Assembly: GCA_018821715.1 (NCBI GenBank)
Contig: JAHJLN010000118.1
Location: forward strand, 1-51,430
Length of the DNA stretch: 51,430 nucleotides
Source: Pseudomonadota bacterium
Lineage (GTDB): Bacteria > Desulfobacterota > Desulfobacteria > Desulfobacterales > Desulfobacteraceae
Direction of reading: 5' to 3'
Position numbers and translations under genes: made by a program. The notes beneath the pieces were generated by a model. The model saw nothing but the letters and a program-made list of their open reading frames with translations. It searched no databases and was not told the DNA's origin. This document shows, piece by piece, positions 1 to 51,430 of this stretch (positions within the stretch are counted from its first letter, which is position 1; the number at the start of each line of letters is the position of its first letter).

Positions 1-175
1 ACACGGTCACAAGATAAATTAATACCACCCACTGGATGGTTTGAATATCGGTTTTCAACTCCTGAAGCATATAGGGAAGCGCAACATTGACAATACTGGA
101 ATCCAGGGTTGACATGAAAATTGAAACGGCAACCAGGAAAAAAATTTTCCATTTTGTTTCGTACTTACGGGGCAT
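1..175 (-). CDS. MFS transporter, DHA2/EmrB-like (5' part only)
   Basis: Only the first 58 codons are present; the gene runs off the left edge. The start is the ATG whose complement lies at 173-175, with GGA about eight bases upstream. After a short basic N-terminus comes a hydrophobic first helix carrying LDSSIVNVALP, the motif typical of the first membrane segment of 14-helix drug:H+ antiporters (EmrB/QacA, DHA2). A second hydrophobic stretch begins near residue 45. By family, such proteins export drugs or organic compounds across the inner membrane; the substrate cannot be told from this fragment. Confidence 0.75.
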   Translation of the reverse strand, partial: MPRKYETKWKIFFLVAVSIFMSTLDSSIVNVALPYMLQELKTDIQTIQWVVLIYLVTV

Positions 176-258
176 AACTTAATTCCATTCTTTTAGTTCT
201 CAAAAGATTATGTTATATCAAGTCAATTGACAAGAAAAATTAAACCGTAAGAGGGACT

Positions 259-630
259 ATGGCCGTTGTTAATGATGTTGTCTTGATATATCTTGAAGAT
301 ACGCCTGTATCTTTTGCAAGAATTGAAAGTCTCCTGCCGGATGCTAAAAAGGACTGGTATCATATTAAACTTCTCATGCTTCAGATTCCCATGCAGGTGG
401 TCACGTGGATTCTAAAAGATGAATATATTAATGGCCAAGAGTTTCATATGAACGGCAAAAAAATGAAAATGGAAAAGGTTAAAAGCCCTGAAGAGGACCT
501 GCCTTTATCCAAACCTGCACCCTCTTCAGATAAAAAAGCCCCTGAAAATATGGATTCCAAAAAAAAGAACCCCACCAACATTATTTCTTTTTTAGACTTA
601 AAAAAAAATCATGCCCCTGAATCCGGATAA
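259..630 (+). CDS. hypothetical protein
   Basis: A 123-residue protein I do not recognise. The ATG at 259 has GAGGG six bases upstream. The first ~70 residues look folded (mixed hydrophobic, possibly beta/alpha), followed by a lysine-, proline- and serine-rich, probably disordered tail. No signal peptide, membrane segment or cysteine motif is visible. Its 3' end overlaps the next gene by 20 bases in another frame, so the two are probably co-translated, forming a run with the DUF1848 gene and dus. The function is unknown. Confidence 0.7.
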   Translation: MAVVNDVVLIYLEDTPVSFARIESLLPDAKKDWYHIKLLMLQIPMQVVTWILKDEYINGQEFHMNGKKMKMEKVKSPEEDLPLSKPAPSSDKKAPENMDSKKKNPTNIISFLDLKKNHAPESG

Positions 631-1525
631 AATTTTATCTGCATCAAGAAGAACCGATATCCCTGCCTTTTACATGGACTGGTTCATGGATCATATCAAT
701 CTCGGGTTTTTCAATGTCCAAAACCCTTACACAAAGACCATTCAAAAAGTCGATATATCAAAGGATACCATTCATTCAATCGTCTTCTGGTCAAAAAACT
801 ATGACGCCTTTATCACGGCAAAAGCAGGAGAAAAACTCAAAAGCATGGGATTTAACCTGTATTTTAATTTTTCAATCAACACTGAATCCGCTTTGCTTGA
901 ACCGAACCTGCCACCTTTAAAAAAAAGGCTTGAACAATTAAAAAGGCTTGCCAAAATTTTTGGGCCGCAGAATATTTCCTGGCGGTTTGATCCCATTTGC
1001 TTCTATGAAACCTGCGGCAAGGCCTCGAACAATCTTTCCGGTTTTCCCATCATCGCACAGGCAGCTTCAAAACTTGGCATTAAAAAATGTGTTACCAGTT
1101 TTTTTGACACTTACGCCAAAATCCAGAAAAGACTTGATTTGTTATTTCAAAAAAACCGTCAAACACTTTTATTTTCTGATCCGTCCATGGATAAAAAAAG
1201 GCAGGTGATTCTTCGAATGGAAAAACATCTGGCAACAACCGGCATATCGCTTTACCTGTGTTGTGAGAAAGAACTGTTCTCAACGCTTGACGTCAATACA
1301 AAGGTGAGGCAAAATTCATGTATTGACGGCAGGCTGTTAAAAGCGCTTTTCAAAGGAAATCCTGAAATTAAAAAGGATTACGGCCAGCGCTCAAAAAAAG
1401 GATGTTGCTGCACAAAGGCCATTGATATCGGATCATATGACGCGCATCCGTGTTTTCACAATTGTCTTTTTTGCTATGCAGCGCCTGATATTGACAACAC
1501 CTTGAAAAAGCATAAAATTCAATGA
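611..1525 (+). CDS. DUF1848 family protein with C-terminal CX3CX2C cluster
   Basis: A 304-residue protein matching the DUF1848 family: it opens with ILSASRRTDIPAFY, and a central segment contains VFWSKNY. Near the C-terminus are three adjacent cysteines (about 265-267) and then C281, C285 and C288 in CFHNCLFC, which has the CX3CX2C spacing used by radical SAM enzymes to bind a 4Fe-4S cluster. The family is uncharacterised, so any reaction is unknown; iron-sulfur binding is inferred from the cysteines. The stop codon overlaps the ATG of the dihydrouridine synthase gene (ATGA), suggesting translational coupling and perhaps a role in RNA or nucleotide chemistry. Confidence 0.85.
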   Translation: MPLNPDKILSASRRTDIPAFYMDWFMDHINLGFFNVQNPYTKTIQKVDISKDTIHSIVFWSKNYDAFITAKAGEKLKSMGFNLYFNFSINTESALLEPNLPPLKKRLEQLKRLAKIFGPQNISWRFDPICFYETCGKASNNLSGFPIIAQAASKLGIKKCVTSFFDTYAKIQKRLDLLFQKNRQTLLFSDPSMDKKRQVILRMEKHLATTGISLYLCCEKELFSTLDVNTKVRQNSCIDGRLLKALFKGNPEIKKDYGQRSKKGCCCTKAIDIGSYDAHPCFHNCLFCYAAPDIDNTLKKHKIQ

Positions 1526-2487
1526 AAATTAAAGCGTTAAACATTGATGGAAGAACATTTTTAGCCCCCCTTGCAGGCATTACCAACCTGCCCTTTCGAC
1601 TGCTGGTAAAACAATGCGGCTGCGCAGTGGTCTGTTCTGAAATGATCAGTGCCAAAGGACTTTTTTATAATTCAAAAAAAACCCTGGGCCTTTTATCCTC
1701 AAAGAAAGAAGAGCAGCCCCTGTCGGTTCAATTGTTCGGCTCTGATCCCCATTCCATGGCAAATGCAGCAAAAGTTGTAACAGATCTTAAGATTGCCGAT
1801 ATCATTGATCTTAATTTTGGGTGCAGCGTAAAAAAGGTTGTAAAACAGGGCGCCGGGGTGGCATTGATGAAAGAGCCCGAACTAAGCAAAGCCATTTTAA
1901 CAGCTGTTCGAAAGGCAACCTTACTGCCGCTGACCATAAAAATCAGATCCGGCTGGGATTATTCCGGACATCAGGCATTTAAAATTGCTCAAATCGCCCA
2001 GGATTCAGGTGTGGATGCCATTGTCATTCATCCCAGGACTGCCGGCCAGGGATTTAAGGGCAAGGCCGACTGGGAGTTGATCAAAAAAGTAAAGCAGCAA
2101 TTGACTATTCCGGTTATCGGCAATGGAGATATTAATCGTGTTGAAGATGCGCATAAGATGATCACACTTACCGGATGCGATGCCGTCATGGTTGGGCGTG
2201 CCGCCATGGCCAATCCCTTTATCCTTTCCCAGATCGATGATTTTCTTGAAACCGGATCTTATCAAATCCCTTCAGATTACGATATCTTCAGAGCAATGGA
2301 GTCCCTGACCCGTATGTATGTGGCTTATTTTGGGGAAAAGCCTGCCTGTAAAATGCTTCGGGGCAGGCTTTCCTGGTTTGTAAGAGGAATGAAGGGATGT
2401 TCTGCCTTCAGGAAAAATCTTTGTGACATCCATTCAAAGGATCATGCACTGGCGCTGATCAAAGATTTTGAAACCGTAACACAATAA
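1522..2487 (+). CDS. dus: tRNA-dihydrouridine synthase (DusB/NifR3-like)
   Basis: A 321-residue flavoenzyme that by family reduces specific uridines in tRNA to dihydrouridine with FMN and NAD(P)H. The N-terminus has the TIM-barrel start APLAGITNLPFR; the catalytic cysteine lies in LNFGCSVKKV; KIRSGW and the FMN phosphate-binding segment GNGDI...DAVMVGRAAMANPF follow. The C-terminal helical tRNA-binding part is present and the length is normal. The start overlaps the preceding stop by four bases. It converges with queF, only four bases apart; queF serves another tRNA base modification (queuosine), so the locus is rich in tRNA modification. Confidence 0.95.
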   Translation: MKIKALNIDGRTFLAPLAGITNLPFRLLVKQCGCAVVCSEMISAKGLFYNSKKTLGLLSSKKEEQPLSVQLFGSDPHSMANAAKVVTDLKIADIIDLNFGCSVKKVVKQGAGVALMKEPELSKAILTAVRKATLLPLTIKIRSGWDYSGHQAFKIAQIAQDSGVDAIVIHPRTAGQGFKGKADWELIKKVKQQLTIPVIGNGDINRVEDAHKMITLTGCDAVMVGRAAMANPFILSQIDDFLETGSYQIPSDYDIFRAMESLTRMYVAYFGEKPACKMLRGRLSWFVRGMKGCSAFRKNLCDIHSKDHALALIKDFETVTQ

Positions 2488-2491
2488 GCGT

Positions 2492-2896
2492 TTATCCTTT
2501 TTCATACACAGCTGTTGCAATGGAGCTGACCCCGCCTCTGGGGGTAAATTCGCCGGTGACTTCCATTTTCAGTGGTCTTAAAACAAGAACCAGGTCATCA
2601 AGAATCTTGTTGACCACATGCTCATAAAACATACCAACATTTCTATATTGCAACAAATAGTATTTTAATGATTTAAGTTCTACAATGGTCCCATCCGGTC
2701 TGTACCGTATGGTAATGCAACCATTATCCGGCAGGCCGGTCATTGGGCATACCGATGTATATTCCGGCTGTTTTATGGTGATATCAATGCTCCGCTTTGA
2801 TTTATAGGCATAGGGAATGGGTTCTAAAAGATCGGTTTTCACAATACCTGGATCTTCAATTTTATAATTGGTCTTATAAGTTTTATTTTCAATCAT
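2492..2896 (-). CDS. queF: NADPH-dependent 7-cyano-7-deazaguanine reductase
   Basis: Short-type (single-domain) QueF, which reduces preQ0 to preQ1 in queuosine synthesis. The catalytic cysteine is in TSVCPMTGLPD, the family motif appears as ELKSLKYYL, and FTPRGG lies near the C-terminus. An upstream open frame extends to 3034, but the ATG at 2896 is preceded by GAGGA about ten bases away, while the ATG at 2920 has no visible ribosome-binding site; I therefore prefer 2896 (134 residues), with 2920 possible. No preQ1 riboswitch could be recognised upstream. Confidence 0.92.
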   Translation of the reverse strand: MIENKTYKTNYKIEDPGIVKTDLLEPIPYAYKSKRSIDITIKQPEYTSVCPMTGLPDNGCITIRYRPDGTIVELKSLKYYLLQYRNVGMFYEHVVNKILDDLVLVLRPLKMEVTGEFTPRGGVSSIATAVYEKG

Positions 2897-3027
2897 GTAA
2901 ATTTTATCCTCATTTTTCATAATTATTATTCGACAATGCCTTTTATCATAAACAAAATTATGTTTCAAATGAATAAAACAGCGAAAAGGCGCATCTGTGT
3001 CGCCATTTGAAAAATCGTAAAAAAAGC

Positions 3028-3056
3028 TTGACAAAAATCTGTAAAGAAAGGATATA
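3028..3056 (+). promoter_or_regulatory. sigma-70-like promoter candidate
   Basis: TTGACA (3028-3033) is followed after 17 bases by GATATA (3051-3056), inside an AT-rich stretch. It points toward the unknown gene at 3203, leaving a leader of about 140 bases. Only a consensus match; no transcription start is known. Confidence 0.4.
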
Positions 3057-3202
3057 TACCGTACCGTAGTATTTTGTACGCATTAAAGAATGTTTCAAAA
3101 CTTTCTTTAAAAATCAATGGGTTGAAAATTATAGTATTTTTTGTCAATTTTGGTGTGACCATTTTTGGCATTATTAAATAGTCCAAGGAGGATACGAACC
3201 AA

Positions 3203-3991
3203 ATGAACGATTTTTTACAAAGCCTTCGCAATGGCCAGGCTGAAAAACCACGCACACCAAAAACACGCAAAAATTTTGACAATTCCTATCATTATACCAG
3301 CAGCCCCAGGTTTCAGCCGTATGGCGGCGGATACCAGAGCAACAGAAACCAGCATATGAAAAGGCCGGCTGCTCCGCACCAGGCCGGGAATCAACTGCCG
3401 ATGGATGAAGCGTCAACAACAGCCATGCTGGCAGAAGCCATCGAGAATTTAGGCAACCATATTGAGACCCTGACAAATAATCAGGATTACCTGATCAGTG
3501 TCCAGGAACGAACCGCAGATATGTTAGAGCGTCAGGCCATTGCCATAGAAAGGATTGTAGATCATCTGAATATCGCTCCCCGACAGGAAACAGAACCTGC
3601 CAAAGGTAATGACCTGGAAAAAACCTTTGAACATCATTATGTCACCTCCCAAAAACCGGAAATTGATATAGCTGATCCGGTTGAAACAATAGATCCGGTT
3701 GAAACCATAGATCCGGTTGAAACTGTCGCGCCCGTTGAAACTGTCGCACCTGCAAGGCCGGTCATCAGGAAAAGAAAAAAAATAGTGGCAAAAAGTTCTG
3801 AAAAGACAGACTCAACCGACACCAAACTTCTCAGCCGTGAAACCGTCATGGGCATTATCCACACCATGCGCTCAGAGGGGGCCACCTTTGATCAGGTTGC
3901 CAGCCGTTTAGTCGAGTTGGGGCAACCCACGTTCTCCGGCCGTGGAGAATGGCATGCACAGACGATTCACAGGCTTTGCAATAAAAAATAA
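3203..3991 (+). CDS. unknown protein with DPVET repeats and recombinase-like C-terminus
   Basis: A 262-residue protein. The ATG has a strong AAGGAGG ribosome-binding site about eleven bases upstream. The first ~70 residues are basic, Gly/Asn/Gln/Tyr-rich and likely disordered. Residues ~70-125 look helical (MLAEAIENLGNHIETL; ERTADMLERQAIAIERIVDHL). At about 153-183 comes a short tandem repeat based on DPVETI/APVETV, then a lysine-rich stretch, then ~50 residues resembling the helical segment of serine recombinases (GATFDQVASRLVELG ... W...TIHRL). No catalytic recombinase domain is present. It could be a DNA-binding or nucleoid-type protein, but this is speculative. A terminator hairpin follows. 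Confidence 0.75.
   Translation: MNDFLQSLRNGQAEKPRTPKTRKNFDNSYHYTSSPRFQPYGGGYQSNRNQHMKRPAAPHQAGNQLPMDEASTTAMLAEAIENLGNHIETLTNNQDYLISVQERTADMLERQAIAIERIVDHLNIAPRQETEPAKGNDLEKTFEHHYVTSQKPEIDIADPVETIDPVETIDPVETVAPVETVAPARPVIRKRKKIVAKSSEKTDSTDTKLLSRETVMGIIHTMRSEGATFDQVASRLVELGQPTFSGRGEWHAQTIHRLCNKK
3661..3750 (+). repeat. short in-frame tandem repeat (DPVETI/APVETV)
   Basis: The unit GATCCGGTTGAAACNATA occurs three times with 18-base period (from about 3674), then degenerates into two CCCGTTGAAACTGTCGC-type units. All units keep the reading frame of the surrounding gene and encode a linker rich in Pro, Val, Glu and Thr. Confidence 0.7.
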
Positions 3992-4010
3992 GCTCTTCTT
4001 GATTTTATAA

Positions 4011-4054
4011 ATAAACAGCAGGCAAAAAAAAATTTGTCTGCTGTTTATTTTTTT
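4011..4054. terminator. bidirectional rho-independent terminator
   Basis: The arms ATAAACAGCAGGCAAA (4011-4026) and TTTGTCTGCTGTTTAT (4033-4048) pair over 16 positions with one G-T wobble around a short A-rich loop, followed by a T run on the plus strand. It sits between the convergent unknown gene (ending 3991) and the HNH gene (stop at 4045-4047), so it can serve both. Confidence 0.8.
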
Positions 4055-4338
4055 ATTAAGGCCATGTATTCTTCCCATTCAGTGGGAAGAAGCTGATTTT
4101 TTTTTGTATTGCACTCTTTACAGCAGGGCACAAGATTAAACTTTTCTGATTTCCCGCCACGGGCTAAAGGGATCATATGGTCCATGGTTAATTCTTTTGG
4201 AAGAAAATTGTGCCGGCAATAATGACAGATTCCCAAAGACCGTTTTCGCTTCCACCATTGACTGGAACGCAGTTTTCTTGCTTTGTCCCTTTCTTTTTTC
4301 AAGAAGGTTTCGTCTATAGCCGGGAAAAACTGATTCAT
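4045..4338 (-). CDS. HNH endonuclease domain protein
   Basis: A 97-residue protein with a compact HNH/zinc motif: CHYC, then LTMDHMIPLARGG, NLVPCC and CKECN. The DH pair and the asparagine are the presumed metal and catalytic residues, and the two CXXC pairs bind a structural zinc. Small standalone HNH proteins are common and mostly uncharacterised nicking or endonuclease-like enzymes. It starts four bases after the era stop and closes the hisI-hisG-aminotransferase-engB-era operon; no transposase, intron or phage gene is nearby to suggest homing. Confidence 0.85.
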   Translation of the reverse strand: MNQFFPAIDETFLKKERDKARKLRSSQWWKRKRSLGICHYCRHNFLPKELTMDHMIPLARGGKSEKFNLVPCCKECNTKKNQLLPTEWEEYMALIKK

Positions 4339-4342
4339 TAAA

Positions 4343-5236
4343 TTAATACCCGAACTCGTTCAACATCCTTCCATTGTCGACCCAGTTCTTTGTTACTTTT
4401 ACAAACAGCTTTAACAGCACTTTTTGCCCGGTCATCTTTTCAATGTCTTTTCTTGCCTTTTCACCGATCTGTGACAGCATGGACCCTCTTTTTCCAATAA
4501 TGATGCCTTTTTGAGAATCTCTTACCACATGAATACTGGCATGGATTACGATCAGCTTTTTTTCAACTTCAAAGGAATCCACAGTAACTGCGCTTGAATA
4601 AGGAATTTCCATCCCTGTCAATCGAAATACTTTTTCTCTTATAATCTCTTTTACCATAAACTTTTCAGACACATCCGTAAATGTCTCTTCAGGAAACAAC
4701 CTGGGACCGATTTCCAGCAACGGCTCAATTTCTTCAAGAACATTTTTCACCTGGATATTTTTTTGGGCTGACATCGGAATAATGGCTTTAAATTCATGCA
4801 ATGCCTGGAATTCTTCAACAAGCGTAAAGACATCTGCCTTTTTTACCAGATCAATTTTATTCAACCCAAGAATTATCGGTTTGGGTGTTTTTTTCAATTG
4901 CGCCAGAATCAGTTTTTCTGCTGAATAATTTCTAGCCGCCACATCCACCATAAACAGGATCACATCCACATCTTCCAGTGCCTGCATGGCTTGGTCAACA
5001 ATTCTTTTGTTTAACAGGTTACTGCTCTTATGTATCCCCGGCGTATCAATAAAAATTATCTGGGATGACGGTGTGTTGACAATACCAAGAATCCTGTCCC
5101 GGGTTGTCTGAGGTTTTTTTGAGGTAATGGAAATTTTCTGGCCCAGCACCTGGTTTAGCAAGGTTGATTTTCCTGCGTTGGGAGCACCGATGATGCCGAC
5201 AAATCCTGATCGGATATCTTTTTCATCTTTGTTCAT
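4343..5236 (-). CDS. era: GTPase Era
   Basis: Essential GTPase that binds 16S rRNA and helps 30S subunit maturation. G1 is GAPNAGKST, the G3 region is FIDTPG, G4 is NKID, and a C-terminal KH domain has GIIIGKRGSMLSQIG, the RNA-binding loop. The frame is open to 5248, but GGAG lies six bases before the ATG at 5236, so I chose that start (297 residues). It overlaps the end of engB by 14 bases, and both GTPases act in ribosome assembly. Confidence 0.96.
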   Translation of the reverse strand: MNKDEKDIRSGFVGIIGAPNAGKSTLLNQVLGQKISITSKKPQTTRDRILGIVNTPSSQIIFIDTPGIHKSSNLLNKRIVDQAMQALEDVDVILFMVDVAARNYSAEKLILAQLKKTPKPIILGLNKIDLVKKADVFTLVEEFQALHEFKAIIPMSAQKNIQVKNVLEEIEPLLEIGPRLFPEETFTDVSEKFMVKEIIREKVFRLTGMEIPYSSAVTVDSFEVEKKLIVIHASIHVVRDSQKGIIIGKRGSMLSQIGEKARKDIEKMTGQKVLLKLFVKVTKNWVDNGRMLNEFGY

Positions 5237-5825
5237 CATTATCTCCACCCGTTAAATTTTTAATTTCTTCTAAAACCGTATCTCTTCCCTGTTTTGTCTT
5301 GGTTGAAAAAAGGATAACGCTGTCGTTTTCCCGATTCAACTGAGAACAAATGGCGGACTGCCTTTTTGCCTGATTTGTTTTTGACAATTTATCAGATTTT
5401 GTTAAAATCACAAGATAGGGTATCCCATGGGATTCCAGCCATTCCACCATATCAAACTCTTCTTTTTGAGGGTCTCTTCTGATATCTATCAGTAAAATCA
5501 ACCCCAGAAGATTTTGACGATTGGAAAGATACAGGTTAATCATCGGCTGCCATTGGGACCGAATTTTTTTTGATACCTTGGCATAACCATACCCTGGAAG
5601 ATCCACAAAAGAAAGCATTTCATTGATTAAAAAAAAATTGATGAGCTGTGTGCAGCCCGGTTTTGAACTGGTCTTCACCATATCCCGTCTTTGGATCAAG
5701 GTATTGATTAAAGAGGATTTACCAACATTAGAGCGGCCCGCAAAAGCGATTTCATCAAACTCATATTCCGGGTATTGTGACGGCTTTACAGCACTTTTAA
5801 CAAATTGAACAGTTTTAATAATCAT
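5223..5825 (-). CDS. engB: ribosome biogenesis GTPase EngB/YsxC
   Basis: A 200-residue TrmE-Era-EngA-EngB GTPase required for 50S subunit assembly. Visible motifs are GRSNVGKSS (P-loop), VDLPGYGYAKVSK (switch II) and TKSDK (G4). Length is typical. Its first base coincides with the last base of the aminotransferase stop, indicating translational coupling, and its end overlaps era. Confidence 0.95.
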   Translation of the reverse strand: MIIKTVQFVKSAVKPSQYPEYEFDEIAFAGRSNVGKSSLINTLIQRRDMVKTSSKPGCTQLINFFLINEMLSFVDLPGYGYAKVSKKIRSQWQPMINLYLSNRQNLLGLILLIDIRRDPQKEEFDMVEWLESHGIPYLVILTKSDKLSKTNQAKRQSAICSQLNRENDSVILFSTKTKQGRDTVLEEIKNLTGGDNDEQR

Positions 5826-6979
5826 TACAGGTTTTTTAAATATCCTTCCATACGGTCTAAACCGATTTTTAAATTCTCCATGGAGTTGGCATAGGAAAAT
5901 CGTAAGTACCCTTCCCCGTTTGCCCCGAAATCAATCCCCGGAGTGACGCCGACATGGGCTTTATCCAGGATATCAAAGGCAAGGGCATATGAATCATTGG
6001 AAATATGTTTTGCATTGGCAAACACATAAAATGCACCCGTGGGTTCTATGGTAATCCCAAAGCCCATGTTTTTTAATCTCTCTATGACATAAATCCGTCG
6101 CTTATTATAGGTCTGCCGCATCACCTGGTTCTCTTTACCGGCATCTTTCAAGGCTGCGGCACCGGCAAGCTGGACAACGGAATTGGCACAAATAAAAAAA
6201 TTCTGCTGCAGGATCTGTAATGCCCGGACAAATTGGGGTGGTGCGATCAGGTATCCAAGACGAAGGCCGGTCATGGCAAACAGTTTTGAAAATCCATTCA
6301 ATACAAAGGCCTTGTCTGTAAACTCATAGATGGAATGTTCCTTTCCCTCGTACACAAGCCCATGGTAAATTTCATCTGAAATCACATACAGATGGTTGGC
6401 TTCTGCAATATCCACAATCTGCTGCATTCTTTTTTTGGGAATCACATTACCGGTAGGATTGGAAGGGGAATTGATAAAAATCGCCCGGGTCTTTGACGTT
6501 ATCTTGTCTTTGATGGCTTCCGGCGTAAAGACAAACCCTTGTTCCTCAAAAACAGGAACCGTTACCGGCACCCCCTGGACATAATTGATAAAATTGGCAT
6601 AACAGGCATAATGCGGATCGGAAATAATGATTTCATCCCCTGGATTTACAAGGGCGGAAAACAACAGCAGCATGGCAGGAGACGTGCCGGAGGTGACCAG
6701 GATCTGACCCGGATCAATGGTGGTGTTATAGGTTGTTTTGTGGTATTCGCTGATGGCTTGTCTCAACCGGATATCACCCAGGCTGTGGGTGTAATGTGTC
6801 TGGTTTCCCAAAAACGCTTCCATGCTGACCTTGTTGACGCACTCCGGCACGTTAAAATCAGGCTCCCCGATTTCCATATGGATAACATCAATCCCGGCCG
6901 CCTCCATCTTATGGATCTTTTCAAGAATCTCCATAACGATAAAGGGCGTTATGTTTTCACATCTGACAGCAGGTTTCAT
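5825..6979 (-). CDS. class I/II pyridoxal-phosphate aminotransferase
   Basis: A 384-residue fold-type I aminotransferase of the aspartate aminotransferase superfamily. IHMEIGEPDFNVPECV is the N-terminal substrate-binding segment; FINSPSNPTGNV contains the conserved Asn; the PLP lysine lies in NGFSKLFAMTGLRLGY at about residue 232; RFSYANS near the C-terminus holds the carboxylate-binding Arg. The substrate cannot be decided from sequence; its place next to hisG and hisI leaves open a histidinol-phosphate or general amino-acid aminotransferase role. It starts one base after the hisG stop. Confidence 0.9.
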   Translation of the reverse strand: MKPAVRCENITPFIVMEILEKIHKMEAAGIDVIHMEIGEPDFNVPECVNKVSMEAFLGNQTHYTHSLGDIRLRQAISEYHKTTYNTTIDPGQILVTSGTSPAMLLLFSALVNPGDEIIISDPHYACYANFINYVQGVPVTVPVFEEQGFVFTPEAIKDKITSKTRAIFINSPSNPTGNVIPKKRMQQIVDIAEANHLYVISDEIYHGLVYEGKEHSIYEFTDKAFVLNGFSKLFAMTGLRLGYLIAPPQFVRALQILQQNFFICANSVVQLAGAAALKDAGKENQVMRQTYNKRRIYVIERLKNMGFGITIEPTGAFYVFANAKHISNDSYALAFDILDKAHVGVTPGIDFGANGEGYLRFSYANSMENLKIGLDRMEGYLKNL

Positions 6980-7855
6980 TTAAAGCACCTTGTTTAGCGG
7001 ATATTCAATAATGCCTTCAGCACCGGCTTTCAGCAGCTGGGGGATCAAATCCCTGACAAGCCCTGTGTTAATTATCGTTTCCACGGAATACCAGTCAGAC
7101 TGATACAAGGAAGCAATGGTGGGTGCATTCAGACTAGGCAGAAGAGAAACAACCTTTGCAATTTTATTTTCCGGCACATTCATTTTTATACCCACAAGCT
7201 TATCTGCAAGCAGGGCTGCCTGCAACAGCATGGCGATCTGTTCTATTTTCTCTCTTTTCTTTGGATTCTGCCAGGCAGTCTTGTTGGCAATCAACTGGGT
7301 ATTGGTCTGCATGACTTCATGGATCACCCTTAAATTATGAGCCCGTATCGTACTTTCGGTTTCCGTGATCTCCACAATGGCATCTGCAAGCCCTGAAACG
7401 ATTTTAGCTTCTGTGGCCCCCCAGGAAAATTTCACATTGACATCAATGTTCCGCTCCTTGAAAAATCGCTGTGTAAATTTGACAAGTTCTGTGGAAATGG
7501 TTTTCCCTGAAAGGTCCTCAAGGGTTTTCATGGGAGAATCATTTGCAACGGCAACCACCCATCGTGCAGGACGGGCACTGACCTTTGAATACATCAGATC
7601 CGCCACCACATGGACATCGGATTCATGCTCGGCAATCCAGTCAAGGCCTGTCAGTCCGGCATCAATGACACCACTTTCCACATTGATGGACATCTCCTGA
7701 GCCCGGCACAGTGCGCACTCAAGGGTATCATCATTAATATCAGGAAAATAACTTCTTCCTTCAACATTGATCCGCCAACCGGACCGCTTGAAAAGATGGA
7801 TGGTTGCATCCTGCAGGCTTCCTTTTGGAATGCCCAGTTTGAGTATTTTTTCCAT
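6980..7855 (-). CDS. hisG: ATP phosphoribosyltransferase, long form
   Basis: First enzyme of histidine synthesis, joining ATP and PRPP. KLGIPKGSLQ opens the protein, DAGLTGLDWIAE and the PRPP-binding segment near ADAIVEITETEST follow, and the ~75-residue C-terminal ACT-like regulatory domain ends with AGAEGIIEYPL. The 291-residue length marks the long, self-sufficient HisG, feedback-inhibited by histidine and not needing HisZ (family knowledge). It overlaps the hisI stop by one base. Confidence 0.95.
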   Translation of the reverse strand: MEKILKLGIPKGSLQDATIHLFKRSGWRINVEGRSYFPDINDDTLECALCRAQEMSINVESGVIDAGLTGLDWIAEHESDVHVVADLMYSKVSARPARWVVAVANDSPMKTLEDLSGKTISTELVKFTQRFFKERNIDVNVKFSWGATEAKIVSGLADAIVEITETESTIRAHNLRVIHEVMQTNTQLIANKTAWQNPKKREKIEQIAMLLQAALLADKLVGIKMNVPENKIAKVVSLLPSLNAPTIASLYQSDWYSVETIINTGLVRDLIPQLLKAGAEGIIEYPLNKVL

Positions 7856-8229
7856 TATTTATATACCTCTTTTGGATCAAAAATTATTGCATCTGCTATT
7901 TTTAAACTGTTGTCTTCAACTGTTGAAAAAAAACAGCTTTTATACCCTTTATGACATGCGGCATTACCGACCTGATCCACCTTTAAAAGGACGGTATCCC
8001 TGTCACAATCCACCCGGATTTCTTTTACATGCTGCACATGACCCGAGGTTTCCCCCTTTTTCCACAGCACCTGCCGAGATCTGCTGTAATAAGTGGCCGT
8101 ACCACTTTTAAGGGTTTGTTCAAATGCCAGTTTGTTCATGTAAGCAAGCATCAGAACTTCCCCTGTTTTATAATCCTGTGCAATGGCAGGAATCAATCCA
8201 TTGTTTTTTTCAAAATCAAGTTTTACCAT
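7855..8229 (-). CDS. hisI: phosphoribosyl-AMP cyclohydrolase
   Basis: A 124-residue HisI without a HisE domain; it opens the adenine ring of PR-AMP in the third step of histidine synthesis. The metal-binding part is clear: [14 protein letters not shown] and [12 protein letters not shown], holding the conserved Cys and Asp ligands. First gene of the six-gene operon that runs through to the HNH gene. The other his genes are not in this window. Confidence 0.95.
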
Positions 8230-8352
8230 GACAAATTATAATTCCTTTAGTGTGTAATGTTCAAAACTTTAATAAATAACCGGTATTGTTCAAAAAGTCA
8301 ATTTTTTAATCACAATGATATTTGCAATTCAAAGGATATTTGCAGGTAATTT

Positions 8353-11300
8353 TTACTTTCTTTTCATAAGAATCTGCTGATAACTTCTCAGTTGACGGCT
8401 GTAAATCCGGCAAAGATTGATGATTACCACTGGGAACTCTTTAATGATCCGGCAAAAATCGTCGCCGGCCATTTCAAGAAGAATAGATGAAGATGTTGCT
8501 TTGAGTGTATAAAGCTGGTTTCCGTCGTCAATCCACTGCCTTTCTCCTGCAAAAGCGATTGAAAACAAGTCTGAATACCCGGCAATATGGCCTGTGATGA
8601 GACAGCTTTCAAAGTCAAGCTCTCCCTGGTGCAAAAAATAAACACCATGGGCTTTCCGGTTTTCCATAAAAACAATCTCCCCTGCCGGGTATGTTATGAA
8701 ACGACAGGCCCTGGCAATGGACATCACTTCCATGATTTTAAGCCCGTCAAATAAAGGATTTTTTTGCAGACACCCGATTTTTCCAACCAGATCCGGATCC
8801 AGCCGGGTCTTAACTGTCAACATGCTGTTGTCCGGACGAGGGGTGACACATGAAGCAGCATACAGACACAAGTCTGTAACAGCGATGTCCGCATCTGTTG
8901 AAAGCTGCTCACAAATTTGTTCAAAAGAGGTTAATACCATGGGTTTGATCTTCATGGCCCTGCAACTTGCAGTAAGCCTTTGGGCCACGGGGATATCTTC
9001 TAAAAAAGGAATCAAAGCAAACCGAAGGTCAGAATGAAGAGCACTTTCAAGCAACTCAATGGCATTATCAATATCCCTTCGCCTGCCCGACTGGACGGCT
9101 CGAAGAATAATCCGCATCTCATCATTGAATTCAATAATCCCCACCACTCGCAGGACGGTTTCAATAATCTCCTGCTGCTTGTCCATAAGACAGGCCCTCA
9201 AAAGGCTGAGGGAATCACTGGGGCTGCAGGTGTCCAATGCGGCCACACAGGACAGGTAATGACAGGCCTTTGCAAGCCGGTCCAGGATAAACCTGGAAAG
9301 ATCTGCTGTTGGAACACCGATCCGTTCAAAAAGCAGAATAATCTCTTCCTTCATGAAACGGGACGGCTGCGCCAGCCCCCTGAAAAGGGCCGGGACAATC
9401 TTCTCCCCCTGCATAACAAGCAGCCGTGATGCTTCTGACCGGATGCTTGAATCAACATCCTTTAAAAATATCATAAAAAGTTCAGGCGATGCTTTTGGTT
9501 CAAGCGTTGATATGGCTCTCAAAGATGCCATGCGGACAAGGCCTGATGCATCCGTGCTACCCAAAACAGCTAAAGGCAGCACCTTGTCATGATTCATTTT
9601 TGACAACCCTTCAAGAGCCCAGGCTTTCAAATCCGGGTCATCCTCCTGGGAAAACATCTCCAAAAGTTCCTGGCTGTAAACCGGATCTCCCGTCTTTGCA
9701 AGAACCTTGGCTGCCAGCCATACAAGATCTCTGTCCCCGGCCAGCCATTCATCAATCCTGCGCCGGTATTCCTCATGATTCTCAAGGTTGCAGCTCACAC
9801 ATGATCCGGCAAATGCCTCTGCTTTAATGCGAACATCAGAATGATACAAAAATTCTTCCATAAACGGACCGCTGCCTGAAGGATCAACCCGGGTCAGGGT
9901 TTCCAGCCAATATGGGAGTGCTTCCACAGAAGCTGAACGGGCAAGTTCATACATCCTGGACGCATGGGGACCGATATTTTCAGGCGTAATGAGAGCAAGT
10001 ATCTGCTTTTGAATGACCGGTTGTTTTTGAACAATGGTTTTAAGAAGGGTTTCCTCCCATTTATCCGGCCGGGTTTTTACCAGAAATTCTGCGCAAAGAA
10101 GCGCAACACTGCCGTTCTTTGATACCAGTCCCTGTTGAAAAATCCGGGTGGTCTGCTTATCTCGTACAAGCAGTTGGAGTTGATCGTCTTCCATCTTTTT
10201 CCAATCCATCTGGTTTTCTTTCAAAGATTGCATTAGAATCTCAGGATAGGCCTTTTTTAAACGAAAGCTGGTCACCACCCATGCCAGGGCAAACGGCAGT
10301 GCCACCAAGGATAACATGCGCGGTTCAACCACCCCTCTGATGAGAGCCAGAAAACCTGATCCGGCAAAATCTGCAGCCCTGACAACGCTGCCCCGAAGCA
10401 CCAGCCGTATCATGCTTCTGTGCTTTTCAGGAAAAAAATTATATAAAACCGACCGGGCCGGGTTGTTGAGAACTGTTTTCAGCATTTCCGTCGTCACCCT
10501 GGCATACACGCCGGCAAAAATATCAAACCGCAGAAAAATACCGCCAAACGCAATGCAATAATTAACCGGGTGAAATAAAAGGCTTGTCGGAACCCCCCAT
10601 CGGGTGATTAAACGGCTTGATCCCATTAAAAGAACAAACATCAGGGCATTGGATACCCCTCTGAAAATCCCAAAGAACTGGAGGGTCAGTGCCTCAGAAG
10701 CAAAATGCTGGTCCACCAGCACATTAAACTGGTAATCCAGCAACGGAAGGATCATATTGGGAATCGCCAGGAGCAGAACCATATATTTGAGAAGGGTGGA
10801 TTTGTTTGCATATCCGATAAATTCCTTTAACACAGCCAGGTTACTCTTCCCTGATTTCCCCTGACTTTTCTTGACGCGGGACTGAAGCGGTGTTCCGGCG
10901 ACCTTTTCCGTTAACTCATTGAGCAGGGCTGCCACTGCCATGCCTGCAATAAAAAGCAGCAGGATATTGTCCATACCGATCCATATTGCCAGCCTGCGTG
11001 TCATAAGGCTTCCCAGTGTTGTCCCGAGGATGCCGCCCGCACTTATCAGGGTATAAAGTCTTTTGGACTGCTGGGTTGTAAACATGTCATTTAAAATATC
11101 CCAGTACAGGATGGGCAGGATACCGACAGCCTGGCTTTTCAGAATATACAGAAGCGGATAGGCAAGTTCCACACCCATTGAAATCAGTATTCGGACAACC
11201 CCCATACAGATGCCATAGAATAAAAGAAGGCCGGTAAACACCCGAATTGTGCGGAACCGTTCCATTAAAAGGCTGACAAAGCCTGCAAAGCCAAAGGTGA

Positions 11301-11556
11301 CGATGGCCTCTATCATGAATACCATTGGCAGGGCTTCAGACCCGTACCGTTTTAAAAAAGTCGTCTGGGCCACATTATTGACCATAATGCTGCTGACGCT
11401 CATCAAAAGCTGGATGAGCGTCACCCACAGTAAAAGCTTGACCTCACCGGGGTAAACCCTTAACAGGCGCTGCACGCCTCCTGCCGGCAGCAACAATTGA
11501 AACAACGCATGCCTTGAGGAAGACACATCAGGATTACGATTTTTTAAAAAAAGCAT
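8353..11556 (-). CDS. Npt1/Npt2-like transporter fused to HEAT repeats and a cyclic-nucleotide-binding domain
   Basis: A 1,067-residue protein. The ATG at 11556 follows GGGGA. Residues ~35-440 form about twelve hydrophobic segments resembling the ATP/ADP translocase-like MFS branch (for example QTTFLKRYGSEALP, GGILGTTLGSLMTRRLA). Residues ~450-830 are helical repeats of HEAT type (for example DPDLKAWALEGLSKM, VRMASLRAISTLEP). A cyclic-nucleotide-binding-like domain runs from ~930 to 1050 (ITYPAGEIVFMENRKAHGVYFLHQGELDF region). The likely design is a membrane permease with a large cytoplasmic sensing or scaffolding part. Substrate and ligand are unknown; real nucleotide exchange is not established for free-living bacterial homologues. 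It is divergent from the penicillin-binding-protein gene. Confidence 0.8.
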   Translation of the reverse strand: MLFLKNRNPDVSSSRHALFQLLLPAGGVQRLLRVYPGEVKLLLWVTLIQLLMSVSSIMVNNVAQTTFLKRYGSEALPMVFMIEAIVTFGFAGFVSLLMERFRTIRVFTGLLLFYGICMGVVRILISMGVELAYPLLYILKSQAVGILPILYWDILNDMFTTQQSKRLYTLISAGGILGTTLGSLMTRRLAIWIGMDNILLLFIAGMAVAALLNELTEKVAGTPLQSRVKKSQGKSGKSNLAVLKEFIGYANKSTLLKYMVLLLAIPNMILPLLDYQFNVLVDQHFASEALTLQFFGIFRGVSNALMFVLLMGSSRLITRWGVPTSLLFHPVNYCIAFGGIFLRFDIFAGVYARVTTEMLKTVLNNPARSVLYNFFPEKHRSMIRLVLRGSVVRAADFAGSGFLALIRGVVEPRMLSLVALPFALAWVVTSFRLKKAYPEILMQSLKENQMDWKKMEDDQLQLLVRDKQTTRIFQQGLVSKNGSVALLCAEFLVKTRPDKWEETLLKTIVQKQPVIQKQILALITPENIGPHASRMYELARSASVEALPYWLETLTRVDPSGSGPFMEEFLYHSDVRIKAEAFAGSCVSCNLENHEEYRRRIDEWLAGDRDLVWLAAKVLAKTGDPVYSQELLEMFSQEDDPDLKAWALEGLSKMNHDKVLPLAVLGSTDASGLVRMASLRAISTLEPKASPELFMIFLKDVDSSIRSEASRLLVMQGEKIVPALFRGLAQPSRFMKEEIILLFERIGVPTADLSRFILDRLAKACHYLSCVAALDTCSPSDSLSLLRACLMDKQQEIIETVLRVVGIIEFNDEMRIILRAVQSGRRRDIDNAIELLESALHSDLRFALIPFLEDIPVAQRLTASCRAMKIKPMVLTSFEQICEQLSTDADIAVTDLCLYAASCVTPRPDNSMLTVKTRLDPDLVGKIGCLQKNPLFDGLKIMEVMSIARACRFITYPAGEIVFMENRKAHGVYFLHQGELDFESCLITGHIAGYSDLFSIAFAGERQWIDDGNQLYTLKATSSSILLEMAGDDFCRIIKEFPVVIINLCRIYSRQLRSYQQILMKRK

Positions 11557-11776
11557 ATTTTCCCCATCTGATCGAAAAAAAATCCAAGTCTTTTTTAATC
11601 TTTTACCATAATATGGATAAGCAGGATAAACTCTTTTTAGAAAATAACAAAAACTATTCTTTCTTAGGATATGCCACGAACCATTTTGCTCCTGCCATAG
11701 GTATTGCTATAAAACATGGAATCTGATAATAACTATCTAAAAAAACATAAAATTTTCAACCAACATTCAGGGTGTT

Positions 11777-14182
11777 ATGGCAAAACAAAAAAGTAAATCC
11801 GAAGTACTGAAACTGAGAACCAAGAAAAAGGAAAAGAGGATTGTTCTTTCGCTTTTCAAATGGTGTTTTATTCTATTCATTCTCTTCGGCCTTTTGGGGT
11901 GTGCAGGCCTTGCAGGGCTCTACTATTACCTGAGCCAGGACCTTCCAAAAATCAACACAATGAAGGATTACCGTCCTGCAACAGTGACCAGTGTCTTTTC
12001 AGATGACGGCAGAAAAATCGGAGAATTCTACGAGGAAAGAAGAATTGTCATTCCCCTGTCCCAAATGCCCAAAAACCTTATCAATGCATTTGTTGCAGCA
12101 GAAGATTCACGATTCAGAGAACACCCGGGCATTGATATTCTTTCCATTATCAGGGCCTCTTTTAAAAATTTTAAGGCCGGCACCATTGTACAGGGGGGGT
12201 CCACCATCACCCAGCAGGTTACCAAATCCTTTCTGCTGACACCGGAAAAGACCTATGAAAGAAAAATCAAAGAAGCGATTCTTGCCTACAGGATTGAAAA
12301 AAAATTCACTAAAGATGAAATTCTTTTTCTTTATCTGAACCAGATCTATCTGGGCCATGGGGCCTATGGGGTCGAAGCGGCATCGGAAAATTATTTTGGT
12401 AAACATACCAAAGATCTCAACCTGGCAGAATGCTCAATGCTTGCAGGCCTGCCCCAGGCACCCAGCCGATATTCTCCTTTCAGATTTCCGGACCGTGCAA
12501 AACAGCGACAGATTTACGTTTTGAACCGGATGAAGGAAGATGGCCTGATCACAAACCTTGAGGCCACTGAATCCATTGATCTCAAATTGGATATTAAGCC
12601 TCGAAAAAACTGGTTTATTGAAAGGGTGCCCTGTTATACCGAGCATGTCAGACGATATGTGGAAAACCATTACGGAAAAGATGCCCTGTATAACCAAGGG
12701 CTTCAAATACACACCGCCGTCAATATTGAACTCCAGAAAATCGGAAGAGACGCTGTAAACAAAGGATTGATTGAGCTTGACAGGCGGACAGGGTATCGAG
12801 GCCCGTTAAAAAACATCTCTACGCTTCAAATAGAAAATTTCTGTGCCAGGATTTCAGAAAAAATCGGCAATAAACTACTGGAAAAAGGGAATATTTATGA
12901 AGGAGTTGTTTTACATGCAGATGATGAAAACAATACCACAACAGTCAGAGTAGGAAATTTTCACGGGGTCATAAAACTTGAAACCATGACCTGGGCTCGA
13001 AAACCTGATTTTGATGTTGCTTATTATGAAGCCATCGTCAAGAAACCTTCCCAGGTGTTTAAACCCGGGGACATCATTCTGGTCAAATTGCTCAATGATA
13101 TTGTTGAAGACAATGAGGTGGAGTTTATCCTGGAACAGGAACCTGTTGCCCAGTCTGCTTTGTTAAGTATTGAAGCTGAAACCGGCCATGTAAAAACCAT
13201 GATCGGTGGACGCGATTACATAAACAGCCAGTTTAACCGGGCCTATCAATCCAGACGTCAGCCCGGGAGCGCATTCAAACCTATTATTTATGCTGCTGCC
13301 CTTGATAAAGGCTATACGGCTGCCAGCACCATCATTGATTCCCCGGTTGTCTACGAAGATACGGAGCGTGATTTCATCTGGAAACCCCGCAATTATAAAG
13401 AAAAATTCTTTGGCCCTACCCTGTTCCGTGAAGCCCTTGTAAAATCAAGAAATGTTGTCACCATAAAAATCCTTAAAGATATTGGGATAGACTATGTGAT
13501 TGATTATTCCAGAAGACTTGGCATCACATCGGATATCAGCCAGGATCTATCCATTGCGCTTGGATCATCCGGCCTTTCTTTGCTGGAACTGGTCAATGCC
13601 TATTCTGTTTTTTCAAACCTGGGGTATCTGATTGAGCCGGTATTTATTACAAAAATTTATGACCGTGACGGAAACCTGCTGGAAACCTCTAAACTGATTC
13701 GCAAAAAAGTAATTGATATGAGCACTGCCTATATCATGACCAATATCATGGAAAGCGTTGTAAAATCCGGGACTGCCTGGCGAATCAAAGCCCTGAAACG
13801 ACCTGTGGCAGGTAAAACCGGAACAACAAACAATCTGTTTGATGCCTGGTTTTTAGGATATACCCCCAGATACACCACAGGTGTCTGGGTCGGACTTGAC
13901 CAGGAAGCCCCTCTCGGAAAAGGAGAGACCGGCTCAAGGGCTGCCAGTCCCATCTGGCTTGAATTTATGAAAAATGCATTGGAAGGAAAACCCGCCAGGA
14001 CCTTTAACGTACCTGAAGGAATTGTTTTTGCCAAAATCGATGCCAAAACAGGACTGCTTCCCATTGAAGAATCTGAAGAGACCATTTTCGAGTGCTTCAA
14101 AGAAGGCACCGTGCCGACTGAACATACCCAGAAACCGGATACCGCCTCTGATTCCGAAGCGCTTTTTAAACAAGGAATTTAA
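11777..14182 (+). CDS. mrcA: class A penicillin-binding protein (PBP1A-like)
   Basis: An 801-residue bifunctional peptidoglycan glycosyltransferase/transpeptidase of the inner membrane. A basic N-terminus precedes a membrane anchor at ~27-52. The GT51 domain has the catalytic Glu in AAEDSRFREHPG (~110) and GGSTITQQVTK. An OB-like insert lies between the domains. The transpeptidase carries SAFK (Ser at ~498), SRN (~557) and KTGT (~679). Length is typical. It is preceded by a 220-base divergent intergenic region. Confidence 0.95.
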   Translation: MAKQKSKSEVLKLRTKKKEKRIVLSLFKWCFILFILFGLLGCAGLAGLYYYLSQDLPKINTMKDYRPATVTSVFSDDGRKIGEFYEERRIVIPLSQMPKNLINAFVAAEDSRFREHPGIDILSIIRASFKNFKAGTIVQGGSTITQQVTKSFLLTPEKTYERKIKEAILAYRIEKKFTKDEILFLYLNQIYLGHGAYGVEAASENYFGKHTKDLNLAECSMLAGLPQAPSRYSPFRFPDRAKQRQIYVLNRMKEDGLITNLEATESIDLKLDIKPRKNWFIERVPCYTEHVRRYVENHYGKDALYNQGLQIHTAVNIELQKIGRDAVNKGLIELDRRTGYRGPLKNISTLQIENFCARISEKIGNKLLEKGNIYEGVVLHADDENNTTTVRVGNFHGVIKLETMTWARKPDFDVAYYEAIVKKPSQVFKPGDIILVKLLNDIVEDNEVEFILEQEPVAQSALLSIEAETGHVKTMIGGRDYINSQFNRAYQSRRQPGSAFKPIIYAAALDKGYTAASTIIDSPVVYEDTERDFIWKPRNYKEKFFGPTLFREALVKSRNVVTIKILKDIGIDYVIDYSRRLGITSDISQDLSIALGSSGLSLLELVNAYSVFSNLGYLIEPVFITKIYDRDGNLLETSKLIRKKVIDMSTAYIMTNIMESVVKSGTAWRIKALKRPVAGKTGTTNNLFDAWFLGYTPRYTTGVWVGLDQEAPLGKGETGSRAASPIWLEFMKNALEGKPARTFNVPEGIVFAKIDAKTGLLPIEESEETIFECFKEGTVPTEHTQKPDTASDSEALFKQGI

Positions 14183-14210
14183 TCAGTATTTGCCTGTTTT
14201 ATTATTTTTT

Positions 14211-15239
14211 TTAACCCTCACTTAAAACGACCTGATTTACAGGAATGGTTTCATCCAGCCGGATTGAAAACACCAATTCAGGATACTGCAAGTCAAGTTT
14301 TTTTAAATTCATATTCTTGTTACCCCTCAGTCGGGATTCTGATTTTGGATGAACACATAAGACCATTCTCCTGGTCACTGACAGGTCCCGGTATTGATCA
14401 ATTTTACTGCAGGCCGAGTCGTATAATATTTCAGAAAACACAAGATGACCAAAAGCCGGATGCCAGGGGCCGGCAAGCACCATTGATTTATCTTCCATCA
14501 TGTCCGATGCCTGTAGTCCCATGCGAACGACAGTGACATTGGCTGTCCTGAATATATGAACCATTTTTTTAACCAGCCGGATACTCTTTTCAAGGCTCAA
14601 CGGCTGATATTTTCCCTGGTAATACCAGTGTTCCATCAGACTGCCTTTTAACACCATCAAGGGATAAATTCTTGCAAAATCAGGTGCAAGTTGTGCCACT
14701 TTTTTTGTACTTTCAAATAACAACTCCTCATTATCCCCTGGTAATCCCACCATGACCTGGACACCGATTCTGAAAGAATAATCTTTCAACAGGCGGATGG
14801 CGTTTATTGTGTCCATACTGGTATGACCCCTTTTTGATGTTAAAAGAACTTCATCAGTCATGGACTGGACACCCAGTTCAATGGTAGATATATTGCAGGA
14901 TCTGATCATATCAAGCGACTTAGCGGTGATGGTATCCGGTCGAGTGGAAAACCGTATGGCATCAATCTTATTTGCATGAATATAGGGTTGGGCAAGATCC
15001 AGCAGGTGGCGTATGTTTTCACAGGACTGTCCCAAAAAATTTCCGCCAAAAAAGGCAAGCTCCACTGGTTCTCTTTTGCCTTTATAGTGTAAATACTGAT
15101 TTACAATTTGATCAAGACCTTCCTTATCCGGCAGTCTTGCTTTTTGATTGGTAATAATGGCCTGGTTACAGAAGGCACAGTGATGGGGGCACCCTGAATG
15201 GGGGATAAAAACGGGGATTACAAGGGGTTTTTTATCCAT
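14211..15239 (-). CDS. Elp3-like radical SAM protein
   Basis: A 342-residue radical SAM enzyme. The cluster motif is CPHHCAFC (C17, C21 and C24), followed by FGGNFLG and a TIM-barrel with RFSTRPD, TIELGVQSM and GVQVMVGLPGD, the hallmarks of the Elp3/oxygen-independent coproporphyrinogen-like branch. The C-terminus lacks the acetyltransferase domain of true Elp3. The function of this short family is not settled; an RNA-related role would fit the upstream RNase III fusion gene, from which it is separated by only 12 bases. It converges with the PBP gene. Confidence 0.88.
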   Translation of the reverse strand: MDKKPLVIPVFIPHSGCPHHCAFCNQAIITNQKARLPDKEGLDQIVNQYLHYKGKREPVELAFFGGNFLGQSCENIRHLLDLAQPYIHANKIDAIRFSTRPDTITAKSLDMIRSCNISTIELGVQSMTDEVLLTSKRGHTSMDTINAIRLLKDYSFRIGVQVMVGLPGDNEELLFESTKKVAQLAPDFARIYPLMVLKGSLMEHWYYQGKYQPLSLEKSIRLVKKMVHIFRTANVTVVRMGLQASDMMEDKSMVLAGPWHPAFGHLVFSEILYDSACSKIDQYRDLSVTRRMVLCVHPKSESRLRGNKNMNLKKLDLQYPELVFSIRLDETIPVNQVVLSEG

Positions 15240-15251
15240 GAAAGGCGCCTG

Positions 15252-16814
15252 TCAGGGATTTATTTTTTTAAGAATCTTTAAGGCTTTTCTTGCAGAATCC
15301 TGTTCTGCTGCTTTTTTTGTTTTTCCCAGACCTTTGGAGTCAATATCAAAAAGGCTCAAACTGATCTCAAAGGTTTTATCATGATCAGGTCCTATCTCTT
15401 TGAGCACTTCATATTGAGGGGTTATAGCACCACGCTCCTGGGCAATTTCCTGCAGCATGCTCTTATAATCAACAATCTTTTCATTAGACAGAATTTTTTC
15501 AAGGCTTTGGCTGAAAAGATCTTGGACCAGCCGGTATGCTTTTTCAAACCCTGCGTCCAGATAAACAGCGGCAATAACTGCTTCAAAAGCATCTGACAGG
15601 ATAGAGTTTTTATCACATCCACGGGAAAGCGCTTCTCCCTTTCCAAGCCGGATAAACCTGCCAAGATCAATGGATCGTGCCATATCGGCAAGCGCCGGCT
15701 CACTGACCAGATTGGATCTTAGCTTTGAAAGCTGTCCCTCTTTTTTTGAAGGACTTTTTTCCATCAACAGATGTCCGATGCAAAGCCCTAAGACCGCATC
15801 TCCCAAAAACTCAAGCCGTTCATTATCTGAAATGCAGGAGTCCTGGTTTTCATTTAAATAGGACCTGTGACACATGGCATTACTCAAAAAGGATCTATCT
15901 TTAAATGAATAACCTATATTGGTTTCAAGGATGCATAAATCAACGGCCTTTTCTTTAATGCTCTCCAACCGGGTGTTTAATTTCTTAACTATTGAATATT
16001 CAATGTTTAAATTGTCTTTGCCCCTTCCCAGATGAACCCCTTCATTAAACGATCCATGAAAGTCTGAACCACCCGTAGCAACCAGATTCTTTGTGTCACT
16101 AAGTTGTTGAAAAAAGGATGTCATTGAAGCATCATGGTCGGTATAATAAACCTCAATGCCTTCCAGGCCATAGGTGATAAGGGTATCAATAAATTTTTCC
16201 AGCTGATGGCTTTGTGTAACGGTCAACAGACCCGGATGTGCCAGGACAGGGAGCCCGCCGGCTTGCAGAATCGTTTGAATTGCTGTCTGGCAACTGACTT
16301 TATATTTGTCCACATATGCAGGCTTGCCTTTGCCAAGATACTTGTCAAAGGCTTGTCTGAAAGTTTCTACATATCCCTGTTCCTTCATGAATTCTGCAAT
16401 ATGGGGGCGGCCTGTCTGCTTGGCTTCAAACCGTTTTTCAACCTGTTCAATAGTGATATTGAATCCAAGGTTGTTTAATTTTTCTATGATTTTCGGATTT
16501 CTTTGGGCCCGGGCCTTTTTTGCATCATCAAGAATCGTGTTAAGACCTTTATCATAAACACTGAACCCATATCCCAGAAGATGAATACTTCCAAGGTCTT
16601 TAAATTCATATGGCGGCTCACAACTGATTTCAACGCCGGTAATAAATTCAGGGGATGCGGGTAAGGGCTGTTTTAAGATTTCCTTGATACCGTATAACGT
16701 ATCATGATCGGTTATGGAAATGACCATGACTCCGGCTTCTTTTGCCAGCGTCAAAATTTCCAAAGGAGAAAATGACCCGTCTGAAGCACTTGAATGTATG
16801 TGAAGATCAATCAA
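15252..16814 (-). CDS. rnc: PHP-domain phosphoesterase (RNase AM/YciV-like) fused to ribonuclease III
   Basis: A single 520-residue frame with two full enzymes. Residues ~1-285 are a PHP phosphoesterase: DLHIHSSASDG, SITDHDT, GVEIS, LAHPG and GGSDFHG supply the expected metal ligands, and PHIAEFMKEQGY...FDKYLGKGKPAYV resembles E. coli YciV (RNase AM, a 5'-3' exonuclease that matures rRNA 5' ends). Residues ~295-520 are RNase III: NERLEFLGDAVLG signature, second catalytic segment SDAFEAVIAAVYLD, and a complete dsRNA-binding domain. The join (RLESIKEKAVDLCILETN) has no stop. The start is TTG at 16814: no ATG or GTG lies between it and the dksA stop. It is coupled between dksA-like and radical SAM genes. 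Confidence 0.92.
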   Translation of the reverse strand: MIDLHIHSSASDGSFSPLEILTLAKEAGVMVISITDHDTLYGIKEILKQPLPASPEFITGVEISCEPPYEFKDLGSIHLLGYGFSVYDKGLNTILDDAKKARAQRNPKIIEKLNNLGFNITIEQVEKRFEAKQTGRPHIAEFMKEQGYVETFRQAFDKYLGKGKPAYVDKYKVSCQTAIQTILQAGGLPVLAHPGLLTVTQSHQLEKFIDTLITYGLEGIEVYYTDHDASMTSFFQQLSDTKNLVATGGSDFHGSFNEGVHLGRGKDNLNIEYSIVKKLNTRLESIKEKAVDLCILETNIGYSFKDRSFLSNAMCHRSYLNENQDSCISDNERLEFLGDAVLGLCIGHLLMEKSPSKKEGQLSKLRSNLVSEPALADMARSIDLGRFIRLGKGEALSRGCDKNSILSDAFEAVIAAVYLDAGFEKAYRLVQDLFSQSLEKILSNEKIVDYKSMLQEIAQERGAITPQYEVLKEIGPDHDKTFEISLSLFDIDSKGLGKTKKAAEQDSARKALKILKKINP

Positions 16815-16832
16815 TGAACTATCATGCGCAGG

Positions 16833-17195
16833 CTAAATGCCAAGAGCCTTCTCCATATCCTCTTCACGTGTTTTACAGTCAATGCACTGGGTGGTGACAG
16901 GTCTTGCCTTGAGCCGGTTGATAGAGATGTCTTCTTCACACCCCTCACATATTCCAAATGTCCCGTTTTCAACACGCACAAGCGCATTTTTAATTTTCTT
17001 GATCAATTTGTGTTCACGGTCCCGAATACGAAGCTCAAAACTTCTATCAGCTTCATGGGAGGCCCTGTCTGTTGGATCGGCAAAATTCTCTTTTGGCTTT
17101 GTCATGCCGGTTACGGTACTGTCAGCATGGGAAATCAACTCAGTAAGCCTTTCACTCAAAAGATTCTTAAAAAATTCCAAATCTTCTTTTTTCAT
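16833..17195 (-). CDS. dksA: DksA/TraR-type zinc-finger regulator
   Basis: A 120-residue DksA-family protein: an N-terminal coiled-coil helix pair with acidic tip region (ENFADPTDRASHEADRS) and a C-terminal four-cysteine zinc finger, CEGC...CIDC. By family it binds in the RNA polymerase secondary channel and, with ppGpp, controls rRNA and amino-acid promoters; other family members differ, so the exact role is inferred. It starts the operon that continues into the PHP-RNase III gene 18 bases downstream. Confidence 0.93.
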   Translation of the reverse strand: MKKEDLEFFKNLLSERLTELISHADSTVTGMTKPKENFADPTDRASHEADRSFELRIRDREHKLIKKIKNALVRVENGTFGICEGCEEDISINRLKARPVTTQCIDCKTREEDMEKALGI

Positions 17196-17320
17196 AGCAT
17201 TTGCCCTTTATCTTAAATTACAAGAATATCCGAAATTAAATATTATACTAAAATTTATTAAAATGTAAAGAATTAAATAGCAGGCTCTGGCCTGATGTCA
17301 AGCCACAGCAACATCTTTGG

Positions 17321-18598
17321 CTATTTTTCTTCTGGAATATCTATATTGAATAATTGGCGGGTGACATTCAGATAAAGAGAATCATCCCTGTGGTCACCTG
17401 TATTGCGTAAAAAAAGGATGGGGTCATGAATGGTTCGACTTGCAATGGCCTGGGTCATGCGTTTGATCGCCTCAATATCTTCTTTTGAAAGGTGTTTTAA
17501 ACTTGAAAGGGTCTTGTTGCACTCGATCTCAACGATGGAAGACATTTTATCGTTCAATGCCTTAATGGTGGGAACGATGGCAAGGCTTTCCAGCCATTTC
17601 CGAAATTTTACCACTGCTTCTTCAATATATCTTTCAGCCTTGATCGTCTCTTTTCCCCGTTGCTCAATGTTTGACTCGACAATATTTTTCAAATCATCGA
17701 TATCATAGACATAGGCATTGGAAATTGAGTTGATTTGTGGGTCAATATCCCTTGGAACGGCGATATCAATAAAAAAAAGCGTCTGGTGGTGCCGTTTTTT
17801 CATGGCCCGTTTGACCTGATCCCGGGTCAGCACATACTCGGTTGCACCGGTTGAGCTGATGATAATATCAACGTCTTTTAACGCATCTTCCCTTTCCTCA
17901 AACTTGACCGCCTGTCCGTTAAATTTCCGGGCAAGTTCCACTGCATTCTTAAAGGTTCTGTTTGCCACTATAATCTGCTTTACTTTATTGGATATCAGGT
18001 GTTCCACAGCCAGCTCCGCCATTTCACCGGCACCCAGCAGCAGGACCGTTTTCTGGGATAAATCTGAAAAAATCTTATTGGCAAGTTCAATGGCCGCATA
18101 GCTTATGGAAACTGCATTATCCCCGATTCCTGTCTCTTTTCTGACTTTTTTTGCAACGGAAAAACTTTTGTGCATCAACCGATTCAGCAACACGCCCGAG
18201 GCATTATTTTCCACAGCAATCCTGTAGGCCTGCTTTATCTGGCCCAGGATCTGGGGCTCGCCCACCACCATTGAATCCAGGCTTGAGGCAACCTTGAACA
18301 GATGCAGAACCGCGTCATCATCTTTATAAGTATATAAGGCATCCTTAAACTCGGATACGGCAACATTTTTATGCCGTGACACAAACTCAATCATTTTATT
18401 AACCTGTTCGCCTGTTTCAGGAATGTATAAAATTTCCGTCCGGTTACAGGTGGAAAACACAAGGCTTTCCTTAATGTCTTTATCCTGCTTTAAAAATTCA
18501 AGGGCAGTCACGATCTCTTCACTTGAAAAAGACAGTTTTTCCCTGAGTTCAACAGGTGCGGTTTTATGGTTTGCGCCGATTAATATGATTTTTGACAT
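17321..18598 (-). CDS. hemA: glutamyl-tRNA reductase
   Basis: A 425-residue enzyme of the C5 pathway that reduces glutamyl-tRNA to glutamate-1-semialdehyde for tetrapyrrole synthesis. The N-terminal domain has GANHKTAP and the nucleophilic Cys in STCNRTEI; VVGEPQILGQIKQAY is the substrate region; the NADPH domain carries LLGAGEMAELA and ANRT; a dimerisation helix ends the chain. Last of a three-gene operon with the CcsA-like and siroheme genes, 30 bases after the former. Confidence 0.96.
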   Translation of the reverse strand: MSKIILIGANHKTAPVELREKLSFSSEEIVTALEFLKQDKDIKESLVFSTCNRTEILYIPETGEQVNKMIEFVSRHKNVAVSEFKDALYTYKDDDAVLHLFKVASSLDSMVVGEPQILGQIKQAYRIAVENNASGVLLNRLMHKSFSVAKKVRKETGIGDNAVSISYAAIELANKIFSDLSQKTVLLLGAGEMAELAVEHLISNKVKQIIVANRTFKNAVELARKFNGQAVKFEEREDALKDVDIIISSTGATEYVLTRDQVKRAMKKRHHQTLFFIDIAVPRDIDPQINSISNAYVYDIDDLKNIVESNIEQRGKETIKAERYIEEAVVKFRKWLESLAIVPTIKALNDKMSSIVEIECNKTLSSLKHLSKEDIEAIKRMTQAIASRTIHDPILFLRNTGDHRDDSLYLNVTRQLFNIDIPEEK

Positions 18599-18628
18599 TG
18601 TTCTTTCTTTATGTTGCTCTTTTTTTTC

Positions 18629-19462
18629 TTATTTTGTAAAGGCTTGATGATGACCACCCAACAGCATGTTGACGCCAAGAAATGTAAAAATAATGATAAA
18701 AAATCCAATAATGGTCATGATGGCCGATTTTCGGCCCCGCCATCCAGAATAAAGGCGCAGGTGCAATAAGGCGGCATACACTATCCATGATCCCACAGAA
18801 AAAATTTCTTTTGGATCTCCACTCCAGAACCTTCCCCAGATAGTCTTTGCATAGACAAACCCGGTCACAAGTCCGATGGTCAGCAAGACAAAGCCCGTGG
18901 TCAGACAGGTATATCCCACATTATCCAGAAGATCCAGTGAAGGGAGCCGTTTAAAAAAGAACCCCTGATGTTTTGTCTTAATTCCCTTTTCCTGCAGCAG
19001 GTACAAGATCCCTGCACCGCATGCCAGGGCAAGGGATGCCTCACCTGTAAACACCATGAGGATGTGAGAATAAAACCAGAATCCCTTTAAAACCGTATTC
19101 TGTTCAATGGGGGTTGCAGGAATTATCCATACTGCCAGCATGATGGCCGATAACAGCATTGATGCAAATACGCCGAGAATTTTAAGATCAAATTTATATT
19201 GAAAAAATAAAAACATGCCGCCCAGTGCAAGCGCTGCCACTGATAAGCTCTGGGATAAATTGTGTACCGGCACCTGCCGTGTTGTTATGGTATACACGAT
19301 GATACTGATGCAATGGAACAAAATAGCGGTTGATATCAGGCAAAGGGCTGTTTTCTGATAAATTTTCTTCTGGTTAAATAAAAACAATACATACCCTGCC
19401 ATGCTGACAATATAGAACACCGTGGCAATCTGCAGCACCATGTCCGCTGTTTGAAGATTCAT
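18629..19462 (-). CDS. ccsA: CcsA/HemX-like cytochrome c assembly family membrane protein
   Basis: A 277-residue protein with eight hydrophobic segments and a tryptophan-rich loop, IWGRFWSGDPKE, which is the WWD-type haem-handling motif of the CcsA/CcmC/CcmF family. Conserved histidines occur in flanking segments. Placement between siroheme-synthase and hemA genes is the arrangement often labelled HemX or CcsA; the role may be haem delivery for c-type cytochromes or control of HemA, and sequence alone cannot decide. Its ATG overlaps the preceding stop (ATGA). Confidence 0.85.
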   Translation of the reverse strand: MNLQTADMVLQIATVFYIVSMAGYVLFLFNQKKIYQKTALCLISTAILFHCISIIVYTITTRQVPVHNLSQSLSVAALALGGMFLFFQYKFDLKILGVFASMLLSAIMLAVWIIPATPIEQNTVLKGFWFYSHILMVFTGEASLALACGAGILYLLQEKGIKTKHQGFFFKRLPSLDLLDNVGYTCLTTGFVLLTIGLVTGFVYAKTIWGRFWSGDPKEIFSVGSWIVYAALLHLRLYSGWRGRKSAIMTIIGFFIIIFTFLGVNMLLGGHHQAFTK

Positions 19463-20133
19463 TCATCACTCCCTGTAGAAACAAGATCCTGATATTGATA
19501 TTCTTTTCCAAGAACATCCTGCAGGACTGCGTTTATTTTGATGTCATCATTTGCCCGGATCAATCCAAGAAGCCCCTTTTCAATCAGTGCATAAAATATC
19601 TTTTTATGGTCATCCGGTGCATGGCCCGATGACAGCAGCCGTTTGCGTATGGTCCCCATTAACGCTAAAAATTGCGCATACTCAGGTCCAAAATGCTTCT
19701 CAAGATCCTGCCTGATTTTCTTTGCCATGGCAGGACTTGACCCGGAGGTTGAAATTGCCACGATCAACTCTTTTCTGTCCACTATGGACGGAAGGACAAA
19801 ATCACTATTCTCCGGTGCATCCGCCACATTGCAAAGGATATTGAGAGCGGCTGCATCTTTTTTGATCTGCGCGTTGAGATCAGCATTATGGGTGGCAGCA
19901 AAAACAAGAAACCTGCCCTCTGCATCTTCTTTTTCATAGGATTTTATTTTAATACAGACCGCACCCTGTTTTAGCCCTTCAACCGAAGGAGAATGGCGAT
20001 CACTGATAAGGGTTACGCTTGCACCACATTTTTCAAGGGTTTCAGCCTTTCTTGCGCCCACCGGACCACCGCCCACAACAAGGCAGTCTTTGTCCTTTAC
20101 ATCCAGAAATATGGGGTAATATTTCATTGGCAC
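19459..20133 (-). CDS. precorrin-2 dehydrogenase / sirohydrochlorin ferrochelatase (CysG N-terminal type)
   Basis: A 224-residue Met8p/CysG-N-type protein that oxidises precorrin-2 with NAD+ and may insert iron to make siroheme. The N-terminus reads YPIFLDVKDKDCLVVGGGPVGARKAETL, with a GxGxxG-type dinucleotide site, and STSGSSPAMAKKIRQDLE is the family signature. Siroheme is needed by sulfite reductases and, in sulfate reducers, is a precursor of haem (established for the siroheme-dependent pathway). First gene of the operon leading into hemA. Confidence 0.93.
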   Translation of the reverse strand: MPMKYYPIFLDVKDKDCLVVGGGPVGARKAETLEKCGASVTLISDRHSPSVEGLKQGAVCIKIKSYEKEDAEGRFLVFAATHNADLNAQIKKDAAALNILCNVADAPENSDFVLPSIVDRKELIVAISTSGSSPAMAKKIRQDLEKHFGPEYAQFLALMGTIRKRLLSSGHAPDDHKKIFYALIEKGLLGLIRANDDIKINAVLQDVLGKEYQYQDLVSTGSDE

Positions 20134-20224
20134 CCTTTATTCAACCCTTGTTTGCATAAAATATTTAATATATATTGCCCTATAATATTTTACAATATCT
20201 AACCGGCTATTTAGGATAATTGAC

Positions 20225-21064
20225 ATGATTATTGATTCCCATACCCATATTTTCCCGGAACAGGTCAAACAGGATCGGTCCCGATACTTTGAAAATGAAC
20301 CTGAATTCAAACTGCTTTATCAGTCTTCAAAAGCCGCCATCAGCAATATTGTCGAACTCATGGAATCCATGGACACCCATCAGGTTGATATCTCCGTGAT
20401 CTGCGGGTTCCCCTGGCGGAACCCGGAATATACACGGCAAAACAATGACGTCATCATTGAATCCGTTCAAAAGTATCCAACCCGGATCAAGGGGCTTGCC
20501 TGTTTTGATGCCACCTGGGAGGGTGCTGCCCATGAAACCCAAAGATGTATTGATGCAGGTCTCTGCGGTGCGGGAGAACTGGCCTTTTATCTTTCCGGCA
20601 TTGATAAGACCGCATTGGCATGCCTTGATCCGGTCATGGAGGTCTTGCGGGACAACGGCGGCCTGCCGTGCATGATCCACACCAATGAACCTGTGGGACA
20701 CCCCTATCCCGGCAAAACACCCGTTACCCTGGAACAGATCTACTCCCTTGCCAAAACCTTTCCAGACAATAAAATCATACTGGCCCACTGGGGCGGAGGG
20801 ATCTTTTTTTACAACATCATGAAAAAAGAGACAAAAGATGTTTTTAAAAACATCTGGTATGACACGGCAGCCTCCCTGTTCTTATATGATCCGCAGATCT
20901 ATGATCTGGCAGCAACCGCCGGAATCATGGAAAAAGTCCTCTTTGGAACCGATTTCCCCTTACTGAAACCGGACCGGTATTATAAAGACATGGATAATTC
21001 TAACATCACCCCTCTTCAAAAACAGCAGGTTCTTGGGGAAAATGCAGCTGTGTTGTTCAGATAA
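20225..21064 (+). CDS. amidohydrolase family 2 metal-dependent hydrolase
   Basis: A 279-residue TIM-barrel hydrolase of the amidohydrolase-2 (ACMS decarboxylase-like) family. IDSHTHIFPE gives the HxH metal ligands, MIHTNEP and ILAHWGGG give further histidines, and LFGTDFPLL gives the catalytic Asp. Such enzymes hydrolyse or decarboxylate cyclic or carboxylic substrates; the substrate here is unknown. It stands alone, divergent from the siroheme operon across a 91-base AT-rich gap. Confidence 0.9.
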   Translation: MIIDSHTHIFPEQVKQDRSRYFENEPEFKLLYQSSKAAISNIVELMESMDTHQVDISVICGFPWRNPEYTRQNNDVIIESVQKYPTRIKGLACFDATWEGAAHETQRCIDAGLCGAGELAFYLSGIDKTALACLDPVMEVLRDNGGLPCMIHTNEPVGHPYPGKTPVTLEQIYSLAKTFPDNKIILAHWGGGIFFYNIMKKETKDVFKNIWYDTAASLFLYDPQIYDLAATAGIMEKVLFGTDFPLLKPDRYYKDMDNSNITPLQKQQVLGENAAVLFR

Positions 21065-21091
21065 TCGTTACATCCTTCTTTATTGTAACCC

Positions 21092-21349
21092 TCATGGTGC
21101 AACCCTGTCCAGCACACCCCGTACCTTGACAGCCAATTCGACTTTGGAAAAAGGCTTTTGTATAAATGCGGCGCCCTCATCCAGCACCCCCTTATGGGCA
21201 ATGATATCGGCTGTATAGCCGGACATGAACAAAAGCTTGATATCCGGATAAAGCGCCGATAGGTGTCCGGCCAGATCCCGGCCGTTCATCTCGGGCATGA
21301 CCACATCGGTCAGGAGCAGGTTAATCTTGTTGCCATGCTCCCGGGCCAA
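21092..21349 (-). pseudogene. C-terminal part of the receiver domain, cut off from the upstream hybrid kinase by TGA
   Basis: This 85-codon stretch is in the same frame as the kinase gene ending at 21350 and follows its TGA directly. It encodes the rest of a receiver domain: LLLTDVVMPEMNG with the phospho-acceptor Asp, LLFMSGYTAD, and FIQKPFS with the conserved Lys. TTG follows the stop immediately and could in principle restart translation, but no ribosome-binding site is evident. Most simply it is the orphaned 3' end of a formerly full-length hybrid kinase. Confidence 0.8.
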
Positions 21350-22834
21350 TCAGGTGGCTTCCCCCGGCGTTGCGGCGGTAATGACGGAGTAACCCAGCCG
21401 TTGGAGAATTTTTTGGGTCAATTCCAAAATTGCCGGTTCATCCTCCACCAGCAGGATGGTTTCGTTGCCCCTTGGAACGGGTTCTTCAGAAAGATCGATT
21501 TTTAATGCCTCATCAACAGACGTGCATCGGGGCAGATAAATTTTAAAGGTGGTGCCCTGACCCGGCTCGCTGTAAACATTGATGAAACCATTGTTTTGTT
21601 TGACAATGCCGTATACCGTGGCAAGGCCAATACCGGTACCCTTACCCGTTTCCTTGGTGGTGAAAAAAGGCTCGAATACGTTGTTGCAGATCTCTTTGTC
21701 CATCCCGCAACCATCGTCACTGACCGCCAAAAGGACAAAATCACCGGGGACAAAGCCTGGATGTCCAGCACAGTATGCCGGGTCAAAGGTCTTCAAACCG
21801 GTTTCAATGATAATTTTACCCCCATTGCTGATGGCGTCCCGGGCATTCAGGCAAAGATTGGCCAGAATCTGATCAATCTGGGACGGGTCCATTTTTATGG
21901 CCCACAGGTTCTCAGAAGCTTTCCAGATAAGCTTGATGTCCTCGCCGATGAGCCGCTGCAGCATGATTATCATCTGCTTGATGGTCTGATTCAAATTAAG
22001 AATTTTGGGCTCGATGACCTGTTTTCTCGCAAAGGTCAGCAATTGTTTTGTCAGGTCAGCCGACCGTTGAGCGCAAGTGAGGACTTCTTGAAGATCATGA
22101 TAAAGCGGCTCGGATGGATCAATGTCATCCATGGCTATCTGGGTATGACCGAGAATCACGGTGAGCATATTATTAAAATCATGGGCCACTCCACCGGCCA
22201 GACGGCCTACAGATTCCATTTTCCGGGCCTGGGTCAACTGGGCCTGAAGTGTCTTGTTTTCTTCCTCAGATCGCTTCCGTTCGGTTATATTGCTCATTAT
22301 GATACGGCAGATCGGCCCTGTGTCATCCTGTGAAGCTACGGCGGTCAGATGCACCCAGAAAAGCTGACCATCCTTATTCACCATCCGCAGCTCACATTCC
22401 TGGGGCTCCCTGGACTCAAAAAGCGATTTGCGATGCAGATAATAGATGTCCTGGTCTTCTTTGAGGATAAACCCGGTGAGCGGTTGATTGACCAGCTCGC
22501 TTCGGTCCATGCCCAGCAGGGTGGCGGCGGTAAGGTTGGCTTTCAGGATAAGTCCCTGCTCACTGAGGGTGATATACCCCACCGGCGCAAAGTTGTAAAG
22601 ATCCAGGTAGCGGGCATGGGAGACGTTGAGCGCTTCCTGTGCCAAGCGCAATTCCTCGTTCTGCATTTCCAGCTCGATCTGATGCACCCGCAGTTCATGG
22701 AACATCCGACGGGTTTCTTCGCTCGACAGGGAGACTAAGTCTTCAGATGATCGGGCCGCTTGTTTGAAAAAAACCGCTTCAGCCTTTTGACGCAGATCGG
22801 CCGCGTCTTCGGGTCGGCTTTTTTTATTTTTCAT
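21350..22834 (-). CDS. PAS-containing hybrid sensor histidine kinase, receiver domain truncated by in-frame TGA
   Basis: A 494-residue soluble kinase from the ATG at 22834 (AAGG nine bases upstream; an earlier ATG at 22861 lacks such a site). Order: coiled region with HELRVHQIELEMQNEELR, PAS domain with DLYNFAPVGYITLSE, HisKA with phospho-accepting His in GGVAHDFNNMLTV, HATPase with NLCLNARDAI, DDGCGMD and GTGIGLATVYGI, then the start of a receiver, ETILLVEDEPAI. TGA at 21350-21352 ends the chain before the receiver's phospho-acceptor Asp; the rest of the domain continues in frame. It overlaps the stop of the PAS-DHp gene by 11 bases, with which it shares a duplicated PAS module. Confidence 0.85.
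   Translation of the reverse strand: MKNKKSRPEDAADLRQKAEAVFFKQAARSSEDLVSLSSEETRRMFHELRVHQIELEMQNEELRLAQEALNVSHARYLDLYNFAPVGYITLSEQGLILKANLTAATLLGMDRSELVNQPLTGFILKEDQDIYYLHRKSLFESREPQECELRMVNKDGQLFWVHLTAVASQDDTGPICRIIMSNITERKRSEEENKTLQAQLTQARKMESVGRLAGGVAHDFNNMLTVILGHTQIAMDDIDPSEPLYHDLQEVLTCAQRSADLTKQLLTFARKQVIEPKILNLNQTIKQMIIMLQRLIGEDIKLIWKASENLWAIKMDPSQIDQILANLCLNARDAISNGGKIIIETGLKTFDPAYCAGHPGFVPGDFVLLAVSDDGCGMDKEICNNVFEPFFTTKETGKGTGIGLATVYGIVKQNNGFINVYSEPGQGTTFKIYLPRCTSVDEALKIDLSEEPVPRGNETILLVEDEPAILELTQKILQRLGYSVITAATPGEAT
22381..22700. repeat. duplicated PAS-module DNA, copy 1 (partner at 23231-23550)
   Basis: This stretch aligns without gaps to 23231-23550 at a constant offset of 850 bases. 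In four 60-base blocks compared by eye, identity was about 83-92 %. Both copies encode the same coiled-coil plus PAS segment in adjacent signalling genes, indicating tandem duplication. Confidence 0.85.
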
Positions 22835-23699
22835 GTTGTGAAGCCTTTTCGATATCGACAATGTTGATTTTCAAATAGGGTTTGGACTGATAGCGGGTGA
22901 TTCCCATGATTTTTTTTATCAGTCTGTCGGCTTTGATAATACCGGCCTCAATGCCTTTGATCGGTTTGTACAAGGGGTCACTCTCTTCCATATCCATCAG
23001 GAGGATTGAAGAAAAACCGGATATGACCTGCAAGGGCTGGCTCATCTCGTGACAGATGGCCCCGGCCATCTCCAGGACGCCCTGGAGCCGTTCTTTTTCC
23101 AGCAATAGTTCCCCCGCTTTCTTGCGCTCGGTAATGTCACTCACCACCATACGGCAGGTGGGTGCACCCGCGGAGTCTGTCACGGCAATCGCATCCAGCT
23201 GTGCCCAGAATGTTGCCCCGTCTTTTTTCACCATCCGCAGTTCGCATCTCTGGGGCTCCGAGGACTCAAAAAGCAATTTGCGGTGCAGATAATAGATTTC
23301 CTGATCTTGTTTAAGGATGGACCCGGAGAACGGTTGATTGACCAGCTCGCTTCGGGCCTTGCCCAGCAGGGTGGCGGCGGTGAGGTTGGTTTTCAGGATA
23401 AGTCCCTTCTCGCTAAGGGTGATATACCCCGTCGGTGCAAAATCGTAGAGATCCAGATACCGGGCATGGGAGGCATCGAGTGCTTCCTGTGCCAAGCGCA
23501 ATTCCTCGTTCTGCATTTCCAGTTCGATCTGATGCACCCGCAGTTCGTGGAGCATCTGCGTTACCTCTTTTTGGGATATGTTGTCGATATTTTCCAGGGG
23601 TGTTTTTTCCAGGACGAGCATTTCAGCTTGTCTGCGCAGCATTTGCCCTGTCGACAGTGAGCTTGTCAAAGGGCCGGCAGCTTTGGTCTCTTTTTTCAT
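22824..23699 (-). CDS. PAS domain protein with lone HisKA/DHp-like domain
   Basis: A 291-residue soluble protein; the ATG has AAAGGAG about seven bases upstream. A helical HELRVHQIELEMQNEELR segment and a PAS domain (DLYDFAPTGYITLSE, SDITERKKAGE) are followed by a HisKA-like helix pair with His in GAICHEMSQPLQVISG, ending NIVDIEKAS. There is no HATPase domain, so it cannot autophosphorylate by itself. It might be phosphorylated by, or compete with, the neighbouring kinase. Lies between the CheB-CheR and hybrid-kinase genes; 15 bases separate it from the former. Confidence 0.85.
   Translation of the reverse strand: MKKETKAAGPLTSSLSTGQMLRRQAEMLVLEKTPLENIDNISQKEVTQMLHELRVHQIELEMQNEELRLAQEALDASHARYLDLYDFAPTGYITLSEKGLILKTNLTAATLLGKARSELVNQPFSGSILKQDQEIYYLHRKLLFESSEPQRCELRMVKKDGATFWAQLDAIAVTDSAGAPTCRMVVSDITERKKAGELLLEKERLQGVLEMAGAICHEMSQPLQVISGFSSILLMDMEESDPLYKPIKGIEAGIIKADRLIKKIMGITRYQSKPYLKINIVDIEKASQHEK
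23231..23550. repeat. duplicated PAS-module DNA, copy 2 (partner at 22381-22700)
   Basis: Second copy of the 320-base module described for 22381-22700; constant offset 850 bases, no gaps seen. It lies in the PAS-DHp gene. Confidence 0.85.
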
Positions 23700-23714
23700 G
23701 ATAAAGCTCCTTTC

Positions 23715-26672
23715 CTATTTTACCTTGGCCCGTTCCGTTGTCGCGATGGCATACATCTGCCCGGCTTCATTGACCAGAGCGGTGGAGATGATCGAGACCT
23801 CCACCACAGAACCATCTTTGGCAATCCGTTGGGTAAGATGCGGCGCCAGGTTTTTTTCCTGGCTGAGCTGATAAACCTTGGCCTGCGCTTCTTTTTGCAG
23901 CCCCTCGGGAATCCGGTCCCGGACATTCATCAAAAGCGCCTCGGCCTCACACCAGCCATACATCCTCACCGCACCCGGGTTCCAGGCCAGAATGCGGCCT
24001 TCCAGATCCTGGACAGTGATGGCATCGTAGGAATCGCGCACCACCACGGCCAGACGGAGCATCTTATTTGCTTTTTCCAGCGCCTCCTGCATTTTTTTCA
24101 TCTCTGTAATGTCAAAAAAGGTGACCACCGCACCCTCGATGACGTTGTCAAGCGTGCGGTAGGGTTGGACGCGCATGGTGTACCAACTGCCATCCGTGAT
24201 CTGCACCTCGGCCTTTCTGGGGATCAGGGTGTCCAGCACGGCCTGTAAATCGTCCCCCAGGCCGTCATAACCGACCAGGTTGGAGACGATATGGCCCACG
24301 GGGCGCCCTACATCACTCTGGATCAGATTGATGATCCGGGAAGCGGTGGGGGTGAAGCGCAGGATGCGCAACTGACAATCCACAAAAACACTGGCAATGT
24401 TGGTGCCGGCCATAAGGTTGTTCATGTCGTTGTTGGTCCGGGACAGATCCGCCACCTTGGTTTGCAATTCATTGTTGACCGTGGCCAGTTCCTCGTTAAC
24501 CGACTGCATTTCCTCGTTTGAGGATTTAAGCTCTTCATTGGAGGTTTCAAGTTCTTCGTTGGCGGTCTGGAGGTATTCTTCCTTGGCCTGTAATTCCTGC
24601 CTGAGCGCCTTGATGCGGGTATCTGTGTCTGATGATTCGCCTTGTGTGAGGGACTTCAGGACATCCTGCGGCGTGGGTTCAAGAGCAACCATAGGCGCTT
24701 TTTCCAGGATGACCAGGTACAGGGGTGCCTCAAGTAATGACCCTGCCGCCACCGGTTGAAGCGTCAGGTTGACCATGGTAAAACCGCCGTTGGTTCTGAC
24801 ACGCAGACCCGGGCAGCGGACAATTTCATTTGCCCGTACAATTTTGTGCAGTGCTGTGGTCAACTCTTGCCGCAACCCTTCCCGTGCCAGTTTCAGGATA
24901 TTGTTGACGCCGGTCTCGCCCGGGGCCAGTTCCAGATAAAGGCCGGTGCGGCCGTGCAGGTAGAGGATGTCGCCCTGGGTATTGACAAGTGCTGCAGCAG
25001 GAGCAATCTGCTTCAGGAGTGCCGCTTCGGTCAGTTTACGCAATGAAGGTTTCACGGCAGTGGCGGTCTTTGGCAGAGCGATTTTCACCGCGGTTACGGG
25101 CGGGAGAAACCGGTCCATGGAAGGGTATTGTGTGATGCCGAAATCTTCTTTGCGCTGATACAGTTTGGCTTTTCGGTCCAGGGTGGAAAACAGATCGTTA
25201 AATTCTCCGACAGTCTCTGAAGTGCCCAGACAAAGAAACCCGCCCGGAACCAGCGCATAGTGGAACAAAGGAATGAGTTTTTTCTGCAGGTCGCTGCCAA
25301 GATAAATCAAAAGGTTGCGGCAACTGATCAGGTCGAGTTTGGAAAAGGGCGGGTCCCTGGTGACGCTCTGCTCGGAAAACACCAGCATGTCCCGGATACC
25401 TTTGTGGATGCGATAGGCAGTACCATTGGATTCGGCCGTGAAAAACCGCTTCAGTCTCTCCTTTGATATGTCTGCGGCAATGCTGGCCGGATAAAGACCG
25501 GCCCTGGCCGTGGCAATGGCCTGGCTGTCGATGTCGGTGGCAAAGACCTGTACCTTGAAACTCTGTTTCATGGCTTCTTGTCGTTCAGCCAGCAGAATGG
25601 CAAGGGAATAGGCTTCTTCACCAGTAGAACATCCCGGCGACCAGACACGGATCACGGCAGACGCAGACTTGCCGGCAAAGAGTTTCGGGATAACCTGTTT
25701 TTCGATCGCCTCGAAGGTTTCAGGGTCCCGGAAGAACTGGGTCACACCGATGAGCAGATCCCGGAAGAGCGCCTCTACCTCGGCCGTTGTCTGCTGCAGA
25801 TAGTGAACATATGCGGTCATGGTATCGATCTGGTGGACTGCCATGCGTCGCTCAATGCGGCGAAGAATGGTGCTGGGCTTATACTGGGAAAAATTGTGAC
25901 CGGTCTGGGTGTTCAGCAGGATAAAGATTTTCTTCAGGGCGTTCTCGGTTTTGGGCGTGGGCGCAACAGGGGGCAGAGGGCATCTGCCAAAGGTGCGGAA
26001 TGCATAGGCGATGAGCTGGGCAGGCATCTCGGCCGGCGGCAGCTCGTAATCCACCAGGCCCGTGCCGATGGCGCTGCGTGGCATGCCGTCATACTCGGTG
26101 GAGGCGAGGTTCTGGGCCATGACCATGCCGCCCTCGCCTTTGATGGCCCTTATGCCAAGAGTGCCGTCACTGCCGGTGCCCGAAAGCACGATGCCGATGG
26201 CCCGCTCGCGCTGGTCCTGGGCCAGGGAGCGAAAGAAAAAATCGATGGGCAGGCGCTGACCCCGGGGGGCGAATGGCTCCAGCAACTGGAGGGTGCCGTT
26301 CAAAAAGGCCATGTCCCGGCCCGGCGGAATGATGTAGGTGCAGTTGGGCTGCATCACCATCCCGTCCTCGACTTCGAAAACCTGCATCCGGGTATACCGC
26401 TGGATGAGCTCGGTTAAAATGCTTTTGTGGTCCGGCGCCAGGTGCTGAATCAGGACAAAGGCCATGCCGGGGTCACAGTCGGCGGGCATGCCGGAAAAAA
26501 ATGCTTCAAAAGCGGCCAGTCCTCCGGCCGAAGCCCCGATGCCGACAATAGGGAAATCAACTATGGGGGAATCGGCCGTGGATGCGCCGACTCCAGCGAT
26601 CGTCATGATGGCCTTTGCATCAGCCTTTGATGCGTCGGCAGCCTTTATTTTTTCATCTTTTTTCCGTGCCAT
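23715..26672 (-). CDS. CheB-CheR fusion protein with coiled coil and PAS domains
   Basis: A 985-residue soluble protein. Residues ~38-230 are a CheB methylesterase domain with Ser48 in GIGASAGG, His in LIQHLAPDH and Asp in GTGSDGTLG; the usual receiver domain is missing. Residues ~255-495 are CheR: FFRDPETFEAI and the SAM-binding SPGCSTGEEAYSLA. Then a PAS-like stretch, a strong coiled coil (~690-750, TANEELETSNEELKSSNEE), and two PAS domains (second with DAITVQDLEGRILAWNPGA). Such CheBR-PAS proteins are thought to sense signals and feed two-component kinases rather than classical chemotaxis. First gene of a three-gene GC-rich cluster; no chemoreceptor gene is seen. Confidence 0.92.
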   Translation of the reverse strand: MARKKDEKIKAADASKADAKAIMTIAGVGASTADSPIVDFPIVGIGASAGGLAAFEAFFSGMPADCDPGMAFVLIQHLAPDHKSILTELIQRYTRMQVFEVEDGMVMQPNCTYIIPPGRDMAFLNGTLQLLEPFAPRGQRLPIDFFFRSLAQDQRERAIGIVLSGTGSDGTLGIRAIKGEGGMVMAQNLASTEYDGMPRSAIGTGLVDYELPPAEMPAQLIAYAFRTFGRCPLPPVAPTPKTENALKKIFILLNTQTGHNFSQYKPSTILRRIERRMAVHQIDTMTAYVHYLQQTTAEVEALFRDLLIGVTQFFRDPETFEAIEKQVIPKLFAGKSASAVIRVWSPGCSTGEEAYSLAILLAERQEAMKQSFKVQVFATDIDSQAIATARAGLYPASIAADISKERLKRFFTAESNGTAYRIHKGIRDMLVFSEQSVTRDPPFSKLDLISCRNLLIYLGSDLQKKLIPLFHYALVPGGFLCLGTSETVGEFNDLFSTLDRKAKLYQRKEDFGITQYPSMDRFLPPVTAVKIALPKTATAVKPSLRKLTEAALLKQIAPAAALVNTQGDILYLHGRTGLYLELAPGETGVNNILKLAREGLRQELTTALHKIVRANEIVRCPGLRVRTNGGFTMVNLTLQPVAAGSLLEAPLYLVILEKAPMVALEPTPQDVLKSLTQGESSDTDTRIKALRQELQAKEEYLQTANEELETSNEELKSSNEEMQSVNEELATVNNELQTKVADLSRTNNDMNNLMAGTNIASVFVDCQLRILRFTPTASRIINLIQSDVGRPVGHIVSNLVGYDGLGDDLQAVLDTLIPRKAEVQITDGSWYTMRVQPYRTLDNVIEGAVVTFFDITEMKKMQEALEKANKMLRLAVVVRDSYDAITVQDLEGRILAWNPGAVRMYGWCEAEALLMNVRDRIPEGLQKEAQAKVYQLSQEKNLAPHLTQRIAKDGSVVEVSIISTALVNEAGQMYAIATTERAKVK

Positions 26673-26930
26673 TTATCACTACCTTGCCTGGAAGGTTATT
26701 CGACCTCATATATACCGATTCTTAAAAGAAATTTTCGATTGGCTTATAAAAATCATTTTAATTTCAAATAATTTTACCTAATTTTAAAAGGAACCTATGG
26801 TTGAGAACTGATATAGATAGAAAATCAGGTTTCTAAATAAATATCAGAATATCAAATCCAAGTAAAGGAAATTGAATATTGAACCGGATGGGAAAGCGTA
26901 TTGTAAATAAAAGTCCAAAATTCCATTTAA

Positions 26931-26971
26931 ATGTCAGTCATGTCTTGGGGGCAGTTAATGCTGATGGTGAT
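26931..26971 (-). repeat. 41-base near-copy of phoR coding DNA (27854-27894)
   Basis: 37 of 41 positions match 27854-27894 without gaps. On the minus strand it reads ITISINCPQDMTD against ITISIDCPQDLTA in the phoR product, so the similarity is preserved in frame; a stop follows directly. Flanks show no clear homology by eye. Best read as the relic of a second PhoR-like kinase gene or a local duplication. Confidence 0.65.
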
Positions 26972-27145
26972 GTATTGATGGACAACCAGTGCCGGTTTGC
27001 TGGATACTTATTACCCGAGTCGTTTTTAGACTGTAGAAGTAAGTACCCGCTATCCGAATTGCGAAACCCTTGATTCTGGATATTTGACCTAAAGCAAGTT
27101 TTATAATTTCAGCCGGTTAAAACCATTTTGTATCTCTTTTGTATT

Positions 27146-27162
27146 TTGGCACTTATCTTGCT
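27146..27162 (+). promoter_or_regulatory. rpoN-dependent: sigma-54 (-24/-12) promoter
   Basis: TTGGCAC at 27146-27152, five bases, then TTGCT at 27158-27162: an almost perfect match to TGGCAC-N5-TTGCW, with correct GG-to-GC spacing. It reads plus, toward the permease remnant, with a predicted start near 27173. No intact gene lies downstream on the plus strand, so it may be a leftover, or it may drive an unrecognised RNA. Confidence 0.65.
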
Positions 27163-27264
27163 TTTCTTTTTAAAAGAACTGCCCAAAAAGCAGAATAATG
27201 CCGGGGTTTAATATCAGGGGTGTTTATAAAAAATTCCACTTGATAAAAAATTATAGGTATGTGA

Positions 27265-27477
27265 GGGAGTATTGAACAGGACGGTTTTCGAAACAGTTTG
27301 CTGGGCATTGTCATCCCCTGGTTTATCACCTGGTTCGCAAAAATGCCCACGGTCATCACCCCTGCCGGGATACTCCTGCCCCTGACCGTGAGCATCGGGA
27401 TCGGTATCATCTTCGGGCTGTATCCTGCGGCCCGGGCTGCCAGTGTAGACCCTATTGTTGCCCTGCGCCATGAGTAG
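27265..27477 (+). pseudogene. 3' remnant of a MacB/FtsX-type ABC transporter permease gene
   Basis: An open stretch of 71 codons after a TGA at 27262-27264, ending with TAG at 27475-27477. It reads [15 protein letters not shown], then a hydrophobic helix with [16 protein letters not shown] and the terminal [10 protein letters not shown], the typical last transmembrane segment and tail of MacB/LolC/FtsX permeases (GLYPA..AA..DPIEALR). All upstream parts of such a gene (ATPase, first membrane helix, periplasmic domain) are absent. A decayed gene, probably an exporter of peptides, lipoproteins or antibiotics. Confidence 0.75.
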
Positions 27478-27516
27478 TCAGCGTATCCTGTGCCCAGGGA
27501 TGCTCAAAACCCTACT

Positions 27517-29295
27517 TCATAGAGGAATACTGATTTTAAACAGGCTGCCTTTATCTTTCCGGCTCTGGACATCAATTTTTCCATGATGATACTGGGTGAT
27601 GTGTTTCACTATGGCAAGCCCCAACCCTGTGCCCCCTTCATGCCGGCTTCTGGCTTTGTCCACCCGGTAAAACCGGTTGAAAATTTTTGGCAGATGCTCC
27701 TTATCTATGCCCCGGCCGTTATCTTTAACCGCAATATCGATGAACCGGCCCTGCTGTGATGCGATTATATCAATTGACGTATTTTCGCGGCTGTATTTTA
27801 CCGCATTATCAACCAGGTTGAAAACAGCCTGTTCCATGAGGATGGGATCCACCATGGCAGTCAAGTCCTGGGGGCAGTCAATGCTGATGGTGATATTTTT
27901 TGCCTTTATCCCTGCGTTACAGCTGCTGACGGCACCCTGAATCAATGTTGAAACATGCTGGTTTTCAAACAGGATATCGGTTCCCTGCAGTCGTTCAAGC
28001 CGTGACAGGGCTAAAAGATCATTGATCAGCTCCACCATCCGGTTCACATTTTTCTCGATAATCCTTAAAAATTTTTCACCCTGGCGGGTATCCTTATCAG
28101 CCATCATTTCCTGGAGGGTTTCGATAAATCCCTTTATTGTTGTCAGGGGGGTTTTCAACTCATGGGAGACATTGGCGGCAAAATCCTTATGCATTCTTTC
28201 AAGCCGCCGTATCCGCGTGATATCATGAAAAATAATCAGGGTTCCCATGCGTCTTTCAGCGGTTTCATAAAGGGCTGTGGAATGGATGTTTAAAATCAGG
28301 TCCTCATTCCGTTTTATCACGATATCCGCCTCAACAGGTTCAGGAGTTGCCAGTGCCTGCTGAATAAATTTCTGGAACTCAATATTTCTTGCCACCTCTA
28401 AAATATATCTGCCCTTGAGTTCAGGTGCGGCAAAATCAAATATTTTTGCAGCGGCCGTGTTGATCGTGATGATTCTTTCATGTTTATCAATGGCAATAAC
28501 CCCTTCCTGCATGCTTGAGTGAACCGCCTCAAGCTCCATGCTCCGGTTCCGGAACGCCTTGATTTTTTCATCCAGGTTCTGCGCCATCTGGTTCATGGTG
28601 ACGGCCAGGTCTGATAATTCTTCAGAATCAGGGACAGCAAGCCGGGCACTCAGGTTTCCCTTGGCAAATTGAAGGGCCCCGTTTTTCATCAACTCAACGG
28701 GATGGGTGATTCGCCGGGTCACATAAAGGCTGACAATGCCGGCAATAAAAATGATGAATACCAGGGCAAGGAGAATATTGTTTCTCACGGATTTGATGCC
28801 GTTATCAATGGTGGAAATGGAAACAGATGTCCTTATGACCGCCATCACGGTTTTATCATCCATTACCGGAATCGCAATATACATCATATTTTTATCAAGG
28901 GTTGCGCTGTACCGTATGGAAACCCCTTTTTTTCGTTTCAAAGCTTCCATGATCTCCGGCCGCTTCATATGGTTTTCCATGGCGGCTGTATCCCCGAAGG
29001 AATCGCCCACCACAACACCTGACGGCAGAATAACCGTGACCCGTGTGTCGGTTTTTTCCCCAATATCCTTGCACTGTTCATCAATATCGCGGGTCCGGCC
29101 CTGGTTTTCTTTTAAAATATCCCCAAATTTTTTCTGCAGCAGTTTAGCCCTGATGGTTAATTCCTTTTCAGAATTTTCAAGAAAAAATTTCTTGAAATAA
29201 TGGGTTGAATAGGATGTCACAGCGGTTAGCGACAGAAAGATAATCACCAGGAATGACGGGAAAATCTGCCAGATCAATTTCTTTTTTTTATTCAT
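27517..29295 (-). CDS. phoR: phosphate-regulon sensor histidine kinase PhoR
   Basis: A 592-residue membrane kinase. TM1 at ~9-30, an extracytoplasmic sensor of ~145 residues, TM2 at ~175-195, HAMP (~195-248), PAS (~255-365, QEGVIAIDKHERIITIN), HisKA with His378 in FAANVSHELKTPLTT, and HATPase with NLVDNAVKYS, DNGRGID and GGTGLGLAIVKH. By family it autophosphorylates and phosphorylates PhoB when phosphate is scarce. The large periplasmic domain differs from short E. coli PhoR but is common in other phyla. Last gene of the pst-pho operon, five bases after phoB. Confidence 0.92.
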   Translation of the reverse strand: MNKKKKLIWQIFPSFLVIIFLSLTAVTSYSTHYFKKFFLENSEKELTIRAKLLQKKFGDILKENQGRTRDIDEQCKDIGEKTDTRVTVILPSGVVVGDSFGDTAAMENHMKRPEIMEALKRKKGVSIRYSATLDKNMMYIAIPVMDDKTVMAVIRTSVSISTIDNGIKSVRNNILLALVFIIFIAGIVSLYVTRRITHPVELMKNGALQFAKGNLSARLAVPDSEELSDLAVTMNQMAQNLDEKIKAFRNRSMELEAVHSSMQEGVIAIDKHERIITINTAAAKIFDFAAPELKGRYILEVARNIEFQKFIQQALATPEPVEADIVIKRNEDLILNIHSTALYETAERRMGTLIIFHDITRIRRLERMHKDFAANVSHELKTPLTTIKGFIETLQEMMADKDTRQGEKFLRIIEKNVNRMVELINDLLALSRLERLQGTDILFENQHVSTLIQGAVSSCNAGIKAKNITISIDCPQDLTAMVDPILMEQAVFNLVDNAVKYSRENTSIDIIASQQGRFIDIAVKDNGRGIDKEHLPKIFNRFYRVDKARSRHEGGTGLGLAIVKHITQYHHGKIDVQSRKDKGSLFKISIPL

Positions 29296-29300
29296 CTTGT

Positions 29301-29990
29301 TTATTCTTTAAACCTGTAACCAACGCCCCTGACCGTTTCAATGACAGCGGCATATTGGTTTAATTTTTTGCGCAGCCCCACGATAATGACATCAATGCTT
29401 CTGTGGGTCACTGCATAATTTTCACCGCGGATGGCATCAACGATCTGATTTCTTGTAAACACCCAGCCTTTTTTCTCTGCAAGAAACGACAGCAGTTCAA
29501 ATTCCGAAAGGGTCAGATCGACAATATTCCCCTCAATGGTGACCACGTGCCTTGCCCGGTCAATAATCATGTCGCCTTCCTGCTTTATTGAATCCCTTGT
29601 CTGGGACACATCCTTTATTCGCCGGCGCAGAATAGACCGGATTCTTGCCACCAATACCTTTGGACTGAACGGTTTTGAAATATAATCATTTGCACCCAGC
29701 TCAAGTCCGGTGACAATATCGGATTCTTCCCCTTTTGCCGTTAGCATGACAATGGGGATATCACGGGTGTGATCATTATGTTTAAGATATTTGGTTACCT
29801 CAAGGCCGTCAATACCCGGCAGCATCAAATCAAGGACAATTAAATCCGGATGGGAGCGGTTGGCGGTCTTGATGGCCTGTTCGCCGGTCAATGCCGTCAA
29901 GATTGAGTATCCCTCATTTTTCAGATTGTATTTGATCAATTCAATGATGTCTTCCTCATCATCCACAATCAAGATGGTTTCTCTGGACAT
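29301..29990 (-). CDS. phoB: phosphate-regulon response regulator PhoB
   Basis: An OmpR/PhoB-type regulator. The ATG at 29990 follows AGGA by seven bases, giving 229 residues; an upstream ATG at 30020 is less well placed. The receiver has LIVDDEED, phospho-acceptor Asp in VLDLMLPGIDG and Lys in ISKPFSP; the C-terminal winged helix includes LTLSEFELLSFLA, VTHRSIDVIIVGLRKKL and the end VRGVGYRF. It activates phosphate-starvation genes by binding direct repeats; the repeat at 34168-34198 upstream of pstS is a candidate site. Confidence 0.94.
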   Translation of the reverse strand: MSRETILIVDDEEDIIELIKYNLKNEGYSILTALTGEQAIKTANRSHPDLIVLDLMLPGIDGLEVTKYLKHNDHTRDIPIVMLTAKGEESDIVTGLELGANDYISKPFSPKVLVARIRSILRRRIKDVSQTRDSIKQEGDMIIDRARHVVTIEGNIVDLTLSEFELLSFLAEKKGWVFTRNQIVDAIRGENYAVTHRSIDVIIVGLRKKLNQYAAVIETVRGVGYRFKE

Positions 29991-30088
29991 TTTTATTTCC
30001 TGTTTATTTGAATATATCACTGCGTTAACGAATAAGTTATAAACTGATTCTCAGTTGTCAATTTTTATCTTCCCTATAGTGTTGTGTT

Positions 30089-30736
30089 TCAGGTGTGCCT
30101 GACAATTTCACCCTCAATCAGATAAATCACCTCTTCTGCAATATTGGTGGTATGATCCCCGATTCTCTCCAGGTGCCTTGAAATCAGATACATATTAATG
30201 ATTTCTTCTACCATTTCAGGATGCGTTTGAATATCTTTTTTCATGGAATCATAGGCATCGTTTCTCATCAGGTTTACCTCTTTATCCATATCCCTGACGT
30301 CATATGCCATATCCACGTCCATTCGCACAAGGGCATCAAGGCTCAGCCGCAGCATCTTTGCCGCCTGGTCTGCCATTAAACCATAATCATACTTAAACTT
30401 TTTATGATCGCGAAAAGAGGCTTTATACCGTTTGGCAATGTTGGCTGCATAATCTGCAATTCTTTCAAGATCATTGTTGATTTTTATCACAGCCACAAGA
30501 AATCGCAGATCTGTTGCCACGGGCTGATACAAAGCCAGTATTTTCAGACACTCTTCTTCCACTTCAATTTCACGTTCATCAATTTCAAAATCCGTATCAA
30601 TTATTTTTTCAGCCAGCGCCAGGTCCTGGGTTTTTATGGCATGGATTGCCTTTTGCAGGCGATCCTCCACCATTGCCCCAAGCGACAGTATTTCTTTTTT
30701 TATTTTTTCGATTTCCCTTTGCAGATGCCCTGCCAT
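30089..30736 (-). CDS. phoU: phosphate transport system regulator PhoU
   Basis: A 215-residue all-helical protein with two PhoU repeats (for example ADYAANIAKRY and GDHTTNIAEEV, carrying the E/DxxxD metal-cluster residues). By family it links the Pst transporter to PhoR and keeps the regulon off when phosphate is plentiful. The ATG at 30736 has AAGGAG at good spacing; an earlier ATG at 30754 would overlap pstB and looks less likely. Confidence 0.95.
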   Translation of the reverse strand: MAGHLQREIEKIKKEILSLGAMVEDRLQKAIHAIKTQDLALAEKIIDTDFEIDEREIEVEEECLKILALYQPVATDLRFLVAVIKINNDLERIADYAANIAKRYKASFRDHKKFKYDYGLMADQAAKMLRLSLDALVRMDVDMAYDVRDMDKEVNLMRNDAYDSMKKDIQTHPEMVEEIINMYLISRHLERIGDHTTNIAEEVIYLIEGEIVRHT

Positions 30737-30746
30737 AATTCTCTCC

Positions 30747-31508
30747 TTAACCAAATCTTCCGGTTATATAGTCTTCTGTCTGTTTTAATCCAGGCTTTGT
30801 AAACAACGTGTCTGTGTCATTAATCTCAATGAGTTTTCCCATATAAAAAAACGCTGTTCTGTCAGACACCCTTGCTGCCTGCTGCATATTGTGGGTGACA
30901 ATAATAATGGTGAGTTTTGAAGAAAGAACACCGATTAATTCTTCAATCTTCTGGGTGGCAATGGGATCAAGGGCTGAAGCAGGTTCATCCATGAGCAATA
31001 CCTCGGGATCAACGGCCAGGGCCCGGGCAATGCACAATCGCTGCTGCTGCCCCCCGGAAAGACCCAGGGCGGATTCATTCAACCTATCCTTGACTTCATC
31101 CCAGATGGCAGCCTGTTTTAAACTTGTTTCCACAATCCGGGTAATCTTTGCCTTGTCTTTTACCCCATTCACTCTCAACCCATAGGCAATATTTTCAAAA
31201 ATGGTTTTGGGAAAGGGGTTGGGTTTTTGAAAGACCATGCCCACCCGCCTTCGCAACGTGACAACATCCAGTGACGGATCATAAATATCCTGTGCATCCA
31301 GCAGGGCCTGGCCCTTGACCGTGATGCCGGGAATCAGATCATTCATCCGGTTCAAACATCTTAAATAAGTGCTTTTTCCGCACCCCGAAGGCCCGATCAA
31401 AGCCGTCACCCTGTTCTCGGCAAATTCAATTGAAACCTGATGAAGCGCCTGGAATTTTCCATAAAAAAAATCCAGATTTTGGGTGTGCATTTTAATCCGT
31501 GTTTCCAT
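30747..31508 (-). CDS. pstB: phosphate ABC transporter ATP-binding protein PstB
   Basis: A 253-residue ABC ATPase: Walker [11 protein letters not shown]-loop in [11 protein letters not shown], signature [16 protein letters not shown], Walker [14 protein letters not shown] and the H-loop THN. KPNPFP and [10 protein letters not shown] are characteristic of PstB. It powers PstCA-mediated phosphate uptake. Five bases after pstA. Confidence 0.97.
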
Positions 31509-31513
31509 TCAAT

Positions 31514-32371
31514 CTATATCCTTAACTTTTTTCTCATTTTAGCCCGCAGGATGATAGCAGCCAGATTCATTCCAAGCACCAGGGCAATCAAGACAAGGGC
31601 GGTTCCATACTGCAAATGGCGGGTGGCCTCAATGTTGGTGCCGGCGGTTGCCAGCACATAGATGTGGTAAGGCAGCGCCATGACCTCATCAAAAACAGAG
31701 CCCGGAAGCTGGGGCGTGAAAAAAACAGCCCCGGTATACATGATGGGCGCGGTCTCTCCTGCCGCCCGGCTCATGCCCAGGATGGATCCGGTTATGATCC
31801 CGGGGAATGCCGCCGGCAGCACCACTTTTCTGATGGTCTGCCACTGGGTTGCCCCCATGGCAAGGGAGGCTTCCCGGTAAGTGTTGGGAACAGACTTTAA
31901 TGCTTCCTCTGATGCCCCGATAATCACCGGCAGGGTCATGATCCCAAGGGTTAATCCGCCTGCGGCAATGGACACCCCCATCTTTAAAACAATACAGAAA
32001 AAGGCAAGGCCGAACAACCCGAACACAATGGAGGGAACCCCTGCCAGGTTATGAATGCCCAGCCGGATCAATCTGACCCGTTTGCCCTGGGTCGCATACT
32101 CACAAAGATAGATGGCTGATGCAACCCCAATGGGCAAAGCCGTAAGCAGGGTCATCAGGCACAGGGAAACGGTTCCGATAATACAGGGCAGGATACCGCC
32201 GGCCGTCATGGACTCTCTTGGGGCCTGGGTTAAAAACTCCCAGGAAATTGCCCGCCAGCCACGGGACACCATAAAATATACAATCACCAGGAGGGCTGCG
32301 CCATTGAGCAAGGCTGCGCCCTTAAAAAATGAAAAATATATTTTTTGGACAAATAGTCGATGTTTTATCAT
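31514..32371 (-). CDS. pstA: phosphate ABC transporter permease PstA
   Basis: A 285-residue inner-membrane permease with six predicted helices. The EAA loop for PstB contact is seen as EASLAMGATQWQTIRKVVLPAAFPGIITG, with conserved GATxWxT features; SRAAGETAPIMYTG is typical of PstA. The start overlaps the pstC stop by one base (TAATG). Confidence 0.96.
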   Translation of the reverse strand: MIKHRLFVQKIYFSFFKGAALLNGAALLVIVYFMVSRGWRAISWEFLTQAPRESMTAGGILPCIIGTVSLCLMTLLTALPIGVASAIYLCEYATQGKRVRLIRLGIHNLAGVPSIVFGLFGLAFFCIVLKMGVSIAAGGLTLGIMTLPVIIGASEEALKSVPNTYREASLAMGATQWQTIRKVVLPAAFPGIITGSILGMSRAAGETAPIMYTGAVFFTPQLPGSVFDEVMALPYHIYVLATAGTNIEATRHLQYGTALVLIALVLGMNLAAIILRAKMRKKLRI

Positions 32372-33258
32372 TACAAAGAAGCCTCTCCCGCCTGCCTGAA
32401 CCGATGAGAAACAAAGTCGGCGATCAGGTTAAAAATCAGGGTGAACACAAACAACACAATCCCAATGGCAAACAGCGCATGATAATGCTCGCTTCCAAAA
32501 GGGGCTTCCGCCATTTCTGCTGCAATACTTGCCGGCAGTGGCCGGACCGGATCGAAAATAGAGGTGGGGATCATGGCAGCGCCGCCCGCAGCCATCAATA
32601 CCACCATGGTTTCGCCAATGGCCCTTGACAACCCCAGGATGACCGCCGTACAGACCCCGGAAAGCGATGCCGGAAGGGTCACCTTTACAATGGTTTCAAA
32701 ATGGGTTGCCCCCAATGCAAAGGATGCTTCCTTTAAAGACAGGGGCACGCTGAAAATTGCATCCTCAGAGATACTGCAGATGGTCGGGATCGCCATAAAG
32801 GCCAGCATCAGCGCGGCATTAAACATATTTAACCCCACCGGGATATCAAAGAGCTGCTGGATAAACGGGGCCACCACCACCATGCCGAAAAAACCAATGA
32901 CAACCGATGGCATGGATGCCATAAGTTCCACAACGGGTTTGACGATTTGGGCCACTCTGGGTGAGACGATTTCTGCCAGATATATGGCGGTCATAATTCC
33001 CAGGGGTATGGCCATGGCGCCGGACAAAAGGGTGACGCAAAGGGAGCCCAGGATCAAAGGGAAAATGCCGAAATCCGGCGGGTCATCCGTGGGGTACCAG
33101 AAGTGACCGAACAAAAAATCTCTTACACTGATGTGATCAAAAATGGGCAGCCCTTCAGTAAAGAGGAACACCATGATTAATAACAGTGCGGTGATTGAAA
33201 ACAGTGCCACCAGCAGAAACCCTGACCGCACTGTTTTATCGATGTGTTGACGTTTCAA
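32371..33258 (-). CDS. pstC: phosphate ABC transporter permease PstC
   Basis: A 295-residue permease with six hydrophobic helices. The EAA-type loop EASFALGATHFETIVKVTLP and the following SRAIGETMVVLMAAG identify PstC. It pairs with PstA to form the phosphate channel. It starts 20 bases after the pstS stop. Confidence 0.96.
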   Translation of the reverse strand: MKRQHIDKTVRSGFLLVALFSITALLLIMVFLFTEGLPIFDHISVRDFLFGHFWYPTDDPPDFGIFPLILGSLCVTLLSGAMAIPLGIMTAIYLAEIVSPRVAQIVKPVVELMASMPSVVIGFFGMVVVAPFIQQLFDIPVGLNMFNAALMLAFMAIPTICSISEDAIFSVPLSLKEASFALGATHFETIVKVTLPASLSGVCTAVILGLSRAIGETMVVLMAAGGAAMIPTSIFDPVRPLPASIAAEMAEAPFGSEHYHALFAIGIVLFVFTLIFNLIADFVSHRFRQAGEASL

Positions 33259-33278
33259 TTCGTTTCCTTGATTCCCTG

Positions 33279-34094
33279 TTAGAACAGCGGGATGGACCCG
33301 GCCTGTTTGACAAGTTCCTGGCCCTTTTTAGACAGGACAAAGGATAAAAACCCCATAGTATCGCCTTGGGGCCAGCCTTTTGTAAACATGAAAAGCCCCC
33401 TGGATATGGGGAAAGATCCATTCAGGGTTGTTTCTTCAGATCCTAGTATCCCGTCCACTTTAACTGCCTTGATCTCGTGGCTCAGATACCCCAGACCAAC
33501 GTATCCGATGGCACCGGGTGTGTTTGCAACGGCCTGCACAATACCGCCGTTGGACGGTACGGTCAGGGCATTGGGAATAACACGGCCTTTTTCCATGACC
33601 AGGTCTTTCCATACCCCGAAAGTCCCTGAAGAACTGTCCCTGGAGATGACGACAATCTGACCCGGCGTTCCGCCCAGGTCCTTCCAGTCCTTTATCTTTC
33701 CCATGTAAATATCTTTGAGCTGTTCCATGGTCAGATCTGACACCGTGTTTTGGGGGTTAACCACCGGGACAATGGCATCCAGCGCAATCCTGAAGGGTAC
33801 GGGATATACACCTTTGGTATTGGCCAGATCCACTTCCTTTTGCGTGATGAACCGTGACGCATTTCCAATGTCGCAGGTTCCGTCAATAATGGCCTTGATG
33901 CCGTTTCCGGAACCGCCGCCGGAAAGGGAAATCTTTACATCGGAATTTTGAGCCATATAGGCTTCAGCCGCCTTTTGCGCAATGGGAAGAACTGTTGTGG
34001 ATCCCTTAATGACCAATTCCCCGGAAAATCCGGAAAAGGCTGTTATCAACAGAAAAATGATGCATACCGGTAATATTTTAATCAGCTTGTTCAT
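33279..34094 (-). CDS. pstS: periplasmic phosphate-binding protein PstS
   Basis: A 271-residue solute-binding protein with a Sec signal peptide (hydrophobic core ~8-20, cleavage near residue 25). KGSTTVLPIA, SLSGGGSGNGIKAI, DIGNASR and SRDSSSGTFGVW are the phosphate-contacting segments of the short PstS type. The ATG has AAGGAG six bases upstream. First gene of the operon; an 11-base-period triple repeat lies 74-104 bases before its start. Confidence 0.96.
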   Translation of the reverse strand: MNKLIKILPVCIIFLLITAFSGFSGELVIKGSTTVLPIAQKAAEAYMAQNSDVKISLSGGGSGNGIKAIIDGTCDIGNASRFITQKEVDLANTKGVYPVPFRIALDAIVPVVNPQNTVSDLTMEQLKDIYMGKIKDWKDLGGTPGQIVVISRDSSSGTFGVWKDLVMEKGRVIPNALTVPSNGGIVQAVANTPGAIGYVGLGYLSHEIKAVKVDGILGSEETTLNGSFPISRGLFMFTKGWPQGDTMGFLSFVLSKKGQELVKQAGSIPLF

Positions 34095-34167
34095 CTCTTC
34101 TCCTTAAAAAAAATTCAATTCATGCTTTTATCCGGCATGTGCCGTCTTAAGGGAAAAGAGTACAACC

Positions 34168-34198
34168 AATGTGTTAGAATTGTATTAGGGTTGTGTTA
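34168..34198 (-). promoter_or_regulatory. candidate Pho box: three direct repeats with 11-base period upstream of pstS
   Basis: AATGTGTTA (34168), ATTGTATTA (34179) and GTTGTGTTA (34190) recur exactly every 11 bases on the plus strand, equivalent to TAACACAA-type repeats on the pstS strand. PhoB sites are built from 11-base direct repeats, so this is a natural operator for the pst-pho operon. The half-site differs from the E. coli consensus, so the assignment is inferred from spacing and position. Confidence 0.6.
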
Positions 34199-34213
34199 CG
34201 ACAAAATTAAACA

Positions 34214-34657
34214 TCAGGGAGTGATGTCTTTTTCAAGATACAGGATATTGCCCTTTTCATTATAGGAATAGCGGGAAAAATAGGTTTCCATGATAATAAT
34301 ACCGCGGCCATGGTCCTCGTCCTCATCCAGATCTTCTATCTGCTGTTTTCTCCAGTCAAACCCGTTTCCCTGATCTTCAATCATCAACTTGAGCAATCCA
34401 TTGTTGACAATGGTCAACATAAACCTGACCTTTTTTTCAGGATCACCTGCATTACCATGGCGAACCGCATTGGTGAGACCTTCGCGCATAACAAGATTAA
34501 TGGGAAAAAGCTGTTTTTCTATTCCCTCTATCCTGAAGCGAAGATAATTTGTAATCTGTTCACACACTTCATCTATATTCTCCAAGGTTGAAGAAAAAGT
34601 AAAGTCGATTGAATCTTCTGTCGTAAAAACGTCAAAAAAAGGATGTGTTGAAGTCAT
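34214..34657 (-). CDS. RsbW-type ATP-binding regulatory kinase (anti-sigma-factor-like)
   Basis: A 147-residue GHKL ATPase domain standing alone: N-box in NLVMREGLTNAVRHGN, G1 in IEDQGNGFDW, G2-like HGRGIIIMETYFS. It belongs to the HATPase_c_2 family, whose members act as anti-sigma factors or serine kinases in partner-switching. It starts four bases after the receiver-PP2C phosphatase gene, its natural functional partner. No STAS anti-sigma antagonist is encoded in the window. Confidence 0.88.
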   Translation of the reverse strand: MTSTHPFFDVFTTEDSIDFTFSSTLENIDEVCEQITNYLRFRIEGIEKQLFPINLVMREGLTNAVRHGNAGDPEKKVRFMLTIVNNGLLKLMIEDQGNGFDWRKQQIEDLDEDEDHGRGIIIMETYFSRYSYNEKGNILYLEKDITP

Positions 34658-34661
34658 ATTC

Positions 34662-35783
34662 TTATACCTTTACGCACAGGACAACAAGATCATCCTCAGG
34701 CAAGTCATCGTCACCAAAAAGGATATTCACAAGTTCTGCCGGTGCCTTGTCATAGGGTACATGTGCGATTTTCTTATACATTGGCAAGAGGCTGTCTGCT
34801 CCGCTTGCCCATGTAATCTTGTTTTTTGCCGATTCAACAAGACCGTCGGAATACACAAAAAACTTATCCCCCACGGTCACTTTAATGCTTTGAGTGCCGA
34901 ATTGAGCATCCTTGAACATACCAAGGACATCGCCATCGGTTTGAATCAGATAGGGCTCGCCATCCTGGGGCAGACAGACCACAGGCGGATGACCGGCATT
35001 GATAATGGTCAATTTTTTTGTAGTTCGATTAATATGCATATAGCAGGCAGTAAGATATTTACCCTCGGGCAATATCTCCACAAGAACATCATTGATCATT
35101 TTCATACTTTCAGCCGGAGAGTAGACAGGGGTGCAGTTCTGGGCCAGCAAGGCCTTTACCGAGGCCGTCATATAGCTTATTTTAATATCATGCCCTGAAA
35201 AATCCGCCACAAAGTAACCGGTTATTTTATCGGAAATGTTTAAGATATCGTAAAAATCACCGCCCGCTTCTTCAAGGGACTTATAGTAAACACCAAATAA
35301 TGCATCCGGGTTTTCTTCAGGGGTCGGCAGCATGGCCACCTGGGCCTCCGTCACCTGTCGAAGCTTGCTTGCCTGGTCTGCAATCAATGAGTTGGTGGCA
35401 ATGGACAGTTTTAGATGGATTCTCACCCTGGCCAGCACCTCCAGGGGATGAAATGGTTTTGTAATATAATCCACTGCCCCCAGATCAAACCCTTTCAATT
35501 TTGAATCCACTTCAATGACACCGGTCAGAAATATCACCGGGATTGAATTTGTTTTTATATTGTCTTTAAGCTTCTTGATAACATCAAATCCGTTTTCTCC
35601 GGGCATTTCAATATCCAGGATAATCAGATCCGGCTGCTCCTTCACTGCAATAGCCCTGGCATCCGGACCGTTGTTTGCAGAAAAGATTCGATACCCTTCC
35701 TTGGACAAAGATTTTTCTATAAGCTTTAAGTTTAAAAGATTATCGTCAACTGCCAGAACCGTGTAGGGTTGTTTGTTTCCCAT
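34662..35783 (-). CDS. response regulator with PP2C/SpoIIE-type serine phosphatase output
   Basis: A 373-residue protein. The receiver (~8-125) has VDDN, phospho-acceptor Asp57 in LIILDIEMPGENG and Lys in ITKPFHP. A linker helix leads to a PP2C/SpoIIE domain (~165-373) with GGDFYD, VADFSGHDI, INAGHPPVV, FVYSDGLVES and DDLVVLCVKV supplying the metal-binding aspartates. By family, phosphorylation of the receiver controls dephosphorylation of an anti-sigma antagonist; the target is unknown. Between the HPt gene and the RsbW-type gene. Confidence 0.92.
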   Translation of the reverse strand: MGNKQPYTVLAVDDNLLNLKLIEKSLSKEGYRIFSANNGPDARAIAVKEQPDLIILDIEMPGENGFDVIKKLKDNIKTNSIPVIFLTGVIEVDSKLKGFDLGAVDYITKPFHPLEVLARVRIHLKLSIATNSLIADQASKLRQVTEAQVAMLPTPEENPDALFGVYYKSLEEAGGDFYDILNISDKITGYFVADFSGHDIKISYMTASVKALLAQNCTPVYSPAESMKMINDVLVEILPEGKYLTACYMHINRTTKKLTIINAGHPPVVCLPQDGEPYLIQTDGDVLGMFKDAQFGTQSIKVTVGDKFFVYSDGLVESAKNKITWASGADSLLPMYKKIAHVPYDKAPAELVNILFGDDDLPEDDLVVLCVKV

Positions 35784-35810
35784 AACAATAAAGACCTTTT
35801 TAAATCAAAA

Positions 35811-36119
35811 CTATATATTTTTAAGAGCGTTAACCATTCTTTCAAGATCACATACATATGTTTCAAAATTTTCAAGGCTTCCTTTTTTCGCCTGCATTTC
35901 CATATCTCTGGTAAGATTAAATATCTCATCAAATCCAAGATTGCCGGATGCACCTTTAATGGAATGCGATGCAGCAGCTGCATCCTGGGGGCTGCCTTCT
36001 TTGACGCCTTTTTTGATTTTATCAATATCTGAAAAGGTCGTGGTTACAAAGAGCTCGACCAACTCCATAAAATCATCATCATCAATCCCCAGCCTTGAAG
36101 CAAGATCTTTAAAATCCAT
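35811..36119 (-). CDS. histidine phosphotransfer (HPt) domain protein
   Basis: A 102-residue four-helix HPt protein with the phospho-accepting His52 in AASHSIKGASGNLG. It can shuttle phosphate between receivers. It starts a three-gene signalling operon with the receiver-PP2C and RsbW-type genes, and is divergent from the lone receiver at 36286, a likely phosphorelay partner by proximity. Confidence 0.9.
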   Translation of the reverse strand: MDFKDLASRLGIDDDDFMELVELFVTTTFSDIDKIKKGVKEGSPQDAAAASHSIKGASGNLGFDEIFNLTRDMEMQAKKGSLENFETYVCDLERMVNALKNI

Positions 36120-36285
36120 AAGGGCTCCTTGTTTGTGTCTTGAATAAAAAAAGATAAGAAATTGTTATAGTCAAAAATTATAGATAAGTTTTTACCTGTT
36201 GTAAACCTTCAAATTTAAAAAAATGGTTGCCTTTTTTAAAAATACTTATTAAAAATACCTTTCCCGATTCCATGACGAGGTTACG

Positions 36286-36654
36286 ATGACAGACAAAAAA
36301 ATTTTAGTTGTTGATGACGAAGAAGCAATCCGCAATCTGTTTAAAGCGGCTTTAATGCAAAAAAAATACACTGTGTTCTGTGCAGAGTCCGGTGAAGAGG
36401 CGCTTGAAATCCTTGACATGGAATCCATCCCGGTTATGTTCCTGGATATCAATTTACCCGGCATGAATGGAATGGATCTGTGCAAAAAGATTTTAGAAAA
36501 AACACCTGGAACAATTGCCTATGCCGTCACCGGACATACTTCAAACCGTAAATCCGCGGAATGCAAGGAAGCAGGGTTTCAAGACTATTTTTCAAAACCA
36601 ATACCGATACAGACGCTTTTTGACGCAGCACAGGATGCGTTCAACAGACTATAA
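36286..36654 (+). CDS. single-domain response regulator
   Basis: A 122-residue lone receiver: VVDDEE, phospho-acceptor Asp54 in MFLDINLPGMNG, Thr/Ser in AVTGHTSN and Lys in FSKPIPI. No output domain. Such proteins act as phosphate relays or on protein partners. It is divergent from the HPt gene across 166 bases, consistent with shared regulation. Confidence 0.92.
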   Translation: MTDKKILVVDDEEAIRNLFKAALMQKKYTVFCAESGEEALEILDMESIPVMFLDINLPGMNGMDLCKKILEKTPGTIAYAVTGHTSNRKSAECKEAGFQDYFSKPIPIQTLFDAAQDAFNRL

Positions 36655-36775
36655 ATCCCGTTTTTAATCATTTTTCATCCCACAGGTTTCCATTGATGAT
36701 TTGTTTGATTTGAAATTGACAAATAAAATAAAGGAATCATCTTTATAAGTCAAACAAAGGAGAAACCAAAAAAAT

Positions 36776-36949
36776 ATGGGGAAGTGCCGACGGCATCCAC
36801 ATCGGGAAACACCGTACCGGTGTGAAAAATATGATACCTATCTTTGCAAAGAATGCCTCCGATGCAAAGACCCGGAACTTTACTGCAAACACAGGGCCTC
36901 CTGCGCCATCCATTTTATCACACAAAAAGGGTTTGACCCACAGGATTGA
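36776..36949 (+). CDS. small Cys/His-rich protein, B-box-like zinc-binding candidate
   Basis: A 57-codon gene: ATG at 36776, TGA at 36947-36949. AAAGGAG lies upstream at a long spacing of about 13 bases. Cysteines occur as C4, C16, C24, C27, C30, C37 and C43, with histidines at 7, 9, 39 and 46; the order CxxH, later CxxCxxC and CKH resembles short B-box-type zinc fingers of bacterial proteins (typical pattern CxxHP ... C ... CxxC). The next gene begins a few bases downstream, supporting a real two-gene unit. The function is unknown. Confidence 0.65.
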   Translation: MGKCRRHPHRETPYRCEKYDTYLCKECLRCKDPELYCKHRASCAIHFITQKGFDPQD

Positions 36950-36954
36950 CTCAT

Positions 36955-37203
36955 ATGAAAAAAGACACGCACAATTTTATCCAGGAGTATAAAGGTCTGG
37001 GAGCTTTTGGCCTTGACCGGAAAACAGATGAAGAAACCATCATGTTTTATCTTCAAAAATTTTCTGAAGACTCATTTTTAAAAACACTTCTCCCAAGACT
37101 GTCAGACCAGGAACTTGAAGAAATCTACCTGTTTATCAACAACAAGATAAAACAGCACCTTTCAGAACATGAATATCATGGGCTCTTTTTAAAAGACCGG
37201 TAG
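36955..37203 (+). CDS. small conserved-type cytoplasmic protein, unknown
   Basis: An 82-residue protein from the ATG at 36955 (an in-frame TTG lies at 36946). It is charged and helical, with no signal, cysteine or membrane segment; the hydrophobic pattern LLPRLSDQELEEIYLFIN suggests a compact helical bundle. It begins five bases after the Cys-rich small gene, so both are probably translated together. I do not recognise a named family. Confidence 0.7.
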   Translation: MKKDTHNFIQEYKGLGAFGLDRKTDEETIMFYLQKFSEDSFLKTLLPRLSDQELEEIYLFINNKIKQHLSEHEYHGLFLKDR

Positions 37204-37356
37204 GGTTTGTTGTAATCATTGGTTTGTATTGGTAAGCCTCTTTCTTTTTATTCAATATCCAAAAATATATCCTTGACTCTACCCGAATATTGACATATTC
37301 CAACCTAATTTCAGTAAACAAGTTTTGAATATTTTTTTATTATTGGAGTTTTAAAA

Positions 37357-38187
37357 ATGAATAGAAAGATTGTTTTTCCCGGCATTTTAGCAGTTATCGT
37401 TATTATAATCCTTGCCATCAGCGCCCATGCAGGAAATAAAAGCCTGATGATGGCGACCACCACCAGCACGGACAACACAGGCCTTTTAGAGTATCTTATG
37501 CCCCACTTTGAAAAACAAACCGGAATTGCCATAAAATGGACTGCCACAGGAACCGGCAAAGCATTAAAACTGGGCCAGAACTGCGATGTTGACGTTCTCC
37601 TGGTTCATGCGCCGGCAGCTGAAAAAAAATACATTGAAAGCGGATATGGAAAGGATCGAAGAGAAATCATGTATAATGATTTTGTCATTATCGGACCCCA
37701 AAGTGATCCTGCCGATGTAAAAGGCAAAAGCATATCAGATGCGTTAAGTGCAATCAAAAATAAGCAGGCCAGATTCATGAGCCGCGGCGATGATTCCGGG
37801 ACCCATAAAAAAGAAAAACTGTTGTGGAAAGAAGCCGACGTTCCATTACCGGATAAAGAAAACTGGTATGTCCAGACCGGACAGGGAATGCTTGCCACCA
37901 TCAATATGGCCCAGGAAAAAGAGGGGTATACCATGACCGATAGAGGCACGTACATCAAATACCAGTCCACAAAAGGCGGCAATGCCCCGTTAAAAGTTCT
38001 GGTGGAAAAAGACGGCATCCTGTTGAATCAGTATAGCGTATTGACCCTTGATCCCAATAACTGCCCCACGGCAAAACATGATCTGGCCCTTGAATTCTCC
38101 AACTGGATGGCTTCACAAACCGCCCAGGATCTGATAAAAGACTTCAGACTGCTGGGGGAAAAGCTGTTTATACCAAACGCTGAATAA
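37357..38187 (+). CDS. tupA: tungstate-binding periplasmic protein
   Basis: A 276-residue solute-binding protein with signal peptide (cleavage near residue 25, SAHAG). The oxyanion-binding motif TTTSTDNTG (34-42), DVLLVHAP, MYNDFVIIGP and SRGDDSGTHKKE are characteristic of TupA, which binds tungstate (family knowledge; molybdate or vanadate variants exist). Followed after nine bases by the permease gene. The 153-base upstream gap shows no recognisable cofactor riboswitch. Confidence 0.93.
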   Translation: MNRKIVFPGILAVIVIIILAISAHAGNKSLMMATTTSTDNTGLLEYLMPHFEKQTGIAIKWTATGTGKALKLGQNCDVDVLLVHAPAAEKKYIESGYGKDRREIMYNDFVIIGPQSDPADVKGKSISDALSAIKNKQARFMSRGDDSGTHKKEKLLWKEADVPLPDKENWYVQTGQGMLATINMAQEKEGYTMTDRGTYIKYQSTKGGNAPLKVLVEKDGILLNQYSVLTLDPNNCPTAKHDLALEFSNWMASQTAQDLIKDFRLLGEKLFIPNAE

Positions 38188-38196
38188 AAGGATATC

Positions 38197-38883
38197 ATGG
38201 ACTTTATCGTTGCAGGTGTTGCCAAAGCCATAGCGCTTCTGACCAGCGGCGACGCTGCAACCTGGACTGCGGTCTTTGCAACATTAAAAGTATCTACCTG
38301 CTCCATGCTGCTCAGCGTTGGAGCAGGTTTGCCTTGCGGCTTTGTTCTTGGATATTTTGATTTCAAAGGCAAAAAACACATCAGAACAATCCTGGACACC
38401 CTTCTTGCACTGCCGACGGTTTTTATCGGTCTTGCGGTTTATGCCTTTATTTCACGACAGGGCCCCCTGGGGGATCTGGGACTTCTTTTCACCCTGACAG
38501 GGATTGCCATCGGCCAGACCATCCTTGCCTTTCCCATCGTAACCGCCATTACTGCCGCCACCATTGAAAACATTGATCATGACCTTAAACTGACCCTTGT
38601 CTCCCTGGGAGCCGGCAAGCGCCACATCATTGCCACCTGTCTCTGGGAAGTGAGATACGGCATACTGGCGGCAGCCGTCATGGCCTATGGCAGAGTCTTA
38701 ACAGAAGTCGGCATCTCCATGATGGTGGGCGGCAATATCAAGTACCACACCCGGACCATTACAACCGCCATTGCCCTTGAAACCAACAAGGGGCTTTTTG
38801 CAGACGGTATTGCGCTGGGGCTGGTGCTGATCACCATTGCCTTTATTGTAAATCTATCCCTGTCTTTTCTAAGGAAGCAATGA
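38197..38883 (+). CDS. tupB: tungstate ABC transporter permease
   Basis: A 228-residue permease with five to six hydrophobic helices and the ATPase-contact loop LVSLGAGKRHIIATCLWEV. TupB is the membrane part of tungstate import; AYGRVLTEVGISMMVGGNI is typical of the family. Its last four bases overlap the start of tupC (ATGA). Confidence 0.92.
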   Translation: MDFIVAGVAKAIALLTSGDAATWTAVFATLKVSTCSMLLSVGAGLPCGFVLGYFDFKGKKHIRTILDTLLALPTVFIGLAVYAFISRQGPLGDLGLLFTLTGIAIGQTILAFPIVTAITAATIENIDHDLKLTLVSLGAGKRHIIATCLWEVRYGILAAAVMAYGRVLTEVGISMMVGGNIKYHTRTITTAIALETNKGLFADGIALGLVLITIAFIVNLSLSFLRKQ

Positions 38884-39908
38884 CAACAAAAGAACCGGCA
38901 TACCATTTAAACGATATCCGTCACTATTACGGAGACACAAAAGTACTGGAGATTGATACCCTTAAAATTGAAGAAAGCTCCATAACAGGCCTTATCGGGC
39001 CAAACGGCAGTGGAAAAACCACTCTCTTAAAGCTGTTGGCCTTTGCTGTAAAACCCACACGGGGTATCATACTTTACAAGGGGCGCCCGGAAGTTCCATT
39101 TTCACCAGCCATCCGCTCAAAGGTGACCCTTTTAACCCAGAAGCCCTATCTGTTAAAACGGACGGTTTTTGAAAATGTTGCCTATGGTCTGAAAATCAGA
39201 AAAGACAAAAACCGTCTTGAAGAACGGGTGAAGAACGCCCTGTTAACTGTCGGGCTTGACTTTCAGAAATTTGCCCCAAGAAAATGGCACGAACTGTCAG
39301 GCGGAGAGGCCCAGCGGGTGGCCATGGCAGCAAGGCTTATCTTAAAGCCCGAAGTCCTGCTCCTTGATGAACCCATTGCAAGTGTTGACACGGAAAGTGC
39401 CGGACTGATCCGTGATGCGTCTTTAAAAGCCCGTGAGAACTGGGGGGCAACCCTTGTTATTGCAAGCCATGATCTGCAATGGCTGTATTCCATCAGTGAC
39501 AGACAGCTTTCCATCTTTAATGGAAACATTTTCTCTACCGGCATGGAAAACATTATCACAGGGCCGTTTGAACAAGGCGATGATAAAATCGTTGTAAAAA
39601 AACTGGACGACGGACAGATCATCACTTTAACCGCCCCTGAAAAGAAAACAGGCATTGCCGTCATCAGAAAAAAAAGCATTTCAATTGATCTTGAAAAGCA
39701 GGCAGACCAAAGTTTTTTAAATCAATTGTCCGGCCAGATTGCTTCCATGCTGTTGGAAAAGAAAACCGGCCATATCATGGCAACCATTTATATCCACGAT
39801 CTTTCCTTTGTTTTAAGGCTCACCCCGGGTCAAATCAGCAGCCTTGATCTGTACCCCGGCAAAAAAGTCATCCTCAAATTTCAATCAACTGATGTGGAAT
39901 GGATTTAA
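38880..39908 (+). CDS. tupC: tungstate ABC transporter ATPase with C-terminal Mop/TOBE-like domain
   Basis: A 342-residue ATPase: Walker A GPNGSGKTT, Q-loop LLTQKPYL, signature LSGGEAQRVAMAARL, Walker B VLLLDEPIASVD, H-loop SHD. After ~residue 235 an extension ends in LSGQIASMLLEKKTGHIM ... LYPGKKVILKF, resembling a Mop/TOBE oxyanion-binding domain as in ModC. That would allow feedback inhibition by tungstate or molybdate. Converges with mltA three bases away. Confidence 0.92.
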   Translation: MTTKEPAYHLNDIRHYYGDTKVLEIDTLKIEESSITGLIGPNGSGKTTLLKLLAFAVKPTRGIILYKGRPEVPFSPAIRSKVTLLTQKPYLLKRTVFENVAYGLKIRKDKNRLEERVKNALLTVGLDFQKFAPRKWHELSGGEAQRVAMAARLILKPEVLLLDEPIASVDTESAGLIRDASLKARENWGATLVIASHDLQWLYSISDRQLSIFNGNIFSTGMENIITGPFEQGDDKIVVKKLDDGQIITLTAPEKKTGIAVIRKKSISIDLEKQADQSFLNQLSGQIASMLLEKKTGHIMATIYIHDLSFVLRLTPGQISSLDLYPGKKVILKFQSTDVEWI

Positions 39909-39911
39909 CCC

Positions 39912-41147
39912 CTATTCCGGGTCTGGCTTTAAAACAAGAAAAAACAATTTCCCGTATTGATTCATATGGCCGGCGGTAAAACCGGCATAATTATTGTTTC
40001 CACAGAAAAGATCTGCCCGGGAAGGTCCCCTGATGGCACCCCCTGTGTCCTGGTTCATCACAAAAAAAGAAGCCTTTTCCCACTCTTTTATAGGATTGAT
40101 ACGGATGGTATCCGGCAACTGGGACTGCATAAAACACAAGGCCCCTTTCGGGAAAATCCGGCTGTCCGTGGCAATGGACCGAAAGGCAGTCACTTCAACG
40201 CCAAGGCTGCCATAGGGTCCGCCCGCTTCTGTTTTAAAAAATACGAAACTCTCATTGTGGTGCAGCACTTCATCCATTCTTTGAGGGTGAAATTCAAGCC
40301 AGGTTCGAATGGCCTGCATGGACATGTTTTCTTTTAGAATCTCGTTTTTTTCTATTAAATATCGTCCGACAGACCGGTAAGCATTCCCATTGGAGCCTGC
40401 ATAATGAACCCTTAACAGATCTCCATTGCCCAGATCAATTCTTCCCGAGCCCTGGATTTCAAGAAAAAACCGGTCTACCCGGCTTTTAAGCCACACAACA
40501 GGTTCTGATCGGGTATGAAAATCTTCCAGCGTATTAATCTGTCCCCGTGAAAAATAGGGCACTACCCTTTTTGTTGAATCATCAACCCTGGCAACCAGCC
40601 GTTTTTGCCCCTTGAATTGATCTGAAAACGCGGACAGATCAATTTCCACCAAATCATCAGGTCGACCGTACAAAGGATAAACAGCGTCATCATTTCGAGT
40701 CAGGCTTCCCTCATAGGTGGGTTCAAAATATCCTGTAAAAAGCACCTCGCCATCCTGATTTCCTGCAGCCGCATACACAATAAAAAACGTCTGGATAAAT
40801 TCATTTAGCGCAGCTGTGGACGGCTCTTTTTCCAGAAAGGCTTTAAAGGTCTCCAAAGACCTGATCATATGGGCAGCCGTATAAATCTGTTTTCCATACT
40901 GATATTTTCTTTGAAGGGGTACTTTTTTAAAATAGGACAAACTGTGATCAATGGAGGCTGTCAACCCTTTAAAATCAAGTGTATCAATAAACAATGGATA
41001 GTGTCTAGGGGTCAGTTGTTTCAAAGAATTCAATTGGGAGGGTGTTTCTTTGCTCCCTGGATGACATCCGAAAAAAAAACAGGCTGCCGCCACAAGGGCC
41101 AGAACCCGGATACAGATCAGGGAAATCTTCTTGTGCATCTTATTCAT
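39912..41147 (-). CDS. mltA: membrane-bound lytic murein transglycosylase A
   Basis: A 411-residue lipoprotein: hydrophobic signal and lipobox-like FFGC (Cys28), then the MltA barrel with LFTGYFEPTYEGSLT and the C-terminal 3D domain with FVMNQDTGGAIRGPSRADLFCG, which contains the catalytic Asp. It cleaves peptidoglycan glycan strands. The frame opens at 41192, but the ATG at 41147 overlaps the end of rmuC (ATGAATAA) and directly precedes a proper signal sequence, so I chose it. Confidence 0.92.
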   Translation of the reverse strand: MNKMHKKISLICIRVLALVAAACFFFGCHPGSKETPSQLNSLKQLTPRHYPLFIDTLDFKGLTASIDHSLSYFKKVPLQRKYQYGKQIYTAAHMIRSLETFKAFLEKEPSTAALNEFIQTFFIVYAAAGNQDGEVLFTGYFEPTYEGSLTRNDDAVYPLYGRPDDLVEIDLSAFSDQFKGQKRLVARVDDSTKRVVPYFSRGQINTLEDFHTRSEPVVWLKSRVDRFFLEIQGSGRIDLGNGDLLRVHYAGSNGNAYRSVGRYLIEKNEILKENMSMQAIRTWLEFHPQRMDEVLHHNESFVFFKTEAGGPYGSLGVEVTAFRSIATDSRIFPKGALCFMQSQLPDTIRINPIKEWEKASFFVMNQDTGGAIRGPSRADLFCGNNNYAGFTAGHMNQYGKLFFLVLKPDPE

Positions 41148-42297
41148 CAGCTTGATTCTGCTTGTTAAATTCTTTGGTAAAGGTTTTTGCATAGGCTATT
41201 TCCTGCAGATTCTCCATGGTTTGAGAAGACACCTCAAGGGTTTCAAGTTTTTTAGCAGTAGACATGACCCGTGTTTCCAATGCCCCCACTGTCCTGTTAT
41301 AGGTTGCCACACACTTTTCAATATCCCTTCCAAGGTGGTTGATATTGTCGGACATGCTGCAAAGCCTTGAAAAAAGCTCTATGCCGAGCGCTCTGATCTC
41401 TTGAGCATTTTCATAACTCTTTTTTTGTTTCCAGGAATAGGAAACCGCTTTTAAAAGAGCAATCAGCGTTGTAGGGGTGGCCAGGATCACCCCGTTTTCT
41501 ATCCCTTTTTCAATCAGATCCGGATAAACAGTCAAAGCTGCTGAAAAAAAATTTTCCCCCGGAATGAACAACACCACAAATTCAGGGGTCGGGGTAATGA
41601 GTTCAAAATAATTTTTCGATGCCAGGTTTAAAATATGCTTTAAGACCTGGCGCCCGTGATCCTTCATCCGCTCTTGTCTTTCCTTGTCACTGGATGCCTC
41701 CAGCGCATCCAGGTAGGCCATGAGCGGCACCTTTGAATCAATGATAATCTTGCGGTTTTCCGGCAGGGTCACCACCATATCCGGGCGAATGGAGCCTTTG
41801 TGGCCCCCGGAAGACAGCTGCTCATGAAAATCGCAGTGATCGGTCATGCCGGCAAGTTCCGCCACCCGTTTTAATGTAGATTCTCCCCAGCGCCCCCTGA
41901 CATGGGGAACCCGCAATGCCTTTACAAGATTTCCGGTTTCAATGTGTAAAAGATTCTGTGATCTTCCCATTTCCATGAGTTTTTCCGTGATGGTGCCATA
42001 GGCTTTTTCCCTGTCTTTTTCCATGAGATTCAAGTGGGCTTCATATTTATCAAGGGTCTTTCTCACTGGATCAACGGTTCTTAAAATCTGATCTCCCTTG
42101 ATATCAAAATCCTTTCTAGCCTCTTTGACATAGGAAGAAAAATATTTATCCGCAAGTTCCAGAAACCGTTCCGTATTATCCAGCAATGCCTCATTGGAAA
42201 GGGTTTTTATTTTTTTTGAAAAAAACAGGCTCCCTGACTTTACAAGGATAAAGCAGACAAGGATCCCCAGACAGAACCCTATCCCCAGATATGCCAT
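41140..42297 (-). CDS. rmuC: RmuC family DNA recombination protein
   Basis: A 385-residue protein: N-terminal membrane helix (~3-25), a coiled-coil segment (~35-120), then the RmuC nuclease-like core with VRGRWGESTLKRVAE, RPDMVVTLPENRKIIIDSKVPL (DxK pair) and FIPGENFFSAAL. By family it limits inversions at short repeats, mechanism unclear. It sits between moaC and mltA. Confidence 0.94.
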   Translation of the reverse strand: MAYLGIGFCLGILVCFILVKSGSLFFSKKIKTLSNEALLDNTERFLELADKYFSSYVKEARKDFDIKGDQILRTVDPVRKTLDKYEAHLNLMEKDREKAYGTITEKLMEMGRSQNLLHIETGNLVKALRVPHVRGRWGESTLKRVAELAGMTDHCDFHEQLSSGGHKGSIRPDMVVTLPENRKIIIDSKVPLMAYLDALEASSDKERQERMKDHGRQVLKHILNLASKNYFELITPTPEFVVLFIPGENFFSAALTVYPDLIEKGIENGVILATPTTLIALLKAVSYSWKQKKSYENAQEIRALGIELFSRLCSMSDNINHLGRDIEKCVATYNRTVGALETRVMSTAKKLETLEVSSQTMENLQEIAYAKTFTKEFNKQNQADE

Positions 42298-42316
42298 GTT
42301 TTCAAGGGAAATCGCG

Positions 42317-42793
42317 CTATTTTGCAGTATATGTTCCGCTTTTGCCCCCTGATTTGGATCGAAGATGGATATCCGATATTTTCATTGCCTTATCATAGGA
42401 TTTGCACATGTCGTAGATGGTCAGGGCAGCGATAGAAACTGCGGTCAACGCTTCCATTTCCACACCGGTTTTTCCCGTCAGCGACACCTCGGCTTCAATA
42501 TCAATAGCCTGATGCTTTGTATCAAAGGAAAAATCAATCCTGGCATGGGTAATATTTAACGGGTGGCACATGGGGATCAGATCCGAAGTTTTCTTTGCCG
42601 CCATTACGCCTGCAATCCGCGCCGCCTCAAGGACATTGCCTTTTTTCACCTTTGCATCCATAATCCTGTCAAGGGTATCTTTTTCCATTGAAATTTTACC
42701 AACAGCAATGGCAGTCCGCCTGGTTTCGGTCTTATCGCCCACATCCACCATCCTGACCCTGCCGTCCTTATCCAGATGCGTAAAATCCGTCAT
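42317..42793 (-). CDS. moaC: cyclic pyranopterin monophosphate synthase
   Basis: A 158-residue MoaC, which with MoaA turns GTP into cPMP, the first step of molybdopterin synthesis. IPMCHPLNITHARIDF holds the active-site histidines, GKTGVEMEALTAVS and DMCKSYDKAM the other conserved residues, including the catalytic Asp and Lys. One base separates it from the MoaE-like gene. moaA is not in the window. Confidence 0.96.
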   Translation of the reverse strand: MTDFTHLDKDGRVRMVDVGDKTETRRTAIAVGKISMEKDTLDRIMDAKVKKGNVLEAARIAGVMAAKKTSDLIPMCHPLNITHARIDFSFDTKHQAIDIEAEVSLTGKTGVEMEALTAVSIAALTIYDMCKSYDKAMKISDIHLRSKSGGKSGTYTAK

Positions 42794-43162
42794 TTAATTT
42801 CCCTGTTTAAAATATTGTTTTTTGCTCGTCACCTGGGTCTTCACCTGGTTCAAGGTATCGGTCAGGGTTGAAATAACATTTTCCCGGATATTGCCTGCCA
42901 CCGCCAGGAACATGACATCATCCCCCACAGCAAGCGGTTTTCCTTCATTGATATGGATCAGGATTTCAATAATTCCCGGTCTTTTTTTCTGTTCGGTAAT
43001 AATCTGAACCAGCCTGTCGTGATCCACCACAATTTCAAGTCCTGTTACTTCCTCTCCTTCACGGGATGTCCCTCTGACCACACCGTTATGGCATAAAATC
43101 ATTCCTGCCTTGTGGAAATCCGGATGGGCTTTGATCTGGTCCACCATTTGGGTCATATTCAT
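42794..43162 (-). CDS. moaE: MoaE-like molybdopterin synthase subunit
   Basis: A 122-residue protein related to MoaE, the large molybdopterin synthase subunit: GMILCHNGVVRGTSREG corresponds to the N-terminal glycine/Arg segment (GAVVTFxGxVR), PLAVGDDVMFLAVAG to the core strand, and VKTQVTSKKQYF to the lysine-bearing tail. Compared with E. coli MoaE it is about 28 residues shorter, and the HR pair of that enzyme reads IR here. Whether it is a fully active subunit is uncertain; no moaD is seen. Overlaps mobA by four bases. Confidence 0.75.
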   Translation of the reverse strand: MNMTQMVDQIKAHPDFHKAGMILCHNGVVRGTSREGEEVTGLEIVVDHDRLVQIITEQKKRPGIIEILIHINEGKPLAVGDDVMFLAVAGNIRENVISTLTDTLNQVKTQVTSKKQYFKQGN

Positions 43163-43770
43163 GTTTTTCTCCTTTTTTCAGCAATTTTTTTTGCCTGTTC
43201 AAGATCCTGAGGCGTATTCACATTAAAAATAAACTGCATTTGAGGATCCAGCGCTTTCAATTGATCCGTGGGAATCTCCTTGACCCTGTTTTTCCTGAAA
43301 AATTTTTTAATCATAAAGATATTTTTTTCAAGATTTTTCTCAATCAAAGGAATGCAGTCTTTTGAATACACGGCTGACAAAGCCTCAAGGCCGTCATCAG
43401 TCCTGGGAATGATCACGTCATACCCGGGTTCTATCTGGTTCACAATATGTTCGATGACCGACTGGTTAACAAAAGGGGTATCACAGGCGGTTACATAGGC
43501 ATGGCCATATGACGCATAGAAAAGCCCTGCATGAAGCCCGGCCAGCGCACACCGTGACGGAATAATATCCGTCACCACGGTCATGTCCCAACCGGCAAAC
43601 GCTGCCGGCTCGTTCACCACGATAATGACTTCTTTGAACAGGTTTAAAAACACCCCATAGATGCTTTCAAGAATCATGGATTCCCCGATCTTTCGAAATG
43701 TCTTTTTTTCCCCGGGAAGCCTGCTGTTTTTCCCGCCCGCCAGTATCACACCTGTACAGTCAAATAACAT
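43159..43770 (-). CDS. mobA: molybdenum cofactor guanylyltransferase
   Basis: A 203-residue MobA that attaches GMP to molybdopterin. GVILAGGKNSRLPGEKK is the nucleotide-binding loop, TACDTPFV holds the metal-binding Asp, and the C-terminus has the family's NVNTPQDLEQA. Starts the mobA-moaE-moaC run on the minus strand, divergent from pyrR. bis-MGD formation suits the tungsten/molybdenum oxidoreductases of anaerobes. Confidence 0.94.
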   Translation of the reverse strand: MLFDCTGVILAGGKNSRLPGEKKTFRKIGESMILESIYGVFLNLFKEVIIVVNEPAAFAGWDMTVVTDIIPSRCALAGLHAGLFYASYGHAYVTACDTPFVNQSVIEHIVNQIEPGYDVIIPRTDDGLEALSAVYSKDCIPLIEKNLEKNIFMIKKFFRKNRVKEIPTDQLKALDPQMQFIFNVNTPQDLEQAKKIAEKRRKT

Positions 43771-43908
43771 TTACACCTATCCTGCTTGAAAAAATTTTTT
43801 TATCCTAGACTGATTATAGCAACTCAAAGTTAAAATCAAGGTGTTGCCCGCCATAAAAAAAGATGATACATCATTTACAAACACCATAAAACAAGGGAAG
43901 GCCGCTAT

Positions 43909-44445
43909 ATGAAAAAGAAAAAGACCATCCTGAACGATCAGGATTTTAAACGGATCATCACAAGAATGTCCCATGAAATCATTGAAAAACATAAGGGAAC
44001 CCGGAACCTTGCCCTTGTCGGGATACAGACACGGGGGGATTTTCTGGCAAAACGGCTGGCAGACCAAATCCGGAAAATAGAAAACGTAACTCTCCCGGTG
44101 GGCAGCATGGATATCAACATGTACCGGGATGACTGGACAAAAATCAGCCACCAGCCCATCGTCCGGCCATCCAATATTCCGTTCAGTGTAGATGAAATGG
44201 ACATTATCCTTGTGGATGATGTGCTGTTCACAGGGAGAACCATCAGAGCTGCCATGGATGCCTTGATGGATTTTGGCAGGCCTTCCCGCATCGAGCTTGC
44301 CATCCTGGTAGACAGGGGGCACAGGGAGCTTCCCATTCAGGCCGATTACAACGGCATTTTAATCAACACTGAACATCAGGACATGGTTAACGTTCTGGTC
44401 GCCGAACATGACCAGCAGGATAAGGTTTATATAGAACAGGATTAA
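43909..44445 (+). CDS. pyrR: PyrR bifunctional regulator / uracil phosphoribosyltransferase
   Basis: A 178-residue PyrR. The PRPP-binding loop is IILVDDVLFTGRTIRAA; LVDRGHRELPIQAD is highly typical of PyrR. In Gram-positive bacteria it is an RNA-binding attenuator of pyr operons; here no pyr genes adjoin, so it may only act as uracil phosphoribosyltransferase. AAGGGAAGG precedes the ATG. Three bases before moaB. Confidence 0.94.
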   Translation: MKKKKTILNDQDFKRIITRMSHEIIEKHKGTRNLALVGIQTRGDFLAKRLADQIRKIENVTLPVGSMDINMYRDDWTKISHQPIVRPSNIPFSVDEMDIILVDDVLFTGRTIRAAMDALMDFGRPSRIELAILVDRGHRELPIQADYNGILINTEHQDMVNVLVAEHDQQDKVYIEQD

Positions 44446-44448
44446 AAA

Positions 44449-44952
44449 ATGAGTACGGCTTTACATAAAAAAAACATTCCCGAACATATCAGGGTTGCCG
44501 TGGTTTCCGTCTCAACAACACGGGGACTGCCCCAGGACAAATCCGGTGCCTGGATAAAAAAACAGGTTAAAAAAGAGGGCCATGAAGTGGTGGTCCATCA
44601 AACCGTAACCGATGATATTCAGGCCATCAGGGAATTGACCGAGCATATCACACAAAAGATCAGCCCTGATGTCATCATCATGTCAGGCGGTACCGGCATC
44701 AGCCCCAAAGATGTGACCATTGAAGCCGTCAAGCCCCTGTTTGAAAAAGAACTCACGGCTTTCGGCCCGCTGTTTGCCCAGCTGAGCTTTGAAGAAATCG
44801 ATTCTGCGGCCATTCTCTCCCGGGCAACCGCCGGCATCATCAAAGAGACCATCCTCTTTTGCATGCCCGGCAGTATCAAAGCCTGCAAACTGGCCTGCAA
44901 TGCCCTGATCTTTCCTGAACTTGGACACCTTGTAAAACATATTAAGGAATAA
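44449..44952 (+). CDS. moaB: molybdenum cofactor biosynthesis protein MoaB/Mog
   Basis: A 167-residue molybdopterin adenylyltransferase-type protein. MSGGTGISPKDVTIEAVKPL is the MPT-binding signature, with the catalytic Asp, and CMPGSIKACKLACNAL lies near the end. It adenylylates molybdopterin before metal insertion; MoaB and Mog cannot be separated by eye. Four bases separate it from the next gene, whose ribosome-binding site lies in its last codons. Confidence 0.92.
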   Translation: MSTALHKKNIPEHIRVAVVSVSTTRGLPQDKSGAWIKKQVKKEGHEVVVHQTVTDDIQAIRELTEHITQKISPDVIIMSGGTGISPKDVTIEAVKPLFEKELTAFGPLFAQLSFEEIDSAAILSRATAGIIKETILFCMPGSIKACKLACNALIFPELGHLVKHIKE

Positions 44953-44956
44953 AAAA

Positions 44957-45361
44957 ATGAAAGCCGTTGACGCATTTATTGACACCTGGACCGAAACCGA
45001 ATCCAAAACCAGACAGGCCTTTACAGAGATTTATAACCACCTGAAAACCCTTGATGACATCACCCTTGAATTTAATGAAAGACCCGGGGTAAGCTATTCT
45101 CTCCGCCCCCGGCACAACCGCCAGAAAAAGCGCTCTCTTTTTGCCATGGTGGATGTGATTGATGATGATCCCGGCGACAGATGGCTGTCAGTATGTTTTT
45201 ACGGTGAAATGATCACCGACCCTGATGAGACAGGCGACCTTATCCCTGAAGGCCTCCTGGGTGAAGACGGTTATTGTTTTGACCTGTATGAATATGACAA
45301 GGATGAGATTCAATACTTAAAACAACGGCTTTCCCAGGCCCATGAAAATGCAGGGGAATAA
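44957..45361 (+). CDS. hypothetical protein in the pyrR-moaB run
   Basis: A 134-residue acidic protein I do not recognise. AAGGAA lies about eight bases before the ATG, inside the moaB end. The N-terminal ~35 residues look helical; the middle is beta-rich (VSYSLRPRHNR, SLFAMVDVIDDDPGDRWLSVCFYGEMI), the end is acidic. No membrane segment or metal motif. Probably co-transcribed with pyrR and moaB; a link to molybdopterin is only by location. Confidence 0.75.
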   Translation: MKAVDAFIDTWTETESKTRQAFTEIYNHLKTLDDITLEFNERPGVSYSLRPRHNRQKKRSLFAMVDVIDDDPGDRWLSVCFYGEMITDPDETGDLIPEGLLGEDGYCFDLYEYDKDEIQYLKQRLSQAHENAGE

Positions 45362-45426
45362 GATCCGGGAAAAATACGAAAACACCTATCAGATGTGTCA
45401 CAGAACAATGACCAAACAGGAATAGA

Positions 45427-46515
45427 ATGACAAAAAAAGCTCTCATAACAGGTATAACAGGACAAGACGGTGCATACCTTGCCGAGTTCCTTCTGAATAA
45501 AGGATACCAGGTCCACGGTATTAAAAGAAGATCCTCCCTTTTCAATACCGACAGGATAGACCACCTCTACCAGGACCCCCATGAAAAAGACCGGCACTTG
45601 ATCCTCCACTACGGAGACCTGACGGATTCAACCAACCTGATCAGAATACTCCAACAGGTCCAACCCGACGAGGTATACAACCTTGCCGCCCAGAGTCACG
45701 TGGCCGTGTCCTTTGAATCCCCGGAATATACAGCAGACACGGATGCCCTTGGCACACTTCGCCTGCTGGAAGGCATCCGTCTTTTGGGCCTTGAAAACAA
45801 AACCCGGTTTTATCAGGCCTCCACATCAGAACTCTTTGGCAAGGTACAACAAACCCCCCAGACCGAAACAACCCCTTTTTATCCCAGGAGCCCCTATGCC
45901 GTGGCCAAACTCTATGCTTACTGGATTACGGTCAACTACCGGGAAGCCTATAACATCTATGCCTGCAACGGCATTTTGTTCAACCACGAATCCCCCCTGC
46001 GCGGTGAAACCTTTGTCACCCGCAAGATCACCCGGGCTCTTGCCAGAATCAGCCTCGGCCTCCAGGATTGCCTGTTTCTAGGCAACCTGGATGCAAAAAG
46101 AGACTGGGGCCATGCAAAAGACTACATTAAAATGCAATGGCTCATGCTCCAGCAGGACACCCCGGAAGATTATGTCATTGCCACAGGCAAACAATATTCA
46201 GTCAGAGACTTTGTGAACATCGCTGCCAAAGAACTCAACATAGATATCCTCTGGAAGGGCAAAGGCGTGGAAGAAAAGGGATTTGACAAAAAAACCAACA
46301 AACTGATTGTTGCCGTAGATCCAAAGTATTTCAGGCCCACAGAGGTGGAAACCCTCCTGGGTGACCCGTCAAAAGCCAAGCAGAAATTAGGATGGGAACC
46401 CAAAATAACCTTCCGGGAAATGGTAACCGAAATGGTCAGCCAGGACCTTTTGGCAGCCAAAAAAGATCACCTGTGCCAGACCCACGGCTTTAACACTTTT
46501 AAATACAACGAATAA
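45427..46515 (+). CDS. gmd: GDP-mannose 4,6-dehydratase
   Basis: A 362-residue extended short-chain dehydrogenase. [17 protein letters not shown] binds NADP+, [16 protein letters not shown] carries the catalytic Thr/Ser and Glu, and [10 protein letters not shown] the YxxxK pair. It converts GDP-mannose to GDP-4-keto-6-deoxymannose, the first step to GDP-L-fucose. It starts a six-gene operon; GDP-mannose supply genes (manB/manC) are not in the window. Confidence 0.97.
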
Positions 46516-46517
46516 TT

Positions 46518-47471
46518 TTGAAAAAAAACGATAAAATATTTATTGCCGGCCCCAAAGGCCTGGTAGGCTCAGCCCTGATCCGCCATCTTGAAAAAAAAGG
46601 CTATGCCCGCCTTTTGACCCCAACCCATGCAGAACTTGAACTCATGGACAGCCGGGCCGTATCTGCTTACTTTGAAAAAAACAAACCCGATTATGTGTTC
46701 CTGGCAGCGGCAAAAGTCGGCGGGATCCTGGCCAACAGCACCTATCCTGCTGATTTCATCTACCAGAACCTGATGATCCAGAACAATATCATCCACCAGT
46801 CCTATGTCCACAAGGTAAAAAGACTGCTCTTTTTAGGCTCTTCGTGCATCTATCCCAAACACTGCCCTCAGCCCATGAAAGAAGAATACCTCATGACCGG
46901 CCCCCTGGAGCCAAGCAACTCCCCCTATGCCATAGCCAAAATAGCCGGCATTGAAATGTGCTGGGCATATAACCGGCAATATGGAACAAAATTTATTCCT
47001 GTCATGCCGACAAACCTTTTTGGACCCAACGACAATTTTGACCTTGAAACATCCCATGTCCTGCCTGCCCTGATAAAAAAATTTCATGAAGCAAAAATGA
47101 ATGGTTCTGAATCCGTGACTGTCTGGGGAACCGGCAAACCGACAAGAGAATTTTTACATGTGGATGATCTGGCAGATGCCTGCTGCTTTATTATGGGACA
47201 AAATTTCTCTCTTAAGGAATATCAGAACAATCCCCTGCTGAACATCGGTACGGGAAAAGATATCAGTATCAAAGACCTTGCCGAACTCATTCAATCTATC
47301 GTAGGGTTTAAAGGTAATATCATTTTTGATACGTCCAAACCTGATGGAACCCCTCTAAAAAAGCTGGATGTGTCGAAAATCAATTTTTTAAACTGGTTCT
47401 CGACAACTGCATTGAAAGACGGTATAGAAGCCACCTATACTTTTTTTAAAGAAATGCAAACATCAATTTAA
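46518..47471 (+). CDS. fcl: GDP-L-fucose synthase
   Basis: A 317-residue epimerase/reductase: [18 protein letters not shown] binds NADP+, [17 protein letters not shown] and [12 protein letters not shown] hold the catalytic Ser, Cys and YxxxK. It turns the Gmd product into GDP-L-fucose. The start is TTG at 46518, two bases after the gmd stop: the dinucleotide fold begins at residue ~7 and no ATG or GTG is available, and no ribosome-binding site is visible, so translation is probably coupled to gmd. Confidence 0.94.
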
Positions 47472-47485
47472 GAAAGCGGACACTC

Positions 47486-48367
47486 ATGCGTAAAGGAATC
47501 ATATTAGCAGGCGGATCAGGCACACGGCTGTATCCATTGACCTACTCGGTCAGCAAACAGCTCATGCCCGTGTATGACAAGCCCATGATTTATTATCCCC
47601 TGTCCACCCTGATGCTCTCGGGCATCACGCAGATACTGATCATCACAACCCCCCATGACCTTGAAAATTTCAAGCATCTATTGGGGGATGGGTCTCAATG
47701 GGGTATTTCTATCGAATATGCCGTCCAGCCTTCTCCTGACGGGCTTGCCCAGGCATTTATCATTGGAGAAGACTTTATTAAAAATGATTCGGTCACACTG
47801 GTTTTGGGAGACAATATCTTTTATGGCGAAGGTTTATCAGACCGTCTGCAGGTGATTGCAAAAAAAGACAGCGGCGCCACCATATTCGGATATTATGTCA
47901 AAGATCCCCAGCGCTATGGCGTTGTAGGGTTTGACAACAACGGCAGCGTTACAAGCCTGGAAGAAAAACCAAAAATCCCAAAATCAAACTATGCAATTAC
48001 AGGACTGTATTTCTACGACAATAATGTGATAAAAATTGCCAAACAGATGAAACCCTCAATACGGGGAGAACTTGAAATAACCGATGTCAACAACACCTAT
48101 CTTTCCCAGGGCAAACTGAACGTAGAACTGTTCAGCAGGGGAACGGCATGGCTGGATACCGGGACCCATGAATCTCTCCTGGATGCCGCAACCTTTATTA
48201 AAGTTGTAGAAGATCGACAGGGGCTGAAAATTGCCTGCCCTGAAGAGATTGCCTTTAGAATGAAGCTCATCAACGCAGAACAATTGAAAAAAATTGCACA
48301 ACCCATGAAGAAAAACGGTTACGGCCGATATCTATTAGACCTGTTAACCCAATACAATAAAAAATGA
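47486..48367 (+). CDS. rfbA: glucose-1-phosphate thymidylyltransferase
   Basis: A 293-residue Rml[21 protein letters not shown] is the dTTP-binding loop, [12 protein letters not shown] the metal site, and [17 protein letters not shown] near the end. It makes dTDP-glucose, first step to dTDP-L-rhamnose. AAAG upstream of the ATG, 14 bases after fcl. Its stop overlaps rfbC by four bases. Confidence 0.97.
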
Positions 48368-48912
48368 AATATATACCACTTAACATACCGGATATTATCC
48401 TGATGAAACCCCAGGTCTTTGGGGATCACCGGGGATTTTTCATGGAAACCTTTCGGGAAGATGACTTTAGAGCAAACGCTGCTGATGTTAACTTTGTCCA
48501 GGACAACCACAGCAAATCCACTCAAGGCATTTTGAGAGGTCTTCACTACCAGATAAAACACCCCCAGGGCAAACTGGTCCGTGTGACGTCAGGAGAGGTC
48601 TTTGATGCAGCGGTCGACATCAGAAAATCTTCCCCTTTCTTTGGAAAATGGTCAGGTGCAGTCCTTTCGGCAGAAAATAAACACATGCTCTGGATTCCGC
48701 CCGGTTTTGCCCATGGGTTTTATGTATTAAGCCATGCGGCAGAATTTACATATAAGTGCACAGACTACTGGGCGCCTGAACATGAACGATCCATTTTATG
48801 GAATGACCCTGCCATTGCAATTGACTGGCCGATCATCCCGGGATCACCCCCCATATTATCACAAAAGGATGGTGACGGATCACCTCTTAAAACCGCAGAG
48901 GTGTTTGCATGA
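48364..48912 (+). CDS. rfbC: dTDP-4-dehydrorhamnose 3,5-epimerase
   Basis: A 182-residue cupin epimerase (RmlC): [33 protein letters not shown] with the catalytic His, [16 protein letters not shown], and [13 protein letters not shown]. Third step of dTDP-rhamnose synthesis. It overlaps both neighbours by four bases. Confidence 0.97.
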
Positions 48913-49772
48913 AAGTTCTTTTACTGGGCTCAAACGGACAGCTGGGGTGGGAGCTGCAACGCACCTGTCCAGAACATGTTTTCCTGACCACCTGCGACTT
49001 TCCAAAAGTAGATTTTGGCAGTACGGACAGTATTACCCAATGCATCAACACGACCCAGCCTGACTGCATCATCAACGCAGCCGCATATACAGCTGTTGAT
49101 AAAGCCGAACAGGACAAAGACCTGGCCTACAGAATCAATCACCAGGCTGTCCTTGAGATTGCAGAACTTTGCCAAAACAATAAAATTACCTTGGTTCATA
49201 TCTCTACGGATTTTATTTTTAACGGCCAAAACTTCAAACCCTATAAGCCGGATGATTCACCTGATCCCAAATCCATTTACGGCAAATCAAAACTTGAAGG
49301 AGAGCAAACCGTCCGCAGAATTTTAAAAGACCGGGCATTGATTATCAGAACAGCCTGGCTTTACTCCTCCCATGGCAATAATTTTGTTAAAACCATGCTC
49401 AACCTCATGAAAGAAAAACCAGGCTTGAATGTCATAGACGAACAGATTGGAACCCCCACCTGGGCATATGGCCTGGCCCAGACCATATGGACAGCGCTTG
49501 ACAAAAAAATACACGGCACCTTTCACTGGACAGATGCCGGCATTGCCTCCTGGTATGATTTTGCCGTAGCCATCCAGGAAGAAGGACTGCAAACAGGGTT
49601 GCTCGATAAATCTATCCCTGTTAATCCTGTCCCGGGCCACCAGTATCCAACCCCTGCCAAAAGACCCATGTACAGCGTCCTTGACAAAACATCCTTCTGG
49701 CAGGCCTTAGAAATCACCCCCATTCACTGGCGTGTTCAGCTCAGATCCATGTTAAAGGAACTTGAACCATGA
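48909..49772 (+). CDS. rfbD: dTDP-4-dehydrorhamnose reductase
   Basis: A 287-residue RmlD: LLLGSNGQLGWELQ binds NADPH, INAAAYTAVDKAEQD is typical, and YGKSKLEGEQ has the YxxxK pair. It carries out the final reduction to dTDP-L-rhamnose. Overlaps rfbC and rfbB by four bases each. Confidence 0.97.
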   Translation: MKVLLLGSNGQLGWELQRTCPEHVFLTTCDFPKVDFGSTDSITQCINTTQPDCIINAAAYTAVDKAEQDKDLAYRINHQAVLEIAELCQNNKITLVHISTDFIFNGQNFKPYKPDDSPDPKSIYGKSKLEGEQTVRRILKDRALIIRTAWLYSSHGNNFVKTMLNLMKEKPGLNVIDEQIGTPTWAYGLAQTIWTALDKKIHGTFHWTDAGIASWYDFAVAIQEEGLQTGLLDKSIPVNPVPGHQYPTPAKRPMYSVLDKTSFWQALEITPIHWRVQLRSMLKELEP

Positions 49773-50809
49773 AAAACCTCCTTGTTACAGGTGGCGCAGG
49801 ATTCATCGGCACAAATTTTGTCTATTACTGGCTCAATAAATACCCTGAAGACCGACTGGTCGTTCTTGATGCGTTAACCTATGCCGGAAATAAAGAAAAT
49901 TTATCAGAAGCCCAAAAAAATCCCAGGTTTAAATTTGTCCATGGCAATATCCTGGATCAACCCCTTGTTGAATCCCTCCTGGTCTTCCACAAGATTGACA
50001 CCCTTGTTCATTTTGCCGCAGAATCCCATGTGGACAGATCCATCCTCGGCCCGGATGAATTTATCAATACCAATATTGTGGGAACCCATTCCCTGCTGAA
50101 AGCTGCCAAAAAAACATGGCTTGACAAAACCCCGCAAAACCACCGGTTCCACCACATCTCAACCGATGAAGTATATGGATCATTAAAACCAGATGATTCC
50201 CCCTTTACCGAAACAACCCCCTATACCCCCAACTCACCCTATGCTGCCAGCAAGGCCGCATCAGATCACCTGGTCCGGGCGTATCACAAAACCTATGGCT
50301 TGCAGGTCACCATCAGTAACTGCTCCAACAATTATGGGCCATACCAGTTTCCTGAAAAGCTTATCCCGTTAATGATCACAAATATCCTCACCGGAAAGCA
50401 AATCCCTGTCTACGGGGACGGCCGGCAGATCCGCGACTGGCTCTATGTGGATGATCACAACCTGGGCGTTGATCTGATTCTTGGAAACGGAACCCCGGGA
50501 GAAACCTACAATATCGGCGGTAACAACGAATGGGCCAACCTGGACATTGTTAATCTGGTCTGTGAGGCAATGCACAACGAATTTTTAAAAGACACTGAAC
50601 TTGCAAAAAGATATCCCCATTGCCCCTCATCACACGGCAATCATCCTCAAACTCTTGTCACCCATGTCACGGACAGGAAAGGCCATGACCGCCGTTATGC
50701 CATCGACCCTGAAAAAATCACTTCAACTCTTGGATATTCTCCTGAAGAATCCTTTAAAACCGGGATTCAAAAAACCATAAACTGGTTTTTGCAACAAAAA
50801 TCAGTATAG
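49769..50809 (+). CDS. rfbB: dTDP-glucose 4,6-dehydratase
   Basis: A 346-residue RmlB: VTGGAGFIGTNFVYYWL binds NAD+, STDEVYGSL holds the catalytic Thr-Asp-Glu, and YAASKAASDHLV the YxxxK pair. Second step of dTDP-rhamnose synthesis. The order rfbA-C-D-B after gmd-fcl is a local arrangement; together these six genes make two activated deoxysugars for surface glycans. Confidence 0.97.
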   Translation: MKNLLVTGGAGFIGTNFVYYWLNKYPEDRLVVLDALTYAGNKENLSEAQKNPRFKFVHGNILDQPLVESLLVFHKIDTLVHFAAESHVDRSILGPDEFINTNIVGTHSLLKAAKKTWLDKTPQNHRFHHISTDEVYGSLKPDDSPFTETTPYTPNSPYAASKAASDHLVRAYHKTYGLQVTISNCSNNYGPYQFPEKLIPLMITNILTGKQIPVYGDGRQIRDWLYVDDHNLGVDLILGNGTPGETYNIGGNNEWANLDIVNLVCEAMHNEFLKDTELAKRYPHCPSSHGNHPQTLVTHVTDRKGHDRRYAIDPEKITSTLGYSPEESFKTGIQKTINWFLQQKSV

Positions 50810-50843
50810 CAACATCCGACACCTGGAAATACTTGTTGCTTTT
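50808..50843 (+). terminator. weak hairpin after rfbB
   Basis: AGCAACA (50808-50814) pairs with TGTTGCT (50834-50840) across a 19-base loop and is followed by TTT. It overlaps the last bases of rfbB. A possible but weak terminator; the hairpin at 50847-50893 is far stronger. Confidence 0.3.
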
Positions 50844-50846
50844 AAA

Positions 50847-50893
50847 ATAAAATACCACATCCTTTCATTTTTTGAAAGGATGTGGTATTTTAT
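50847..50893. terminator. 21-bp perfect inverted repeat, bidirectional-terminator-like
   Basis: Arms at 50847-50867 and 50873-50893 pair at all 21 positions around a TTTTT loop. The base is AT-only (A-run before, T-run after), the upper part holds CCACATCCTTTCA, as in a bidirectional rho-independent terminator for the rfb operon. It ends five bases before the ATG of the AbiEi-type gene, so it could also be an operator for that antitoxin. Confidence 0.7.
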
Positions 50894-50898
50894 AAACC

Positions 50899-51430
50899 AT
50901 GAACACAATTACCAACAAAATCATTCATCACGGACTTGCCGACAGGCCTCTAACGGTTTCTCAGTTGAAAAGAATGGTAGACGGCAGTGCCCAAAGCCGA
51001 TACAACCTGGTTAACCGAGCCATAAACAGCGGCGAATTAATCCGCCTTCAGCGAGGCTTGTATATACTCAATGACCGATTCCGAAATCATCCATGCCACC
51101 CATTTGTTTTGGCCCAGGCTATTGCACCTGGCAGTTATATCTCGTTTGAAACATCATTAGCACATCATGGATGGATTCCCGAGGCGGTTTTTACCACAGC
51201 CAGTGTAGTCCCTGGTAGAAAATCACGGCAATTTGAGCATGAAACAATGGGTATTTTTCATTTTTACCCCCTTGCTGTACACAAATTGTCTTTTCTGGAA
51301 CTGATTAGCAGACATACCATAAACAATCAAACCATTCTGTTGGCAAAACCTTTGAGGGCATTGACAGACCTGATTTGTCACAGGAAACTGTCTTGGGAAG
51401 GGATGGATTGGCTTTCAAATGGTCTCCGAA
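50899..51430 (+). CDS. AbiEi-type antitoxin / transcriptional regulator (5' part)
   Basis: The first 177 codons of a gene that runs off the right edge. An N-terminal winged helix-turn-helix (LTVSQLKRMVDG, YNLVNRAINSGELIRLQRGLYIL) is followed by the AbiEi-antitoxin-like segment PFVLAQAIAPGSYISFETSL, then HHGWIPEA and FYPLAVHKL. In type IV toxin-antitoxin systems AbiEi represses its operon and counters the nucleotidyltransferase toxin AbiEii; the toxin would be expected just beyond the window. The ATG has no near ribosome-binding site: the closest AGGA lies 18 bases upstream, inside the hairpin. Confidence 0.8.
   Translation, partial: MNTITNKIIHHGLADRPLTVSQLKRMVDGSAQSRYNLVNRAINSGELIRLQRGLYILNDRFRNHPCHPFVLAQAIAPGSYISFETSLAHHGWIPEAVFTTASVVPGRKSRQFEHETMGIFHFYPLAVHKLSFLELISRHTINNQTILLAKPLRALTDLICHRKLSWEGMDWLSNGLR

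What the first reader, a model, noticed from the sequence alone, without database searches (positions are those of the whole stretch)
15252..16814. PHP phosphoesterase (RNase AM-like) fused to RNase III in one chain
One uninterrupted 520-codon frame encodes a complete PHP domain with all expected metal-ligand motifs and a complete RNase III with dsRNA-binding domain. E. coli YciV (RNase AM) is a PHP-family 5'-3' exonuclease that trims rRNA 5' ends after endonucleolytic cuts, and RNase III makes the first cuts in pre-rRNA. The fusion therefore suggests a single protein that cuts and trims pre-rRNA. Family assignment of the PHP half to RNase AM is by eye; activity is inference.
Basis: partly seen in the sequence, partly recalled or inferred. 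Interest (0 to 1): 0.8.

Follow-up and report, generated by a model that had tools for sequence, protein, structure and literature searches.

The report
PHP exonuclease–RNase III fusion in sulfate reducers
In one family of sulfate-reducing bacteria the enzyme that makes the first cuts in double-stranded RNA is one protein with a second enzyme of a type known to trim 5' ends, in an operon shared by most of their order; what the fused protein does has not been tested.

Summary
It is no assembly artefact: 21 of 23 genomes of the genus carry it full length; two are cut by contig ends. It is the only RNase III found in the genome. In 140 loci, one per genus of the order, php and rnc are fused in 24 and adjacent in 103; a quick tree needs at least 12 changes, with one fused clade for the window's family. 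Fusion is concentrated at this junction: the even closer dksA-php pair is fused in 0 of 126 loci, rnc-rSAM in at most 1 of 111. All eight metal ligands and four 5'-phosphate/base-binding residues reported for E. coli RNase AM are identical in 25 of 25 fused proteins. The label "RNase AM" is only partly right: RNase AM and NPP form their own clade, the fusion scores far below both curated cut-offs, and a phosphate-contacting arginine is replaced. Pre-rRNA cut-and-trim is plausible and untested; one lineage has lost the PHP half. I found no report of this fusion.

The parts
15252..16814 (-). php-rnc fusion gene, 520 aa, TTG start 18 nt after the dksA stop
   Evidence: non-ATG start (TTG or GTG) in 11 of 12 fused genus representatives of the family, ATG in the other
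15996..16814 (-). PHP phosphoesterase half, residues 1-273; metal ligands H5 D12 H37 E62 H78 H193 D251 H253 (plus H7); 5'-phosphate/base residues R102 R105 R136 F156
   Evidence: residue roles from PMC9410882 section 20
15930..15995 (-). linker, residues 274-295: helix 274-290, two-residue break, then the first RNase III helix (293-300); no conserved internal start codon seen
15486..15929 (-). RNase III nuclease domain, residues 296-443; signature NERLEFLGDAVL, acidic residues E335 D339 D408 E411
15261..15470 (-). double-stranded RNA-binding domain, residues 449-518
16833..17195 (-). dksA, directly upstream; conserved operon partner (found in 126 of 127 php-rnc loci, within 50 nt in 124)
14211..15239 (-). 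radical SAM protein (Radical_SAM plus Radical_SAM_C) directly downstream; conserved operon partner (seen in 111 of 127 loci with 300 bases of downstream flank held)

Best explanation
A bifunctional ribonuclease. The RNase III half (expected dimer) cuts double-stranded RNA such as the pre-rRNA leader-trailer helices and leaves 5'-monophosphate ends; the PHP half is a three-metal, 5'-phosphate-recognising phosphoesterase, most likely a 5'-3' exonuclease that trims those ends or short products, so that cut and trim are held in one molecule. Shown: one frame, conservation, recurrent fusion, intact active sites, confident fold, operon. Inferred: both catalytic activities, the RNA substrates, and any hand-over between the two sites.
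Against: The RNase AM pocket residues are equally present in NPP and in 23 of 23 stand-alone PHPs of the phylum, so they do not prove exonuclease activity. Arg201 of RNase AM is Leu, Ile or Ser here. The first Glu of the RNase III signature (E332) is Gln in 5 of 25 fused proteins against 2 of 103 adjacent ones. One genus inside the fused clade has lost the PHP half and keeps a plain 233-residue RNase III. Where php and rnc are apart, php stays with dksA (4 of 4). The linker is the least constrained part (pN/pS 0.31-0.43). RNase J and RNase E/G are also encoded, so the PHP half is not the only candidate for 5' trimming.
Confidence: 0.5

Rival explanations
1. The PHP half is an NPP-like small-molecule or nano-RNA enzyme (pAp to AMP, or degradation of very short oligos) that clears end products of RNA decay; fusion to RNase III gives co-expression and location, not pre-rRNA trimming.
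For: Best NCBIfam match of the PHP half is NPP, 176.5 bits against 159.3 for RNase AM; best PDB sequence match is CV1693 (2yb1), E 1.5e-28; all pocket residues are shared with NPP.
Against: Also far below the NPP cut-off of 400 bits, and outside the NPP/RNase AM clade; RNase AM itself is proposed to use the same pocket for 5'-P RNA (PMC9410882).
Confidence: 0.27
2. Neutral by-product of operon structure: two tightly spaced neighbours in a dksA-php-rnc-rSAM operon repeatedly lose the stop between them; the halves work independently.
For: Adjacency is common and tight (72 of 103 gaps at most 50 nt with a guessed rnc start); 32 of 103 adjacent pairs are in the same frame, so few changes could fuse them; displaced php copies stay with dksA rather than rnc; PHP half lost once; weakly constrained linker.
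Against: The even tighter dksA-php pair (124 of 126 within 50 nt) is never fused and rnc-rSAM at most once, though frame and tolerance of the partners differ; the fusion has been kept in 12 of 13 genera of the window's family that have an rnc in the sample.
Confidence: 0.2
3. Assembly or sequencing artefact, or internal initiation gives a separate RNase III.
For: Weak internal start candidates exist, for example TTG at residue 283 of the window protein without a Shine-Dalgarno, and differ from locus to locus. Eight of the 12 fused genera outside the window's family rest on one genome each among those seen.
Against: The same frame in 21 of 23 genomes of the genus, including a single-contig genome; no internal start position shared by the 24 fused loci, judged by eye on the list.
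Confidence: 0.03

Closest known systems
E. coli RNase AM (YciV/TrpH/Rnm; PDB 7ug9) and V. cholerae RNase AM (9etk)
   Same: Fold, eight metal ligands, 5'-phosphate arginines and stacking Phe (residues compared with the E. coli enzyme)
   Different: Stand-alone; separate clade; Arg201 replaced by Leu; profile score 159.3 against a cut-off of 375
3',5'-nucleoside bisphosphate phosphatase NPP (CV1693; PDB 2yb1)
   Same: Same fold and pocket; slightly best profile score
   Different: Stand-alone; separate clade; score 176.5 against a cut-off of 400
Bacterial class I RNase III (rnc; TIGR02191)
   Same: Nuclease domain plus dsRBD, catalytic acids, score over the curated cut-off
   Different: Carries an N-terminal PHP domain in the same chain
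Stand-alone php directly upstream of rnc in other genera of the same order
   Same: Same two genes, same order, same dksA and rSAM neighbours
   Different: Two proteins instead of one

Membership tests
Bacterial RNase III (class I) | Score above the curated TIGR02191 cut-off | tested here: met
   239.7 bits against 166.25
Bacterial RNase III (class I) | Catalytic acidic residues and dsRBD present | tested here: met
   E335 D339 D408 E411 in 25 of 25 fused (their catalytic role is recalled); E332 is Gln in 5 of 25; dsrm 450-515
Bacterial RNase III (class I) | dsRNA cleavage as a homodimer | not testable with these tools
   no assay, no multimer prediction
PHP superfamily | PHP fold with three-metal ligand set | tested here: met
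RNase AM (YciV) | Score above the curated NF047791 cut-off | tested here: not met
   159.3 bits against 375
RNase AM (YciV) | Groups with RNase AM in a tree | tested here: not met
   7ug9 + 9etk + NPP form a 100/100 clade without the Desulfobacterota PHPs
RNase AM (YciV) | 5'-P pocket R107 R110 R141 and stacking F161 | tested here: met
   R102 R105 R136 F156, 25 of 25 fused; not discriminating, also in NPP and 23 of 23 phylum PHPs
RNase AM (YciV) | Arg201 salt bridge to the sulfate/phosphate | tested here: not met
   Leu 21, Ile 2, Ser 2 of 25 fused
RNase AM (YciV) | 5'-3' exoribonuclease activity on 5'-monophosphate RNA | not testable with these tools
   needs an assay
NPP (CV1693) | Score above the curated NF041577 cut-off | tested here: not met
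   176.5 bits against 400
NPP (CV1693) | pAp phosphatase activity | not testable with these tools
   needs an assay

The most novel reading that the evidence does not exclude
A single-chain bacterial RNA-maturation enzyme in which an RNase III dimer passes its 5'-monophosphate products to tethered three-metal 5'-3' exonuclease sites, encoded with the rRNA-transcription regulator DksA in a ribosome-biogenesis operon and fused independently about ten or more times in one order.
Probability: 0.3. Interest if true: 0.75.

Novelty: new variant of a known kind. Interest (0 to 1): 0.55.

Why it matters
If the halves work together, this joins the first cut and the 5' trim of structured RNA in one enzyme. 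The recurrent fusion, the adjacency in the order and the dksA linkage would tie the RNase AM/NPP-type PHP proteins to RNase III and ribosome biogenesis far from the gammaproteobacteria in which RNase AM was described. The order offers natural comparisons: fused, adjacent, separated and PHP-less relatives.

Tried and rejected
Artefact (missed stop, frameshift, chimera): rejected for the window's genus by 21 of 23 genomes, the other two cut by contig ends. Separate rnc elsewhere: none found. Separate RNase AM in this genome: none over the cut-off; the second PHP protein (P0002) scores about 90 bits against the RNase AM model and, in the alignment, lacks two of the four pocket residues. Internal translation start: no shared candidate (by eye). 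Mobile or phage origin: PHROGs gives an unnamed family over the RNase III half and one weak match over the PHP half; no plasmid record covers 80% of the protein (0 of the 83 records with a match). Pre-rRNA of the window's own genome: no 16S found in this assembly, so a complete genome of the genus was used; the first 23S pairing estimate took in the 23S tail and was within the shuffles (-83.4 against a mean of -77.5), and was redone with the 3' end placed by a sequence string that I chose. A first residue count picked up only 3 of the 23 phylum PHPs, one apparently in a wrong frame; redone with all 23. A search for the fusion outside the phylum could not be run. The class sample (147 genomes) held only genomes of the same order, so the linkage may reach class level. 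Papers: searches gave no paper; two listed papers on other matters or on RNase AM alone; 17 (315 papers, 20 listed) and 50 (1,252 papers, 10 listed) were capped and nothing listed concerned a PHP-RNase III fusion, by title and start of abstract; one gave one paper (protein CoAlation), of which I saw the listing and the start of the abstract.

Rows dropped before counts: of 150 genera (one genome each), 8 had no RNase III match; of the 142 with a match, G109 (fragment) and G166 (53% complete, left out to fit the batches) were not fetched, leaving 140. Alignment A1 holds the genome G245 twice (L011, L080). The gene-order controls use the 127 fused or adjacent loci only. Rows read through with X at a stop: L095, L182 and L183 (RNase III part), and any stop in the PHP stretches.

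Full report

IS IT REAL. Of 23 genomes of the genus examined, 20 carry the full frame without a stop, one ends four residues earlier at a TAA, and two are cut by contig ends. Of 17 loci found in named GTDB contigs, 10 are titled Desulfobacula; contig lengths shared with G-handle contigs (for example 59,214 bases) suggest that the genus code g1 is Desulfobacula. The genome holds one RNase III place, this one. The gene is under purifying selection, pN/pS 0.21-0.24 overall and 0.31-0.43 in the linker, against six relatives. No internal start position is shared by the fused loci (by eye).

HOW WIDESPREAD. I took one genome for each of 150 genera of the order. RNase III was found in 142 and 140 regions were fetched. 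In these php lies upstream of rnc on the same strand in 103, is fused to it in 24, and was not found upstream in 13, of which 6 are cut by a contig end (one of the 6, L159, still shows 36 residues of PHP at the cut). Of the remaining 7, four have a close php elsewhere, each beside dksA, and three have no close homologue. The fused loci are 12 genera of the window's family and 12 genera of nine other families. Of those last 12 genera, four show the single frame in two or more genomes of the cut list (g64, g80, g124, g136) and eight in one genome each among those seen. In genus g132 one listed genome is fused (G321) while the representative is adjacent (L197). On a quick tree of 128 rows the fused/adjacent label needs at least 12 changes, and the family's fusions form one clade with SH-aLRT 100; many other branches are weak and the count cannot tell gain from loss, so independent fusion is the reading I prefer because adjacency is the common state. 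In the phylum sample of 198 genomes, 21 genomes from outside the order have both a PHP and an RNase III hit in the cut list, and by my reading of that list the two lie apart in all 21; 0 of 23 PHP loci from outside the order have dksA, rnc or the rSAM gene within the 1.5 kb held.

THE OPERON. dksA was found upstream in 126 of 127 php-rnc loci (24 of 24 fused, 102 of 103 adjacent), within 50 nt in 124, and the radical SAM gene downstream in 111 of 127, with only 300 bases of flank held. With a guessed rnc start codon, the php-rnc gaps have a median of 14 nt and 72 of 103 are at most 50 nt. As a control for chance fusion inside an operon I examined the neighbouring junctions in the same loci: dksA-php is fused in 0 of 126, and rnc-rSAM in 1 of 111, that one (L095) with an internal stop in my reading of its RNase III and therefore doubtful. 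Fusion is thus concentrated at php-rnc. The control is imperfect: frames and structural tolerance differ between the pairs, and only 9 of 126 dksA-php pairs are in one frame, against 32 of 103 adjacent php-rnc pairs.

WHAT THE PHP HALF IS. PMC9410882, section 20 (read whole; other passages), gives the E. coli RNase AM metal ligands (His13, Asp20, His45, Glu72, His83, His198, Asp255, His257), the 5'-phosphate pocket (Arg107, Arg110, Arg141), the stacking Phe161, and Arg201, which contacts the sulfate in the phosphate position. All but the last are identical in 25 of 25 fused proteins (24 loci plus the window), in all but one or two of 103 adjacent ones (gaps included), and in 23 of 23 stand-alone PHPs of the phylum; Arg201 is Leu in 21, Ile in 2 and Ser in 2 of the 25. 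The same residues occur in NPP, so they point to a 5'-phosphonucleotide enzyme but not to which substrate. In a careful tree 28 of the 29 rows of the order's php-rnc loci form a clade (98/93; the fragment L143, 13% filled, falls outside), while both RNase AMs and NPP form another (100/100) on a long branch; four long rows (L143, L003, 3e0f, L131) are of unsure place. The PHP half is therefore a relative of RNase AM and NPP and not shown to be an orthologue of either.

THE RNASE III HALF. E335, D339, D408 and E411 are kept in 25 of 25 fused proteins; E332, the first Glu of the signature, is Gln in 5 of 25 fused and 2 of 103 adjacent ones; D408 varies only among the adjacent ones (82 Asp, 18 Asn, 3 Gly).

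SUBSTRATE. The window's assembly has no 16S match. In the complete genome G245 of the same genus the 16S leader and trailer pair at -49.2 kcal/mol against -30.5 +/- 4.3 for 200 shuffles, and the 23S leader and trailer at -80.6 against -45.8 +/- 5.2. The shuffles were simple mononucleotide ones, and the 23S ends were placed by the 5.8S-like match and by a sequence string. These are the expected RNase III substrates; nothing here shows that the PHP half acts on them. RNase E/G (504.9 bits) and RNase J (595.3 bits) are also encoded. E. coli RNase AM is named among the enzymes that process the 23S helix in PMC10250234 (passages), which cites Jain 2020; that paper was not held.

RESULTS AGAINST. 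Genus g5 of the window's family (G269, locus L090) has hemA, dksA, then a plain 233-residue RNase III and the rSAM gene, with no PHP half; its RNase III falls inside the fused clade of the family (100/98), and the genome (88% complete) has no close php. The simplest reading is loss of the PHP half after fusion, so the RNase III half can do without it. Where php and rnc are separated, php remains with dksA, which could mean that php's older partnership is with dksA.

VERDICT. A real, conserved and apparently unreported domain fusion of two known enzyme types. The cut-and-trim mechanism is the best reading at about even odds. The RNase AM label should be reduced to 'RNase AM/NPP-like PHP'. That a PHP-RNase III fusion is not in print rests on searches of one open-access library (17 and 50 capped) and on nothing wider. 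The catalytic role of the RNase III acidic residues and general statements on RNase III dimers, its 5'-monophosphate products and DksA are recalled.

Noticed in passing
window 14211-17195, minus strand; L080-L219: Order-wide operon dksA-php-rnc-rSAM, with dksA upstream in 126 of 127 php-rnc loci and a near-constant dksA-php gap (median 14 nt to the PHP match start).
   Followed up: yes
window 16812-16814 and relatives: Non-ATG start (TTG, sometimes GTG) of the fusion gene in 11 of 12 fused genus representatives of the family, close behind the dksA stop, which suggests translational coupling.
   Followed up: partly
L090 (G269:C76:5629-8315): A genus nested inside the fused clade has no PHP half: dksA is followed directly by a 233-residue RNase III.
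   Followed up: yes
L003 (G000:C40:20938-21753): A second, distant PHP protein of the genome, similar to NPP and RNase AM at about 90-95 bits but lacking two of the four pocket residues (those matching R110 and F161).
   Followed up: partly
window 17321-20133, minus strand: hemA lies upstream of dksA, followed upstream by a 277-residue membrane-type protein and a 224-residue protein that looks like a siroheme-type dehydrogenase (both by eye).
   Followed up: no
L087 (G035) PHP half, columns 212-257 of alignment A1: Insertion of about 46 residues shortly after the AHPG motif in one genus of the family.
   Followed up: no
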